DNA of 64,000 nt, from assembly GCF_004145405.1 (NCBI RefSeq), contig NZ_SELQ01000003.1, forward strand, positions 310,001 to 374,000, read 5' to 3'. The position numbers were made by a program, and so were the translations under genes. This document shows positions 1 to 64,000 of the stretch, in pieces; position 1 is the stretch's first letter, and each line of letters starts with the position of its first letter. The notes under the pieces were generated by a model. The model made no database searches. It saw only the letters and a list, made by a program, of their open reading frames with translations, and was not told where the DNA came from. The DNA comes from Salipiger sp. IMCC34102. GTDB lineage: Bacteria; Pseudomonadota; Alphaproteobacteria; Rhodobacterales; Rhodobacteraceae.

Positions 1-823
1 GTCGGGCGGGCAGCGGCAACGGGTGGCGCTGGCGCGCGCCCTGGTGCTGAAACCCAAGGTGCTGCTGCTCGACGAGCCGATGTCCGCGCTGGACCGCAAG
101 ATGCGCGAGCACATGCAGGTGGAACTGATCCGCCTGCAGCGACACGTCGGCATCACCTTCGTGCTCGTGACCCACGACCAGGAAGAGGCGCTGGTGATGT
201 CCGACCGGATCGCCGTCATGTTCGAGGGCGAGATCGGCCAGGTCGACGAGCCGGAAGCGCTCTACCGCCGCCCCAAGAGCCGCCGGGTCGCCGAGTTCAT
301 CGGCAAGATGAACTTCCTTCCGGCGCGCGTGACGGGGATCGGACCGGGGGCGACGCCCGTTGCCCGGCCCGCGGCACAGGATGAGGTCGTGCCCGGCCGT
401 ATCCCGCAAAGCCGGGCCGCCGTGAAGCTCTCGGGCCTCATGCGGCGAGGGGGTGAGCCGGCGGCGGACACGCCCGCCACGCCGGGCGAGGCGATGATCT
501 CTCTCGATATCGCGGGTCTGGGACAGGCGCAGGTCCCGATGCACCAGGCGCCCGAAGGCGCGCGCGAAGGCGAGGTCGCCGTCGGCGTAAGGCCGGAAAC
601 CCTGGCGATCCTGTTCGAAGGCGACCAGGCCCCGCGCCACGAATGCCCCGGCACCGTGGACGAGGTCGTCTACTACGGCGACATGACCTACTACGACGTG
701 CGCGTGAAGGACGTCCCGCAACCCCTGACGATCGCGATGAAGAACCTGATGGGCCGCCCCGTGCTTGAGGTCGGGCAGAGCTGCCGCATCGGTTGGGACG
801 ACCGCGCGCTGGTGGTGTTCTAG
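1..823 (+). CDS. ABC transporter ATP-binding protein, PotA/UgpC type (5' end outside window)
   Basis: The frame is open from base 2, so the gene begins upstream and its Walker A is not visible. The window opens in the signature motif ([13 protein letters not shown]), followed by Walker B ([11 protein letters not shown]) and the switch histidine (VTHDQEEA). A linker resembling PotA subunits ([13 protein letters not shown]) leads to a C-terminal TOBE-like domain ending in RALVVF. Such subunits hydrolyse ATP at the inner membrane to drive import of a polyamine or a related solute. A Pro/Ala-rich stretch of about 40 residues sits between the linker and the TOBE part, probably a flexible insertion. 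The substrate cannot be told; permease and binding-protein genes should lie upstream. Repeat copy A follows the stop codon. Confidence 0.9.
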
Positions 824-880
824 GACGGCGCGGACGGCAGGTTTCGCTCCTGACCCTCGAGCGATGGTGGCGGCTGAGCC

Positions 881-923
881 TGCGGGACGCCTCGCCGGCG
901 GGGCGGATATTTTCAGAACAGAG
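881..923 (+). repeat. Dispersed intergenic repeat, copy A
   Basis: A 43-base unit starting TGCGGGACGCC, passing through GCCGGCGGGGCGGATATTT and ending GAACAGAG. It matches copy B at 15319-15361 at 40 of 43 positions. It lies 3' of the ABC ATPase gene in the same orientation, between two convergent genes. Seen directly; a role in transcript 3' ends is inference. Confidence 0.8.
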
Positions 924-977
924 ATTCTCAGGCCGACGCCCGGTGGGGCCGCGGCGGTGCCAGGGGGGCTGACGAAG

Positions 978-1592
978 TCACTCGGGCGGCAGGAGGCCCA
1001 GACCGCGCAAATAGACGCCGATGCCGGTTTCGAGCAGGTCCTCGGGCGGGTAGGGGCACTGGCTGCCGGGCGCGCCGCGGGCGAAGAGCTCGACCACGCC
1101 ATGCGACAGGGCGCGGATGTGGGCCGCGAACATCTGCGGCGGCGGTCGCCTGTCCTGCGGAATGTGCTCCGACAGGTCGCGCGCCGCCTTCTCCAGTACG
1201 CCCAGGGCACGGGTCGCCGTGGTGTAGAGATCCGTGCTGCGATTGACCGAGATCCCGCTCTCGAACATCGCGATGTAGTGCCCGGGACGGTCCCGCGCGA
1301 AGGTAAGGTAGGTCTCGCCCGTGTTCAGGAAGGCCTTCAGGGCGGAGGGCTGTCCGTTGGCGTAGGCATCCTCCATCCGGTCGGCGAAGATGGCGTAGCC
1401 TTGCAGGGCGGCCTCTGCGATGAGGTCCTCGCGGCCTTCGAAGTGGCGGTAGACGGCCGCGGGGGTGACGCCCGCTTCGCGCGCGGCCTCGGACAAGGTG
1501 AAGCCCGTCGGGCCCTTCGCCTCGATCAGCTTCAGGCAGGCCTCGACCAGGGCCTGGGCCAGGTTGCCGTGGTGGTAGCCGCGTTTAGGCAT
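978..1592 (-). CDS. TetR/AcrR family transcriptional regulator
   Basis: 204 residues from the ATG at 1592 ([16 protein letters not shown]). An N-terminal TetR helix-turn-helix is clear ([32 protein letters not shown]), with the usual divergent all-helical ligand domain after it. The chosen start lies inside the 3' end of ppk2: the two genes overlap by 8 bases (ATGCCTAA), which points to translational coupling. In-frame codons further upstream would only add unrelated residues encoded antiparallel to ppk2 context. The regulator may control its own operon or fatty-acid/polymer metabolism, but no operator or ligand can be read from the sequence. Confidence 0.88.
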
Positions 1593-2463
1593 GACCGCGG
1601 GCGTGCCAGAGCTGCGGCGACCCGACCACCTGGTCGTCGATCTCGCCCAGGGCGGCCGGCTCCTTGCGGTCGTAGTCGATGCCACGCAGCACGGCCCGAA
1701 TCGCGTTCACCCGCGCGCGGCGCTTGTCGTCGGTCAGGATCACCGTCCAGGGGGCCGCATCGGTGTGGGTGCGGTCCAGCGTCTCTCCGATGGCGCGGGT
1801 ATAGTCGTCCCAGAGCGCCAGGCCCTTCACGTCGATGGAGCTGAGCTTCCATTGCTTGAGCGGATCGCGTTCGCGTTCGAGGAACCGGCGCAGCTGCTCC
1901 GCCCGTCCGACGGTCAGCCAGATCTTGAACAGCTGGATGCCGTCGTCGACCAGCATCCGCTCGAAGGGATTGACCTGCTCGAAGAATTGCGCGCGCTGAG
2001 CGGGGGTGCAGAAGCCGAAGACGTCCTCGACCACGCCGCGGTTGTACCAGCTGCGGTCGAAGAAGGCGATCTCGCCGCCCGCAGGCAGATGGCGGATGTA
2101 GCGCTGGAAATACCACTGGCTGCGCTCGTCCTCGTTCGGGGTCGAAAGCGCCACGACCTGCGCCGAGCGCGGGTTGAGGTGCTCGCGAAAGCGCGCGATC
2201 GTCCCGCCCTTGCCCGCCGCGTCGCGGCCTTCGAAGATGACGGCGATGCGCGCGCCGGTCTCGTTCGCCCAGGTCTGCATCTTGACCAGTTCGATCTGCA
2301 GCGCGTGCAGCTCGGATTCGTAGGTCTTCTTCTTCATGCGGTGTTCGTAGGGGTAGCCCGGGGCGAGGATCGGATCCTCGCCGCCCGCGATGCGGTCACG
2401 GACCGGCTTCGGGGCTTCGGTGTCGTGAAAGGCGCTGATCGCACCGCCGAATGGCAGGGTCAT
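1585..2463 (-). CDS. ppk2: Polyphosphate kinase 2
   Basis: 292 residues. PPK2 enzymes transfer phosphate between polyphosphate and nucleotides. The kinase core is complete: Walker A at residues 77-87 ([11 protein letters not shown]), Walker B near 134-142 (FFDRSWYNR), and a lid region with the conserved KxWKLSxxD pattern (KQWKLSSID). The pattern suits the single-domain class I enzymes that act on nucleoside diphosphates, although direction and nucleotide preference are not decided by sequence alone. The stop codon overlaps the start of the tetR-type gene, so the two form one operon. The alpha/beta hydrolase gene ends in the same direction about 40 bases upstream. Confidence 0.92.
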
Positions 2464-2505
2464 GACGGATCCTCTTTTGCCCGGCAGTCTGGACCGCGCG
2501 GGACG

Positions 2506-3507
2506 TCAGCGCAATCCGGCGCGCGCGGCGGCGCGGTCGATGGCTGCGGTGGCGACATCGGGGGCGACATGGTGCGGCATGTGCCCCACGCCTTCGAGCC
2601 GCGTGAGGTTGGCGGTCGGGACCAGCTTCACGATCTCGTCCGAGTGAATGTCGATGGGCACGGTGGTGTCGGCGGTGCCGTGGACGATCTCGATCGGCAA
2701 GGTCAGTTGGGGATAGCGTCGTTCCATCTCGACCACGTGGGGGCGCAGGGTGTTCACCTGACGGACGTTGGCGCGGAAGCTGTCCAGCCGCAGCGTCAGC
2801 GGCGCGCCGATGAAGTCGGCGTAACCCTCCGGTGCGGGCTGGGGGGAGAAGGTGTTCTCGATGATCTCCTCGACCGTCGAGGCCGGCACGAAGGCCGACA
2901 GGATCGGCACCGTGACGGCCCCCCCGAAGGCGCTGCCGTTCACCTGGTAGTAGGGGCCGAGTTCTCCGGGCCAAGGCATCGCCACGCCTGCGAAACTGAC
3001 CACGGCCGCGGCATCGACGGCACTGTTCGCGTCCAGACCCATCAGCGCCCATTGGTAGGCCGCGATCCCGCCGAAGCTGTGGCCCGCAACGATTGGGCGC
3101 TCGATCCCCAGCTGGGCACTGGCCTCCCGCAGCATTTGGGCCTGTTGCAGGGGGCTTTCGCCCTCGGTCGCGAAGGCGCCGGTCGGAAGGCCGGGAAAAC
3201 GGTCGGTGTAGCCCAGGCCCGGCCGGTCGAAGGCGGTGACGCGGTAGTCCTGCGCCAGGATATCGAAGAGGTCGAATGTCCAGTCCCGCAGGTTGCCCCC
3301 CGCGCCGTGGATCAGCACGAGGTCCGGACCGGAGCCTGCCTGCAGGTAATGCACCCGTGCGCCGCTTTCCAGCGTGACGAACTGGCCCAGGGGCGGGAAC
3401 GCCTCTTCCGCGCGGTCGGCGCGGTAGCTCGCGGTGCAGCCGGTGACGAGGGATCCAAGGCCGAGAGCCAGGGCGGTGAAGGTCAGTGCTCTAGCGGCCA
3501 ATCGCAT
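2506..3507 (-). CDS. Alpha/beta-hydrolase fold lipoprotein
   Basis: 333 residues. The N-terminus is a lipoprotein signal: basic start, hydrophobic stretch and lipobox LVTGC near residue 24, so the protein should be anchored in the envelope. The hydrolase fold is recognisable from the oxyanion segment [10 protein letters not shown], the strand [10 protein letters not shown], the nucleophile elbow GHSFGG (Ser), a candidate Asp in [11 protein letters not shown] and the C-terminal histidine in EGVGHMPHH. The substrate is unknown; many such proteins are carboxylesterases or lipases. The start codon overlaps the 3' end of metA by 17 bases, so it is probably translated from the metA message, though a functional link to methionine synthesis is not evident. 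Confidence 0.85.
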
Positions 3508-4414
3508 TCAGGTCATATTCCGTGGTCTGGTATATCTCGTTGATCCAGTTGCCATATAGAAGATGGGCGTGGGATCTCCACCGGTTCTGCGGGGGATTGG
3601 CGGGATCGTTACCGGGGTAGTAGTTCATCGGCACGTTGATCGGCGTGCCCTGAGCCACGTCGCGGTCGTACTCGTGCTTGAGCGTGTCGGTGTCGTATTC
3701 AAAGTGGTTGAACACGTAGAGCGCGCGGTGGGCGGTATCCTCGACCAGCGCGGGTCCCGCCTCGGCCGAGGTGATCAGCGTCGTCAGGCCGCCCGCCGCG
3801 TCGATGTCGGCCTGCCGCATCTCGGTCCAGCGGCTGACGGGGATCACGCAATCGTCCGAGAAACCCCGCAGGTAGGGCGAGGCCGGCTGCGTCACCACGT
3901 GACGGAAACAGCCGAACTTCTTGGTCTCCAGCAGGTGCTTGGGCACGTCGTGGAAATGGTTGATCATCGCCATTCCGCCCCAGCAGACGCCGAAGGTGGA
4001 ATGGACGTGGCTTTGCGTCCAGTCGAAGACCTGTTTCAGCTCGTCCCAGTAGGTCACGTCGTCGAAAGGCAGATGCTCGATCGGGGCGCCGGTGATGATG
4101 AGGCCGTCGAACTTCTCGCCGCTGGCCGCGACCTCGGCGAAGGGGCGGTAGAAGGTTTCCATGTGATCGGCGGCGGTGTTGCGGGTCTGGTGTTCCGTCA
4201 TGCGGATCAGGCTAAGCTCGATCTGCAGCGGGGTCGCACCGATCAGGCGGGCGAACTGGTTCTCCGTCGCGATCTTGCGCGGCATCAGGTTCAGCAGGGC
4301 CACCCGGAGGGGGCGGATGTCCTGCCGGTCGGCGGCATCCTCGGCCAGCACCATGACGCCTTCGCGGTCGAGGACGGCATAGGCGGGCAGGTTGGCGGGC
4401 AGTTTGATCGGCAT
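3491..4414 (-). CDS. metA: Homoserine O-acetyltransferase, MetA family
   Basis: 307 residues, full length. MetA proteins acylate homoserine in the first committed step of methionine synthesis. The glutamine-amidotransferase-like fold carries the nucleophile Cys144 (FGVCWGG), catalytic His237 and Glu239 (FNHFEYD). At the position that decides the acyl donor, the motif reads GAPIEHL, with Glu113 where succinyl-specific E. coli MetA has Gly. In characterised family members Glu there gives acetyl-CoA specificity, so homoserine O-acetyltransferase is predicted. The gene lies 30 bases after the P-loop protein and overlaps the downstream lipoprotein gene. That short upstream gap leaves no room for a SAM-II riboswitch. 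Confidence 0.93.
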
Positions 4415-4444
4415 GGGTCGGGGTCCTCTTCGCGGACGAATGAT

Positions 4445-5317
4445 CTAGACCCGTTGGCCACGCGCCTCAAGGGCGGCCTCGATCATCGCGTCAAAACCGG
4501 CTTCGTCGTGCACGCCCATGACGTCCGACATGCCGACGGTCAGACCCCAGCCGTCGGCCATTGCCCGGTAGCGCGGTTGGCGGTGCGCCAGCGCCTGGGA
4601 GAATGCCCAGCGGATGAAATGATCCGGATCGACCTTGTCGGGCGAGACGTCGAATTCGGCCAGGTAGGCCGTCCAGGTGTCCAGCAGGAAGACCGGATCG
4701 TAGGACATCGGCTTCGGCTCGCGGTCGAAACGGCGGATGAGCTCGGCCATGTGCTCCTCGGTGCCTTCGATCCAGACCATGAGCGTGCGTTCTGACAGGT
4801 GGGTCAGGATCGGATCGGCGGGGTCTTCGGCGTCGACCCATTCGCAGATCGATCCGCCGGTGTCGCAGACGAAATGCGGATACTGGTAGAGGTCATGGCT
4901 GCGGTCGATGAAATGCCCGGTGTCCAGTAGCGCCGACACCTCAGAGCGTTGGAACTGGTCCTGCCGCCGGGTGTATTCGCCCCATTCCAGCCCGCCCTTG
5001 TCCGGATCGCCCGGCTTGCCGAGGTAGGAGGACACCGGCTTGAGATCGTTGAACGAGATGTTCGATCCGATGTAGATGCTGTCCGAGCGCAGAAGGTCGC
5101 GCAGGAAGGGCACCTTCATCGCCTCGCGCTTGGCGTTGTCGGCGATCAGCTCGCCCATGTAGCGGGTGCCGATCCGGTAATCGATCGAGTAGTGGAACCA
5201 GTCACCCGTCTGACGCAGCATCGAGGCGAGGTAGGTCTTGCCCAGCCCCGACATGCCGAAGAACAGGATGCGTTTCTGCGGAGCGTTCCGCCAGTCGGAT
5301 GCGGTCTTGTAGATCAT
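4445..5317 (-). CDS. P-loop NTPase of unknown function
   Basis: 290 residues from the ATG at 5317 (MIYKTASDWRNAPQKRILFFG); a longer in-frame start would add a Pro-rich stretch without the look of a protein. A Walker A loop is clear near residues 20-27 (GMSGLGKT), followed by text such as WFHYSIDYRIGTRYMGE. It resembles bacterial ATPases that are otherwise uncharacterised. The protein has no signal peptide or membrane segment and should be cytoplasmic. It precedes metA by 30 bases, probably in one transcript. I do not recognise a named family; a small-molecule or nucleotide kinase role is possible from the fold but not shown. Confidence 0.75.
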   Translation of the reverse strand: MIYKTASDWRNAPQKRILFFGMSGLGKTYLASMLRQTGDWFHYSIDYRIGTRYMGELIADNAKREAMKVPFLRDLLRSDSIYIGSNISFNDLKPVSSYLGKPGDPDKGGLEWGEYTRRQDQFQRSEVSALLDTGHFIDRSHDLYQYPHFVCDTGGSICEWVDAEDPADPILTHLSERTLMVWIEGTEEHMAELIRRFDREPKPMSYDPVFLLDTWTAYLAEFDVSPDKVDPDHFIRWAFSQALAHRQPRYRAMADGWGLTVGMSDVMGVHDEAGFDAMIEAALEARGQRV

Positions 5318-5436
5318 CCCGCATGGGTAGGGCGGGGGGACGGGTCGCACAAGGGCAAACGGGTCCTCACGCCCCATGGGGCAGGTGGCGAGACCCGTCG
5401 TCCGGATCGGTCCCGCCACCCGCGGATCATTGGTGA

Positions 5437-7047
5437 TCAGCTGTCGCTGTCGTCCGATGCCGCGTCGTCCGTCTCGGTCGGCATGTTCAACTCGGCATCG
5501 GTGTCGGCCGGGTCGACCTCCATTGCAGCGTCGCCATCCGCTTCGCCCTGCATCCCGGCGTCGGACGACGCCGCGTCGTCCGTTTCGGTCGGCATGTTCA
5601 GCTCGGCGTCCGTCTCGGCCGGGTCGACCTCCATCTCGGCCGCGTCGGACCCGATGGCGGCATCCGTGGCGTCGGCGTCGTCCATGGCGCCCGCCTCGGC
5701 GTTGCCGTCATAGGTCACGCGCCAGATCGTGTTGCCGGTATCGTCCGCGATGAAAAGCGCACCGTCGGGGGCGAATTCAACATCCACGGGGCGACCCCAG
5801 ACCTCGGCACGGTCGTCGTTCTCGACCCAGAAGCCGGTGGCGAAGTTCTCGTAGGTGCCGGTCGGCATGCCGTCCTCGAAGGGGGCGAAGACCACCTTGT
5901 ATCCCGTGGGCTGGGTGCGGTTCCACGACCCCTTGAAGGCCATGAACACGCCTTCGCGATAGGCTTCGGGCAGCATTTCGGGGTCTTCGGGGAATTCGAG
6001 GTCCATGATCGCGGAGTGCGGCTGCACCAGCATGTCGGGCTCGATCGTCTGCTCCACCAGCTCCGGCTCCAGGTCGGCGAATCCGGGCTGCGGGTTCTGC
6101 CCGATGTAGGAATAGGGCCAGCCGTAGAAGCCGTCCTGCTGCACCCGGATCAGGTAGTCGGGCACCAGGTCGTCGCCCACGCCGTCACGCTCCTGCACGA
6201 TGGCGAAGAGCTCCCCGGTTTCGGGCTGGATCGCGAGGCCCGCGGGATTGCGCACGCCGGTGGCGACGGTGCCGATGGCGGTGCCGTCCGCCTCGAAGGA
6301 CTGGATCGTCGCGGGCACCCCCGGCTCGACCGAGATGTTCCCGTTCGAGCCGATGCCGACGTAGAGCGTCCCGTCGTCGCCGATGGCGATGTCGCGGTTC
6401 ACGTGGCCGAAGGGCCCGTCACCGAACGCCCCTTCCGGCGTGATCATCCGCTGGCCCGAGAAGTCGTGCTGCGGGACGCGTTCGCCTTCGGGTACCTCGT
6501 CCACGGGCTTGCTCTCGGAACCCACGATGCGGATCCGGCCTTCCGTGTAGGGCATCGCCCAGATGCCTTCCACATCGGCCACGAGGATCTGCGGGCCGTC
6601 GTCGCCGTCACGGTAGTGCACGCCGTAAGGCTGCGTGAAGGGTTCGGCGTAGCGCGAGATCGTGTCGGTCTGACCGTCGCCGTCGGTGTCGCGCAGCAGG
6701 CCGATGTAGCCCGCCGACTGGAAGGCCACCAGCACGTCACCGTTGGGCAGGATGTCGACCTGGCGCGGCGTGTCCTCGAGCTGCGCGAAGAGCGTGGCGC
6801 TGAAGCCGTCCGGCAGGTTCAAATCCGGCGGGGTCTCGGTCAGCGTCAGGGCGGTGTTGTTGACGTTGGGGCCGGTGTAGGGTTCCGGCGCCTGGTCCAT
6901 CGTGTACACGAAGGACAGTCCGACCGTGCGCTCCTGTTCCGGCGTGGCGGAGGCGGAGGGGATCGGCTCCTGCGTTTCCTGTGCGGCAAGAGGGAAGGCG
7001 AGGGCCGTCGCGGCGACCCCGCTGAGAAGGATGTGGCGTTTGGTCAT
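5437..7047 (-). CDS. PQQ-type sugar (sorbosone-like) dehydrogenase, secreted
   Basis: 536 residues from the ATG at 7047, which has a GGGAG ribosome site seven bases upstream and starts a clean signal peptide (MTKRHILLSGVAATALAFPLAAQ). The body is a six-bladed propeller of the soluble aldose/sorbosone dehydrogenase type: LPDGFSATLFA, VDILPNGDVLVAF, PYGVHYRDGDD, GHVNRDIAIGDDGTLYVGIGSNGN, GVRNPAGLAIQP, DLVPDYLIRV and KGSWNRTQPTGY. Such periplasmic enzymes oxidise sugars and pass electrons on from PQQ. The last 90 or so residues are unusual: an acidic Ala/Asp/Glu-rich tail containing a duplicated block (MEVDPA.TDAELNMPTETDDAAS). The gene stands between mnmA and the P-loop gene; no PQQ biosynthesis genes are in view. 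Confidence 0.85.
   Translation of the reverse strand: MTKRHILLSGVAATALAFPLAAQETQEPIPSASATPEQERTVGLSFVYTMDQAPEPYTGPNVNNTALTLTETPPDLNLPDGFSATLFAQLEDTPRQVDILPNGDVLVAFQSAGYIGLLRDTDGDGQTDTISRYAEPFTQPYGVHYRDGDDGPQILVADVEGIWAMPYTEGRIRIVGSESKPVDEVPEGERVPQHDFSGQRMITPEGAFGDGPFGHVNRDIAIGDDGTLYVGIGSNGNISVEPGVPATIQSFEADGTAIGTVATGVRNPAGLAIQPETGELFAIVQERDGVGDDLVPDYLIRVQQDGFYGWPYSYIGQNPQPGFADLEPELVEQTIEPDMLVQPHSAIMDLEFPEDPEMLPEAYREGVFMAFKGSWNRTQPTGYKVVFAPFEDGMPTGTYENFATGFWVENDDRAEVWGRPVDVEFAPDGALFIADDTGNTIWRVTYDGNAEAGAMDDADATDAAIGSDAAEMEVDPAETDAELNMPTETDDAASSDAGMQGEADGDAAMEVDPADTDAELNMPTETDDAASDDSDS
5455..5635 (-). repeat. Tandem-like direct duplication in the acidic tail of the sugar dehydrogenase
   Basis: Two copies of a roughly 70-base segment, 5455-5524 and 5566-5635, are separated by about 40 bases and differ at few positions. 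Each encodes MEVDPA(E/D)TDAELNMPTETDDAAS. They end the reading frame. Confidence 0.8.
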
Positions 7048-7204
7048 GAGGCGCTCCCGTGCGTTGGACGTGCAAGTCATTGCAGACCGAACGAGGGCGG
7101 GGCGGCACGGGTTCCGCCCAAGCTTGCACTGCGCGTTTGGGTCGCGGTGGGGCGCCCGGGCCGTTCCCCCGCCGCAGGTCGCAAAGGTGCCCTTGCAGGC
7201 GCGG

Positions 7205-8344
7205 TCAGGCGCCGCGCCAGATCCAGCCGCCGCCCAGCACCCGGGTGCTGTCGGGGGCATAGAAGACGCAGGCCTGGCCCGGACTGATGCCTTCCTCCGC
7301 GACCAGCAGTTCGACCTCGGCCCGCGTGTCCGAGATCGGGTGCAGCACGGCTTCCGTCGGCGGCTTGGTCGAGCGGCATTTCACCTCGATCCGGCGGGGA
7401 CCGCCGGCCAGGAAGTCGCCGTCGCCCAGCCAGTTGATCTCGCGCAGGGGGACGCGGCGGGTGGCCAGCATGTCCTTGGGACCGACGATGACGCGGCGCG
7501 CTTCCACGTCCAGGCGGACGACGTAGAGCGGATCGGCCAATCCGCCGATCCCCAGCCCCCGGCGCTGGCCGATCGTGTAGTGGATCACGCCGTCGTGGCG
7601 GCCCAGCACGGTGCCGTCGACCGAGACGATCTCCCCCGGCTCCGCCGCACCGGGGCGCAGCTTCTCGATCACCTTGGCGTAATTGCCGTCGGGCACGAAG
7701 CAGATGTCCTGGCTGTCGGGCTTGTCGGCAACCGGCAGGCCGTGCCGCAGCGCCAACGCGCGGGTCTCGGCCTTGCTTTCCAGGTGACCCAGCGGGAAGC
7801 GCAGGTAGTCCAGTTGCTCGGGCGTGGTCGAGAACAGGAAATAGCTCTGGTCGCGGGTCCGGTCGGCGGCCGCATGCAACTCCGGCCCGCGCGCGCCCAT
7901 CTTGCGCTGGATGTAGTGACCCGTCGCCATGCAATCGGCGTCGAGGTCCTTGGCGGTTTCCAGCAGGTCCTTGAACTTCACCCGCTCGTTGCAGCGGATG
8001 CAGGGAACCGGCGTGGCACCGGCGAGGTAGCTGTCTGCGAATTCGTCGATCACCGCCTCGCGAAAGGTATTCTCGTAGTCCAGCACGTAATGCGGGAAGC
8101 CCATCGTCTCGGCCACGCGGCGCGCGTCGTGGATGTCCCGGCCCGCGCAGCAGGCGCCCTTCTTGGCAAGCGCGGCCCCGTGGTCATAAAGCTGCAAGGT
8201 CACGCCGACCACGTCGTAGCCTTCGCCCGCCAGCTCCGCCGCCACGACGGAACTGTCGACACCGCCCGACATGGCGACGACGACCCGCGTCTGCGCGGGG
8301 GGCTTTGCGAACCCAAGGCTGTTGATCGGATGGTCCAAGGCCAT
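7205..8344 (-). CDS. mnmA: tRNA-specific 2-thiouridylase MnmA
   Basis: 379 residues from the ATG at 8344 ([12 protein letters not shown]). MnmA activates U34 of certain tRNAs with ATP and inserts sulfur delivered by a persulfide relay. The PP-loop is intact (AMSGGVDSS). The catalytic cysteines are seen in [12 protein letters not shown] and, about 100 residues later, in [19 protein letters not shown]-like segment ([10 protein letters not shown]) and the tRNA-binding C-terminal barrel follow. The gene is read leftward; the divergent sciP gene starts 116 bases away. With gluQ and trmFO, it is one of three tRNA-modification genes in this window. Confidence 0.95.
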
Positions 8345-8400
8345 GACGACACCTGTTTTGCTGTCCAACGGGGCCGCCACCTACACCCGCGGGCGACGGC

Positions 8401-8416
8401 TTACCAGTCTTTAAAC
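8401..8416 (+). promoter_or_regulatory. Possible CtrA-like box upstream of sciP
   Basis: TTAC, seven bases, then TAAAC: two mismatches to the CtrA consensus TTAA-N7-TTAAC. It lies 45 bases before the sciP start codon in an unusually A+T-rich patch. Weak on its own; the match to CtrA biology and the nearby better site give it some weight. Confidence 0.35.
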
Positions 8417-8460
8417 GTTTTCACCCATGGTCCGGTCCACGCGAAGAGAGGGAGCGTTCC

Positions 8461-8748
8461 ATGTATCTCAGAAAGGTCGATGGACCCCGGTCCGTGACGC
8501 TGCCGGATGGCTCGATCATGACCCGCGCCGACCTTCCGCCGCTGACCACGCGCCGCTGGGTCGCGTCGCGCAAGGCCGCGGTGGTCGCCGCGGTCGCCCA
8601 CGGTCTGATCGCCCGCGATGTCGCGCTGGAGTCCTACGACCTGTCGGACGAGGAATTCACGGAATGGGAAAGGGGCCTGAGAGAGCATGGTCACAATGCG
8701 TTGAAGACGACGCGTTTGCAGAGATTCAGACAACCCAAGGTAGACTGA
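8461..8748 (+). CDS. sciP: SciP-type CtrA inhibitor (DUF1153)
   Basis: 95 residues. In Caulobacter, SciP binds CtrA at promoters and blocks its ability to recruit RNA polymerase, restricting CtrA-dependent transcription to part of the cell cycle. The whole DUF1153 pattern is present: MYLRKVDGPRSVTLPDG at the start, TRADLPP, the helix-turn-helix region TRRWVASRKAAVVAAVAHGL, and LSDEEFTEWERGLREHG. A GAGAGGGAG ribosome site lies just before the ATG. ctrA begins 78 bases downstream in the same direction, so inhibitor and target are neighbours. An antisense frame across this gene is a shadow. Confidence 0.93.
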   Translation: MYLRKVDGPRSVTLPDGSIMTRADLPPLTTRRWVASRKAAVVAAVAHGLIARDVALESYDLSDEEFTEWERGLREHGHNALKTTRLQRFRQPKVD

Positions 8749-8768
8749 AAACAATTTTCTCTATACCG

Positions 8769-8784
8769 ATAACGGGTCATTAAC
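8769..8784 (+). promoter_or_regulatory. CtrA-type box in the ctrA promoter
   Basis: ATAA, seven bases (CGGGTCA), TTAAC: one mismatch to TTAA-N7-TTAAC. The site lies 42 bases before the ctrA start codon in an A+T-rich gap between sciP and ctrA. The position suits autoregulation, which is known for ctrA in Caulobacter; here it is inference. Confidence 0.55.
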
Positions 8785-8826
8785 AAATCAACGGCAGATT
8801 GAATTTACCTTTTGATGGAGATTTGA

Positions 8827-9540
8827 ATGCGTGTTCTGCTTGTCGAAGACGACCCCACGACCGCCAAGAGCATCGAGTTGATGCTGAGCCACGCGAACCT
8901 GATCGTCTATACCACCGACATGGGCGAAGAAGGGATCGATCTGGCCAAGATCTACGATTACGACCTCATCCTTCTCGATCTGAACCTGCCCGACATGACC
9001 GGACACGAGGTGCTGCGCCAGTTGCGCCTCGCGCGGATCGAAACGCCGATCCTGATCCTGTCGGGCGAAGACGACACCGCCAGCAAGCTCAAGGGGTTCG
9101 GCTTCGGCGCGGACGACTACCTGACCAAGCCGTTCCACCGCGAGGAACTGATCGCCCGGATCCACGCCATCATACGCCGCTCGAAGGGGCATGCCCAATC
9201 GATCATCCGCACCGGCAACATCGAGGTGAACCTCGATGCCAAGACGGTCGAGGTGGACGGCACGACGGTGAACCTCACCGGCAAGGAATATCAGATGATG
9301 GAGCTTCTCTCGCTGCGCAAGGGCACCACGCTCACGAAGGAGATGTTCCTCAACCATCTCTACGGCGGCATGGACGAGCCGGAGCTGAAGATCATCGACG
9401 TCTTCATCTGCAAGCTGCGCAAGAAGCTCTCCGTCGCCACGGGCGGCGACAACTTCATCGAGACCGTCTGGGGGCGCGGCTACGTCCTGCGGGATCCCGA
9501 AGGTCGCAGCGCGAAGCCCGCCGTCGCCGTGGGCGCCTGA
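8827..9540 (+). CDS. ctrA: Cell-cycle response regulator CtrA
   Basis: 237 residues. An OmpR-type response regulator: receiver domain 1-115 with acidic pocket EDD (8-10), phospho-acceptor Asp51 ([11 protein letters not shown]), switch region LSGEDD and Lys in LTKPF, followed by a winged-helix DNA-binding domain ([55 protein letters not shown]). The last two segments are diagnostic of CtrA. In Rhodobacteraceae CtrA is usually not essential and controls motility, gene-transfer agents and other late functions. sciP is directly upstream and ligA 111 bases downstream. Confidence 0.97.
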
Positions 9541-14054
<4,514 letters not shown>

Positions 14055-14058
14055 CCCG

Positions 14059-14097
14059 GTTCGTTCCATTTTGTTCCCCTTTGTTCTCATAAAGTTC
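14059..14097 (+). promoter_or_regulatory. Cluster of GTTC repeats containing a perfect alphaproteobacterial LexA-type site
   Basis: GTTC occurs at 14059, 14063, 14073, 14083 and 14094. The last two form GTTC-N7-GTTC exactly (14083-14097, spacer TCATAAA), the SOS box described for Rhodobacter and other alphaproteobacteria. The earlier copies are spaced ten bases apart and do not fit the consensus alone. The cluster sits between the recG stop and a 40-codon gene. LexA binding is inference. Confidence 0.55.
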
Positions 14098-14113
14098 TTT
14101 ACAGGTCGTTAAC
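14098..14113 (+). promoter_or_regulatory. CtrA-type box abutting the LexA-type site
   Basis: TTTA, seven bases (CAGGTCG), TTAAC: one mismatch to TTAA-N7-TTAAC. It begins at the base after the GTTC-N7-GTTC element and ends 44 bases before the start codon of the small membrane protein gene. Function is inferred from pattern and position. Confidence 0.45.
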
Positions 14114-14157
14114 CTTATGGAACAAACAGGCAACGCAAGACGGAACAGGAGGCCGCC

Positions 14158-14280
14158 ATGAGCAAGCAGATCACCGCAGCACTCGTCAGAGACCGCAGCA
14201 CGATCCTGTCGGATGCCCTTGGCCTCGCCTCGCTGGCCGTCATGTTGTTCGTCGGATTGTCCTTGCCCGGACTGGTCTGA
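14158..14280 (+). CDS. Small single-span membrane protein, possibly SOS/CtrA-controlled
   Basis: 40 residues: a short polar start (MSKQITAALVRDRSTILSDA) and one hydrophobic segment near 21-38 (LGLASLAVMLFVGLSL), ending PGLV. A strong ribosome site AGGAGG lies six bases before the ATG. The gene stands alone between recG and a good terminator. Its promoter region holds a perfect GTTC-N7-GTTC and an adjoining CtrA-like box. I recognise the general look of small conserved Rhodobacteraceae proteins but no named family. By analogy, Caulobacter has LexA-controlled tiny membrane proteins such as SidA that inhibit division; a similar role here is a hypothesis, not seen in the sequence. Confidence 0.7.
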   Translation: MSKQITAALVRDRSTILSDALGLASLAVMLFVGLSLPGLV

Positions 14281-14400
14281 CTGCCTCGCATCCGCAAGGT
14301 TCGCGATGCCCGTCCCACCGGGCTCGCCTGACCTGCCTGTCCTGATGCGCCGCGCGGGTTGCCCGCCCCGCGGCCGCCTTGCGGATGCACCACTTCGCCG

Positions 14401-14432
14401 CCGCCGCTGTCCTCAGCGTGCGGCGGTTTTTT
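14401..14432 (+). terminator. Rho-independent terminator after the small membrane protein gene
   Basis: CCGCCGC at 14401-14407 pairs with GCGGCGG at 14420-14426, an inner CTG/CAG pair extends the hairpin, and six T follow at 14427-14432. The convergent Fe-S scaffold gene ends at the next base. Confidence 0.85.
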
Positions 14433-14882
14433 CTATGAAGAGGTCGCCGCGGCGTCGTCGAGGGCGGCCAATGTCGCCTCGAAGGCCAGCAGAATTGAGG
14501 CGTGGCGGTTCTTGTAGTCGCGCGCGGGCTCCAGCACCTCGAGTTCCGCGAAGGGGGGCTGCGGCACCGGGCCGCCGTCCTTGAGCATCGCGTGAAGCGC
14601 GTCCCGGCCGGCCTGGATCGTGGCCCGGTCGAGGCCGACCACCGATTGCCCGACGACGGAGGCCGCGGCCTGACCCAGCGCGCAGGCTTTCACGTCCTGC
14701 GCGAAGCGCGTCACGGTCCGACCGTCGGTGCCCACGTCCACCGTGACGGTGGACCCGCACAGCGGCGAGCGCTTTCGGGCGGTGCCGTCGGGTGCCTCGA
14801 GCCGGCCGGCGTGCGGAAGCTCTGCCGCCAGCGCGAGGATACGGCTGGAGTAGAGTTTCATCATGTCGGTTTCGGCGGTCAT
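14433..14882 (-). CDS. NifU/SufU-like Fe-S scaffold homologue
   Basis: 149 residues from the ATG at 14882, preceded by AAAGGG. The fold pattern of IscU/SufU is visible: YSSRILALAAELPHAGRL, then SPLCGS with Cys42, then DVKACALGQAAAS with Cys67. Scaffold proteins of this family build Fe-S clusters on three cysteines. Here the position expected for the third cysteine reads NRHAS, with His128 in place of Cys. It may therefore hold a cluster or zinc differently, or have a related accessory role. It is divergent from hisI with a 65-base gap and convergent with the small membrane protein gene. No suf or isc genes are in view. Confidence 0.78.
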   Translation of the reverse strand: MTAETDMMKLYSSRILALAAELPHAGRLEAPDGTARKRSPLCGSTVTVDVGTDGRTVTRFAQDVKACALGQAAASVVGQSVVGLDRATIQAGRDALHAMLKDGGPVPQPPFAELEVLEPARDYKNRHASILLAFEATLAALDDAAATSS

Positions 14883-14947
14883 GCGTTGCCCTTTCGCGAG
14901 GTCCGCCATAGGTAAGGCCGCGATCCCGCGAAGAAAAGGCATGCCGC

Positions 14948-15298
14948 ATGACATTCGATCCCGCGACCCTGCGCTACAACGACGCCGGGCTGATCCCCGC
15001 CATTGCTCAGGATGCCACCAGCGGCGAGGTCCTGATGATGGCCTGGATGAACCAGGATGCCGTGGAGCGGACCTTGCAAACGCGCGAGGTCACCTACTGG
15101 TCCCGCTCGCGCGGGGAGCTCTGGATCAAGGGCAGGACCTCCGGCCATACGCAGGAACTGGTGGAATTCCGCCTGGACTGCGACCGCGATTGCCTCCTGG
15201 TCGCCGTGAACCAGACGGGTGCGGCCTGCCACACGGGCCGCCGGTCGTGTTTCTACACAACCGTCGAGGCGGGCGAAGAGGTCATCGACGACTCCTGA
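14948..15298 (+). CDS. hisI: Phosphoribosyl-AMP cyclohydrolase
   Basis: 116 residues, a stand-alone HisI without the HisE domain, as is common in alphaproteobacteria. The enzyme opens the purine ring of phosphoribosyl-AMP in histidine synthesis and needs zinc. The family motifs are all present: [38 protein letters not shown], the metal segment DCDRDCLLV, and [10 protein letters not shown] with its two cysteines. GAAAAGG precedes the start. The gene is followed by repeat copy B and then the convergent gluQ; other his genes lie elsewhere. Confidence 0.96.
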
Positions 15299-15318
15299 CC
15301 ATCGGCGCCTGCGGCGGG

Positions 15319-15361
15319 TGCGGGACGCCTCGCCGGCGGGGCGGATATTTCTGGAACAGAG
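15319..15361 (+). repeat. Dispersed intergenic repeat, copy B
   Basis: Forty of 43 positions match copy A at 881-923; the differences are confined to the four bases after ATATTT. It lies 20 bases after the hisI stop in the same orientation, before the convergent gluQ end. Confidence 0.8.
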
Positions 15362-15375
15362 CAGGCCCCTGCGCG

Positions 15376-16161
15376 TCAGAGGCCGACCATGGCGCGGATG
15401 TCCCGCGGCGTCGCCCCCTGTGCCCGGTAGAGCGAGAGGGCGCGGGCGTCGTCGCGCTTGGCCAGCCGCTTGCCGCTGTCGTCGCGGATCAGGCGATGAT
15501 GGTGGTAGGCGGGCGACGGCAGGTCGAGCAACTCCTGCAGGAAGAGGTGGATCGGGGTCGCCTCGGCCAGATCCTTACCACGGACCACATCCGTAACGCC
15601 TTGCGCGGCATCGTCGATTACGACCGACAGATGGTAGGAGGTGCCCATGTCGCGCCGCGCGAGGACGACGTCGCCCACCTTATCGGCGGATAAGGGTGTC
15701 TTGACAAAGGGTTGACAGGCGGCAAGGTCGAGGCGGAGGGCCGTGTCGCCGGGGCGCGGCCCGGTGCGCGGCTTGGTGCGGCAGATGCCGGGATAGACCA
15801 CGCCATCGGGTCCCATCGGCGCGCCTTCCTGCGGGGCGCTTGCGGCCTCGAGGATATCGCGGCGGTTGCAGGTACAGGGATAGAGCAGCCCGCGATCCCA
15901 CAGCGCATCGAGGGCCGCGTCATAGGCGGGCTGGCGATCCGATTGGCGCATCACCGGTGTGGGCCAGCGCAGACCGAGCCAGGCGAGGTCGTCAAGGATC
16001 TGCGCCTCCCACTCGGGGCGGGCACGGCTGCGGTCGATATCCTCGATCCGAAGCAGGAACGTGCCGCCCGCCGCCTGGGCGAGGTCCCATGCGGTGAGCG
16101 CCGAAAAGGCGTGGCCCAGATGCAGCGGCCCGGTGGGGGACGGTGCGAAGCGGGTGATCAC
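15376..16161 (-). CDS. gluQ: Glutamyl-queuosine tRNA(Asp) synthetase
   Basis: 261 residues starting at a GTG that overlaps the trmFO stop (GTGA). GluQ is a truncated glutamyl-tRNA synthetase without anticodon-binding domain that attaches glutamate to queuosine at position 34 of tRNA-Asp. The class I motif HLGH is at residues 14-17 ([16 protein letters not shown]), the KMSKS-like loop is KRLAKR near 233, and the metal-binding part has CTCN and [21 protein letters not shown] is also diagnostic. It is coupled to trmFO, so two tRNA-modification genes share a message. Confidence 0.93.
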
Positions 16162-17519
16162 GCGGGCACGGGCTCGGTCTGCGCGAGCCAGGCGGACCAG
16201 TCGGCCTTGGCGCGGTCGGTATAGGCCTTGTAGCGGTCCTTGCGATTGCGCCGGCCGCCCTTGATGCCGGTACCTTCGAGCGGCGGGAAGAGCCCGAAGT
16301 TCACGTTCATAGGCTGGAACGTCTTGGCGTCCGCACCCCCCGTGATGTGGGTGACGAGCGCCCCCATGGCCGTGGTGTCGGGCACGGGCGGAAGCGCGAG
16401 GCCCCGCGCCTCGGCCACGGCGAGGCGGGCGGCAAGCAGGCCCATGGCGGCGGATTCCACGTAGCCCTCGACCCCGGTGATCTGGCCCGCGAACCGGATG
16501 TTGGGCTGCGACTTCAGCCGCATCTGCCCGTCGAGCAGGGTCGGCGAGTTGATGAAGGTGTTGCGGTGGATCCCGCCGAGGCGGGCGAACTCGGCATTCT
16601 CGAGCCCGGGAATCGTTTTGAAAACAGACTTTTGCGCGCCGTACTTCATCTTGGTCTGGAAGCCCACGATGTTGAACAGGGTCCCCAGCGCGTTGTCGCG
16701 ACGCAGTTGCACCACGGCGTAGGGCTTGGTCGCGGGGTCATGGGCGTTGGTCAGGCCCACCGGCTTCATGGGGCCGAAGCGCAGGGTCTCGCGGCCGCGC
16801 TCTGCCATGACCTCGATCGGCAGGCAGCCGTCGAAGTATTTCGCTGTCTCGCCCTCGTGGAACTCGGTCTTCTCGGCCGAGAGGAGCGCGTCGATGAAGG
16901 CCTCGTACTGGTCCTTGGTCATCGGACAGTTGAGGTAGGCGGTCCGCTCGTCCTTGGTCTCTCCCTTGTCGTAGCGGGACTGCATCCAGGCGGTTCCCAT
17001 GTCGATGGTGTCGGCATGGACGATGGGGGCGATGGCGTCGAAGAAGGCGAGTTGGTCAGCGCCGGTCTGCGCGCGGATCGCCTCGGCCAGCGCACCGGAG
17101 GTCAGCGGGCCGGTCGCGATGATCCATTGCCCATCGGTGGGAAGCGACGTGATTTCAGCGTCTTGCACCGTGATGTTCGTGTGCGCGCGCAAGGCGGCGG
17201 TGACGCTTTCCGCGAAGGGATCGCGGTCCACGGCCAAGGCGCCGCCGGCGGGCAGGCGATGCTTGGCCGCCATCTGCATGATGAGCCCGTCCGCCTGGCG
17301 CATTTCCCAGTGCAGAAGACCGACGGCGTTCTGCTCGTGATCGTCGGAGCGGAAGGAGTTGGAGCATACCATCTCGCCCAGGTTACCGGTGCGGTGGGCG
17401 AAGGTGCCGACCTGGGGGCGCATCTCGTGGATCACCACGCGCAACCCTGCGTTCGCGGCCTGCCAGGCGGCTTCGGACCCGGCCATGCCGCCGCCCACGA
17501 TATTGAGTGTCTGTGTCAT
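16158..17519 (-). CDS. trmFO: Folate-dependent tRNA (uracil-5-)-methyltransferase TrmFO
   Basis: 453 residues from the ATG at 17519 ([20 protein letters not shown]); an ATG 18 bases upstream is possible but lies within a strong hairpin. TrmFO forms ribothymidine 54 in tRNA using methylene-tetrahydrofolate and FAD. The FAD-binding dinucleotide motif [10 protein letters not shown], the segment [11 protein letters not shown] containing the conserved Cys, and the folate-side motifs ([58 protein letters not shown]) are all present. The 3' end overlaps the gluQ start by four bases. The hairpin at 17520-17544 directly precedes this start codon. Confidence 0.95.
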
Positions 17520-17544
17520 CCCCGCGATGTAGGCCATCGCGGGG
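17520..17544 (-). promoter_or_regulatory. Perfect 10-bp hairpin immediately before the trmFO start codon
   Basis: CCCCGCGATG at 17520-17529 and CATCGCGGGG at 17535-17544 form an uninterrupted stem with a five-base loop. Read leftward, the last G-run of the stem, the only candidate ribosome site, abuts the ATG at 17519. It could mask translation initiation or stabilise the 3' end of the upstream gene; there is no T-tract. Confidence 0.6.
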
Positions 17545-17558
17545 CATTGTGCAAAGGG

Positions 17559-18260
17559 TCAGAAGCCCGGGACGACGTCCAGCAGGCTGCGGGTGTCGAA
17601 GGTGGTGCCGCGGGCCGCGCCGAAGGCCACCTCGACCCCGAGCGAGACGAAGCCGTAGCTGTCGTCGCCCGCCGCGGTGTCACGGCTGGCCTGGCCCAGC
17701 TTGGCGTAGACGGAAGGGCCCCGAAGCATCCGGTATTCCGCGCCGATGGCGATCTGGCCGAACTCCGCGTCGTCGGTATCGGCGTAATCGACGTTCCCGA
17801 TGGCCGAGATGGCGGGCGTGATCCCGTAGCCGCCGTCGACGCCCACGATCGTGCCGTCCGCGTCACCGGTGACGGTGCCGAGGTAGCCGCCGACCTTGCC
17901 GTCCAGCAGGTCCGCGCCGCCTTCCAGGCCCACGAGCGTCGCCTCGAAGTCGTCGACGCCGTCGCGGGCCACGAAGAGACCGAAGGAGGTCAGGTCGTTC
18001 AGGTGATAGGTGCCGTGCAGGGTGACGTTGGTCCCGGTGTCGTCGGCGTTGTCCGAGTTGACGCCGCGTGCGTTGATGGAGGCGCTGGCGAAGGGGGCGA
18101 AGCCATACTCCAGCCCGCCGCTGTAGGAGACGTCGCCGAAATCGCTGCCATCGAGCGGGACGTTGTAGTCGATGCCAAGCTGGCCGCCGGTGACGCCCTG
18201 CGCCAATGCGGGGGAGGCTGCCGTCAGGAGGACGGCAGCGAAAGCTGCTTTATGGGTCAT
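17559..18260 (-). CDS. Outer-membrane beta-barrel protein, uncharacterised
   Basis: 233 residues with a clear signal peptide (MTHKAAFAAVLLTAASPALAQ). The mature part is Gly/Asp/Ala-rich with alternating hydrophobic residues and aromatic belts (LGIDYNVPL, GGLEYGFAPFASASINARGV, GTYHLNDLTSFGLFVARD), as in small porin-like barrels. No named family is certain. It ends about 40 bases before trmFO in the same direction; the hairpin between them may separate the transcripts. Upstream is gyrA, with a leader that contains long inverted repeats. Confidence 0.75.
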   Translation of the reverse strand: MTHKAAFAAVLLTAASPALAQGVTGGQLGIDYNVPLDGSDFGDVSYSGGLEYGFAPFASASINARGVNSDNADDTGTNVTLHGTYHLNDLTSFGLFVARDGVDDFEATLVGLEGGADLLDGKVGGYLGTVTGDADGTIVGVDGGYGITPAISAIGNVDYADTDDAEFGQIAIGAEYRMLRGPSVYAKLGQASRDTAAGDDSYGFVSLGVEVAFGAARGTTFDTRSLLDVVPGF

Positions 18261-18268
18261 GTTTACTC

Positions 18269-18309
18269 GCCTCTGGTCGTGGGGGTTCGGTCCCCCTTGG
18301 GCCAGAGGC
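18269..18309 (-). other. Long imperfect inverted repeat in the leader of the barrel-protein gene
   Basis: GCCTCTGG (18269-18276) pairs with CCAGAGGC (18302-18309), and inside it GGGGG (18281-18285) pairs with CCCCC (18292-18296). It lies within 50 bases upstream of the start codon at 18260, so it may be a structured 5' leader or part of the gyrA 3' end. Confidence 0.5.
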
Positions 18310-18321
18310 TAACGCGCGGGC

Positions 18322-18350
18322 GCGCGCCCGGCAAGTTCCACCGGGCGCGC
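18322..18350 (-). terminator. Candidate terminator hairpin after gyrA
   Basis: GCGCGCCCGG (18322-18331) and CCGGGCGCGC (18341-18350) form a perfect 10-bp stem with a nine-base loop, eight bases after the gyrA stop codon. No T-run follows, so it may act as a pause or 3'-end barrier. Confidence 0.5.
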
Positions 18351-18358
18351 CGCGCGGA

Positions 18359-21109
18359 TTACGAAGCGGGTGCCTCTCCCTCTGTGGCATCCTCGCCACC
18401 CTGGTCGGCGATCCAGGCGACGGAGGCGACCACTTCGCCCTTGGCGGTGTTGAACACCTTCACCCCCCCGGCGCCGCGCGAGCGGAAGGAGATCCCCTCC
18501 ACCGGCACCCGGATCGACTGGCCGGTGGAGGTTACCAGCATGATCTGGTCCGACAGATCGACCGGGAAGGAGGTGACCAAGGGGCCACCGCGCATCGCCT
18601 TGTCGGTGGCCATGACGCCCATGCCGCCACGCCCGCGCACGGGGTAGTCGTGGCTGGACGACAGTTTGCCCATGCCGTTCGCGGTGATCGTCAGGATCAG
18701 CGTCTCGGCCGCCGACATCTCGGCGTAGCGTTCCTGGGTGATCGCGCCGGGGGCCACGTCGTCCTCGTCGTCTGAGCCTTCGGCCTCGTCGGTGAGGCCC
18801 GCCATGGCGCGGCGCATTTTGAGGTAGGCGGCCCGTTCAGAAGCCTCGGCCTCGAAGTGGGGAATGATCGACATCGAGACGACCTCGTCGTCGCCGTTCA
18901 GCCGCACGCCCCGCACGCCGGTCGAGGCGCGGGAGTTGAAGACGCGCACATCCGTCGCGGGGAAGCGGATCGCCCGGCCGGAATTGGTGACCAGCATGAC
19001 GTCGTCGCTTTCGCTCGCGATGCGGGCGTTGATCAGGCGGATGTCCTCGCCCTCCTCGAACTTCATCGCGATTTTGCCGGCGCGGTTCACGTTGGTGAAA
19101 TCCGACAGCCGGTTGCGCCGCACGGTGCCCGCGGAGGTGGCGAAGACCACCTGCAGATCGTCCCATTCCGCCTCGTCGCGGTCCACGGGCATGATCGCGG
19201 CGATGGAGACGCCCGCCTCGATCGGCAGGATGTTCACGATCGCCTTGCCCTTGGCGGTGCGGCTGCCCAGCGGCAACTGCCAGCATTTCAGCTTGTAGAC
19301 CATGCCGGAGGTCGTGAAGAACAGAAGCTGGGTATGCGTATTGGCCACGAAGAGGGTGGTGACCACATCCTCTTCCTTGGTCTGCATCGACGACAGCCCC
19401 TTGCCGCCACGCCGCTGCGCGCGGAAGTCGGCCAGCGCCGTGCGCTTGATGTAGCCGCCGGAGGTGACGGTCACGACCATGTCCTCGCGCTCGATCAGGT
19501 CCTCGTCCATCATGTCCCCGGCCCAGTCGACGATTTCTGTCCGGCGGGGGACGGCGTGATTGTCGCGCACCTCGGTCAGCTCGTCGCGGATGATCTGCAG
19601 GATGCGCTCGCGCGACCCCAGGATCTCGAGGTAGTCCCGGATTTTCTTGGCGAGCTCCTGCAGCTCGTCGGTGACCTCCTTGACGCCGATCTGCGTGAGC
19701 CGCTGCAGGCGGAGTTCCAGGATCGCGCGGGCCTGCGCCTCCGAGAGGTTGTAGGTGCCATCATCGTTGGCCGTATGCGTGGGATCGTCGATCAGCGCGA
19801 TGTATTCCAGGATCTCTTCGGCGGGCCAGCGGCGGGTCATCAACGCCTCGCGTGCCTCGGCCGCGTCGGTCGAACGGCGGATCGTGGCCACGACCTCGTC
19901 GATGTTGGTGACGGCCACGGCCAGACCGCAAAGGATATGACTGCGCTCGCGTGCCTTGCGCAACTCGAAGGCGGTGCGGCGGGCGACGACATCCTCGCGG
20001 AAGTCGACGAAGGATGTAAGGAACCGGCGCAGGGTCAGCGTTTCGGGCTTGCCGCCGTTGAGCGCCAGCATGTTGCAGGCGAAGTTCGTCTGCATCGGCG
20101 TGAAGCGGAAGAGCTGGTTCAGCACCACTTCCGCGGTGGCATCGCGCTTGAGCTCGACCACCACCCGCACGCCGTTACGGTCGGATTCGTCCTGCACGTG
20201 GGCGATCCCCTCGATCCGTTTTTCACGGGCGGCCTCGGCGATGCGGTCGATCATGACCGACTTGTTCACCTGGTAGGGCACGTCGTCGATGACGATCGCG
20301 TAGCGGTCCTTGCGCAACTCTTCGACATGGGTGCGCGAGCGCATGACCACGCTGCCGCGCCCCTCGAGGTAGGCCTTGCGCGCGCCGGACCGGCCCAGCA
20401 TGATCCCGCCCGTGGGGAAATCGGGGCCGGGGATGTAGTCGATCAACGCCTCGGTCGACAGGTCCGGATCGTCGATCAGCGCCAGCGTGGCGTCGATGAC
20501 TTCGCCGAGGTTGTGCGGCGGGATATTGGTCGCCATGCCCACGGCAATGCCACCGGCCCCGTTGACCAGCATGTTGGGGAACCGCGCGGGCAGAACCGAA
20601 GGTTCGCGGTCCTTGCCGTCGTAGTTCAGCTGGAAATCGACGGTGTCCTTGTCGATGTCGTCCAGAAGGTAGCCCGCGACCTTCTGCATGCGGACTTCCG
20701 TGTAGCGGTAGGCGGCGGCCTTGTCGCCGTCCATCGAACCGAAGTTGCCCTGACCGTCGAGCAGAACGAGGCTCATCGAGAAATCCTGCGCCATCCGCAC
20801 CAGCGCGTCGTAGATCGCCGAGTCCCCGTGGGGGTGGTACTTCCCCATCGTCTCGGCAACGGGGCGCGAGGACTTCCGGTACGGCTTGTCGTAGGTGTTG
20901 TTGGTGTCGTGCATCGCGTAGAGGATCCGCCGGTGCACCGGCTTCAACCCGTCGCGCAGATCGGGGATCGCGCGGGAGACGATGACGGACATCGCGTAGT
21001 CGAGATAGGCGGTCCTGAGCTCGTCCTCGATGCTGACGGAGGGGCCGTCGTACTCGGGACGCGCGGGGCCGTCGTCGTCGCTTTCGGGGGTGTCCGGGAT
21101 GTCGGTCAT
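18359..21109 (-). CDS. gyrA: DNA gyrase subunit A
   Basis: Starting at the ATG at 21109 gives [13 protein letters not shown] and the usual length (916 residues); a further in-frame ATG 36 bases upstream is possible. GyrA cuts and rejoins DNA within the A2B2 gyrase. The catalytic tyrosine is Tyr136 ([10 protein letters not shown]), and the quinolone-determining positions are Ser97 and Asp101 ([17 protein letters not shown]), the drug-sensitive residues. The C-terminal region carries the GyrA-box-like sequence QRRGGKG and repeated propeller blades. An acidic insertion ([16 protein letters not shown]) interrupts the C-terminal domain. The terminal residues are acidic. Confidence 0.97.
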
Positions 21110-21187
21110 CGGGTCTGCTTCTACGCCAGTTCTGGGTTGGGGCAACCTAGCCCGTACCGCATGTTGTGTGCAACTGCGGAAGGCCGT

Positions 21188-21261
21188 GGATCGCGCCTTT
21201 CAGGCGCGATCCCTGGGGCTCTGCCCCAGGTCCCGGGATATTTTCGGCCAGAAGAAGGGGG
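21188..21261 (+). repeat. Double-hairpin intergenic repeat, copy C
   Basis: Two perfect hairpins in tandem: GGATCGCGCC/GGCGCGATCC (21188-21197 and 21203-21212) and CCTGGGGC/GCCCCAGG (21212-21219 and 21223-21230). They are followed by GGGATATTTTCGGCC and AGAAGAAGGGG. The GATATTTTC-CAGAA part resembles copies A and B. It fills the gap between arginase and gyrA, in the direction opposite to both genes. Confidence 0.7.
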
Positions 21262-21278
21262 CGCGCGCGCGCTTTGCG

Positions 21279-22202
21279 TCAGCCGTGGCTGCGAGTGGGG
21301 CGGTCGAAGACGCGGCGGCCCAGAAGCGAGGCGGTGAGATCCACCATCAGCGAGGCGGTCTTGCCCCGGTCGTCGAGGAAGGGATTGAGTTCCACAAGGT
21401 CGAGCGATGTGACGCACCCTGCGTCGCAGAGCATCTCCATCACCAGGTGCCCTTCGCGCACCGTGGCACCGCCCGGGACGGTGGTGCCCACGGCAGGGGC
21501 CACGGCGGGGTCGAGGAAATCGACGTCGAGCGAGACGTGCAGCATGCCGTCCGCCTCCGCAACGCGCTGGAGGAAGGCGGCGAGCGGCGTGCGGATGCCG
21601 TCCTCGTCGATGCGGCGCATGTCGACCACGTCGACGTCCATGTCCAGCAGGGCCGCATGTTCCGCGCCGTCGACGCTGCGCAGGCCGAGCATGCAGATGT
21701 TGGCGGGATCGACCTGCGCGGGGACGGGCGGAAAGCCCTCGAACCCGTCGCGCCCGATGACGTAACCCACCGGCGTGCCGTGCAGGTTGCCGCTGGTGCT
21801 GGTGGCGGGCGTGTGGATGTCGCTGTGCGCGTCGAGCCAGAGCGCGAAGAACGGCCGGCCCTGCGCCTTGGCATGGGCGGCCATGCCGGACACGGTTCCG
21901 AGCGCCAGCGCGTGATCGCCGCCTAGGAAGATCGGCAGGCCGCGCGGGGCGGCCTCCTGCGCGGCCTGCGCCAGGGTCCGGGTCCAGCCGACCGTTTCCG
22001 AAAGCGCGTGGACGGCCGGGTTGGGGTGATCCGGGACGGTGACATCGGCGGGGGAGAGGTTGCCCAGATCTTCCACCGTGTGGCCCAGGGTGGTGATCGC
22101 CTCCGCCAGGCCCGCGGTGCGGTAGGAATCGGGACCCATCAGGCAGCCGCGGCGGCGCTTGCCGCAGTCCACGGGGGCGCCGATCAGGATGCAGTGGGTC
22201 AC
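21279..22202 (-). CDS. rocF: Arginase
   Basis: 307 residues from a GTG at 22202 that shares GTGA with the dsbB stop. Arginase hydrolyses arginine to ornithine and urea with a binuclear manganese centre. The metal motifs are intact: GGDHALALG, DAHSDIHTPATSTSGNLHG and SLDVDFLDPAVAPAVGT. The N-terminus VTHCILIGAPVDCGKRRRGCLMGPDSYR matches the family. Length is normal. Translational coupling to dsbB is probably a matter of compact gene packing. Repeat copy C lies just beyond the stop. Confidence 0.92.
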   Translation of the reverse strand: MTHCILIGAPVDCGKRRRGCLMGPDSYRTAGLAEAITTLGHTVEDLGNLSPADVTVPDHPNPAVHALSETVGWTRTLAQAAQEAAPRGLPIFLGGDHALALGTVSGMAAHAKAQGRPFFALWLDAHSDIHTPATSTSGNLHGTPVGYVIGRDGFEGFPPVPAQVDPANICMLGLRSVDGAEHAALLDMDVDVVDMRRIDEDGIRTPLAAFLQRVAEADGMLHVSLDVDFLDPAVAPAVGTTVPGGATVREGHLVMEMLCDAGCVTSLDLVELNPFLDDRGKTASLMVDLTASLLGRRVFDRPTRSHG

Positions 22203-22666
22203 AACGGGGTCTCCTCGGGGTCGGGGGCGCGGGCGGCGGCGATCCACAGGACCATCAGCCCGAGCGAGAACAGCGCGTTCCAGCTGGGCATCGACAGGCC
22301 GAGGAACGCCCAGCTCACCTGGTCGCACATGATCAGGCGCGGGCCGTCCAGCGACAAAAGATCCCCGCTCAGCGCGCCACCGCCGCCGCCGGTGCAGGAG
22401 GCGGGACCGTCCCACAAGGCCCGCTCCACCCCGGTGTGCCAGATGCCGATGCCGGCGGTGAGCGCGGTGGCCAGGGCGCCCGCCCAGGCCCAGGCCCGGT
22501 GCGGCACGGTGAAGGCAAGCACGCCCAGCGCGATCGCCGCCATGTGCGGCCAGCGCTGCCACAGGCACATCTGGCAGGGCAGGTAGCCCAGGAACTGGAA
22601 CAGGTAGGCCCCGGCCAGCAGCAGGGTCGACCCGGCGGCCGCGAGAAAGATCAGGGTGCGGGCCAT
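22199..22666 (-). CDS. dsbB: Disulfide bond formation protein DsbB-like
   Basis: 155 residues from the ATG at 22666. Four membrane segments are apparent. DsbB reoxidises DsbA and passes electrons to quinones. The first periplasmic cysteine pair is in LPCQMCLWQR, and the second pair is spread over PASCTGGGG and LIMCDQVSW. The start shares TGATG with the preceding membrane protein gene, and the stop overlaps the arginase start, so these three genes form one coupled run. The Gly-rich loop (TGGGGGALSG) between the second pair is longer than in E. coli. Confidence 0.9.
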   Translation of the reverse strand: MARTLIFLAAAGSTLLLAGAYLFQFLGYLPCQMCLWQRWPHMAAIALGVLAFTVPHRAWAWAGALATALTAGIGIWHTGVERALWDGPASCTGGGGGALSGDLLSLDGPRLIMCDQVSWAFLGLSMPSWNALFSLGLMVLWIAAARAPDPEETPL

Positions 22667-23244
22667 CAGAAGACTCCCAGCAAGAGGAACCCGCCCAGCA
22701 GAAGGACGCAGAACAGGGTGAAGACGAGGCCCAGGCGACGCTCGATGAAGTCGCGGATCGGGGCGCCGAACTTCCACAGCAAGGCGGCGACGAGGAAGAA
22801 CCGCAGCGCCCGGGCGATGAGCGAGGCCAAGACGAAGACCGGCAGCGACAGGCCCGTGACGCCGCTGGCGATGGTGATGACCTTGAAGGGGAACGGCGTC
22901 ACCCCCGCGATCAGCACCGCCCAGGCGCCCCAGTCGTTGTAGGTCAGCGCGAAGGCGTCGAAATCCTCGAGCTTGTGGTAGAAGTCGAGCACCGGCGCGC
23001 CCACGGTGTCGAAGAGGAACGCGCCGATGAAATAGCCCAGAAGCGCGCCCGCGACGGACGCCAGCGTGGCCACCGCCGCGATCAGGAAGGCGAGGCGGGG
23101 CCTTGCGATGATCATCGGGATCATCAGAACGTCCGGCGGGATCGGGAAGACGCTGCTTTCCACGAAGGCCACCGCCGCCAGCGCCCAGAGCGCATGGGGC
23201 GAACGCGACAGCGTCATGGTCCAGTCGTAGAGCCTGCGCAGCAT
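22666..23244 (-). CDS. DedA/YqaA-family membrane protein
   Basis: 192 residues from the ATG at 23244 (MLRRLYDWTMTLSRSPHALW). The SNARE-associated/DedA-like core is seen in FVESSVFPIPPDVLMIPM, GYFIGAFLFD and the conserved segment PFPFKVITIASGVTGLS. Several membrane spans run to the C-terminus. Members of the wider superfamily act as lipid or ion transporters across the inner membrane; YqaA itself has no settled role. It is the first gene of the run leading to dsbB and arginase, divergent from the metallopeptidase gene. Confidence 0.85.
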   Translation of the reverse strand: MLRRLYDWTMTLSRSPHALWALAAVAFVESSVFPIPPDVLMIPMIIARPRLAFLIAAVATLASVAGALLGYFIGAFLFDTVGAPVLDFYHKLEDFDAFALTYNDWGAWAVLIAGVTPFPFKVITIASGVTGLSLPVFVLASLIARALRFFLVAALLWKFGAPIRDFIERRLGLVFTLFCVLLLGGFLLLGVF

Positions 23245-23359
23245 GGGGTGCCTTTCGGTTTCACCCCATAGGCCACGGGTCGCGCATGGGGTCAAGTCGC
23301 GGGATGGACGGGGTCTGCGGTCGCGCTATCGTGAAGATCCGAACATGTAGGAGATCGTC

Positions 23360-24202
23360 ATGCAGTGGAGAGGTCGGCGCAGCAGCCGCAATATCGAACG
23401 GCGCGGGCGGGGCGGCGGTCGTGCCGTCGGAGGAATCGGCGGCATCGGTGCCGTGATCGTCCTGCTTCTGGGGTGGTACTTCGGGATCGACACCTCGGCA
23501 CTGGTGGGCGGCACCGGATCGCCCTCGACGCAGACGGCCGACCGCAGCGCCATCGACGGCGAGGACCCGGAGATGGAGCAGTTCGTGGCCGCCGTCTTGG
23601 GGCTGACCGAGGACGTCTGGGCGCAGACCTTCCAGCAGCAGGTGGGGGAGCCCTACAGCCCGCCCACATTGGTGCTTTTCGACGGGGTCACGCAATCGGC
23701 CTGCGGCACCGCGAACGCGGCAACGGGGCCGTTCTATTGCCCGTCGGAGGACCGGATCTTCCTCGACACGCAGTTCTTCCGCACCCTGTCGGACCGGCTG
23801 GGGGCCGGTGGCGACTTCGCCCAGGCCTACGTGATCGCCCATGAGGTGGCCCACCACATCCAGAACGAGCTGGGGATCCTGGGCCAGGTGAACCGGATGC
23901 GCGCGCAGGCCTCGCCCGCGGACGGCAACGCGCTGTCCGTCCGCACCGAGCTTCAGGCGGATTGCTACTCCGGCATCTGGGCGCGGGGCGCGGAAGAGGC
24001 CTTCGGCGTGCTGGAGCCGGGAGATATCGAGGAGGCGATGAACGCCGCCGCCGCGATCGGCGACGACCGGCTGCAAGGGGCCGCTGCACGGCCCGACAGC
24101 TTCACCCACGGCACCAGTGCGCAGCGCCAGCGCTGGTTCGCGCGGGGCTTCGACAGCGGCAACATGACCGATTGCGACACCTTCTCGGCGACGCAACTGT
24201 GA
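23360..24202 (+). CDS. ypfJ: Neutral zinc metallopeptidase, YpfJ family
   Basis: 280 residues. Start MQWRGRRSSRNIERR, preceded by AGGAGA. One membrane anchor (GAVIVLLLGWYFGI, residues about 31-44) follows a basic cytoplasmic start, placing the rest in the periplasm. The catalytic zinc motif HEVAHH near residue 168 (AYVIAHEVAHHIQN) and the downstream glutamate in TELQADCYSGIWA are typical of YpfJ. FYCPSEDRIFLD is also conserved. Paired cysteines (SACGT, YCPS) could form a disulfide. The biological substrate is unknown in this family. Confidence 0.9.
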   Translation: MQWRGRRSSRNIERRGRGGGRAVGGIGGIGAVIVLLLGWYFGIDTSALVGGTGSPSTQTADRSAIDGEDPEMEQFVAAVLGLTEDVWAQTFQQQVGEPYSPPTLVLFDGVTQSACGTANAATGPFYCPSEDRIFLDTQFFRTLSDRLGAGGDFAQAYVIAHEVAHHIQNELGILGQVNRMRAQASPADGNALSVRTELQADCYSGIWARGAEEAFGVLEPGDIEEAMNAAAAIGDDRLQGAAARPDSFTHGTSAQRQRWFARGFDSGNMTDCDTFSATQL

Positions 24203-24314
24203 CGGCGTCTTTCACGCCTGGCGCCGGCCTGCGCGCGGAGGGCGAATTTCGGTGGGGTCGGGGTGTCGTGTCGGATTGACGGGACGCGGCGTTGGGGTTA
24301 CCTCGCGATCACCG

Positions 24315-24400
24315 GCCGGTGTGGCGGAATGGTAGACGCAGGGGATTCAAAATCCCCCGCCCGCAAGGGCTTGTCGGTTCGAGTCCGACCACCGGTACCA
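24315..24400 (+). tRNA. tRNA-Leu, anticodon CAA
   Basis: 86 bases including an encoded CCA. Acceptor GCCGGTG pairs with CACCGGT; the anticodon stem GGGGA/TCCCC encloses the loop TTCAAAA, giving anticodon CAA; a long variable arm (GCCCGCAAGGGC) and the T arm with GTTCGAGTC follow. The long variable arm and anticodon identify leucine. It decodes UUG. The convergent nucleotidyltransferase gene ends five bases downstream. Confidence 0.96.
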
Positions 24401-24404
24401 GGTT

Positions 24405-24986
24405 TCACTCAGCGTTGAAGGCGGCCCAATCCTCGGGCGTGTCGAGATCCAGCCGCGCGCGGTCGTCCGCAAAGGGGATCAGCACCGTGCGGTCCGCATG
24501 ACGCGCGATAAGCGGCGCGGCACCGGTATCCCCATGCAAGGTCGCAAAGGCAGGTCGCAGGGCCGCATCGAACAGCGTCGGATGACCCGGCGCGTTCGAA
24601 GCCGTGGCACCACGCCAGATCAACGCGTCGGGATGCGCCGACCGCGCCGCGATCACCGCCTGCATCTCGGGGGCGGCGATGCGGGGCAGGTCCGCCAGCA
24701 CCACCAGGAACGCGTCGCAGGCGGGCAGGGCCGCCACCGCATCCCGCAGGCTCCCCGACAGACCCTCCGCCCCGGAGGGCACCGCGATCGGCGTGACGGG
24801 CAAACCCGCCAACACGGCGCGTCGTGCCTCCGCGTGATGATGCAGCGCGACAAAGGTTTCGCCGACGGCCACGGCGTCCTGTGCGATGCGGCGCAGAAGC
24901 GGTTGGCCCGAAACAACTTCGAGGCACTTGTCCGACCCGCGCATCCGCGAAGATGCTCCGGCGGCAAGAATCAGAATCGGAATCAT
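24405..24986 (-). CDS. MocA/MobA-like nucleotidyltransferase
   Basis: 193 residues from the ATG at 24986, which begins with the nucleotide-binding signature LAAGASSRMRGSDKCL. The NTP_transf_3 fold continues with LVVLADLPRIAAPEM and the Gly/Ala-rich GHPTLFDAALRPAFATLHGDTGAAPLI. These features fit MocA, which adds CMP to molybdenum cofactor for xanthine-dehydrogenase-type enzymes, more than MobA. Residues alone do not settle CTP or GTP. An xdhC gene and a molybdopterin-binding protein gene lie 26 kb away in this window, and could use the same cofactor. The downstream neighbour is tRNA-Leu on the other strand. Confidence 0.8.
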   Translation of the reverse strand: MIPILILAAGASSRMRGSDKCLEVVSGQPLLRRIAQDAVAVGETFVALHHHAEARRAVLAGLPVTPIAVPSGAEGLSGSLRDAVAALPACDAFLVVLADLPRIAAPEMQAVIAARSAHPDALIWRGATASNAPGHPTLFDAALRPAFATLHGDTGAAPLIARHADRTVLIPFADDRARLDLDTPEDWAAFNAE

Positions 24987-25062
24987 GCGTGTCTCCGCGT
25001 GAGGTGGTCCGGCGCCCTGAATGTGCGACGGGCTGCGCCGCGCCGGTTGCGCAGCGTCCGGG

Positions 25063-25707
25063 TCATGGGCGGTCCGCGAGGGTCTTGCCCGGTTCGTCCA
25101 CGAAGAGACCCGGAAGCGGGCGCAACTGCGTGATGCGGTCCAGCCGCAAATCCTCGAAGCGGCGGGCGGTCTCGTTCCAGGCGGCCAGCGTCCAGAGCCG
25201 ACCCCAGTAATCCAGCCGCAACGGCCGCAGCGTCGCCGTACGATCACCGAGCGTGACCTGAACGCGCTGACGGGCGCGCACGGCCTTGCGCAGGGCGGGC
25301 AGGTGCTGAAAACCGCGTGCGGCCTGCGCGAAGGGATAGATCGCGAGCGCCCGGGCGGACGCCTCGCCAGTCTGTTCGGGCAGCACGGCGGTCAGCTTCG
25401 CGTTCAGCGACCGGGCGGCGGCGGCGAGCTCCGCCTCCCGGCTTTCGGCCACGACCGCAAGGCCGATCGTCAGCGCCTCCACCTCTGCCGTGGTCAGATT
25501 GAGCGGCGGCAGGGTTACGTCGGCGGTGATCCGGTAGCCTATGCCCCGCGCGCCTTCGACCGGAACGCCGGACGCGGCCAGTGTTTCCATGTCGCGATAG
25601 ATGGTGCGGACGTGCACGCCCGTCCGCCGGGCCAGCGCCTCCGCCTGGTGCAGGCCGCCGGTGCGCAGAGTCTGGATCAAGGTCATCAGGCGGTCGGTGC
25701 GTTTCAT
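25063..25707 (-). CDS. HTH/WYL-domain transcriptional regulator
   Basis: 214 residues from the ATG at 25707; AGGAGG nine bases upstream supports this over a TTG six bases earlier. An N-terminal DeoR-like winged helix ([42 protein letters not shown]) is followed by a WYL domain, whose signature is altered to [30 protein letters not shown] proteins sense nucleotides or other ligands and regulate varied genes. The gene is divergent from tatA with a 177-base gap. Its target is not apparent. Confidence 0.87.
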
Positions 25708-25884
25708 GGACAAACTCCTCCTGACAGTTTTTTGTCACGAGATCGGCGAAGTCCAGTAAAAATAGGTCGATCACAATCGCCAGATCGGTCGAATCGGGCT
25801 TCCCACGGGGCCCGCGCGCGCTTATGTCTGTGGCGTCATTCCGGCGCGGATCGCATCGCGTCAAACCTGATGGGGGATAATTCC

Positions 25885-26109
25885 ATGCTCAACAACATCG
25901 GCCTGCCGGGCCTTCTGCTGATCGCCGTCGTCGTCCTCGTGCTCTTCGGCCGTGGCAAGATCTCCAGCCTGATGGGTGAAGTCGGCAAGGGCATCACGGC
26001 CTTCAAGCGCGGCGTCGACGACGGCAAGAAGGAACTCGACGACAGCTTTGCCGACGCGCGCGACGTCTCTCCGGACGCGACCGTGAAGACCGACAAGGAC
26101 AAGGTCTGA
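25885..26109 (+). CDS. tatA: Sec-independent translocase subunit TatA
   Basis: 74 residues from the ATG at 25885, which has GGGGGA eight bases upstream. A single short transmembrane helix ([20 protein letters not shown]) with the hinge and amphipathic helix ([21 protein letters not shown]) and the FGRGKI signature identify TatA, which forms the pore for folded proteins. The tail is charged. tatB begins 24 bases on, tatC follows, making the full twin-arginine translocon. Upstream codons in frame belong to the divergent regulator region. Confidence 0.95.
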
Positions 26110-26133
26110 ATCAAGATATAGGGGGCTCTGCCC

Positions 26134-26658
26134 ATGTTCGGCCTTGGCGCGAGCGAGATGATCCTCCTGGGGGTCGTGGCCTTGATCGTAATCGGGCCGA
26201 AGGATCTGCCCAACCTGTTCCGCACGCTGGGTCAGTTCACGGGCAAGGCGCGGGCGATGGCGTCCGAATTCTCGCGCGCGATGGAAGCGGCGGCCGACGA
26301 CAGCGGCGTGAAGGACATCTCGAAGTCGATCAAGGCCGCGGCGAACCCGACGAAATTCGGCCTCGACAGCGCGCGTGACGCGATGAGCGGCAAGAAGGGT
26401 CCCGCCACCCAATCGCTCAGCGCGGATCGGCAGGCGGCCAAGGACAAGATCAGCGCCAACGCCGCCCGCGTGGCCGAGGAACGCCGCGCCCGTGAGGCTG
26501 CACTGGCCGAGGAAGACGAGGACATGGCCGACATGATGGACGACGCGCCCGCCATTCCGCCCTCCTCGGACGCGCCGCCCCGCGTGACTGAGAACGAAGC
26601 GGTCAAACCCGCGCCTGCACCCGCGCCCGAGACGACCGACGAGAAGACCTCCACATGA
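26134..26658 (+). CDS. tatB: Sec-independent translocase subunit TatB
   Basis: 174 residues. N-terminal helix [26 protein letters not shown] with the TatB hallmark Glu8 and IGPKDLP, then a long amphipathic helix and a Lys/Ala-rich coiled region ([33 protein letters not shown]). The C-terminal part is Pro/Ala-rich and probably disordered. TatB binds twin-arginine signal peptides with TatC. The stop shares ATGA with the tatC start. Confidence 0.94.
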
Positions 26659-27518
26659 GTGCCGCCGACGAGCTGGAAGACAGCGCCGCCCCGCTGATCG
26701 AGCACCTGACGGAACTGCGCAACCGGCTGATCCGGTCACTCATCGCCTTCATCATCGGGATGGTGATCTGCTTCACGGTCTGGAACCCGATCTTCAACTT
26801 CCTGACCCAGCCGCTGTGCCGCGCGCTGGAACTGGAAGGCCAGGATTGCGGGCTGATCTTCATCGCGCTGGAAGAAGGGTTCTTCGTCGCGATCCAGATC
26901 TCCCTTCTGGGCGGGCTGGCGCTGTCGTTCCCGGTGATCTCCTACCAGATGTGGCGTTTCGTGGCGCCAGGCCTCTACAAGTCCGAGAAGGGGGCCTTCC
27001 TGCCGTTCCTCGTGGCCTCGCCCTTCATGTTCTTCCTTGGTGCGGCCTTCGCCTACTACGTGATCACGCCGCTGGCCTTCGACTTCTTCCTGGGCTTCCA
27101 GCAAGGCGAGATCGCGGCCGAAGGCGATGTCACGACCGAGGCCGCGGGCCTGCTGTTTCAGGGGTCGGCCAAGGCCTACCTGAACCTGACCATCAAGTTC
27201 ATCGTGGCCTTCGGGTTGTGCTTCCAGCTTCCCGTGCTGCTGACGCTGATGGGCAAGGCCGGGCTGGTCAGCGCCGCGGGCCTGCGCAACACGCGCAAGT
27301 ATGCGGTGGTCGGCATCCTGCTGATGGCGGCGCTCGCCACGCCACCGGACGTCGTCAGCCAGGTGATCCTCTTCGTGGTGGTCTACGGCCTTTACGAGAT
27401 CTCGATCCAACTGGTCGCCCGGGTCGAGGCGAAACGCCTGGCGCAGCTCCGGGCCGAGGGCGTGGTGGGCGAGGATGAGGATATCCACGGCAACCCGCTG
27501 GACGAGGACCCCCGTTGA
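26655..27518 (+). CDS. tatC: Sec-independent translocase subunit TatC
   Basis: 287 residues with six transmembrane helices. The signal-peptide-binding N-terminus [22 protein letters not shown] carries the conserved HLxELR, and the first periplasmic loop holds FLTQPL. Later conserved segments are [33 protein letters not shown] and [15 protein letters not shown] loop insert of about 20 residues ([25 protein letters not shown]) is typical of alphaproteobacterial TatC. The gene overlaps tatB (ATGA) and its stop overlaps the TTG start of the following ATPase gene. Confidence 0.96.
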
Positions 27519-28354
27519 GCGACGCGGACCTGACGCGGATCGCGGACGCGTTGGAGCGTCTGCGGCCGGGGCCCGCGACGCCGCCCGATTTCGACGCGGC
27601 CTCCGCCTTCGTCTGGCACGCGGACCCCGACCGGCTGGAGCCGGTGACGTCCGTGAACCGCGTCGATCTGGAGCTGCTGGTGGGCATCGACCGCGCCCGC
27701 GATACGCTCTTGCAGAATACCGAACGGTTCGCGCGCGGCCTAGCGGCGAACAACGCGCTTCTGTGGGGCGCGCGTGGCATGGGAAAATCAAGCCTCGTCA
27801 AGGCGGTACACGGCAAACTTGAGGCGGATTACCCCGATCTGAAGCTGGTCGAGATCCAGCGCGAGGATCTCGCCTCCATCGGGCGGTGCCTGTCGCTCCT
27901 GCGCGGATCGGACAAGCGGTTCGTGCTCTATTGCGACGATCTGTCGTTCGGCCATGACGATGCGCACTACAAGTCGCTCAAGGCGGTGCTGGATGGCGGT
28001 ATCGAAGGCCGGCCTGCCAACGTGGTGCTCTATGCGACCTCCAACCGGCGGCACCTGATGCCCCGCGACATGATCGAGAACGAGGCCTCCACCGCGATCA
28101 CCGCCGGGGAGGCGGTGGAGGAAAAGGTCTCGCTCTCGGACCGGTTCGGGCTCTGGCTGGGCTTCCACGCCTGCGATCAGGACGCATACCTGGCCATGAT
28201 CCGGGGCTATTGCGACGCCTACGGGATCGAGATCACGGACGCCGAGCTGCGCGCGCAGGCCATCGAATGGCAGGCGACCCGCGGGTCCCGCTCGGGCCGG
28301 GTGGCCTGGCAATTCTTCGTGGACCTGGCCGGGCGCCGCGGCGTCGCGGTCTGA
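27515..28354 (+). CDS. DUF815 AAA-type ATPase
   Basis: 279 residues starting at a TTG that shares TTGA with the tatC stop. Walker A is [11 protein letters not shown] near residues 90-97; Walker B-like [10 protein letters not shown] follows about 55 residues on, then the sensor segment [18 protein letters not shown], and [23 protein letters not shown]815 ATPases are widespread in proteobacteria and cytoplasmic; their role is not established. Coupling to tatC argues that the product is made together with the translocon, although a direct part in Tat export is only a possibility. It is followed by repeat copy D. Confidence 0.88.
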
Positions 28355-28402
28355 GCCACCGCGTCATGCGGGGGTCGGCGCGGGCGGCGTGCCGCGCGTC
28401 TT

Positions 28403-28427
28403 GAGTTTATCTTGCCAGATGAAGGGG
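28403..28427 (+). repeat. Dispersed 3'-flanking repeat, copy D
   Basis: GAGTTTATCTTGCCAG followed by ATGAAGGGG. It matches the reverse complement of copy E (near 63182-63205) at 22 of 24 positions and of copy G (58450-58476) at about 22 of 25. It lies after the DUF815 gene in the same orientation. Confidence 0.75.
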
Positions 28428-28453
28428 CGGGCGGCTGCGCCCCGTCCTGAAGG

Positions 28454-29680
28454 TCAGCCGGGCAGGTAGTCGTTGGGGTCGACGGCGCTCATCCCTTCAC
28501 GAACTTCGAAGTGCAGGAAGGTGGGCGAGCCCGCCGCGACCGTGCCGATCCGGCCCCCGCGGCTGACGCTGTCGCCCTTGGCGACTTCGAGGTCGTCGAG
28601 GTTCGTGTAGACCGTCATCAGGTTGTCGGGGTGGCGGATGACCACGATTGACACGCCAGAGGTATCCTCGGTCACCGCGGCCACGGTGCCCCGGTCGGCG
28701 GCCTGCACGGCAGCGCCGGCGCTGGCACCGATGTCGATACCTTCGTTCCTGCCGGGATTGTAGTCCCGGATCACGGCGCCCGAAACGGGGCGCAGGAAGC
28801 GCGCATCGCTCGCAGGTGCGGAGGCGGCCGGGGCCGGCGCGGGTTCGGGGGCCGGTGCGGGTTCGGAGGCGGGCGCCTCGGGGGCCGGAGCGGAGTCTTT
28901 GATCTGGGTCGGCGGCGTCGCTTCGCTGGTCAGATCCGGCGGATCCGGCAGGTCGGCGATGGTGAACCCGGGCGTGGCGTCGGTGGTGGGAAGTGGCGCC
29001 GTGGCGGAGGGTGGCGGCGGGGTCGGGGTCCCGGCGCCCGGCGCGGTCGGTGTCTCCAGCGTCGTCGTGGTGGTCGAGGCGCCCGCGCTCGTCGGCACCA
29101 GCAGGACCTGGCCTTCACGCACGCTCAGGCTGCCGTCGAGGCCGTTCCAGCTGGCCAGTGTCGCGACCGGAATGTCGTAGAGCCGCGCGACCGAATAGGC
29201 GGTCTCGCCCCGGGCGACGGTATGGCGGATGGGTTGCGGTGCCGTGGTGGCGACAGGCGTCTGGGGGCTTGCGCCCACGCGGTCGAGGGCCGTGGTCGCC
29301 ACGGCCGTCACGTCGAGCGGGACGGTCGCCTGTTGTCCTGCGACGCGGGCGGGCAGGGCCACGATCTCTCCGGCGCGCAGGGTGGCATCGGCGTCGATAC
29401 CGTTGGTGCTGGCCACGTCGGTGGCATTCAGGCCCAGCCGGGTCGAGATGCTGCGCACCGTGTCGCCGCTGCGGGCGACGGCGACCTGGTAATCGGGATA
29501 GGTGATCACGCCGCGCTCGTCCGCCTGGGGCCGTTGCGAGGCATTGGCCGCGGCAGGAGAGGTATCGAACCCGCCGGCCCGGTCGCGCAGGTCGATGTCC
29601 GGCATGGGTCCGTCGCAGGCCGCCATCGCCACGAGGGCGGCACAGGACACGGTCAGTCGGGTCAATCGGCGGATCTGCAT
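28454..29680 (-). CDS. LysM/M23 peptidase-like lipoprotein (NlpD type)
   Basis: 408 residues, with CAGGAG seven bases before the ATG at 29680. The lipoprotein signal (RLTVSCAALVAMAACDG) puts it in the outer membrane. Two LysM domains bind peptidoglycan (VAVARSGDTVRSISTRLGLNATDVASTNG and HTVARGETAYSVARLYDIPVATLASWNGL), a long Pro/Ala/Thr linker follows, then a lysostaphin-like M23 domain (NEGIDIGASAGAAVQAADRGTVAAVTEDTSG, VYTNLDDLEV, FLHFEVREG). The zinc ligands of active enzymes are not all present, as in NlpD and EnvC, so it is probably an amidase activator in cell division. Neighbours surE and pcm match the classical surE-pcm-nlpD order. Confidence 0.9.
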   Translation of the reverse strand: MQIRRLTRLTVSCAALVAMAACDGPMPDIDLRDRAGGFDTSPAAANASQRPQADERGVITYPDYQVAVARSGDTVRSISTRLGLNATDVASTNGIDADATLRAGEIVALPARVAGQQATVPLDVTAVATTALDRVGASPQTPVATTAPQPIRHTVARGETAYSVARLYDIPVATLASWNGLDGSLSVREGQVLLVPTSAGASTTTTTLETPTAPGAGTPTPPPPSATAPLPTTDATPGFTIADLPDPPDLTSEATPPTQIKDSAPAPEAPASEPAPAPEPAPAPAASAPASDARFLRPVSGAVIRDYNPGRNEGIDIGASAGAAVQAADRGTVAAVTEDTSGVSIVVIRHPDNLMTVYTNLDDLEVAKGDSVSRGGRIGTVAAGSPTFLHFEVREGMSAVDPNDYLPG

Positions 29681-29727
29681 GGGCGCTCCTGGGTCTGCTT
29701 CCCGTCTCGCGCGGGTTGGCTCAGGTT

Positions 29728-30366
29728 CTAGTCCTCTCCGAGCCCTTCAATCAAGGGAACAAAGCGGACGGTGGACAATTCATCGTAGTCCAGCCCGGTT
29801 TCGGTCCGGCGGACGCGGATCAGGTTCTGGATGGTGTCGGACTGCCCGACGGGCAGGACCATGATGCCGCCGACGCGCAGTTGCGCAAGCAGCGGGCCCG
29901 GGGGATCCTCTGCGGCGGCGGTCAGAAGGATCCGGTCGAAGGGCGCCTGTTCGGGCAGCCCGTGAGACCCGTCGCCGGTCATGGCCGTGATGTTGGCGAT
30001 GCCGAGCGCGTCGAAGACCGTCTGCGCCTGGCTCACCAGCGTGCGGAACCGGTCCACCGTGTAGACCCGCCGCGCGAGCTTCGACAGGATCGCCGCCTGG
30101 TAGCCCGAGCCGGTGCCCACTTCGAGCACCTTGTGACGCGGCTCGACCTCCAGCGCCTGGGTCATGAGGCCCACGATGGATGGCTGGCTGATGGTCTGCC
30201 CGCAGGAGATCGGCAGCGGCACGTCGTCGTAGGCGCGCGAGGCGAAAAGCCCGCGCAGGAAGCGGGCGCGGTCCACGCCCTCCATCGCGTGAAGGACGCG
30301 CTCGTCCGTAACCCCGCGAGAGCGCAGGGCGAAGAGGAACTGCATCTTCGTTTCGGGATCGATCAC
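29728..30366 (-). CDS. pcm: Protein-L-isoaspartate O-methyltransferase
   Basis: 212 residues from a GTG at 30366 that shares GTGA with the surE stop. The enzyme methylates isoaspartyl residues in damaged proteins with SAM. Family segments are intact: [28 protein letters not shown] motif [27 protein letters not shown], and [27 protein letters not shown]. It lies between surE and the LysM/M23 lipoprotein gene, the usual arrangement of this stress-related operon in proteobacteria. Confidence 0.94.
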
Positions 30367-31145
30367 GTCAGCCGGTCTTTGAAACGGTCAAGCACCGCGT
30401 GCGCCGTCAGGTCCGCGCGCATCGGCGTCAGCGAGATGTAGCCGTCGACATTGGCCCGCGCATCGGTGCCTTCCGCCGTCCGGCGTTGCTGATCGCCCCC
30501 TTTAACCCACAAGAAATGCCGGTAGGAGGGGGCCTCGACGCGGACGACGTGATGGTGACCCCCCTGACGGAACCCCTGGGCGGTGACCTGAAGGCCCTGG
30601 ACCTCCTTGGCGGGGACGGGCGGGAAGTTCACGTTCCAGAACAGCCGGTAGTCGGCCTCGTCCCAGGGATCGGCATCCAGCAGGCGGCGGATGGTCCGAA
30701 CGCCATGGTCGCGCGCCGCCGAGAAGGGGACCGGCTCGTCCCGGTTGTGCGGCCCGTAGAACTGCGACAGCGCGATGGCGCGGCAGCCTTGCAGCGCGCC
30801 CTCCATCGCGGCGCCGACGGTGCCGGAGTAAAGCACGTTCTCGGCCGCGTTGTTGCCGCGGTTCACGCCCGACAGGATCAGGTCGGGCCGGTCGGGCATG
30901 ATGTCGAAGAGCGCCGCCAGCACGCAATCGGCGGGGGTGCCCTGGATGGCGAAGCGGCGCGGCGCCACCTCGCGGACGAGGGTCGGCATGACGTAGCTGA
31001 TACAGTGACCGACGCCCGATTGCTCGTCGGTGGGGGCCACGACCCAGACCTCTCCGTCGGGGCCGGCGAGTTCGGTCGCGATCTCTTCCAGAACGGCGAG
31101 ACCGGGGGCCTGGATGCCGTCGTCGTTGGTGATCAGAATACGCAT
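30363..31145 (-). CDS. surE: 5'/3'-nucleotidase SurE
   Basis: 260 residues. SurE is a divalent-metal phosphatase acting on nucleoside monophosphates. The N-terminal metal-binding motif [13 protein letters not shown], the segment [15 protein letters not shown], and [25 protein letters not shown] are diagnostic. The C-terminal part keeps [14 protein letters not shown]. Coupled to pcm by a four-base overlap. Confidence 0.95.
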
Positions 31146-31211
31146 GAGGCCCCGTCTTTGATTTTGCGCACCCTAATGGCCGCGGGAGGTACGGGCAAGC
31201 GGGCCTGCGCG

Positions 31212-31856
31212 CTAGCCCAGGACCTGCGGCAACAGGCGTGCGGCCTCGACGGCGCAGGGGGTGAGTGCCCCGCGATCCTCTCCCGGGAAGAAGCGGCCGC
31301 GCAGGGCGGTGGGCATCGGCGCCGGCGCGAGCGTGGTGACCTGCGGTCCGGTGCGCGCCGTCTCGGCCGCCCAGGAGCGGACCAGCGCCATCTGCGCGGC
31401 CTTGGTCGCGCCATAGGTGCCGAAGAACTTCTCGCCCGCGCAGGCGTCGTCGAAGAAGACGGCGCGTCCCGCCTGGCCCAGCAGGGGGGCCACGTAAGAG
31501 ATCAACCGCTGGGTTCCGGTCACGTTGACGTCGAGCGCCTTCGCGAAATCCTTCGGGCCGATATGGGCGGCGGGGGCCAGCGGCGTGGCGTGGATCGCGG
31601 TGTGAACCCACAGGTCGAGCCGTCCCCAGCGGTCGAAGATGCCGCGGCAGAGCTGCTGCATCGCGGCATCGACAGTGATGTCCATGGGGGCGAGCGTCGC
31701 CTGGCCACCGGCGGCCTGGATCGCGTCGTCCAGCTCTTCCAGCGCGCCCGTGGTGCGGCCCACGGCGATGACGTGATGGGTGGGGGCCAGGGCCGCGGCG
31801 ATGGCCGCGCCCAGCCCGCGCGAGGCCCCGGTGACAAGTGCGATACGGTCGGTCAT
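31212..31856 (-). CDS. Short-chain dehydrogenase/reductase
   Basis: 214 residues, AAGGGG before the ATG. A classical Rossmann SDR: TGASRGLG near residues 9-16, HVIAVGRTTGALEEL, the NAG-like position replaced by VHTAIHA, and the catalytic YGATK with a Ser/Asp upstream (VFFDDACAGEKFFGTYGATKAA). The usual catalytic serine before the tyrosine is not obvious, so activity could be altered. Substrate unknown. It lies between surE and the small PilP-like gene in the same direction. Confidence 0.85.
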   Translation of the reverse strand: MTDRIALVTGASRGLGAAIAAALAPTHHVIAVGRTTGALEELDDAIQAAGGQATLAPMDITVDAAMQQLCRGIFDRWGRLDLWVHTAIHATPLAPAAHIGPKDFAKALDVNVTGTQRLISYVAPLLGQAGRAVFFDDACAGEKFFGTYGATKAAQMALVRSWAAETARTGPQVTTLAPAPMPTALRGRFFPGEDRGALTPCAVEAARLLPQVLG

Positions 31857-31894
31857 GCCGCCCCTTTGCCGCAGCCGTGGGCCGCTGTCCAGCC

Positions 31895-32167
31895 TCAGCC
31901 GGGCATCGTCAGGGTGCGCGCGGCCCCCCGACGGTCGACGATCTGCAGCGCATCCTCTGCCACGGCGATGACGGTGATGTCATCGGCGGTGTCGCCTTCG
32001 CCCAGGGATTCGATCCGGCCGTCCTCGAGCCGCACGAGCGCGCGGTTGCCTTCCGGCGTGCTGCGCACGCCGATAAGCGCCACCCGGTCGAGGGGGATCT
32101 GTTCCTCCGACCGGGCAAGATCGGCCACGTGGTCGGGGGTGGGATTGATGTCGTTCGTGTCCGTCAT
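31895..32167 (-). CDS. Small protein with PilP/GspC-like pattern
   Basis: 90 residues from the ATG at 32167 (MTDTNDINPTPDHVADLARSEEQ). The C-terminal 55 residues (IPLDRVALIGVRSTPEGNRALVRLEDGRIESLGEGD..) follow the beta-rich pattern of periplasmic PilP/GspC homology domains: hydrophobic strand, LIGV, ALVR, then a G-D turn. There is no signal peptide. Such domains elsewhere bind secretin partners, but no pilus genes are here and this identification is weak. Gene direction agrees with the SDR and MscS genes. Confidence 0.6.
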   Translation of the reverse strand: MTDTNDINPTPDHVADLARSEEQIPLDRVALIGVRSTPEGNRALVRLEDGRIESLGEGDTADDITVIAVAEDALQIVDRRGAARTLTMPG

Positions 32168-32263
32168 GGTGATATCCGCCTTGACTAATGATCTCGAACG
32201 CATCTGTCGGATCGCTTCGGCGGAGGGAAGGGGGGCGGCCGCAGGGGGCCGGGATTGGCGTCT

Positions 32264-33229
32264 TTACGCCGAATCCCCGGCTTGCGCCGCCCGCTCCGCC
32301 TTCGTCTGCTCGCGGCTGCGCGGGTCCTGACCTTGCGTGGGCCAGCCTTCGCGCTGGCGCGAACGGATGCCGTCGCTTTCCTCGGTCTGGTCGTGGAAGA
32401 GGTGCACCTGCGTCGGGTAGGGCAGGTCGATGCCGGCCTCGTCGAGCGCGATGTAGGTGGCCTGAATGACTTCCCCCCGGACGTGGATGCGATCCTTCTT
32501 GGGCGATTTCGTCCACCAGCGCAGGCGGATGATGTTGGCGAAGTCGCCCTGCGCCACGGGGATCGTTTCCGGCGCGGGGTCGGGCAGGACCCCCTCGATC
32601 CCGCGGCAGGTCTCTTCCAGGATCTGGCGCGCGCGGGCCCAGTCGTCGTTGCAGCCGATGCCCACATCGAGTTCGCTGCGCAACTGATCGTAGGCGGTCA
32701 GCACCACGACGCTGTCGGTGTAGATGTCGGCGTTGGGGATCACCACGCGGCGGCCGTCGTATGTCTTGATGAGCGTGGCGCGGGTCTCGATCCGCTCGAC
32801 GGTGCCCTCGTGCCCGCCGGAGACGATCTGGTCGCCCACCGCGAAGGGCTGGCGCAGCAGGATCAGGATGCCCGCCAGCATGTTCTGCAAGATGTCCTTG
32901 AAGGCGAAACCGATGGCGACGGACCCGACGCCCAGACCCGCGATCAGGTCGCCGGGCTTCACGGAGGGTGCGACGATGGTGATCGCCAGCATGACTCCGA
33001 CGATGATGAAGATCCATTTCACGAGGCTGGAGGCGACATCGGCAAGGCTCGGCCGGTCGCGCCGCGCGGCGGCCCGGCGGACCGCGCCCGAGATCAGTCG
33101 GGCGATGACGTAGAAGATCGCGATGACGACCAGTGCTATGGCGATGTTGGGCAAGAGCCGGAAGAACCCGTCGAGCCAGGTGTCGAGCTTGTCGAATATC
33201 AGACCGGGGTTGGCGTCGACTTCTTCCAT
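32264..33229 (-). CDS. Mechanosensitive channel of the MscS family
   Basis: 321 residues. Three N-terminal membrane helices lead to the pore-lining helix with the expected Gly/Ala pattern (PGDLIAGLGVGSVAIGFAFKDILQNMLAGILILLRQPFAVGDQI). The cytoplasmic beta domain follows (GTVERIETRATLIKTYDGRRVVIPNADIY), then a cage domain and a polar tail with GWPTQGQDPRSREQTKAE. MscS channels release solutes on hypo-osmotic shock. Normal length. It is read leftward, with the convergent side toward the PilP-like gene. Confidence 0.94.
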   Translation of the reverse strand: MEEVDANPGLIFDKLDTWLDGFFRLLPNIAIALVVIAIFYVIARLISGAVRRAAARRDRPSLADVASSLVKWIFIIVGVMLAITIVAPSVKPGDLIAGLGVGSVAIGFAFKDILQNMLAGILILLRQPFAVGDQIVSGGHEGTVERIETRATLIKTYDGRRVVIPNADIYTDSVVVLTAYDQLRSELDVGIGCNDDWARARQILEETCRGIEGVLPDPAPETIPVAQGDFANIIRLRWWTKSPKKDRIHVRGEVIQATYIALDEAGIDLPYPTQVHLFHDQTEESDGIRSRQREGWPTQGQDPRSREQTKAERAAQAGDSA

Positions 33230-33401
33230 CGGGGGATCCTGCGCTTGCTGTGTCTGGCGCGAGATGGGCCGACCGCGGCACGCGTCAATGGAGCCGTGAA
33301 CACGGGACGGTGCGCACGGGGGCAGGGGCCATGGACCGGGCCCCGGAAGTGAGGTTGGAAGGCAGATCGCCGGGCCCCGGATCGGGTCCGCGGCAGGGCG
33401 T

Positions 33402-34895
33402 CTATTCGGCGGCGACCTTGGTCTTGAAACCGGCTTCGAGCTTGTCGGCCGGGGCGATCGGATAATCGCCCGAGAAGCAGGCGTCGCAATACTGCGGGCT
33501 GTCGTTGTCGCGCCCCTCCGCCTCGCCCACCGCGCGGTAGAGCCCGTCGAGGGAGATGAACTTCAGCGAATCGACGCCCAAGTGCTCGGTCATCTCCTCT
33601 TCGGTCATGCGCGCGGCGAGAAGCTTCTCGCGCTCCGGCGTGTCGACGCCGTAGAAGCAGGGCCACATGGTGGGCGGGCTCGCGATGCGGAAGTGGACCT
33701 CCGCGGCACCGGCGTCGAGGATCATCTCCTTGATCTTCTGGCTGGTGGTGCCGCGCACGACGCTGTCGTCCACGAGGATCACGCGCTTGCCGCGGATGAG
33801 CGCGCGGTTCACGTTGAGCTTGAGGCGCACACCCATGTTGCGGATCTGCTCGGAGGGTTCGATGAAGGTGCGGCCCATGTACTGGTTGCGCACGATCCCC
33901 ATGGCGAAGGGGATACCGGATTCCAGGCTGTAGCCGATGGCCGCAGGCGTCCCTGAATCGGGCACCGGGCAGACCAGATCGGCCTCCACCGGCGCTTCCT
34001 TGGCAAGCTCTCGCCCGATCGCCTCGCGGGTCTCGTAGACCGAACGGCCGCCCAGAGAGGAATCGGGGCGGCTGAAGTAGACGTGCTCGAAGATGCAGAA
34101 ACGCGATTTCCGCGGGCGGAAGGGGAAGTGGCTTTGCACGCCGCCCTCGGCGCTGATGACGACCATCTCTCCCGGTTCGATCTCGCGCTCGAACTCGGCG
34201 CCGACGATGTCGAGCGCGCAGGTCTCGGACGCCAGCACCCAGCCCTCGCCCAGGCGGCCCAGCACCAAGGGGCGCACGCCCAAGGCATCGCGGCAGCCCA
34301 TCAGCTTCGTGCGCGTCATGGCGACGACCGAGAAGGCGCCTTCGACCTTGCGAAGCGCCTCTTCCATGCGGTCGGGAATGGTGCGGCCCATGGAGCGGGC
34401 CATGAGGTGGATGATGCATTCCGAATCCGAGGACGACTGGAAGATCGACCCGCGCTCGATCAATTCGCGCCGCAGGGCCACGGCGTTAGTGATGTTGCCG
34501 TTATGCGCGATCGCGGCGCCGCCCATGGAGAATTCCCCGAAGAACGGCTGCACGTCGCGGATCGCGGTCTGGCCTTTGGAGCCGGCGGTGGAATAGCGCA
34601 CGTGGCCGATGCCGATCTCTCCGGGCAAGGTCGCCAGGATCTCCGCGCTGGTGAACGTGTCGCGCACGAGCCCCATCCGGCGGGCCTGGTTGAAGCCGGT
34701 CGTGGGATCGTATGTGACGATGCCGCCGGCCTCCTGCCCGCGGTGCTGAAGCGCGTGCAGGCCGAGGGCCAGGAAGTTCGACGCCTCCGACACGCCGACC
34801 ACGCCGAAGACACCGCATTCTTCGCGCAGCTTGTCGCCGTCGGGATCGAACGGATGGGACGGCAGGGATTTGCAGGGGGACTGGGGCTGGCGCAC
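33402..34895 (-). CDS. purF: Amidophosphoribosyltransferase
   Basis: 497 residues from a GTG at 34895, chosen because AGGAT lies seven bases upstream and the length fits; the frame is open further upstream. PurF makes phosphoribosylamine in the first step of purine synthesis. The propeptide is followed by the catalytic Cys27 that becomes the mature N-terminus (REECGVFGVVG). The glutaminase domain holds HRGQEAGGI and HNGNITN, and the PRPP loop is VILVDDSVVRGTTS. The C-terminal cysteine-containing segment SPQYCDACFSG suggests the Fe-S-dependent type. In relatives the gene follows cvpA directly; here an inverted AI-2E gene stands between. Confidence 0.94.
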   Translation of the reverse strand: MRQPQSPCKSLPSHPFDPDGDKLREECGVFGVVGVSEASNFLALGLHALQHRGQEAGGIVTYDPTTGFNQARRMGLVRDTFTSAEILATLPGEIGIGHVRYSTAGSKGQTAIRDVQPFFGEFSMGGAAIAHNGNITNAVALRRELIERGSIFQSSSDSECIIHLMARSMGRTIPDRMEEALRKVEGAFSVVAMTRTKLMGCRDALGVRPLVLGRLGEGWVLASETCALDIVGAEFEREIEPGEMVVISAEGGVQSHFPFRPRKSRFCIFEHVYFSRPDSSLGGRSVYETREAIGRELAKEAPVEADLVCPVPDSGTPAAIGYSLESGIPFAMGIVRNQYMGRTFIEPSEQIRNMGVRLKLNVNRALIRGKRVILVDDSVVRGTTSQKIKEMILDAGAAEVHFRIASPPTMWPCFYGVDTPEREKLLAARMTEEEMTEHLGVDSLKFISLDGLYRAVGEAEGRDNDSPQYCDACFSGDYPIAPADKLEAGFKTKVAAE

Positions 34896-35081
34896 GGGGC
34901 AGATCCTGTATCCGGGAGCGTTGGGGCGCTCATACTCCCAAGATTGGCCGGTGTCACGCGGGGCCTCGGCAAGATCGCGCGCCGGTTCCCACAACGCACG
35001 GAACCGTGAAGGCAAGGTCGCGTTGGGTTTCCTACGGCACGTCGTCGTATTGCCATCTCAGCCGGACAGGACCCCGCACGC

Positions 35082-36230
35082 ATGGAAGAATACGCCGAGC
35101 ATCTTCAGGCCATCCGCCGCAGTCTCAACGTGCTGTGCATCATCGCGGTCTTCGTGACCTGCTATTTCGCCCGCGACCTGATCCTGCCGGTCGTGCTGGG
35201 TCTGCTGATCGCGCTGACGCTCAGCCCGTTCTCCCGCGCGCTCGGACGCATCGGCGTGCCGCGCTGGATCTCCGCCGTGGTGCTGATCGCGGTCACGACG
35301 ATCGCGATCGGCGGCGTGACGTACTTCGCCTCGGGCACCGTCACCGACTGGACCTCCCGCCTGCCCGAGATGGGGCGCGAGCTGGAAGACAAGCTGTCGG
35401 GCATCTTCAACCAGCTGGAAACGGTGCGCCGTGCAAGCGACAGCGTGGCCGAGATCGCGGGGGCGGGGGCGGCCGAAGATCCCCCCGGTCCGGCCGAGCC
35501 ACCGCAGGAGGTCGTCGTCCAGCAGCCCACCTTGCTTAACGACATGATGGGGGCCGTCAGCACGCTGTCGGCCACGCTGCTCGTGGCGCTGGTGCTGGCG
35601 GTCTTCCTGCTGTCCTCTGGCGATCTGTTCTACATCAAGCTGGTGCAAAGCTTCGAGACCATGAGCGGCAAGAAACGCGCCCTCACGGTCGTCTACGACA
35701 TCGAACGCAAGGTCTCGAACTACCTGCTGACGATCACCTGCATCAACGCAGGTCTAGGCGTCTGCGTGGGCCTCTGGCTCACGCTCCTGGGGCTGCCCTA
35801 CGGGTGGATCTGGGGGATCGGGGCCTTCTTGATGAACTTCCTGCCCTACCTCGGCGCCATCACCGGCGTCGCGCTGGTCGCGGCCATCTCGATCATCACC
35901 TTCGACGATCTGGGCTACGCCGTGCTCGCGCCGATCGGCTATTTCGTCCTGACCACTATCGAGGGCAATTTCGTGACTCCCGCGACGCTGGGGCGGTCAT
36001 TGAAGATGAACACGGTCGCGGTCTTTCTGACCGTGGTGCTCTGGGCCTGGCTTTGGGGCATTCCCGGGGCGCTGGTCGCGGTGCCGTTCCTCGTGGTCTT
36101 CAAGGTGATCGCCGATCACGTCGACCGGCTGTCGATCTTCGGCAACTTCCTGGGCGGATCGCACACCGTCGACCCGGAGAACTTCAACCGCGCGCGCGCG
36201 AAGCTGGAACAGGACGTGCCGGGCAGCTGA
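35082..36230 (+). CDS. AI-2E family transporter
   Basis: 382 residues. The UPF0118/AI-2E pattern is present: N-terminal helix pair (CIIAVFVTCYFARDLILPVVLGLLIALTLSPFSRAL), a soluble loop rich in Pro/Glu, then the conserved membrane segment GLPYGWIWGIGAFLMNFLPYLGAITG, PATLGRSLKMNTVAVFLTVVLWAWLWGIPGALVAVPFLVVFKV. Some members are Na+/H+ antiporters or export autoinducer-2; most are uncharacterised. It is the only rightward gene between purF and cvpA, which are normally adjacent. Confidence 0.92.
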   Translation: MEEYAEHLQAIRRSLNVLCIIAVFVTCYFARDLILPVVLGLLIALTLSPFSRALGRIGVPRWISAVVLIAVTTIAIGGVTYFASGTVTDWTSRLPEMGRELEDKLSGIFNQLETVRRASDSVAEIAGAGAAEDPPGPAEPPQEVVVQQPTLLNDMMGAVSTLSATLLVALVLAVFLLSSGDLFYIKLVQSFETMSGKKRALTVVYDIERKVSNYLLTITCINAGLGVCVGLWLTLLGLPYGWIWGIGAFLMNFLPYLGAITGVALVAAISIITFDDLGYAVLAPIGYFVLTTIEGNFVTPATLGRSLKMNTVAVFLTVVLWAWLWGIPGALVAVPFLVVFKVIADHVDRLSIFGNFLGGSHTVDPENFNRARAKLEQDVPGS

Positions 36231-36335
36231 CCCCCTTCGCCCGGTGCCCCGACGACGAATGCCGGGCGCCGCTTCAGGCAAGAGCATCGGCGGGCAGGCG
36301 AACCCGGGACCCGAGGGCCTGATGCCGGTGTTCTA

Positions 36336-36914
36336 TTACTCGACCACCACCGGCGCATCGACCGCTTCGCAGGTGCTGATCAGCTGCGTGTACTGGGTCG
36401 TGATCCAGCCCAGGGCCGCCTCGGGGTTGCGATCTTCGAGGTTGCCGCCGAAGCGGGTGAAGATACGGGCCGAGCGGCTGTCCTCGACCATCGCGATGTC
36501 CTGCGTGGACAGCACGGTCTGGTAGACGAAGAAGGCCACCGCCACGAGCAGCACGCCGCGCACGACGCCGAAGAGGAACCCCAACGCCTGGTCGGGGCCG
36601 TTCAAGGCCGAGCGTTGCACGACCGAGGAAAAGAGCGGCGTGAAGATCGAGACCACCAGAAGCGCCAGCGCGAAGACCGCGGCGAAACCCGCGATGATCG
36701 ACAATTCGCAGCTGTCGCCCAGGAAATCTCCCACCATCGGGATCTGACGCACGAGAGGCACCGCGACGTCGGCGAAGAGGAACGCCAGGATCGTCGCGCC
36801 GATCCACCCCGCGATGGCCATCGCTTCGCGGACGAGGCCCCGTGAATAGGCCAGCAAGGCCGAAACCACGATGACCAAAGCGACGATACCGTCGATGAGG
36901 GTGAAACCGTCCAT
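36336..36914 (-). CDS. cvpA: CvpA family membrane protein
   Basis: 192 residues with four predicted membrane helices. N-terminal GFTLIDGIVALVIVVSALLAYSRGLVREAMAIAGWIGA is the CvpA signature, followed by DRLLGFLFG-like sequence (DQALGFLFGVVRGVLLV). CvpA is needed for colicin V production in E. coli and is often linked to purF. It is 25 bases after radA and separated from purF by the AI-2E gene. Confidence 0.92.
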   Translation of the reverse strand: MDGFTLIDGIVALVIVVSALLAYSRGLVREAMAIAGWIGATILAFLFADVAVPLVRQIPMVGDFLGDSCELSIIAGFAAVFALALLVVSIFTPLFSSVVQRSALNGPDQALGFLFGVVRGVLLVAVAFFVYQTVLSTQDIAMVEDSRSARIFTRFGGNLEDRNPEAALGWITTQYTQLISTCEAVDAPVVVE

Positions 36915-36939
36915 GTTGAATCCCCGGGGCTCGCGGGCT

Positions 36940-38304
36940 TCAGCGGGCGCCGAAGACCTGTTCTACGAAACCGGCCAGATCCTGCGTTTCGCGCAGATCC
37001 AGACCGGCGCCTTGCGTGCCCTTCGGCGCGCGCGGCATGATCGCGGAGGTAAAACCAAGTTTCTGCGCCTCTTTCAATCTGTTTTCGGTCTGGATGACGG
37101 GACGCAGCGCACCGGACAGGCTGATTTCGCCGAAAACCACCGACTCCTTGGGCAATGCTGCGTCCTCCCGGGCGGACACCAATGCGGCGGCGACGGCCAG
37201 GTCGGCGGCAGGTTCGGTGATCCGCAGGCCGCCGGCCACGTTGAGGTAGACGTCCAGCCCCGTGAACGGCACGTCGCAGCGCGATTCCAGCACCGCGAGG
37301 ATCATCGCGAGCCGCCCGCCGTCCCAGCCCACGACCGACCGGCGTGGCTGGCTGTGGGGCGAGGGGGCGACCAGCGCCTGGATTTCGCACAGGACGGGCC
37401 GCGTGCCCTCGATGCCCGCGAAGACGACGGAGCCCGGGGCCGGATCGCCGCGCTCGGAGAGGAAGAGGGCGGAGGGATTCTTGACCTCGGCCAGGCCGCG
37501 GCCCGTCATCTCGAAGACGCCGATCTCGTCGGCGGGACCGAAGCGGTTCTTGACCGAGCGCAGGATGCGGAACTGGTGGCCACGCTCGCCTTCGAAATAA
37601 AGCACCGTGTCGACCATGTGCTCGACCACGCGGGGGCCGGCGATGGCGCCTTCCTTGGTGACGTGGCCCACCATGATGACCGAGATACCGTTGCGCTTGG
37701 CGAAGGTCGTCAGCTCGTGCGCGCAGGCGCGGACCTGGCTGACGCTGCCGGGCGCGCTGTCCACGGTGTCCGACCACATGGTCTGGATCGAATCGATCAC
37801 CACCAGGTCGGGCGAAAGCCCGTCCATCGTGGTCAGGATGTCGCGCAGGTTCGTCTCGGAGGCGAGCTGGACCGGCGATTTCTCCAACCCCAGGCGGCGG
37901 GCGCGCATCTGGACCTGGGCGTTCGATTCCTCGCCCGAGACGTAGATCACCTTCAACCCGCCGCGCGCGAAGCGGGCCGCGGCCTGCAGAAGCAGCGTCG
38001 ACTTGCCGATGCCCGGGTCGCCGCCCACCAGAAGGGCGGAGGCGCGGGTCAGACCGCCCCCCAGCACCCGGTCGAGTTCGTTCACGCCCGACAGGGTCCG
38101 GGGCGGCTCCGCCTCCTGCGTGGCAAGGTCGGTGAGGGTGATGGCCGTGCCGCGGGCCTTGCCAAGGCCCTGCTTCTTCGGACCGTGGGACAGGCCCTTG
38201 TCCTCGACCAGCGTGTTCCAGGCCCCGCAGGCGTCGCAGCGACCGGTCCACTTGGCGTGGGCGGCCCCGCAGGCGGTGCAGGTATAGGCAAGATCCTTGG
38301 GCAT
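36940..38304 (-). CDS. radA: DNA repair protein RadA
   Basis: 454 residues from the ATG at 38304 (MPKDLAYTCTACGA), which has a purine-rich upstream; an ATG 18 bases earlier is possible but poorly placed. RadA promotes branch migration in recombination. It has an N-terminal C4 zinc finger (CTACGAAHAKWTGRCDACGAWNT), Walker A GGDPGIGKSTLL, the RadA-specific KNRFG (RSVKNRFGPADEIGVFEM), and a C-terminal Lon-like domain (DVPFTGLDVYLNVAGGLRITEPAADLAV). Same direction as cvpA, with the terminator for the upstream gene in the gap before it. Confidence 0.95.
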   Translation of the reverse strand: MPKDLAYTCTACGAAHAKWTGRCDACGAWNTLVEDKGLSHGPKKQGLGKARGTAITLTDLATQEAEPPRTLSGVNELDRVLGGGLTRASALLVGGDPGIGKSTLLLQAAARFARGGLKVIYVSGEESNAQVQMRARRLGLEKSPVQLASETNLRDILTTMDGLSPDLVVIDSIQTMWSDTVDSAPGSVSQVRACAHELTTFAKRNGISVIMVGHVTKEGAIAGPRVVEHMVDTVLYFEGERGHQFRILRSVKNRFGPADEIGVFEMTGRGLAEVKNPSALFLSERGDPAPGSVVFAGIEGTRPVLCEIQALVAPSPHSQPRRSVVGWDGGRLAMILAVLESRCDVPFTGLDVYLNVAGGLRITEPAADLAVAAALVSAREDAALPKESVVFGEISLSGALRPVIQTENRLKEAQKLGFTSAIMPRAPKGTQGAGLDLRETQDLAGFVEQVFGAR

Positions 38305-38351
38305 GTTCTTCTTTTGCCCCATGGCGGCGGGGGGAGCAACGGCAAAGACGA

Positions 38352-38379
38352 AACGGCCCGCCGGGTGGGGCGGGCCGTT
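38352..38379 (-). terminator. Terminator between the membrane coiled-coil gene and radA
   Basis: AACGGCCCGCC at 38352-38362 pairs with GGCGGGCCGTT at 38369-38379 (11 bp), five-base loop plus G's. On the leftward strand TTTCGTCTTT follows. It lies between the end of the gene at 38413 and the radA start. Confidence 0.8.
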
Positions 38380-38412
38380 GCAAAAGGTGATCCTGCGACG
38401 GGTTACGGGGCG

Positions 38413-39222
38413 TTACTCGGCCGCGGGCTTCTGCCCGAGCGGCACGATGTTGTCCGTGCGCGGCGTGGCCTCGGCCTCGGGTGCCATGGGCTTCGTCTCG
38501 CGATCGAGCGAGGTGTCGTGCTCCAGCGCGTAGCCCAGCAGCGGCAGGACTTCCTGCAGCATGTCGTCGAGGTGGGCGAGCTGGCTGGCAACCCTCGTCT
38601 CCTCGACCTCGACCTGCGCCGACCAGGTGCGGATCTGCTCACAGGTGTGCAGCGCCTCGACGATCTGCTCCTGCTGGGCCTCGGCTTCTTCCTGGCGCTG
38701 CTTGAGGAACATCTTGGCGCGCGCGACGCGCTCGTCGGAGTAGACCTCCGCCAGGTGGCGGCTGCTCTGGCTCATCTGTGCCGCGACTTCCAGCACGCCC
38801 GGCTCGAGGCGGGCGAGGTCGGGGTGGTCACGCAGGTAGGACAGGCGCTCGCGCACCGCGTCGAACTCGGAGCTGAGGGTGAAGACCCCCTCGCGGTCGG
38901 CGTGGTGGACGGCGTGATAGGCGCGCTGCACGTCTTCCATGTTGATCTGGAAGTCGCGGTGCGAGCGTTCCAGCATCGAGATGCGGGCATTCGTCGGCAG
39001 AAAGAACGCGATCACGACCAGCAGGGCCGTGATGGCGATCTGCAACCACATTCCGGCCTGGCTCAGCGCCACGTCGCCCAGGCTGGCCTGCAGGCTGAGC
39101 CACGGGGCGACCCCGAGGGCGCAGGCGATGGTGTAGCCCAATGCGGCCAGCGCAAGGCCCGCGACCAGGAAAAGTGAAACGGTATGCAAAACGCGGGAAA
39201 GCAGGCGCAGGGTGTGGGTCAT
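38413..39222 (-). CDS. Membrane-anchored coiled-coil protein, uncharacterised
   Basis: 269 residues. Two membrane helices near residues 14-36 and 56-76 (VSLFLVAGLALAALGYTIACALG and GMWLQIAITALLVVIAFFLP) are followed by a long helical region with heptad character (NARISMLERSHRDFQINMEDVQRAYHAV, AKMFLKQRQEEAEAQQEQIVEALHTCEQIRTW) and a short polar tail. It ends before a strong terminator ahead of radA. Homologues in related genomes are sometimes annotated as DNA repair proteins because of that position; the sequence gives no support for that. Confidence 0.75.
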   Translation of the reverse strand: MTHTLRLLSRVLHTVSLFLVAGLALAALGYTIACALGVAPWLSLQASLGDVALSQAGMWLQIAITALLVVIAFFLPTNARISMLERSHRDFQINMEDVQRAYHAVHHADREGVFTLSSEFDAVRERLSYLRDHPDLARLEPGVLEVAAQMSQSSRHLAEVYSDERVARAKMFLKQRQEEAEAQQEQIVEALHTCEQIRTWSAQVEVEETRVASQLAHLDDMLQEVLPLLGYALEHDTSLDRETKPMAPEAEATPRTDNIVPLGQKPAAE

Positions 39223-39510
39223 CGGGTCCTCGGTCGATCAGGCAGCAAGGCGCGGGATGCAGCGCTTTTCATGCTGTCGAACGCGGCAAGTTAACCAGTT
39301 GTTCCAACGTCAAGGCATGTTTCCGAGGTTTCGAAATTGGTGCGGATTTTCGCTCAGCCGAATCTTGGGGGATTGCCGTGTCTCACGCACGCTGCGTTTT
39401 CCCCAAGGCGAAACTTCGCTGATGGTGCCGGAGCGCCCGAAACCCATCGGCGGCAAAGCGCCACCATAGGCGTGGTTTTCAATGTGCGGGCGTGGAACCG
39501 TCAGGCCAGG

Positions 39511-40566
39511 TCAGGCCTTCGCGCGGGTCGAATCGCCGGTGTGTCGACGGCTGTAGCGCGCCCCCAGCGAGGTCAGGATCTCGTAGCCGATCGTGTTCGC
39601 GGCGCGGGCCAGATCGTCCACCGTCTGTTCCGCAGAAAGCAGTGACAGGCTGGTCGGATCACGGTCGAGGTCGGTGATGTCGACGGTCACGAGGTCCATG
39701 GAGACGCGCCCGACCAGCGGCACGGGTTTTGCGCCCGCATAGAGCAAGGCACGCCCAGGCGCCGCACGCAGCACCCCGTCGGCGTAGCCCGCCGCCAGCG
39801 TCGCCAGCCGCGTGGGCCGCTCGGCCTGCCAACTGTTGCCGTAGCCCACGACCTCTCCTTCGGCCAGATCGCGGATCTGCACGACGGGCAGGTCGAGCCG
39901 CGCCACGGGCCGCGCCCCCCCGAAAGGCAGACCGCCGTATAGGCCGATGCCCGGGCGGCATTCGTCGAAATGATACTCGCGACCCAGCAGGATCCCCCCG
40001 GTCGCGGCCAGGCTGCGCGGGGTGGTGATGCCGTCGGTCATCTGGTGGAAGACGTCGAGCTGGTAGGGGTTCATCGGGTGATCGGCCTCGTCCGCGCAGG
40101 CGAGGTGGCTCATCACCACGACGGGCTTGCGCTTGAGCGCCTCGATCGCGACCTTGGCCCAGTCGTCCCATTCGAGGCCGAGCCGGTTCATCCCGGTGTC
40201 GAGTTGTATGCCGAAGGAATGCTCCGGCAGATCGGCGAAATGACGGTCGATCTGCTCCAGGCTCGACAGGATCGGCGTGAGGTTGTGCGCGACGAGCGTT
40301 TCGGTGTCGCCTTTCATGTGCCCGGTCAGGACACGGACCTGGGCGCGCGCGCCCACGGCCTCCCGCACGGCGGCGCCTTCCTCTGCGTAAGCCACGTAGA
40401 AGATCCGCGCGCCCTGGCGGGCCAGGGTCGCCGCGACCTCTGCCGCGCCCAGACCGTAGCCGTCGGCCTTGACCACCGCCGCGGTGTCCACCGACGTCAT
40501 GGCGTTGAGCGCGCGCCAGTTCGCGGCGACGGCGCCAAGGTCGATGGTCAGGTGTCCGGTGCTCAT
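39511..40566 (-). CDS. alr: Alanine racemase
   Basis: 351 residues from the ATG at 40566 ([17 protein letters not shown]). A PLP fold-type III enzyme making D-alanine for peptidoglycan. The PLP lysine is in [12 protein letters not shown], the catalytic Tyr is expected in the C-terminal domain ([16 protein letters not shown] and [23 protein letters not shown]), and the dimer segment RPGIGLYGG is present. Full length. A 288-base stretch without a gene precedes the membrane coiled-coil gene downstream, in which I see only a half CtrA-like element. Confidence 0.95.
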
Positions 40567-40686
40567 AGGCGGCGGTTCTGCCACGGTTCGCGGGTTGTCG
40601 CAATAATCACGCGTCCGCAGGCGGCTTGATTTGACGGGCCTTCGCGGACCGCAGGCGAAAGCCGTCGGATGGGTCTGCTGCGCCGC

Positions 40687-41457
40687 CTAGTCGCCGGTGG
40701 TCATGCGGTAGCGGGTCAACTCCTCGGGCGTCAGCAGGTAGATCTCGTCCGGTGGGGTCACCAGCGCGTGCTGCATCACCAGCGGGTCGATTCCCATCTG
40801 GTCGAGGAAGGTCATCACGTCGCCCTGGCCGCGCTGGATGTCCTCGACCGCAAGGAAGGCGGGCAGGGCGGTGTTCTCTCCGAAGTAGTGCTGGTGGACG
40901 CCGACGAGCGCGCCGTCCTCGACCTCGCGGTCGGTGCCGGAGGCCAGCAGGTAGGGACAGGCGGACAGGCAGATATCGGTTTCGGTCATCCGGGTGCCGA
41001 GGCCCGCGTCGCGCATCTGACGCCCGATCGCCAGCGCGTCCATCACCGACCCGCCGGGGCTGTTGAGGAAGGCAAGCTCCGGCGCGGGATCGACGGTCGC
41101 GAGGAAGTCGGCGAACCGGTCCGCGTCGCCGGGGGCGATGGTGCCCGTGAGGGTGATGACGGGGGCCGCGTCCCAGACCGTGTCCTGAAACGCCAGCCGG
41201 GAGGGCATGTCGGTGTCGACGGGCACCGGTCGCGTGCCCGGTCGCGGCGCACGCGGGTTGATGTCGGACGGCGCATAGCGGCGGGTCTGGTCGCCCGGAG
41301 AAAGCGGCTGCGTCAGCTCGGGCGCGTCCGTGCCGCGCCCGATCCGGGGCAACACGCTCAGCAGATCGTCGCTGAGCATCAGGGCCCCGAAGGCCAGTTG
41401 CAGGCCGAGGATCCACTTGAGGCTGCTGGCGACCGTGTTTCGCGAAGAGCGGGCCAT
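40687..41457 (-). CDS. Membrane-anchored ClpP-like serine protease (COG3904-type)
   Basis: 256 residues. One N-terminal membrane segment (SLKWILGLQLAFGALML) is followed by a Pro/Arg-rich linker and a ClpP/crotonase-like domain: SPGGSVMDALAIGRQMRDAGLGTRM, the candidate nucleophile in CLSACPYLLASG (Ser), and the candidate histidine in VGVHQHYFG. Proteases of this kind face the periplasm or membrane and cleave membrane or secreted proteins. It starts four bases after the stop of the membrane coiled-coil protein gene, so they are co-expressed. Active-site assignment is by analogy. Confidence 0.75.
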   Translation of the reverse strand: MARSSRNTVASSLKWILGLQLAFGALMLSDDLLSVLPRIGRGTDAPELTQPLSPGDQTRRYAPSDINPRAPRPGTRPVPVDTDMPSRLAFQDTVWDAAPVITLTGTIAPGDADRFADFLATVDPAPELAFLNSPGGSVMDALAIGRQMRDAGLGTRMTETDICLSACPYLLASGTDREVEDGALVGVHQHYFGENTALPAFLAVEDIQRGQGDVMTFLDQMGIDPLVMQHALVTPPDEIYLLTPEELTRYRMTTGD

Positions 41458-41461
41458 CCCG

Positions 41462-42736
41462 TCAGTCCTTCGGCGGCGGATCGGCGGGCGAGGGCAGGAT
41501 CGGCGGCGGGGCCGCGCCCGTGTCGAGGTCGCGCGCCGCCGCGAGCGCCGCGCGCAACTCGGCCAGCGTCATGCTGTCCTCGCTCGCGGTACCGTCGCGG
41601 CCCGCGCGGATGGCGGCCTGCGTCACCGCGAGGATCAGCACCAGCACGGCCGGCAGCAGGTCGATGGCGATGGCACCTGCCCAGCTTGGCACGAAGTTGC
41701 CCGCGTAGAGGATCACCGCATCGGCGGAGGAGATCGGGGTGTAGCTGATGTCCTCTGGCGGGGTCATCGCCAGCACGTCCTGGGCCGCGGCCTGCAGGGT
41801 CTCGGCCCGCTGGCTCAACACGGCGAGGACCGAGTCGATGGTCGCCTGCTGCCCGTCGCGGGTGGTCTGGCGGGACCCGTCGAGTTGCGGCAGCACCACC
41901 GCGTCCGTCAGGTCCACCGCGGCCCGGTTCACCAGCGAGGCGACGGAAAGCTGCCGCATTTGCGTGATGACGTTGGCGAGCCGCACGGCTTCTTCCGAGA
42001 AGGGGACGGAGCGCTGCTCGACCGGGCCTTGCTCCACCGTCAGCGCGCGCATCCGGCTGAGGATCGCGTTGCCTTCGGCGAAGGCCTGTTCGACCAGCGG
42101 TTGCTGGGCGAGGATCTGGCTCTCGAGCGCTTCGAGTTCGTCGGACTTCTGTTGCAGCAGACGGAAGACGGCCCCCTGACCTGCGAATCCCGAAAGCTGG
42201 CCGGTGGCCTCCTGCTGGGAGAGATCCTCGAACGACTGGCGCACGCGGGCGACGTCGCGGGCCAGGGACTGGCCGGACTGGGTGATCTCGTCGGCGCGTT
42301 CGAGCGCGGTCTGGTAGTCCTGCACGGTGCGCGCGAGGTGGGTTTCCACCGCGGCGGCGCCGGCGAGGGCCGCGGCGTTGAGCCAGGACGACATGGCCAC
42401 GATCGCGACCGATCCCAGCGCCATCGACAACAAAAGACCGATCCGCGCGGCCCCCGTGCGGACGGCCGGAAGCAGGCGCATGAGGTAGGACCAGAAGACG
42501 AAGATGCCCACGGAGACCGCGACCGAATAGGCGAGTGCCGCGAAGACCGAGAGCGCGCCGGTGTCATCCAGCAGGGACGACACGCCGAGGTAGGTGTAGA
42601 TCCCGGAGGCCACGGCAAGCACGCCGAGGGCGGTGCCGGTGATGCTGTCGAGCCAGCCCACGTGGACTTCGAGGTCGCGGGCGTTGCGCAGGTCGCGCGC
42701 CTGTGCGCGGCTGAGGCGCGGATCTGGATCGGACAT
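41462..42736 (-). CDS. Polytopic membrane protein with a long coiled-coil domain
   Basis: 424 residues. Three membrane helices near 31-110 (TALGVLAVASGIYTYLG, ALSVFAALAYSVAVSVGIFVFWSYL, GLLLSMALGSVAIVAM), then about 200 residues of predicted coiled coil (ALERADEITQSGQSLARDVARVRQSFEDLS; QQKSDELEALESQILAQQPLVEQAFAEGN), and a fourth helix near the C-terminus (SWAGAIAIDLLPAVLVLILAV), with a Pro-rich tail. No known family is recognised. It is paired with the ClpP-like protease, and its upstream region has several regulatory-looking elements. A membrane sensor or protease partner is a fair guess only. Confidence 0.75.
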   Translation of the reverse strand: MSDPDPRLSRAQARDLRNARDLEVHVGWLDSITGTALGVLAVASGIYTYLGVSSLLDDTGALSVFAALAYSVAVSVGIFVFWSYLMRLLPAVRTGAARIGLLLSMALGSVAIVAMSSWLNAAALAGAAAVETHLARTVQDYQTALERADEITQSGQSLARDVARVRQSFEDLSQQEATGQLSGFAGQGAVFRLLQQKSDELEALESQILAQQPLVEQAFAEGNAILSRMRALTVEQGPVEQRSVPFSEEAVRLANVITQMRQLSVASLVNRAAVDLTDAVVLPQLDGSRQTTRDGQQATIDSVLAVLSQRAETLQAAAQDVLAMTPPEDISYTPISSADAVILYAGNFVPSWAGAIAIDLLPAVLVLILAVTQAAIRAGRDGTASEDSMTLAELRAALAAARDLDTGAAPPPILPSPADPPPKD

Positions 42737-42804
42737 CGGGGCTCCTAGCGGTTTCGTTCAAGATAGGAGCGGGGGCGGGGGTTTCAAAGGCGGGCTGTCG
42801 CCCG

Positions 42805-42825
42805 GTGGAGGTTTTGCACCTCCAC
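42805..42825 (-). other. Hairpin in the leader of the membrane coiled-coil protein gene
   Basis: GTGGAGGT (42805-42812), five-base loop, ACCTCCAC (42818-42825). The stem contains GGAGG and its complement CCTCC, 70-90 bases before the start at 42736. It may form in the 5' leader. Confidence 0.5.
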
Positions 42826-42942
42826 ACCGCAGCAAGGTATGTCCGGCTGAAAGAAAAGGAGGCCGCGGCGCCCTGTTCCGAGGCGCGTCGTTGGGTGGAG
42901 CGTGGCCCGCGTTGGGGGGGGAATTTACGTGACGAGACCGCA

Positions 42943-42962
42943 ATGTTTCGCATGCGAAACAT
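42943..42962. promoter_or_regulatory. Perfect 20-bp palindrome, probable operator
   Basis: ATGTTTCGCATGCGAAACAT is identical to its reverse complement. It lies about 210 bases upstream of the leftward membrane protein gene, in an A+T-rich patch, 12 bases from the TTAA-N7-TTAA element. The half-site GTTTCGCA resembles operators of several regulator families; the binder is unknown. Confidence 0.6.
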
Positions 42963-42974
42963 ATTATGTCAATT

Positions 42975-42989
42975 TTAACAGTATGTTAA
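42975..42989 (-). promoter_or_regulatory. Perfect TTAA-N7-TTAA CtrA-type box
   Basis: TTAA at 42975-42978, seven bases (CAGTATG), TTAA at 42986-42989. The CtrA consensus is TTAA-N7-TTAAC. The only leftward gene it can serve is the membrane coiled-coil protein gene (start 42736); no rightward gene follows for 2.9 kb. Binding is inferred from pattern. Confidence 0.6.
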
Positions 42990-43084
42990 GACACGTTTCT
43001 GCAGGCACCTCATGGCGCGCGCGGCGGTTGAGAGACCGGAAACGGGCCGGTCGGTGACCCGCTTTCGGTTGCAGGGATGCGCCG

Positions 43085-44587
43085 TCAGAAATCGCGGTTG
43101 CCGCCGCCGCCGTCCTGCTGCCAGGGCTTCACGAGGTTGCCGAAGCGGGTGAAGCGGCCTTCGAACGCCAATTCCACCGTGCCGATGGGGCCGTGGCGCT
43201 GCTTGCCGATGACGACCTCGGCCTTGCCGCGCAGACGCTCCATCTCTTCCTGCCAGAGGGCGATCTTGTCCATCTCGTGATCGCCCGGCTTTTCGCGTTC
43301 CTTGTAGTATTCCTCTCGGAAGACGAACATCACGACGTCGGCGTCCTGCTCGATCGAGCCCGATTCGCGCAGGTCGGAGAGCTGCGGGCGCTTGTCCTCG
43401 CGGCTTTCGACCTGGCGGCTGAGCTGCGACAGGGCGATGACGGGAATGTTGAGCTCCTTGGCGATGGCCTTGAGCCCCATGGTGATCTCGGAAATCTCGT
43501 TGACCCGGTTCTCTCCCTTGCCGGTGCCGCGCACGAGTTGGAGGTAGTCCACCACCAGCACGTCGAGCCCGTGGGTCCGTTTCAGGCGGCGGGCGCGTGC
43601 GGCGAGCTGGGAGATCGGCAGGGCCGGCGTGTCGTCGATGAAGAGCGGACAGGATTCGAGCTGCTTTGCGGCCTCGACGAAGCGGCGGAACTCGGGCTCC
43701 GACATGTCGCCGCGGCGGATCTGCTCGGACGGGACCTCCGCCGCTTCCGACAGGATCCGGGCGGCGAGCTGCTCGGCCGACATCTCGAGGCTGTAGAAAC
43801 CCACGACGCCGCCTTCGACCGCGCCTTCGGTGCCGTCCTGCAAGGTGCCCTTCTTGTAGACCTTGGCGATGTTGTAGGCGATGTTCGTGGCCAGCGAGGT
43901 CTTGCCCATCGACGGACGCCCGGCGAGGATCAGAAGGTCGGACTTGTGCAGGCCCCCCAGCTTCTTGTCGAGGTCCACCAGCCCGGTGGAGACCCCCGCG
44001 AGCCCCCCGTCGCGCATGTAGGCCTGGTTGGCCACGTTCACCGCATCCGTCACGGCCGACAGGAACGACTGGAACCCCGATTCCGCCTGACCGCTTTCGG
44101 CGAGCGCGTAGAGCGCCTGTTCGGCCTCCACGATCTGGGCTGCGGGTTCGGAGGCCACGTCCATGCGCGACGCCTTGCCCGCGATGTCCTGTCCCACGGC
44201 GATGAGCTGACGGCGGATCGCGAGGTCGTAGATCATCTGCGCGTAGTCGCGCACCGCGAAGGCCGAGATGGCATTGGCCGCAAGGCGCACGAGATAGGCC
44301 CCGCCGCCGAGTTCCTGCAGGCCCTCGTCGTCCTCCATGTAGCTCTTGAGCGTGACGGGACTGGCCAGCGCGTTCTTCGACAGGCGGGCTTGCGCGCATT
44401 CGAAGATCCGCGCGTGGACGGGATCGTAGAAATGCTGCGGGCCCAGGATCGACGCCACCCGGTCGAAGATGTCATTGTTGGTCAGGATCGCGCCGAGAAG
44501 CTGCTGCTCCGCCTCGATCGAATGCGGCACGCGGTCGGCGCTCGCCTCTTCGGTGCCGGTCGCGTTGAATACCGAGATCTCGTTCAT
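43085..44587 (-). CDS. dnaB: Replicative DNA helicase DnaB
   Basis: 500 residues, full length. N-terminal primase-interacting domain (RVPHSIEAEQQLLGAILTNNDIFDRV) and C-terminal RecA-like motor: Walker A AGRPSMGKTS near 228, Walker B-like VLVVDYLQLV, and the conserved IPVIALSQLSRQVESREDKRPQLSDLRESGSIEQDADVV. The loop between has a 10-residue insertion (KKGTLQDGTEGAVEGG) frequently seen in alphaproteobacteria. It has its own 5' gap of 257 bases. No intein is present at the P-loop or the DnaB-b site. Confidence 0.97.
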   Translation of the reverse strand: MNEISVFNATGTEEASADRVPHSIEAEQQLLGAILTNNDIFDRVASILGPQHFYDPVHARIFECAQARLSKNALASPVTLKSYMEDDEGLQELGGGAYLVRLAANAISAFAVRDYAQMIYDLAIRRQLIAVGQDIAGKASRMDVASEPAAQIVEAEQALYALAESGQAESGFQSFLSAVTDAVNVANQAYMRDGGLAGVSTGLVDLDKKLGGLHKSDLLILAGRPSMGKTSLATNIAYNIAKVYKKGTLQDGTEGAVEGGVVGFYSLEMSAEQLAARILSEAAEVPSEQIRRGDMSEPEFRRFVEAAKQLESCPLFIDDTPALPISQLAARARRLKRTHGLDVLVVDYLQLVRGTGKGENRVNEISEITMGLKAIAKELNIPVIALSQLSRQVESREDKRPQLSDLRESGSIEQDADVVMFVFREEYYKEREKPGDHEMDKIALWQEEMERLRGKAEVVIGKQRHGPIGTVELAFEGRFTRFGNLVKPWQQDGGGGNRDF

Positions 44588-44844
44588 CTGCGTCCCCTGT
44601 CGACTGCTGCCGCCGTCCTACACACTCCCCGGGTGCGGGGTCAAAATGTATAGTTCTGTGGATAGGCCATGCGCGGGGGTTGCGCCACTCGATCTGGTCG
44701 AAAAGGAAAGCGGGCCTGCCAGATGTAGGGCCGGCCCCGGGGGGTGCGGGCGATAATTCGCCGGGGCGGACGCGCGGTCAGGCGCCGCGGTGCCGCGCCA
44801 GGCCGACGCCAAAGGGCGGCCTGGCGGGCCGTTCCGCGCCGATG

Positions 44845-45663
44845 TCAGCCCGCGACCCAGGTTGCGAGCATCCAGAGCCCCATGCCCAGCATGATCACGT
44901 TCTCGGACAGGGAAATCGCGCCGAGCGGCACGTTGGAACCGCCGCCGACGCAGGCGCAGGTCAGCTCTCGCTTGTCGATGTAGACCGCCTTGATCACGCT
45001 GACGGCTCCGATGAAGCCTATGAAGATCGCCACGGGGGCCACGAGCCAGATCAGCGCGCTGCCGGTGCCGATCAGGGCCATCATGCCGACCCCGGCCCAA
45101 AGTTCCGCGAAGGGATAGACGTAGGCGTAAGGTACGTGGCGGCGGGCCAGCAGATCGTAGCCCAGGAATCCGTTCACGAAACCGCCGACGTCCTGCAGCT
45201 TCTGGATCGCCAGCGCCACCATGGAGGTGGCGAAGAACCACTTGAGGAAGGTCGCAAGGGCGAATTCGTCATAGAGATTCCAGACGATCGCGAGCGCCAT
45301 CAGGAAGGTCGATCCGAAGATCGCGATGACGGGCACGTAGGTGGTGTCGCCCTTGCCCAGGACGCGGTAGCCGAAGTGGGACTTGAGGTCCGCGAACCCG
45401 CCTACGCGGTTGCCGTCGATGAAGGTCTGCGGGGTCGTCTTCACGTCATGGGCGGCCTTGAAGGCGTCGACCTCCGCCCGCGAGGTGAGCAGGTTGTCGT
45501 CCACCCGGTAGCCCTTGAGCTCCAGCAGGGTCTTTGACTTCAGGCCGAAGGGGCACAGATGACCCGGCATCGCCATGCGGTAGAGCGAGGCGGTCTTGCC
45601 GGTGCCGGTGCTTTTCGCGCGGGCCGTGTCGGGGGTGTCGATGGTGGTGTCTGTCGCGGTCAT
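44845..45663 (-). CDS. Glutaredoxin-MauE/DoxX-like membrane fusion protein
   Basis: 272 residues from the ATG at 45663. The N-terminal 90 residues form a glutaredoxin: [28 protein letters not shown] with a single CPFG cysteine, then [18 protein letters not shown]. Four membrane helices with the MauE/DoxX pattern follow ([56 protein letters not shown]). A paired cysteine motif, [10 protein letters not shown], sits before the last helix and may accept electrons from the glutaredoxin. It faces csoR across a perfect CsoR-type operator. Role: probably a thiol relay at the membrane, inferred. Confidence 0.85.
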
Positions 45664-45846
45664 GGGGTGTGCCTTGTATCTTTCGGGCCGTTCGATGGGG
45701 CGGTGCACGAGGGGCGGTCGATTTGGACATGGCGCTTCAGGGGCGGGACACTGCGAAATGTCGCGTGCAAACGTCCCGGGGTCCCTTGGTCATCCATTGC
45801 ATTCCTCGTCCCGGCGTGCTGCTTCCTGTCGGTCATGTTGTATTGG

Positions 45847-45865
45847 TATACCCTATATGGGTATA
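45847..45865. promoter_or_regulatory. CsoR-type operator
   Basis: TATACCC (45847-45853), five-base spacer, GGGTATA (45859-45865): a perfect inverted repeat of the kind bound by CsoR/RcnR-family repressors. It lies 38 bases before the csoR start and 183 bases from the divergent glutaredoxin-MauE start, so it can control both. Confidence 0.75.
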
Positions 45866-45903
45866 TGATACGCCCGATTGCAACCGAAGTTCTGGAAGGT
45901 GCC

Positions 45904-46176
45904 ATGAAAGAGAACAAGCAGAAGACTCTCGATCGTCTCGCGCGCCTGGAAGGCCAGGTGCGCGGCGTCGCCAAGATGGTCGAAAGCGACCGCTACTGCA
46001 TGGACGTGCTGGCGCAGACCGCCGCCATCCGTTCCGCCGTGTTGGGGGTCGAACGGCTGGTGTTGGAACATCACGCCCACCACTGTGTGGCCGCGGCCAT
46101 CGACAGCGGCGACCCGCAAGAGCAGCGCGCCAAGTTCGACGAGCTGATCGGGCTGTTGCAGAAGGCGTCGAAGTAG
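45904..46176 (+). CDS. csoR: CsoR-family metal-sensing transcriptional repressor
   Basis: 90 residues starting [25 protein letters not shown]. The family triad is intact: Cys32 ([11 protein letters not shown]), His57 and Cys61 (EHHAHHC), with the spacing 25 and 4 of the Cu(I)-binding Mycobacterium CsoR (Cys36, His61, Cys65). Persulfide sensors of the CstR type lack the His, and FrmR/RcnR have His instead of the last Cys. Cu(I) sensing is therefore favoured. A longer upstream frame is not needed. It faces the glutaredoxin-MauE gene. Confidence 0.9.
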
Positions 46177-46324
46177 CCACGCCGCCGCGAACCGGGCGGC
46201 GTTCAGTCCGAAGGGTGACGACGGGCGCTGGGCGACATCCGTTGCTCAGCGCGTGTCCCGGCCAGCGTTGCGGATCGTGGAGCGCATAGGCTGGCCGGAC
46301 GTGCGCCCCGGTCGCGAGGCAGGG

Positions 46325-47002
46325 TCAGACCATGACGCCCGACTGCCAACCGATCGGGTCGCGCAGGTAGGCCTCGACCGCGTCGAGCGTGGCGGCGTCG
46401 AAATGATCGCCCGCGCGCGCCTCGGCCAGGACATCCCACCAGGTGCACAGCGACAAAAGTTTCACGCCATGCGCGGCAAGGGTCTCTTCCACGTTCGGAT
46501 AGATCCCGTAGTAGAAGATCACGGCGGTGGCCGCGCAGGTGGCGCCCGTCTCGCGGATCGCGTCGACGAAGGACAGCTTGGAGCCGCCGTCGGTGGTCAG
46601 ATCCTCGACCAGCAGGACCCGCTGGCCGGGGGTCATGACGCCTTCGATGCGGGCGTTGCGGCCGTAGCCCTTGGGTTTCTTGCGCACGTAGGTCATCGGC
46701 AGCGACAGGCGGTCGGCGACCATCGCGCCGAAGGGGATGCCCGCCGTCTCTCCGCCCGCGATGTTGTCGAAGGCCTCGAACCCGGCCTCGCGCAGGATCG
46801 TGACGGAGAGGAAATCCATAAGCGCGGAGCGCACCCGCGGGAAGGACACGATCCGGCGGCAGTCGACATAGGTGGGCGCCTGCTTGCCGGAGGCATGGGT
46901 GAAAGGCTGGGTCGCGTTGAAATCCACGGCACCGATCTCCAGCAGCATCCGCGCGGTCAGGCGGGCGATCTCGGTCTTTTCGGGAAAGGAGGTGGGGATC
47001 AT
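46325..47002 (-). CDS. pyrE: Orotate phosphoribosyltransferase
   Basis: 225 residues. PyrE joins orotate and PRPP to make OMP. The PRPP-binding motif is [17 protein letters not shown], the N-terminal pattern ([34 protein letters not shown]) is that of the family, and [22 protein letters not shown] follows. Twelve bases after the pyrC stop in the same direction, so pyrC-pyrE is an operon for pyrimidine synthesis. Confidence 0.95.
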
Positions 47003-47014
47003 CGCGGGGTCCTT

Positions 47015-48064
47015 TCAGGCGACGCGCCAGTGCAGGGGAAAGCCGGGGTCGAAGACCGTCACGGGGCCGTCTTCGGTGGGCACGTGGCTGGGGTAGGTGA
47101 CGGGATCGCCCTTGATCAGGCGGATGGTCTGCGCATTCGGCTCCAGCCCGTAGAAGGCGGGCCCGTTAAGCGAGGTGAAGGCTTCGAGCTTGTTCAGCTT
47201 GCCCGCCACCTCGAAGACTTCCGCCAGGCAGGACATCGTGTTGGGTGCCGAGAAGACGCCGGCGCAGCCGCACTCCTGAAGCTTGCGCGGGTCGGTATGC
47301 GGGGCGGAATCGGTGCCCAGGAAGAACCGCCGGTCGCCGGAGACGGCGGCCTGCACCAGCGCCACGCGGTGCTTTTCGCGCTTGGCCACCGGCAGGCAGT
47401 AGTAATGCGGCCGGATGCCGCCCGCGAGGATGTGATTGCGGTTGATGATCAGGTGATGGGTGGTGATCGTCGCGGCGAGGTTCTTGGGGGTGTCGCGCAC
47501 GTAATCGACCGCGTCCTCGGTCGTGACATGTTCGAGGACGATGCGCAGGTCGGGGTTCTTCTTGCGGATGGGCTTGAGCATACGGTCGATGAAGACCGCC
47601 TCCCGGTCGAAGATATCGACGGACGCGTCCGTCACCTCCCCGTGGATGCACAGGGGCATGCCGATCTGCGCCATCCGGTCCAGCACCCGGCGCACCCGGT
47701 CGAAGTCGCGCACGCCCGATGCGGAGTTGGTGGTGGCCCCCGCGGGGTAGAGTTTCACGGCCGTGGCGATGCCTTCGGCGTGCGCGCGTTCGACGTCGTC
47801 GGGGTCCGTATCCTCGGTGAGGTAGAGCGTCATCAGCGGCGTGAAATCCGACCCCTCCGGCAAGGCGGCGCGGATCCGGTCGCGGTAGGCCACGGCGTCG
47901 GTGGATGTGACCACGGGCGGCACGAGGTTCGGCATCACGATGGCGCGGGCGAAGTGGCGCGCGGTCTCGGGCAGCACGGCGCGCAGCATGTCCCCGTCGC
48001 GCAGGTGCAGGTGCCAGTCGTCGGGGCGTCGCAGGGTGAGTTCGGTGGGGGCTGTATCGGGCAT
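47015..48064 (-). CDS. pyrC: Dihydroorotase
   Basis: 349 residues, class II type. Zinc ligands: the HxH in [12 protein letters not shown], the carboxylated lysine in [14 protein letters not shown], His in LCIHGEV and EHVTT, and the catalytic Asp in FLGTDSAPH. It closes carbamoyl-aspartate to dihydroorotate. Directly upstream of pyrE. The length and motifs match E. coli PyrC rather than the larger PyrC of some alphaproteobacteria. Confidence 0.95.
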
Positions 48065-48192
48065 GTTCGCCCCTTACACCGAAACCGGTCGTCCTGACCA
48101 GATGCGGCGGGCCCGGTGGCGCGTGCGGGGTCTGCTGCCCCGATCCGTCGGAGGGCGTCGTGGGGCGGCCTCGCGGACCGAACGCCTTGGCG

Positions 48193-49140
48193 TCAGCCCG
48201 CGTCCTCGGTCAGCAGCGATCGGGGGGCGTCGTCCAGGGCCGCGAGGTGCTTTTCGAAGAACGGATTCCGGCCCCGGGCCAGCGCGATCCGGCACACCAT
48301 GGCGGCCAGCTGATCGTGGCCCCCGTCCAGCAACCGCAGCACGAGGCGGCGCAGGTAGAAGGGCGAGCGTTTGCGGATCTTGATGAGCGCACCGAAGCGC
48401 GCGGGCGTGAGTGTTCCATCCATCGCGTGACGCATGAGGTCGTCCATGATCCTCAGGGCCGTGAAACTTCGGGGCAGAAGGTCGGCCAGGCCATCGGCCC
48501 GCAACATCGTCACGTTGGGGCGGGTGAAGAGGGCGGCATGCATCGCGTCCAGCGTCTGCTGCGGGCAATAGACGATATAGGCGTGCCGTGCCGCGTCGAT
48601 CATGTCGGGGGCGTAACCGTAGCGATCGGTGAAATTGTTGCTGCGGTGACGGAAATGCCGCGGATCCCAGCCCGCGATGCCCGGATCGAGCGTCGCCTGC
48701 GGCTGCAGCGCCAGGACCCGCGCCCCCGGAGACGCCACCGAATAGGCCGCCGCCGCGTAGCCGCCTGCACCGGCACCGAAGAAGAGCACGCTGTCGAAAT
48801 CCTCGAAGAAGCCGTCGTCGATCAGCCGGTCGATGTAGCGGTAGATCAGCTCCTCGCGGAACCAGCTGTCGCCGGTGCTCAGCAAGGCCAGCACCGACCA
48901 GCCGTCGGTGCGGGCGTAGTCGAACCCCGACGGCAGCCCGTCGGCGCGGTCACGGACCTGGGGGATCGCCTCGAAGGTGACCAGCAGCGTGCGGCCCGCG
49001 TCCAGGAAGGCCGCCATGTGATGCGGCCCGAGCTGCGTGAAACTGCCGTGATCCTCGGCCAGATCCTCGACCGCATGGACCCATTCGTCTGCATCCAGCG
49101 CGCTCAGATCGGCCACGAACTGCAGTCTGGGGTCGCCCAT
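48193..49140 (-). CDS. Uncharacterised protein with alpha/beta-hydrolase-like segment
   Basis: 315 residues starting MGDPRLQFVADLSALDADEW. The middle has VLFFGAGAGGYAAAAYSVASPGARVLALQPQATLDP, which looks like a nucleophile-elbow strand-turn-helix with Gly-Ala-Gly in place of Gly-x-Ser-x-Gly, so esterase activity is doubtful. Later sequence includes DRYGYAPDMIDAARHAYIVYCPQQTLDAMHAALF. Relatives in Rhodobacteraceae often carry a PAPS-reductase label, which nothing in the sequence supports. No signal peptide. Function unknown. Confidence 0.6.
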   Translation of the reverse strand: MGDPRLQFVADLSALDADEWVHAVEDLAEDHGSFTQLGPHHMAAFLDAGRTLLVTFEAIPQVRDRADGLPSGFDYARTDGWSVLALLSTGDSWFREELIYRYIDRLIDDGFFEDFDSVLFFGAGAGGYAAAAYSVASPGARVLALQPQATLDPGIAGWDPRHFRHRSNNFTDRYGYAPDMIDAARHAYIVYCPQQTLDAMHAALFTRPNVTMLRADGLADLLPRSFTALRIMDDLMRHAMDGTLTPARFGALIKIRKRSPFYLRRLVLRLLDGGHDQLAAMVCRIALARGRNPFFEKHLAALDDAPRSLLTEDAG

Positions 49141-49225
49141 GAAGTCTCTCCGCTTGCGATGGGGCAGACCTGACCGAAAAATGCGGCGAAAATGCGCGAG
49201 CCGCCGGTCGGTTCTGCGACGGGTG

Positions 49226-50440
<1,215 letters not shown>

Positions 50441-50717
50441 CGCGCGTCCTCTCGAAATATCGCGCTCAAGGTAAGGCGCGCTTGACCTTCGCCGCAAGGG
50501 GTGCAGGTCTCGGGCGAGCGAAAGGACGTTCCATGACGATCGCGATGCGCGACAACGTGCCACCGGCTTGCCCGCAGGTCAGGGCAGGGCCTTCGGTGCC
50601 GGGGCAAGGGGGCAAGACGCCAACCTCTCCACCGGGTGCCGTTTGGCGACCTACAGGGGCCTCGGCGCGCGTCGCGCGTTGGCACGAAAGTGCGCCCCTT
50701 GCGAGGGCGGGGGGGCG

Positions 50718-51680
50718 ATGACGCACCCGCTCGAACTGGCGCGCGACTGGCATGCGGACGGTCGCGCGGTCGCCGTCGCCACGGTGATCGAGACCTGGGG
50801 CAGCGCGCCGCGCGGCGTGGGCTCTCTCATGGTCATCGACGGGGACGGTGCGATGGAGGGCAGCGTCTCTGGCGGCTGCGTCGAAGGGGCCGTGATCGTC
50901 GAGGCGCTGGAGGCGCTGGAGGACGGCAAGCCCCGGCTGCTGGAGTACGGTGTGAGCGACGACGATGCCTTCGCCGTCGGGCTGGCCTGCGGCGGGCGCA
51001 TCCGCGTGCTGGTCGAGCCGGTGGGCGGGGCCATGCCGGTGGAGGTCCTGACGGCCCTTGCCGCGCGAATCGCGGTGAAGGAGGCGGTGGCCTATGTGAT
51101 CGACCTCGACGGGCCGGACCGCCGCGCCGAAGGAGCGGAGGCCTTCCCCGACCGGTTTCGGCTCGACCGCTCCGGCGTGGAGGAGGACGGCCGCACCTTC
51201 GTCGCGATCCACACGCCGCCCCTGCGGATGATCGTGGTGGGGGCCGTTCACATCGCGCAGGCGCTGGTTCCGATGGCGCGGGCCTGCGGGTTCGACCCGA
51301 TCCTGATCGACCCGCGGGGTGTCTTCGGCACCGCGGCGCGCTTTCCCGGTGAGACGATCCGCGAAGACTGGCCGGACGCGGCGCTGGCGGAGCTGGCGCC
51401 CGACAGCCGCACGGCGGTGGTGACGCTGACCCACGATCCCAAGCTCGACGATCCGGCCATCATCGCGACGTTGGGCACACCGGCCTTCTACCTTGGTTGC
51501 CTCGGCTCGACCCGGACACATGCGAAACGAATGGACCGGCTGCGCGCGGCCGGGTTCGGCGCGGAGGCGACCCGGCGCATCCACGCCCCCGTGGGGCTCG
51601 ACCTGGGCGGCCGCGCCCCGGCGGAGATCGCCGTCAGCATCATGGCCCAGATCGTCCAGACGCTGCGGTCTCCTTCGTGA
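50718..51680 (+). CDS. xdhC: XdhC family molybdenum-cofactor insertion protein
   Basis: 320 residues from the ATG at 50718, close after a G-rich stretch. N-terminal XdhC/CoxI domain: VIETWGSAPRGVGSLMVID, GSVSGGCVEGAVIVEAL, LACGGRIRVLVEP; C-terminal Rossmann domain: MIVVGAVHIAQALVPMARACGF and YLGCLGSTRTHAKRMDRLRAAGF. XdhC binds the mature molybdenum cofactor and inserts it into xanthine-dehydrogenase-type enzymes. It shares GTGA with the following molybdopterin-binding gene. The oxidoreductase itself is not in this window. Confidence 0.9.
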   Translation: MTHPLELARDWHADGRAVAVATVIETWGSAPRGVGSLMVIDGDGAMEGSVSGGCVEGAVIVEALEALEDGKPRLLEYGVSDDDAFAVGLACGGRIRVLVEPVGGAMPVEVLTALAARIAVKEAVAYVIDLDGPDRRAEGAEAFPDRFRLDRSGVEEDGRTFVAIHTPPLRMIVVGAVHIAQALVPMARACGFDPILIDPRGVFGTAARFPGETIREDWPDAALAELAPDSRTAVVTLTHDPKLDDPAIIATLGTPAFYLGCLGSTRTHAKRMDRLRAAGFGAEATRRIHAPVGLDLGGRAPAEIAVSIMAQIVQTLRSPS

Positions 51681-52672
51681 AGTTCGGGGCCGTTCCGGTC
51701 GCGGCGGCCGAAGGGGCCGTGCTGGCCCATTCCCTGCAGGCGGGCGGGGGGCGCTTGCGCAAGGGCCGCGTGCTGGACGCGGCGGATGTCGCGGCCCTCG
51801 CACGGGGCGGACATGCAGAGGTCACGGTCGCCCGGCTCGACCCCGGCGACCTGGACGAGGACAGCGCCGCCACGCGGATCGCCCGCGCGCTGGTCCCCGA
51901 CGACACGGCGGGCATAAAGATCACGACCGCCGCGACGGGGCGGGTGAACCTCAAGGCGCAAGGCCCGGGCGTCGTCACCTTCGACGCGGCGGCGATCCAT
52001 GCGCTCAACGCGGTCGACCCCATGATCACCGTGGCCACGGTGCCGCAGGCGACCCGCGTGAGCGCGGGGCAACTGATCGCGACGATCAAGATCATCTCCT
52101 TCGCGGTGGCGGGCCGCCTGGTGGAGCGGGCCTGCGCCGCGGTGCCCGCGTCCGCGGTGACGCTGCACCCGCCACGCCTGTCTCGCGCGGTCCTGATCGA
52201 GACGCGGATCGGCGATGCCGCCCCGTCTCCCAAGGGGCGGGAGGCCTTGCGCAAACGTCTGTCCCGCCTCGATGCACAGCTGGCACCACGGATCGTCGTC
52301 CCGCACGAGACCGCTGACCTGGCGCGTGCGCTGGCGGGGGCGCAAGGCGACCTGATCTTCATCCTCACCGGTTCGGCCACCTCGGATATCGCCGACACGG
52401 CCCCCTCCGCGGTGGTGTCCGCGGGCGGGCGGGTGATCCACTACGGAATGCCGGTCGACCCGGGGAACCTGCTGTTCCTGGGGGCGCTGGGCGCGCGTCC
52501 GGTGATCGGCCTGCCGGGCTGCGCGCGCTCGCCCGCGCTCAACGGTGCGGACTGGGTGCTGGAGCGGGTGATCTGCGGTCTTCCCGTCGGGCCTGCCGAG
52601 ATCGCGGCGATGGGATTGGGCGGGCTGCTCAAGGAAATACCGACGCGGCCACGGCCACGCGCGGACGGCTGA
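51677..52672 (+). CDS. Molybdopterin-binding protein (MoeA/MogA-like domain)
   Basis: 331 residues from a GTG at 51677 inside the xdhC stop. The N-terminus (VKFGAVPVAAAEGAVLAHSL) and RLRKGRVLDAADVAAL resemble MoeA linker domains, and the C-terminal half has the MoCF signature: FILTGSATSDIADTAPSAVVSAGGRVIHYGMPVDPGNLLFLGALGARPVIGLPGCARSPALNGADWVLERV. In some genomes this domain is fused to a MocA-type nucleotidyltransferase; here that domain is missing and a free-standing copy is at 24405-24986. Coupled to xdhC, so probably acts in the same cofactor-loading pathway. Confidence 0.85.
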   Translation: MKFGAVPVAAAEGAVLAHSLQAGGGRLRKGRVLDAADVAALARGGHAEVTVARLDPGDLDEDSAATRIARALVPDDTAGIKITTAATGRVNLKAQGPGVVTFDAAAIHALNAVDPMITVATVPQATRVSAGQLIATIKIISFAVAGRLVERACAAVPASAVTLHPPRLSRAVLIETRIGDAAPSPKGREALRKRLSRLDAQLAPRIVVPHETADLARALAGAQGDLIFILTGSATSDIADTAPSAVVSAGGRVIHYGMPVDPGNLLFLGALGARPVIGLPGCARSPALNGADWVLERVICGLPVGPAEIAAMGLGGLLKEIPTRPRPRADG

Positions 52673-52928
52673 GGGCAACCGGGCCCGGCGTGCCACTCGG
52701 ATCGCGCCTGGAAACGAACGTCCCCCGATCCGGACGGGTCGACGTCAGCGGCTGGAGGATGCCTTGCCTCTCGGTCGCCGGATTGGCGATTTGCGCGCCG
52801 TGACGGTCCGGATAGGGATAGGCGGGTCTTTGCCCATGCCCCATCTGGACCCGGAACGCCTATGGCGCGCCGCCGGTTTGTTACCGAGCCTTCGGAGGGC
52901 GAAGGCAACCGACACGAGGTAGATCAAG

Positions 52929-55286
52929 ATGACACGGACCCGATTGAGTTCGACGACTGCGCTGGTCGTCAGCATGGCCATGACACCCGCATTCGCGCAG
53001 GATGCACCGTTCCCCTGCGAGGTCGGGGGCGGCATGAGCGTCGACAGCGCCGAAGCCTTTGCAACCTACCTGATCGCGCAACGCGAGACGGACACCGAAA
53101 TCACCTTCGACGACCCGGCGCTCTGCGGTCCCCTGGCGGGCGAGCAGGCCAAGCAGGTCGCGGGCGAAGCGCTGGCCGATCTCGAGATTCCGGACGCCGA
53201 GGGCGCCGAGACGACGGCGGAGGTCGCGAGCGAAGAGGCGATCGATGAAAGCGCGACCCTGGCCGAGGATGGAACGGTCGAGGCCGAAGGCGAGGCTGCG
53301 ACAGAGGCCGAAGCCGCCGCTGACCCCGCTGCCGAAGCCGCCGCTGACCCCGCTGCCGAAGCTGCCGCTGACCCCGCTGCCGAAGCTGCTGCGGACCCCG
53401 CTGCCGAACCCGCTGCGGACCCGTCCGCTGTAGACGCTTCCGATCCGGCGGCTGACGCCTCTACCGATTCCGCCGCGGAAGGTGCTGCTGATCCCGCCGC
53501 AGAGGCCGCAGCCGATCCTGCGGCCGATGCTGCCGCAGATCCCGCCGCCGAAGCGGGCGCTGACGCCGCTGCCGACGCGGCCACTGATCCGGCTGCCGAT
53601 GCTGCCGGTGATCCCGCCGCCGAACCAGCCGCTGACGCTGCAGCCGATCCCGCTGCCGACGCGGCCGCTGATCCGGCTGCCGACGCCGCGACCGATCCTG
53701 TTGTGGACCCCAGCTCCGATCCGAGCGCGGATCCTGCCGCCGATGCGGCTGCTGCAGCCGAAACCGATGCGACAGGGGCCGAGACGACCGATCCCGCCAT
53801 GACTGACATGGCCGAGGATACGGCCGAACCGGCCGTGGACGAAACCGCCGATGCCGCGCCCGAAGCGGAAGACGGCGGGATGAGCGATGCCGATCTGGCC
53901 GCCGCGTTGGAGGCACAGGGCGCCGAAGAGGGCGTGACCGCCGATACCGATGCGCAAGAGTCCGAGATGGAGACGTCGGTCGAGGCCGAAACCTCCGCCG
54001 AGACCACGGAGGAGAGCGCGACCGAAGAGACCACGGACGAGAGCGCGACTGCGGAGGCCGAGACCGACAACGAAGGCCGCATCGGCGAGGAAACCTCTGC
54101 CGACAGCAGCGTGCCGCCGGCCGATACGACCGAAGGCTCCGGTATCGACGAACAGACGTCGGCGGACAGCAGCCTGCCGCCCGAACCGACCGCCGAAGAA
54201 CGTGCGGCCCGTGAAGAGCGTCGCGCCGAACGCGCGGCCGCACGTCAGCAATCCGCCGCCGCCCAGGCCGACGCCGCTCCGGCGGAGACCGAGACCGAGG
54301 AAGTGACCGAAGCCGACGTCCGGCAGGCCTCCGAGGATTTCCAGTCCCAGGTGCTGAGCGACAACGAGGACGTGGCGGTCGAGGAGGATGACGACGACGG
54401 CCTGTCGAACTTCGAGAAGGCAATTCTGCTGGGCCTCGGCGCTGCCACCGTCGGCACGTTGCTGAACAACGGCGACGAAGTGGTGTCGAACTCGGGCGAC
54501 CGCCTGATCGTCCAGCGCGACGGCGAGTTGCGCGTGCTCAAGGACGACAACACCCTGCTGCGCCAGCCCGGCGCCCAGGTGCAGACGCAGACCTTCGACG
54601 ATGGCTCCACCCTGACCACGGTCACCCGCGAGGACGGCAGCGTCGTGCGCACGGTGCGCTCGGCGGACGGCACGGTGCTGCGCCGGACGCTGGTGCGCGC
54701 GGACGGCACGGATGTCGCCCTGATCGACGACCTCGATACCACGGTCGCGCCCGTCGACGTCTCGACCCTGCCGACGGTGTCTTCCCGCAGCCCCACGACG
54801 CTGACCGGCTCCGACGACGCGGCCCTGCGGTCGGCCCTGACAGCCAACCTTCTGGCCAACAGCGAGCGGACCTACTCGCTCGAGCAGGTGCGCGGCATCC
54901 AGGAGGTCCGGCAACTGGCCCCCGAGGTGGAACTGGACACGGTGACCTTCGCCACCGGATCCGCCGCGATCCAGCCGAGCCAGGCCGAAGAGCTTGGCAC
55001 CCTGGGCCGCGCGATCCTCGACGTGATCGAGGAGAACCCCGGCGCGATCTTCCTGGTCGAAGGTCACACGGATGCGGTCGGTGACGCAGCCTACAACCTC
55101 GGGCTGTCGGACCGCCGGGCCGAGACCGTGGCGCTCGCGCTGACGCAATACTTCGGCGTGCCGCCGGAGAACCTGGTCACGCAAGGCTACGGCGAGCAGA
55201 ACCTGAAGATCCGGACCTCCGAGGCGGAGCGCGCCAACCGTCGCGCGGCGCTGCGCAACATCACGGGCCTTCTGCGCGACAGCTGA
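52929..55286 (+). CDS. OmpA-family protein with a long Ala/Asp/Glu/Pro repeat tract
   Basis: 785 residues, signal peptide MTRTRLSSTTALVVSMAMTPAFAQ. A short N-terminal domain with two cysteines (PCEVGGG, ALCGPL) precedes an acidic low-complexity region of about 250 residues, many units of AADPAAE or close variants, then a Glu/Thr/Ser/Arg-rich linker, a small hydrophobic helix (NFEKAILLGLGAATVGTLLNN), beta-rich sequence, and an OmpA-like peptidoglycan-binding domain at about 668-775 (FATGSAAIQPSQAEELGTL; VEGHTDAVGDAAYNLGLSDRRAETVALAL; RANRRAALRN). It should be attached to the outer membrane or periplasm. The frame on the opposite strand is open only because of the repeat. Confidence 0.88.
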   Translation: MTRTRLSSTTALVVSMAMTPAFAQDAPFPCEVGGGMSVDSAEAFATYLIAQRETDTEITFDDPALCGPLAGEQAKQVAGEALADLEIPDAEGAETTAEVASEEAIDESATLAEDGTVEAEGEAATEAEAAADPAAEAAADPAAEAAADPAAEAAADPAAEPAADPSAVDASDPAADASTDSAAEGAADPAAEAAADPAADAAADPAAEAGADAAADAATDPAADAAGDPAAEPAADAAADPAADAAADPAADAATDPVVDPSSDPSADPAADAAAAAETDATGAETTDPAMTDMAEDTAEPAVDETADAAPEAEDGGMSDADLAAALEAQGAEEGVTADTDAQESEMETSVEAETSAETTEESATEETTDESATAEAETDNEGRIGEETSADSSVPPADTTEGSGIDEQTSADSSLPPEPTAEERAAREERRAERAAARQQSAAAQADAAPAETETEEVTEADVRQASEDFQSQVLSDNEDVAVEEDDDDGLSNFEKAILLGLGAATVGTLLNNGDEVVSNSGDRLIVQRDGELRVLKDDNTLLRQPGAQVQTQTFDDGSTLTTVTREDGSVVRTVRSADGTVLRRTLVRADGTDVALIDDLDTTVAPVDVSTLPTVSSRSPTTLTGSDDAALRSALTANLLANSERTYSLEQVRGIQEVRQLAPEVELDTVTFATGSAAIQPSQAEELGTLGRAILDVIEENPGAIFLVEGHTDAVGDAAYNLGLSDRRAETVALALTQYFGVPPENLVTQGYGEQNLKIRTSEAERANRRAALRNITGLLRDS
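53300..53760 (+). repeat. Low-complexity coding repeat (AADPAAE units)
   Basis: Repeats of 21 bases around GCTGACCCCGCTGCCGAA, nearly perfect at 53315-53400 and drifting after. They encode AADPAAE. Neighbouring units vary mostly at the third codon position, so the protein repeat is under selection or the array is young at the 5' end. Confidence 0.75.
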
Positions 55287-55308
55287 GCCCCTGCATGGCT
55301 AGAAACCA

Positions 55309-55342
55309 AAAGGACCGCAGCACAAGCTGCGGTCCTTTCTTT
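55309..55342 (+). terminator. Strong bidirectional terminator between the OmpA-family gene and infC
   Basis: AAAGGACCGCAG (55309-55320), loop, CTGCGGTCCTTT (55327-55338) is a perfect 12-bp stem, with T-rich sequence after it on the right and A-rich before it on the left. The two genes are convergent. Confidence 0.9.
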
Positions 55343-55378
55343 TCGTAAGCCCGGTCGTTCGAGACGTGGTCGGCGGTC

Positions 55379-55924
55379 CTACTTGGACAACGGTCCGATC
55401 AGCATGACCATCTGGCGGCCTTCCATCTTGGGGAAGTTCTCGACCTTGCCGTGCTCCTTGGTGTCGGCGGCGACACGTTCGAGAAGCTGGCGGCCCAGCT
55501 CCTGGTGGGCCATCTCGCGGCCCCGGAAGCGCAGGGTGATCTTCACCTTGTCGCCGTTCTCGAGAAACTTGTAGACGTTCTTCATCTTCACACCGTAGTC
55601 GTGGTCGTCGGTGTTGGGACGGAACTTGATCTCCTTGATCTCGATCGTCTTCTGCTTCTTGCGCGCCTCGGCCTCTTTCTTCTGCGTCTCGTACTTGAAC
55701 TTGCCGAAGTCCATGATCTTGCAGACGGGCGGCTTGGCGTTCGGAGAGATCTCGACCAGGTCCAGACCGGCGTCCTGAGCCATGACGAGTGCGCGTTCGG
55801 GGCTGACGACACCCACGTTTTCCCCTTCGGCGCCAATCAGGCGCACGTCGGTGCCACGGATGCGGTCGTTGATACGGGGTCCGGTGTCGCGCACCGGGGG
55901 GGCGTTATGAGGTCTGCGTCCTAT
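55379..55924 (-). CDS. infC: Translation initiation factor IF-3, non-canonical start
   Basis: 181 residues. IF-3 keeps the 30S subunit free and checks the start codon. The N-domain ([27 protein letters not shown]) and C-domain ([45 protein letters not shown]) are complete. The obvious GTG at 55894 omits the RRPHNAPP segment conserved in alphaproteobacterial IF-3. Extending upstream gives an ATA at 55924 ([15 protein letters not shown]) with AAAGGA eight bases before it; an ATC at 55927 is also possible. A rare start is normal for infC and allows autoregulation by IF-3 itself. Confidence 0.92.
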
Positions 55925-56096
55925 GATCTTCGTCCTTTGATCGTTGCTGTAAGGGTTGAAATACTAGGTAATGCGGGGGCAGGATCGCTTCAAGCGTCAA
56001 TTCATTGGGGCTTTCGGGGTTTTCTTGGTTCACGAGAGCGTCATATAAACGCACGAAAGGCAGGGCATTCAGTCTGCCAGCACTAGGAGATTTGCC

Positions 56097-57047
56097 ATGC
56101 AAGCTTTGGTCATCATCGTCGTGGTCGCCGTTCTGGGCTACTTCGGGTATCAGTACGTCGCCAATGACGCCGATCCGCAGGATGTGGTCGCGGGCACCGA
56201 AACCGAGGTGGAGGAGACCACCGTCGAGGTCGAGGACGCGGCTGAGGAAACCGCCGAGGCCGCCGAGCAGGCCGCCGAGGACGCGGCTGCGGAGACCGAA
56301 GCCGCCGCGGAGGAAGTTGCCGCCGAAACCGAGGCCGCCGCTGAAGAAGCCGCTGCGGAAGCGGATGAAGCCGCCGAGGCCGCCGCCGCCGAGGTCGAGA
56401 ACAACGGTGAAGATACCGCCGAGCTTGCGGAAGAGGGTGACGTGGCCGTCGAAGAAGCCGTGGAGGACGCCGAAGAGGCGATCGAGCCCGAAGGCACGGA
56501 AGATGGTGGCGAACCAAACGACGAAGTGACTGCGGCTGGTGCCGAAGCGGATGCGGCCACCGAGGCGGGCGATACCGAAGCCCAACAGGCTGCCGAGGCC
56601 GAGGAAGCGGAAGCCCAAGCCGCCGCCGAAGCGGAAGACGAGGCGTTGCAGCAGGCCTACGAGGATGCAGCTGCATCTGCTGAAGCCGCCGCGGAAGATG
56701 ACGCGGCCGAGAGCGACGCGACGGCGACCTCCGACACCGAGACCGCCGCGGATAGTGACACCGACGCCGCCGCCGACACCGAGGCTGCCGCCGAGGGCGG
56801 CACCGAGGCTGCCGCCGAAACGGAAGCTGCCGATACCGCCGCCGCCGACACGGCCGACATCGACCCCGAAACCCTTCTGACCGTCGAAGGGTTCGACGCC
56901 GAAGCGCTGATCGCAGGTATCCGGGACAGCAACCTGCCTCCGCTGCAGCAGGCCGCGCTGGCCCGTGCTGTGGACTCGGCCGGCGACGACCCCGAAGCGC
57001 GGAGCGCCGTGATCGAGCGCATCCGCGCGGCCTACGGTCTGGACTGA
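56097..57047 (+). CDS. Membrane-anchored acidic Ala/Glu-rich protein
   Basis: 316 residues with AGGAG before the ATG. One N-terminal membrane helix (MQALVIIVVVAVLGYFGYQYVAN) precedes about 220 residues of very acidic low-complexity sequence (runs of EAAAE and ETEAA), then a short conserved-looking C-terminal domain (LLTVEGFDAEALIAGIRDSNLPPLQQAALARAVDSAGDDPEARSAVIERIRAAYGL). The last part suggests a folded helical module at the end of a long negatively charged arm. Function unknown. It resembles the composition of the OmpA-family protein on the other side of infC. Confidence 0.75.
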   Translation: MQALVIIVVVAVLGYFGYQYVANDADPQDVVAGTETEVEETTVEVEDAAEETAEAAEQAAEDAAAETEAAAEEVAAETEAAAEEAAAEADEAAEAAAAEVENNGEDTAELAEEGDVAVEEAVEDAEEAIEPEGTEDGGEPNDEVTAAGAEADAATEAGDTEAQQAAEAEEAEAQAAAEAEDEALQQAYEDAAASAEAAAEDDAAESDATATSDTETAADSDTDAAADTEAAAEGGTEAAAETEAADTAAADTADIDPETLLTVEGFDAEALIAGIRDSNLPPLQQAALARAVDSAGDDPEARSAVIERIRAAYGLD

Positions 57048-57068
57048 CCGTCGCGTATCGCACCAACG

Positions 57069-57103
57069 AAAAGGCCGCGCCCCCGAAGGGACGCGGCCTT
57101 TTT
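57069..57103 (+). terminator. Terminator after the acidic membrane protein gene
   Basis: AAAAGGCCGCG (57069-57079) pairs with CGCGGCCTTTT (57092-57102) followed by T. The stem is also usable leftward, after the end of fpr at 57124. Confidence 0.88.
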
Positions 57104-57123
57104 CGTGCCGATCTGCCAGTAGG

Positions 57124-57966
57124 TCAGCCGACGAAGGCCTTCTCGATCACGAATTCGCCCGGTTCGGAATTGGCCCCTTCGCGCAGGCCGGCCTGTTCAA
57201 GAAGGGCCGCGATGTCCTTGTTGAAGGCCAGCGACCCGCAGACCATGGCACGGTCCGTGGCCGGGTCGAGCGGCGGCACGCCGAGATCCTCGAACAAGGT
57301 GCCATTCTCGATCAGCGTGGTGATCCGGCCCATCTTGAGGCTGCTTTCCCGCGTCGTGGTGGGATAGTAACGGATCTTGTCGAGGTTTTCCTGGCCCAGA
57401 AGCTCGATCATCATCTCGTCCTTCTTGAGACGGGCGATCAGCTCTGCGCCGTAGGTCAACTCCGCCACGTCGCGGCAGGTGTGGGTGACGATGACCTCTT
57501 CGAAGCGCTCGAAGGTTTCCGGCTCGCGCAGGAGAGAGGCAAAGGGGGCGAAGCCGGTGCCGGTGGCGAAGAAGTAGATCCGCTTGCCCGGCAGGACCGC
57601 GTCGTGCACCAGCGTGCCGACGGGCTTGGGCCGCAGGATGATCTGGTCGCCGGGCTTGATGTGCTGCAGCTTGCTGGTGAGCGGTCCGTCCTCGACCTTG
57701 ATCGAGTAGAACTCCAGCTCGTCGTCCCAGGCGGGCGAGGCGATGGAATAGGCGCGCAGCAGTGGTTTCTGCTTGCCCGTCTCGGGGTGCGGATCGCCCA
57801 TCAGTCCGATCATCACGAATTCGCCGGACCGGAACCGCAGGGACGCCGGCCGCGTCACGCGGAACGCGAAGAGCTTGTCGGTGTAATGCGTGACGGCGGT
57901 CACGGTCTGGGCGTCGGGCAGCACGGGTTGGGCTGTGGTGTCGGTCACGGGGCGGTGCTCTGTCAT
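57124..57966 (-). CDS. fpr: Ferredoxin-NADP reductase
   Basis: 280 residues from the ATG at 57966, with GAGG eight bases upstream. FAD-binding RxYS motif is LLRAYSIASPAWDDEL, and the NADP-binding side has IYFFATGTGFAPFASLLREP, AMVCGSLAFNKDIAALLEQAGL and a C-terminal VIEKAFVG. The enzyme moves electrons between NADPH and ferredoxin. It follows the sulfite-reduction genes in the same direction, where it can supply reduced ferredoxin for the nitrite/sulfite reductase. It ends at the terminator at 57069-57103. Confidence 0.94.
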   Translation of the reverse strand: MTEHRPVTDTTAQPVLPDAQTVTAVTHYTDKLFAFRVTRPASLRFRSGEFVMIGLMGDPHPETGKQKPLLRAYSIASPAWDDELEFYSIKVEDGPLTSKLQHIKPGDQIILRPKPVGTLVHDAVLPGKRIYFFATGTGFAPFASLLREPETFERFEEVIVTHTCRDVAELTYGAELIARLKKDEMMIELLGQENLDKIRYYPTTTRESSLKMGRITTLIENGTLFEDLGVPPLDPATDRAMVCGSLAFNKDIAALLEQAGLREGANSEPGEFVIEKAFVG

Positions 57967-58027
57967 GTCAAATCCTCGGCGCGGGCGCGCCGTCCTTCGT
58001 CTAGGGCAATTGGAATGGGGATGAAAG

Positions 58028-58423
58028 TCAGCCGCGCAGGCGGGACTGGTAGTCGTGGGCGCGCCAGTCGGCGCGGGCCAGCCATTGGTCCTGCGGCTGT
58101 CGCGCGGCGAGGTCGTCGTCGATCTCGACCTCGTCGAAACCGGAGCGGCGCGCCATGGCGTATTGATCGGCCAGCACATGGCCGTGCGCGCGCAGCCGGC
58201 CGGTGAAGCCGGCGCGGCGCAAGACGGCCGCAAGCGTGAACCCGCGTCCGTCCGCGAAGCTTGGGAAGGCGATCCGAACGGCCTGCGCCTGCGCAAGCGC
58301 CGCCACCTCCTGCGGATCGGCGTCGGATGGCACGTCGACCGCCGCCCCGCCTTCACCAAGCGGCGTGAAGGTCCCGTCGAAATCGTCGGGCCCGAAGCCG
58401 CTGTCGGTCACAATCACGCTCAT
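58028..58423 (-). CDS. DUF934 sulfite-reduction accessory protein
   Basis: 131 residues from the ATG at 58423 (MSVIVTDSGFGPDDFDG). DUF934 proteins regularly sit beside cysI and cysH in proteobacteria, and are thought to help assimilatory sulfite reduction, perhaps as a CysJ substitute partner. The segments AFPSFADGRGFTLAAVLRRAGFTGRLRAHGHVLADQYAMARRSGFDEVEID match the family. Downstream of cysH, separated by repeat copy G, and 61 bases before fpr. Confidence 0.85.
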   Translation of the reverse strand: MSVIVTDSGFGPDDFDGTFTPLGEGGAAVDVPSDADPQEVAALAQAQAVRIAFPSFADGRGFTLAAVLRRAGFTGRLRAHGHVLADQYAMARRSGFDEVEIDDDLAARQPQDQWLARADWRAHDYQSRLRG

Positions 58424-58449
58424 GTCGTCTCCTTCGGGGCGCTGCATTT

Positions 58450-58479
58450 CCCATTCATCTGGCTAAATAAACTCGAATC
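58450..58479 (-). repeat. Dispersed 3'-flanking repeat, copy G
   Basis: On the leftward strand: GAGTTTATTTAGCCAG then ATGAATGGG. It matches copy D at about 22 of 25 positions. It lies just after the cysH stop, in the same orientation as cysH. Confidence 0.7.
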
Positions 58480-58484
58480 CTGCC

Positions 58485-59204
58485 TCATGCCGACACGCGC
58501 ACCGGTTTGCCATTGACGAAATGGATGCCGCATTCGGACTTCTGACGGTTGCGCCAGCGTCCGGCGCGGGGATCCTCTCCGGGGGCGACCTTGGTGGTGC
58601 AGGGCGCACAGCCGATGGACGGATAGCCCTGCGCCACCAGCGGGTGCCGGGGCAGGCGGTTCTCGACCATGTAGTCCTGCACGTCCGAACTCGTCCAATG
58701 GGCCAGCGGGTTGACCTTGAGGTGGTCCCCGTCGGCTTCGAAGAACTTCAGCTGCACCCGCGCGCCGCCCTGGTACTGCTTGCGCCCGGTGATCCAGCCG
58801 TCGAAACCCGCCAGCGCGCGTTGCAGCGGTTCGGTCTTGCGCAAGGCGCAGCAGCCGTCGGGGTCCGACAGGTGCAAGAGTCCCTCGTTGTCGCGGTCCA
58901 TGACCTCTGCGCGGTCGGGGTGCAGGATTCGCACGTCACGCAGGCGCAGCTGTTCGGCCACCTCCATCTGGTAGGTCAGTGTCTCGGCAAACAGCATGTG
59001 CGTGTCGAGAAACAGCACCGGCGTGGCGCGGTCGATCTTGGAGACCATGTGCAGCAGCGCCACGGATTCGGCCCCGAAGGAGCTGACCATCGCCAGTTTG
59101 CCGACCTGGCTGTCCGACAGCGCGCGTTCGAGCACCGCATGGGCCGAATGATGCCGGTAGGCCTCGTTCAGCGCATCGGCGCGATCATCGATATCATGCG
59201 GCAT
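58485..59204 (-). CDS. cysH: Adenylyl-sulfate (APS/PAPS) reductase
   Basis: 239 residues from the ATG at 59204, overlapping the cysI stop by 11 bases. The P-loop-like SFGAESVALLHMV, the LDTHMLFAETLTYQ motif and the catalytic Cys in ECGIHF at the C-terminus are present. Two cysteine pairs (GCCALRK and GCAPCTTK) bind a 4Fe-4S cluster, the mark of the APS-type enzyme rather than the cluster-free PAPS reductase. It makes sulfite, which the neighbouring cysI product reduces. Confidence 0.93.
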   Translation of the reverse strand: MPHDIDDRADALNEAYRHHSAHAVLERALSDSQVGKLAMVSSFGAESVALLHMVSKIDRATPVLFLDTHMLFAETLTYQMEVAEQLRLRDVRILHPDRAEVMDRDNEGLLHLSDPDGCCALRKTEPLQRALAGFDGWITGRKQYQGGARVQLKFFEADGDHLKVNPLAHWTSSDVQDYMVENRLPRHPLVAQGYPSIGCAPCTTKVAPGEDPRAGRWRNRQKSECGIHFVNGKPVRVSA

Positions 59205-60861
59205 CTTGCTCCTCCTTCGGAGGGTAGAGTTTCGCCTTGAACGGCTCCATCCCGAGGCGGCGGTAAGCCTGCAGGAAGGTCTCGGAGGCATCCTCGCGCA
59301 AGTCGAGGTAGCCCAACACAAGCCGCTCGATGGCCGGCAGGATGTCGTCCGCCGAAAAGCCGGGGCCGGTGCGGGTGCCGATGGTGGCGTCCTCGGTCCC
59401 GTCGCCGCCCAGGGTGATCTGGTAGTTCTCCACCCCCGCGCGGTCGAGGCCCAGGATCCCGATATGGCCCACGTGATGGTGGCCGCAGGCATTGATGCAG
59501 CCCGAGATCTTGATCTTCAGTGGCCCGACTTCGTGTTCAAGCTTCAACTCCTCGAAGCGGGTCGCGATCTGTTGCGCGATGGGGATCGAGCGGGCGGTGG
59601 CCAGCGCGCAGTAGTCCATGCCGGGGCAAGCGATGATGTCGGAGACCAGCCCGATGTTCGCCGTGGCGAGATCCGCGTCGCGTAGGGCGGCGTAGACTGC
59701 CGGAAGATCGCTCTTGTGGACATGCGGCAGGATCACGTTCTGCTCGTGGCTGATGCGCAGCTCGTCGTGGCCGTAGGTCTGGGCCAGGTCCGCCAGTACC
59801 CGCATCTGGTCCGAGCTCGCGTCCCCCGGCGTCGCCCCGTGCTTCTTGATCGAGACGCTGACGATCGCGTATCCCTCCGCCCGGTGCGGGGTCAGGTTGG
59901 TGTCGGTCCAGGCGCGGAACGCGGGATTGGCAAGGCGCGCGGCCTCGAACCCGTCGGTCTCGGCGTTGCGGAAGGCGGGCAGGGCGAATTGCGCCTTGAT
60001 GTCGTCCAGGATCTCCATCGCGGCCTCGTCGAAGGCGGGTCGGATCGCGGCGAAGCGCTCTTCGACGCGGGCCCGGATCTCGTCGAGGCCGGTCTCGTGG
60101 ACGGTGATCTTGATGCGGGCCTTGTACTTGTTGTCGCGGCGGCCCAGCACGTTGTAGACGCTGACGATCGCTTCGCAGTAGGGCAGCAGATCCTCTACCG
60201 GCAGGAAGTCGGTCAGGACCTTGCCGATCATCGGCGTGCGGCCCAGGCCACCGCCCACCAGAACGCGGAAGCCGATCTTGCCGTCCACCCGGCGAACCTG
60301 CAGCCCGATGTCGTGGGCGCGGATCACGGCGCGGTCGGCCTCGGCCCCCGTCACGGCGATCTTGAACTTGCGCGGCAGGAACTGGAACTCCGGGTGATCG
60401 GTGGACCACTGGCGCAAGAGCTCGGCGTAAGGCCGCGGGTCCTCGACCTCGTCGGCGGCGGCACCGGCGAAATGGTCGGCCGTCACGTTGCGGATCGTGT
60501 TGCCGGACGTCTGGATCGCGTGCATGCCGACGTCGGCCAGCGCGTCCAGCATGTCGGGGACGTCGCGCAGCTCGGGCCAGTTGTACTGAATGTTCTGCCG
60601 AGTGGTGAAATGACCGTAGCCCTTGTCCCAGCGGTCGGCAATCATCGCAAGCTGGCGCATCTGCTTGCTGTTCAGCGTGCCGTAGGGCACGGCCACGCGC
60701 AGCATGTAGGCGTGAAGTTGCAGATAGAGGCCGTTCATCAGGCGCAGCGGCTTGAACTCGTCTTCGGTCAGCGAGCCGTCGATGCGACGCCCCACCTGGG
60801 ATCGGAACTGGGCCACGCGGGTGCGCACGAAGGCCTCGTCGAAATCGTTGTAGTGGTACAT
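59194..60861 (-). CDS. cysI: Sulfite reductase (ferredoxin/hemoprotein, nitrite/sulfite reductase family)
   Basis: 555 residues. Two ferredoxin-like repeats precede the siroheme/4Fe-4S centre: CPGMDYCALA and SGCINACGHHHVGH supply the four cysteines. N-terminal region GHFTTRQNIQYNW and the arginine-rich substrate site (VLVGGGLGRTPMIGK) match the family. It reduces sulfite to sulfide with six electrons. The start shares TAATG with the upstream DUF2849 gene, and it overlaps cysH. Ferredoxin, through fpr, is a likely donor as there is no cysJ here. Confidence 0.94.
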   Translation of the reverse strand: MYHYNDFDEAFVRTRVAQFRSQVGRRIDGSLTEDEFKPLRLMNGLYLQLHAYMLRVAVPYGTLNSKQMRQLAMIADRWDKGYGHFTTRQNIQYNWPELRDVPDMLDALADVGMHAIQTSGNTIRNVTADHFAGAAADEVEDPRPYAELLRQWSTDHPEFQFLPRKFKIAVTGAEADRAVIRAHDIGLQVRRVDGKIGFRVLVGGGLGRTPMIGKVLTDFLPVEDLLPYCEAIVSVYNVLGRRDNKYKARIKITVHETGLDEIRARVEERFAAIRPAFDEAAMEILDDIKAQFALPAFRNAETDGFEAARLANPAFRAWTDTNLTPHRAEGYAIVSVSIKKHGATPGDASSDQMRVLADLAQTYGHDELRISHEQNVILPHVHKSDLPAVYAALRDADLATANIGLVSDIIACPGMDYCALATARSIPIAQQIATRFEELKLEHEVGPLKIKISGCINACGHHHVGHIGILGLDRAGVENYQITLGGDGTEDATIGTRTGPGFSADDILPAIERLVLGYLDLREDASETFLQAYRRLGMEPFKAKLYPPKEEQDAA

Positions 60862-61160
60862 TACAGGTCCACCTGCTTGCCATGGGGATAATTCGAGGGG
60901 CCGCGCGTGCGGAACGCCTCGCGGAAATGCGTGGGCGCGGGGCCGTCGTCGGTCGCCTGCGCGTCTGCGAGGTAGGCGCCCGCGATCTCGGACGCGCGGG
61001 CAGAGGCTTCCAGCAGCCGCAGCTCGGCATGCGCCTCGTCGGTCAGAAGCTCTGCCTCGGCCATGTCGCGGGTCCAGCGATCGTCTTCGGTCAGCCAGAC
61101 GGCGTCGCCTTCGAGCAGCGCGTTGGCGGTGACGACCTTGGGGGTGAAGGCTTTGGGCAT
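60861..61160 (-). CDS. DUF2849 protein
   Basis: 99 residues from the ATG at 61160, sharing TAATG with cysG. Pattern of DUF2849: AFTPKVVTANALLEGDAVWLTEDDRWTRDMAEAELLTDEAHAELRLLEASARA, then GPSNYPHGKQVDL near the C-terminus. Always linked to siroheme/sulfite genes in alphaproteobacteria; role unknown, perhaps a small adaptor. It is coupled between cysG and cysI. Confidence 0.88.
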   Translation of the reverse strand: MPKAFTPKVVTANALLEGDAVWLTEDDRWTRDMAEAELLTDEAHAELRLLEASARASEIAGAYLADAQATDDGPAPTHFREAFRTRGPSNYPHGKQVDL

Positions 61161-62557
61161 TACGCGAACTCCTGCGCGGTGATGTCGTGGGCGGCGGCCT
61201 GTGCGGCGCGCGGGGCGAGCCCGATGAAGGTGAGCGCCGGGCCGGTCAAACCTGCCTCGGTCAGGGTGGGTTCCAGCTGGCTCAACGTGGTGGCCAGGGT
61301 CCGCTGGTCGGCGCGGCTGGCATTCTCGATCACCGTCACCGGGGTCGCGGGATCGGCGCCGTGCATCAGCAGCCGGCCCTGGATGAAGCGCGCGGCGCGC
61401 TTGCCCATGTAGATCGCGGCCACCTCGCCCGGGCGGGCCAGCGCCCGCCAGTCGTGATCGGCGAAGCCCCGGGTGTCGTGCCCGGTCAGGTAGCGCACCG
61501 AGGAGTTGCGCCCGCGCTTGGTCAGGCTTTGCCCCATGCCTGCCACGGCGGCGGAGGCGGCGGTGATGCCGGGGATGATCCGCCAGGATACGCCGGCGGC
61601 CTCGCAGGCCTCGATCTCCTCGTCGAGGCGTCCGAAGACGGTCGGGTCGCCGGATTTCAGTCGCACCACCTGCGCGCCGGAGCGCGCGTGTTCCACGATC
61701 AGCGCGTCGATCTCGTCCTGCGGCATGGAGGATCCGAAGCCTTCCTTCCCGGCGTCGATCATCAGCGCCTCGCGGCGGGCGAGTTCCAGGATCTCCGGCG
61801 TTACCAGGCGGTCGAAGATCACCACGTCGGCGGTGTCGAGCGCCTTGCGGGCCTTGAGCGTCAGCAGGTCGGGATCGCCCGGACCCGCGCCGACCAGGTC
61901 GACGTGACCCGCCCGGTGCTTGGCGGCCAGCGTGTCGTCCAGCAGGCGGTCCAGGGTGGGCCGGATCGCCTCCTCGCCGCCGGTTTCCAACGCTTTCGGA
62001 CCGCGGTCGAAGTAGAAGGCCGACCAGAAGTCGCGGCGCTTGCGGCCCATCGGCAGGACATCGGCGGCAGCGCGAAACCCCTTGCCGATCCGCGCCAGCA
62101 GGCCCAGCGAGGCGGGCAGCCGCTCTTCCAGATCCGCCTTGATGCGGCGGGCCAGCACGGGGGCCGCCCCTTCGGTCCCGATCGCCACGACGACCGGGTC
62201 GCGGTCGACGATGGCGGGGGTAATGAACTGGCTGTCGGCCAGGTTGTCGACGATATTGACCCGTGCCCCGTCGCGATGGGCAAGCTCGGCCACGCGGGCA
62301 TCCTCGTCCGCATCCTCGTTCGCGGCGTAGAAGAGCACGGCGCACATCGCGTCGCCGGGCTCCATCGCGCGAGATACTAGCTTCAGCTTGCCCTCCGCGG
62401 CCAGGCGATGCAGGTCGGGATGCGCCTTTTCGGCGAAGACGGTCACATGCGCGCGGGTCTTCAGGATCAGGCGCAGCTTGGCCAAGGCTGCTTCGCCACC
62501 GCCCGACAGGACGATGCGGCGACCGGCGACGGCCATGAAGACGGGGAAGTGATCCAT
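61160..62557 (-). CDS. cysG: Siroheme synthase CysG (bifunctional methyltransferase/dehydrogenase-ferrochelatase)
   Basis: 465 residues from the ATG at 62557 (MDHFPVFMAVAGRRIVLSGGG). The N-terminal half is the NAD-dependent precorrin-2 dehydrogenase/ferrochelatase (CysG-B), the C-terminal half the SAM uroporphyrinogen III methyltransferase: VDLVGAGPGDPDLLTLKARKAL, VVRLKSGDPTVFGRLDEEIE, GVSWRIIPGITAASAA. It makes siroheme for the cysI product. First gene of the operon; the tandem operator at 62583-62642 is immediately upstream. Confidence 0.95.
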   Translation of the reverse strand: MDHFPVFMAVAGRRIVLSGGGEAALAKLRLILKTRAHVTVFAEKAHPDLHRLAAEGKLKLVSRAMEPGDAMCAVLFYAANEDADEDARVAELAHRDGARVNIVDNLADSQFITPAIVDRDPVVVAIGTEGAAPVLARRIKADLEERLPASLGLLARIGKGFRAAADVLPMGRKRRDFWSAFYFDRGPKALETGGEEAIRPTLDRLLDDTLAAKHRAGHVDLVGAGPGDPDLLTLKARKALDTADVVIFDRLVTPEILELARREALMIDAGKEGFGSSMPQDEIDALIVEHARSGAQVVRLKSGDPTVFGRLDEEIEACEAAGVSWRIIPGITAASAAVAGMGQSLTKRGRNSSVRYLTGHDTRGFADHDWRALARPGEVAAIYMGKRAARFIQGRLLMHGADPATPVTVIENASRADQRTLATTLSQLEPTLTEAGLTGPALTFIGLAPRAAQAAAHDITAQEFA

Positions 62558-62582
62558 TGCGGGGCCTCTCTGTACTGACCCT

Positions 62583-62642
62583 CTAGATAGAACATCGTTC
62601 TGGTTTTTGCCTATCCGTTCCGCTAGATAAGAACGAGCGTTC
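62583..62642. promoter_or_regulatory. Duplicated operator between the sulfite-reduction operon and its Lrp-type regulator
   Basis: Two related sites: CTAGATAGAACATCGTTC at 62583-62600 and CTAGATAAGAACGAGCGTTC at 62623-62642. Each has CTAGATA followed by an inverted GAAC...GTTC. Their starts are 40 bases apart, near four helical turns. They fill the gap between the divergent cysG and regulator starts. Direct observation; binding by the Lrp-type protein is inferred. Confidence 0.7.
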
Positions 62643-62693
62643 GCTTTGACCCGCAAATTGTGACGCGTGTTTCAATATGGAAGGAAAATCGGA

Positions 62694-63155
62694 ATGGCGG
62701 CCCAGATCGACGAGATGGACCGGAAAATTCTTGCCTCGCTGCAGCGCGACGCTTCCCGCTCGCTGGACGAGATCGCGACCGAAATCGGCTCTTCCAAGAC
62801 GCCGGTCTGGAATCGGATCCGCAAGATGAAGGAGGCGGGCATCATCACCCGCCAGACCGTCCTGCTCGACGCCGAGGCGCTGGGGTTCGAGGCCTGTTTC
62901 TTCGTGCTGATCCGCACCAGCGAGCACGACGCGGGGTGGCAGGCCCGGTTCCTCGCCGCCCTGACCGCGCGGCCGGAGGTGCAGGAGGCGCACCGCCTGG
63001 CGGGCGACATCGACTACATCCTCAAGGTCCGCGTGAAGAACGCCCGCGCCTACGACACCTTCTACCAGGCGCTGATCTCCGAGGTGAAGGTCCACACCGT
63101 CACGGCGCTTCTGTCCATGGAAGAGATCAAGTCGACGCCGAACCTGCCGCTTTGA
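62694..63155 (+). CDS. Lrp/AsnC family transcriptional regulator
   Basis: 153 residues from the ATG at 62694, with AAGGA eight bases upstream; this gives the usual length. Helix-turn-helix: LDEIATEIGSSKTPVWNRIRKMKEAGIITRQ. The RAM ligand domain follows (ACFFVLIRTSEHDAGWQARFLAALTARPEVQEAHRLAGDIDYILKVRVKNARAYDTFYQALIS). It is divergent from the sulfite-reduction operon and shares the duplicated operator, so it most likely regulates that operon, probably in response to cysteine or a sulfur metabolite. Confidence 0.88.
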   Translation: MAAQIDEMDRKILASLQRDASRSLDEIATEIGSSKTPVWNRIRKMKEAGIITRQTVLLDAEALGFEACFFVLIRTSEHDAGWQARFLAALTARPEVQEAHRLAGDIDYILKVRVKNARAYDTFYQALISEVKVHTVTALLSMEEIKSTPNLPL

Positions 63156-63181
63156 CGCCCGCGCCCGGACGCGCGCCGCTT

Positions 63182-63222
63182 CCCTTCATCTGGCCAGGTA
63201 AACTCCCGCCGGAGGCTCCCGC
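63182..63222 (-). repeat. Dispersed 3'-flanking repeat, copy E
   Basis: Leftward strand: CCTCCGGCGGGAGTTTACC, then GGCCAGATGAAGGG. Its right part matches copy D at 22 of 24 positions; its left part matches copy F. Between the Lrp-type gene and the P450 gene. Confidence 0.75.
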
Positions 63223-63267
63223 ATTCTCCATCAGCGGCATCGGTCGCGGCGGCGCGCCCATCCTCGC

Positions 63268-63302
63268 TTTTTGTCAAATACTCCCGCCGGAGGCATCCCG
63301 AA
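63268..63302 (-). repeat. Dispersed repeat, copy F, at the 3' end of the P450 gene
   Basis: Leftward strand: GATGCCTCCGGCGGGAGTAT then TTGAC. The left half is the same as in copy E. It overlaps the last codons of the P450 gene, encoding DASGGSI and the stop. Confidence 0.75.
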
Positions 63303-64000
63303 CGCGCAAGCGCTCCAACCCGTGGAAGTGATAGACGTCGGCGTAAGCGGGATCGCCCTCCAGCAGAAGGTTTGGGCACCGCTCCCACAGCACGTCGAGC
63401 GCGACCCGCAATTCCAGCCGGGCGAGGGGGGCGCCGACGCAAAAGTGGATGCCGCCGCCGAAGGCCACGTGCGCGGGCCCGCTGCGGTCGGGGTCGAACC
63501 GGTCGGGGTCCTTCCAGATCGCCGGGTCGCGGTTGGCCGATCCCAGCAGGCAGGCGATCCGGTCCCCGCGGAAGAAGGCCTGCCCCAACACCTCGCAGTC
63601 CTCGTAGACCCAGCGGGTGAACATGTGCAGCGGCGGGTCGTAGCGCATCATCTCCTCGACGGAGGCCGCGTCGTGGCGGCGCTGGCCGGTCTCGATCATC
63701 GTCTTCACACCGTTGCCCAGCGTGTGCACCGTTGCCTCGTGCCCTGCGTTCAGCAGAAGGATCGCGGTGGAGATCAGCTCCTCCTCGCTCAGGCGCGCGT
63801 CGCCGTCGCGGGCGGCGATCAGGGTCGACAGAAGGTCGTCGGCGGGGGTGTCGCGCTTCTTTCCGATATGCCCGCGCAGGAACGCCGTGAAGTCGCGGGT
63901 GGCGGTCTCCGCCTCGGTCATGATCTGCGGGGTGAGACGGGCCTGGTACATGGCGACCATCGCGTTGGACCAGCGCAGCAGGTCCGGCGCTGCCTCGTCC
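63274..64000 (-). CDS. Cytochrome P450 (N-terminal part outside window)
   Basis: At least 242 residues are visible, open to the window edge. The I-helix region is LNAGHEATVHTLGNG, the ExxR motif is EEMMRYDPPLHM, the heme loop is FGGGIHFCVGAPLARLEL with the cysteine ligand. The rest matches bacterial soluble P450s. The start lies beyond 64000. Its last residues (DASGGSI) and stop codon are supplied by repeat copy F. Substrate not evident; redox partners are not in view, though fpr is 6 kb away. Confidence 0.93.
   Translation of the reverse strand, partial: DEAAPDLLRWSNAMVAMYQARLTPQIMTEAETATRDFTAFLRGHIGKKRDTPADDLLSTLIAARDGDARLSEEELISTAILLLNAGHEATVHTLGNGVKTMIETGQRRHDAASVEEMMRYDPPLHMFTRWVYEDCEVLGQAFFRGDRIACLLGSANRDPAIWKDPDRFDPDRSGPAHVAFGGGIHFCVGAPLARLELRVALDVLWERCPNLLLEGDPAYADVYHFHGLERLRVRDASGGSI

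Follow-up and report, generated by a model that had tools for sequence, protein, structure and literature searches.

Small SOS membrane peptides that act on FtsW/I/N, SidA and YneA among them, are division inhibitors according to the available text of two reports (PMC4211646, PMC13396833). SidA is a 29-aa SOS-induced inner-membrane inhibitor that acts on FtsW (PMC4211646), the span of YneA meets FtsW, and models, which are not of high confidence, put SidA, SosA and ChiZ on FtsW as well (PMC13396833). Here we describe a peptide gene that bears comparison with these systems, found in a 64-kb stretch of DNA that we refer to as the window. A first-pass annotation of the window had drawn attention to a 40-codon gene downstream of recG, preceded by a cluster of GTTC repeats and by a LexA-type and a CtrA-type site. 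All the positions it named—in the GTTC array, at the CtrA-type site and for the 40-codon ORF—agree with our check of the sequence, in which recG ends at 14054, upstream of the peptide gene. The features of the locus are as follows.

14059, 14063, 14073, 14083 and 14094, forward strand: GTTC copies, five within 39 nt
14073 to 14097, forward strand: GTTC-N6-GTTC-N7-GTTC array with conserved phases; the extra GTTC copies are those at 14059 and 14063
14083 to 14097, forward strand: LexA-type box A, GTTC-N7-GTTC, part of the array
14098 to 14103, forward strand: probable -35 element TTTACA, from base coupling
14098 to 14113, forward strand: CtrA-type site TTTA-N7-TTAAC, one mismatch from TTAA-N7-TTAAC
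14118 to 14126, forward strand: probable extended -10, TG-N-AACAAA, placed by its position relative to 14098 to 14103 and overlapping box B
14120 to 14134, forward strand: LexA-type box B, GAAC-N7-CAAC, in the orientation opposite to box A
14147 to 14152, forward strand: ribosome-binding site AGGAGG, read from the window sequence
14158 to 14280, forward strand: gene for a 40-aa single-span membrane peptide, supported by profile matches, dN/dS and invariant residues
14397 to 14432, forward strand: probable terminator, a hairpin followed by six T, with a fold of -26.3 kcal/mol and one bulged base

A scan for plain -35/-10 and terminator consensus reported nothing at this locus, the hairpin at 14397 to 14432 included; the -10 bears little resemblance to TATAAT, and there is a bulge in the stem of the terminator. 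The crowding of GTTC, previously described as far above expectation, is indeed so. Of 100 sequences of 64 kb simulated with the window's dinucleotide composition, five reached four copies in their densest 39 nt and none reached five, and we reject chance as an explanation of the array. The motif GTTC-N7-GTTC by itself shows no excess in the window (two seen vs 1.8 expected), so that only the array is unusual there and conservation must decide.

The first finding of this study is that a peptide behind a predicted DNA-damage switch is encoded in most of the Rhodobacteraceae sampled, nearly always directly after recG. A search with the single sequence gave matches in 200 of the 295 family genomes, while a 35-row profile detected the peptide in 254 of them, and in 226 of the 260 good genomes. 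Profile matches occurred in 5 of 385 genomes drawn across the class, all of them Rhodobacteraceae, the window's own family. In a draw restricted to the order, 139 of 149 genomes were matched, and every match listed is again from this family. Two genera (g23 and g577) account for 7 of the 10 misses. A lexA match is present in 36 of the 41 family genomes that have no profile match, which indicates that the peptide gene is dispensable or has diverged there. The arrangement downstream of recG is kept: recG lies upstream on the same strand in 106 of the 110 loci fetched, the distance to the start codon being mostly 80-200 nt, and a SufU-like gene converging from downstream is detectable in 80 of the 110. 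A scan of genome contigs that used the promoter pattern only found at least 117 loci. Among the 117 matches listed, recG precedes the element on the same strand in 115 (about 545 nt away in two of them), and the peptide is encoded in 115. Three of the four exceptions are truncated: the stretches of L218 and L291 stop 63 and 24 nt past the element, and that of L295 begins 22 nt before it. In a single locus among the matches listed, L309, the peptide is present and recG was not detected in the 4.1 kb upstream. Rhodobacteraceae include marine roseobacters, Rhodobacter and Paracoccus, and one gene with one switch in most sampled genera offers a single candidate for many of them. In the literature, no homolog has been described for Rhodobacteraceae among the matches listed, most subscription papers lying outside the scope of the search. 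The main text of a study of LexA in D. shibae does not mention recG, and the available part of that source names no such peptide gene (PMC6473078).

As to function, the most likely reading, by analogy, is that the peptide pauses division, or another membrane process, during DNA repair. It would be an SOS-induced membrane effector and probably a SidA-like division-checkpoint peptide; division arrest as such is, on balance, what we expect of it, and FtsW is a hypothetical target that we hold with less confidence than the arrest itself. LexA, sitting on two boxes, one upstream of the -35 and the other over the -10 and the start, would silence the gene, and DNA damage would open it through RecA-triggered cleavage of LexA. 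The product would be a 40-aa bitopic inner-membrane peptide with a short N-terminal helix inside, one transmembrane span and a conserved pattern D19-G22-L26-L30-L34-P37. Through that span it would most likely bind a membrane partner and so stall division, in the manner of SidA on FtsW/FtsN. Core-promoter sites of the CtrA or CcrM type would probably link induction to the cell cycle in many lineages. LexA binding and induction, as well as the membrane topology, are predicted from established families.

The second finding is that the promoter is conserved in great detail. An alignment of the element was possible for 109 of the 110 loci (L035 is without it and is excluded from promoter counts), and conservation in relatives thus bears out the LexA-type site that had been proposed. 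The alignment was anchored on the third GTTC followed by G[AGT]AC, with G[AGT]ACA required at the second site, so that the GTTC copies at -11 and -21, the CAAC half-site and the bases in between are independent findings. GTTC occurs at -21 in 96, at -11 in 108 and at 0 in all 109 promoters; GTTC-N7-GTTC is therefore present in 108 of the 109, and many columns are nearly invariant. The distance from the third GTTC to the second site is 27 nt in 98 loci, 26 in 8 and 28 in 3. This second, opposed LexA-type box, at 14120 to 14134 in the window, was absent from the first-pass annotation. Its first half reads GAAC in 108 of the 109 loci and GTAC in one, and 11 nt past GAAC the bases are CAAC in 97, TAAC in 6, GAAC in 3 and AAAC in 3. 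The pattern GTTC-N7-GTTCTT-N20-22-GAACAA is found in 225 of the 295 family genomes and once in the window's own genome. Among the matches listed, no genome has it more than once and none is to a reversed-pattern control.

To dissect the region between the two boxes, we used 187 distinct 27-nt spacers, having excluded 11 of 198 cores with other spacings; the window's own spacer belongs to the 26-nt class and is outside this set. Two of the 187 (L098 and L197) are reverse-strand readings without any of the three site types discussed below, which makes the true denominator 185, and counts are uncorrected for kinship among cores that span different genera and species. When the third base at the position of TTTACA is T, the next two bases are AC in 156 of 156 cores, whereas AC follows in only 11 of 29 when it is G. 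The 16 G-type rows present on a recG tree of 105 loci (105 of the 110) make 13 changes. AC being fixed after T and relaxed after G is what one would expect if TTG were enough for a -35 element, and TTTACA at 14098 to 14103 is thus a probable -35 element. In 183 of the 187 cores TG occupies the place of an extended -10, and box B would then cover the -10 and the start.

This core promoter changes how the CtrA-type site must be viewed. The site exists at 14098 to 14113, as annotated, and its TTAA phase recurs. However, TTTA-N7-TTAA is kept in only 19 of the 110 loci and exact TTAA-N7-TTAA in 1 of 110, and we reject general CtrA control through this site, the first half of which appears better explained as the -35 element. 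TTAA at that phase (TTAA15) is found in 36 of the 187 spacers vs 3.9 expected by column shuffle, and TTAA at any other spacer offset in at most 5. Three observations count against a specific CtrA site: only 7 of the 36 copies of TTAA15 have C as the next base, GTTAA is also seen at other offsets in 14 of the 121 spacers that have neither TTAA15 nor GANTC, and TTAA15 is found in both promoter types (3 of 29 G-type and 33 of 156 TTTAC promoters). The same spacer can hold a third alternative, unseen in the first-pass annotation: GANTC, the CcrM-type site, is present in 30 of the 187 spacers (equivalents of 14103 to 14119) vs 4.1 (sd 2.0) expected, an excess of about seven-fold over 500 column shuffles with a maximum of 12. 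GANTC is never in the same spacer as TTAA15 (Fisher p 0.0016, partly steric). Further downstream, TTAA at offset 48 (TTAA48) is found in 26 of the 187 cores, other downstream offsets reaching at most 3, and is coupled with T at 37 (19 of 26 vs 27 of 161 otherwise, p 1.8e-8). C follows TTAA48 in 18 of the 26, giving TCAA-N7-TTAAC, a second CtrA-type site, and TTAA48 never occurs together with TTAA15 (p 0.005). This second site (about 14130 to 14145 equivalents, as in L024, L041 and L044) overlaps box B and the probable start. Elsewhere in the window there are overlapping one-mismatch CtrA-type sites on both strands at 42964 to 42990, and one at 8768 to 8784 that is readable on both strands.

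It should be kept in mind that TTAA48 and GANTC came to light on inspection of the data, whereas TTAA15 is the site proposed beforehand. On the recG tree of 105 loci, TTAA15 has 22 carriers and 19 changes, GANTC 12 and 12, and TTAA48 16 and 11; these numbers indicate that all three come and go, the gains of TTAA15 being mostly independent and those of GANTC independent as well. All three are missing from 102 of the 187 cores. Among 13 genomes of the family, nine of which come from one genus, GANTC was found near the boxes of neither lexA nor recA (0/13 each), a CtrA-like pair was seen in 0 of 13 lexA and 1 of 13 recA promoters, and GcrA is encoded in 13 of 13. On Caulobacter ctrAP1, the footprint of GcrA extends from -35 to -10 in the available text of one report (PMC3667746). 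Judged by these patterns, CtrA input at the peptide promoter is apparently not general across loci, and a cell-cycle input of either sign is plausible. A more elaborate scheme, which we offer tentatively as a possibility short of an expectation, is a two-input checkpoint in which the peptide would be made only if LexA has been cleaved and the cell-cycle state permits. The LexA logic would be frozen, while the cell-cycle logic would be turning over, each lineage using whichever site it has evolved: one for CtrA, at either of two fixed phases, or a CcrM-methylated GANTC read by GcrA. If true, such a checkpoint would be clade-wide, with a cell-cycle site that is lineage-specific within one core promoter, and the promoter could reveal how DNA-damage and cell-cycle control join and re-wire.

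The recurrence of CtrA- and CcrM-type sites in this promoter also speaks for a different reading, in which the product, induced by the SOS response, regulates a sensor or protease of the membrane, such as the CckA/CtrA phosphorelay or a protease of the FtsH type, and so passes damage on to cell-cycle or gene-transfer-agent control. In D. shibae the predicted targets of LexA overlap with those of CtrA, and in R. capsulatus cckA is acted on by LexA, as stated in the available text of the same study (PMC6473078). However, these sites bear on the promoter and not on the target of the peptide, and the adjoining genes (recG and the SufU-like gene) include no sensor, protease or gene-transfer-agent gene, which leaves this reading doubtful next to a division inhibitor.

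The peptide itself bears on what kind of effector it might be. Hydropathy and charge pattern agree with the single-span membrane protein of 40 codons that had been predicted from the sequence. Per-position conservation was restricted to the 91 of 110 orthologs that are exactly 40 aa long. In these, D19, G22 and L34 are invariant (91/91) and P37 is found in 88 of 91, positions 20-36 hold zero charged residues in 91 of 91, and residues 1-18 have a net charge of about +1. One conserved helix face in the span is suggestive only, since periodicity along the helix is not significant (permutation p 0.06-0.09). Pfam, PHROGs and the PDB gave no confident match to the peptide, nor did NCBIfam when queried with the window's peptide alone. 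Some orthologs are shortened when read from the best-scoring start: L200 and L255 (31 aa each, Paracoccus) and L243 (29 aa, Pararhodobacter). In these three the promoter is the same and the span still has D-x-x-G, while the N-terminal helix is mostly gone.

TisB of E. coli is an SOS-induced single-span peptide, and the size, single span and predicted SOS control of the product here would fit a peptide of the TisB/DinQ kind, depolarising the membrane, lowering potential and ATP and slowing growth. We regard this as improbable. An uncharged span with kept D19, G22, L34 and P37 suggests a specific partner, and linkage to recG in 106 of the 110 loci sets the gene apart from toxin-antitoxin loci that are mobile. 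DinQ is SOS-regulated and depolarises the membrane, and antisense-RNA pairing is a feature of DinQ, in the available text of its description (PMC3567139). Taken together, an uncharged span in which D, G, L and P are fixed, a chromosomal position linked to recG and what may be cell-cycle sites point to a division inhibitor more than to a depolarising peptide.

That the array is read by LexA is the firmest of our predictions. GTTCN7GTTC is the published Caulobacter LexA motif in the available text of one report (PMC12700426). In the 13 family genomes, all lexA promoters and all recA promoters carry GAAC-N7-GAAC (13/13 each), and the N7/N6 triple GTTC array is also upstream of lexA in 5 of the 13. 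Since the peptide gene shares the triple array with lexA, and boxes are present at both lexA and recA, we take the array with high confidence to consist of LexA operators, and LexA control of the peptide gene is almost certain on these grounds. In 10 of the 13 recA promoters there is also an upstream, opposed and degenerate GTTC-N7-GGTC, resembling the two-box layout here. A second recurrent GTTC-N6-GTTC-N7-GTTC sequence, ending GGTTCTGACGC[TC]GTTC, was seen in seven genomes (G295, G006, G298, G300, G301, G302 and G305) and may be a conserved stretch of coding sequence. One might suspect a regulator other than LexA because the N6-spaced extra GTTC and the CAAC half-site depart from plain GTTC-N7-GTTC, and because 8 of the 13 genomes without a lexA match still have the peptide. 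Such a regulator is very unlikely, as lexA itself has the same N7/N6 array in 5 of the 13 genomes and both lexA and recA have the box in all 13. A lexA match is present in 282 of the 295 family genomes, so nearly universal that its co-occurrence with the peptide is uninformative. Two of the genomes with peptide and no lexA match, G069 and G160, are >90% complete, yet lie in hundreds of contigs. Among high-quality genomes, the peptide is missing in 3 of 5 without a lexA match vs 31 of 255 with one, a weak contrast since some of those assemblies are fragmented.

Finally, the reading frame is kept among relatives and is under purifying selection, with a dN/dS of 0.13 over 14 non-overlapping close pairs drawn from 182 ORFs; the ORF is thus very probably translated and selected, and we reject the idea that it is incidental. 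That the conserved unit is instead a small regulatory RNA or leader, as the nearly invariant promoter columns might suggest when set against a mean identity of 55% for the peptide columns, has next to no standing beside this dN/dS, 40 codons in 91 of 110 orthologs and an ATG start in 110 of 110.

Returning to a SidA-like division inhibitor as the preferred reading, its comparison with known systems shows similarities and differences. Like DinQ of E. coli, the peptide is predicted to be an SOS-induced single-span peptide; unlike it, DinQ depolarises the membrane and is under antisense-RNA control, in the available account (PMC3567139). Caulobacter DidA is likewise a small membrane protein induced by DNA damage, but it is SOS-independent and induced by DriD, not by LexA (PMC4211646, in its available text). 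YneA, SosA and ChiZ of Gram-positive bacteria also inhibit division, are induced by the SOS response and have a single span, which is proposed to contact FtsW (PMC13396833, available text). YneA differs in having an extracellular LysM domain, whereas few residues follow the span here. The closest parallel is Caulobacter SidA, also a very small single-span inner-membrane peptide from an alphaproteobacterium under LexA control (here predicted from sequence only). SidA has 29 aa, and some orthologs here have 29-31 aa from the best-scoring start (Pararhodobacter, Paracoccus). This likeness is one of description, and we do not claim membership of the SidA family. The peptide had no match outside Rhodobacteraceae in the draw of 385 genomes from the class. 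Unlike SidA, it is usually 40 aa long, has a conserved D-x-x-G motif, occupies a fixed place after recG and is preceded by two opposed LexA boxes.
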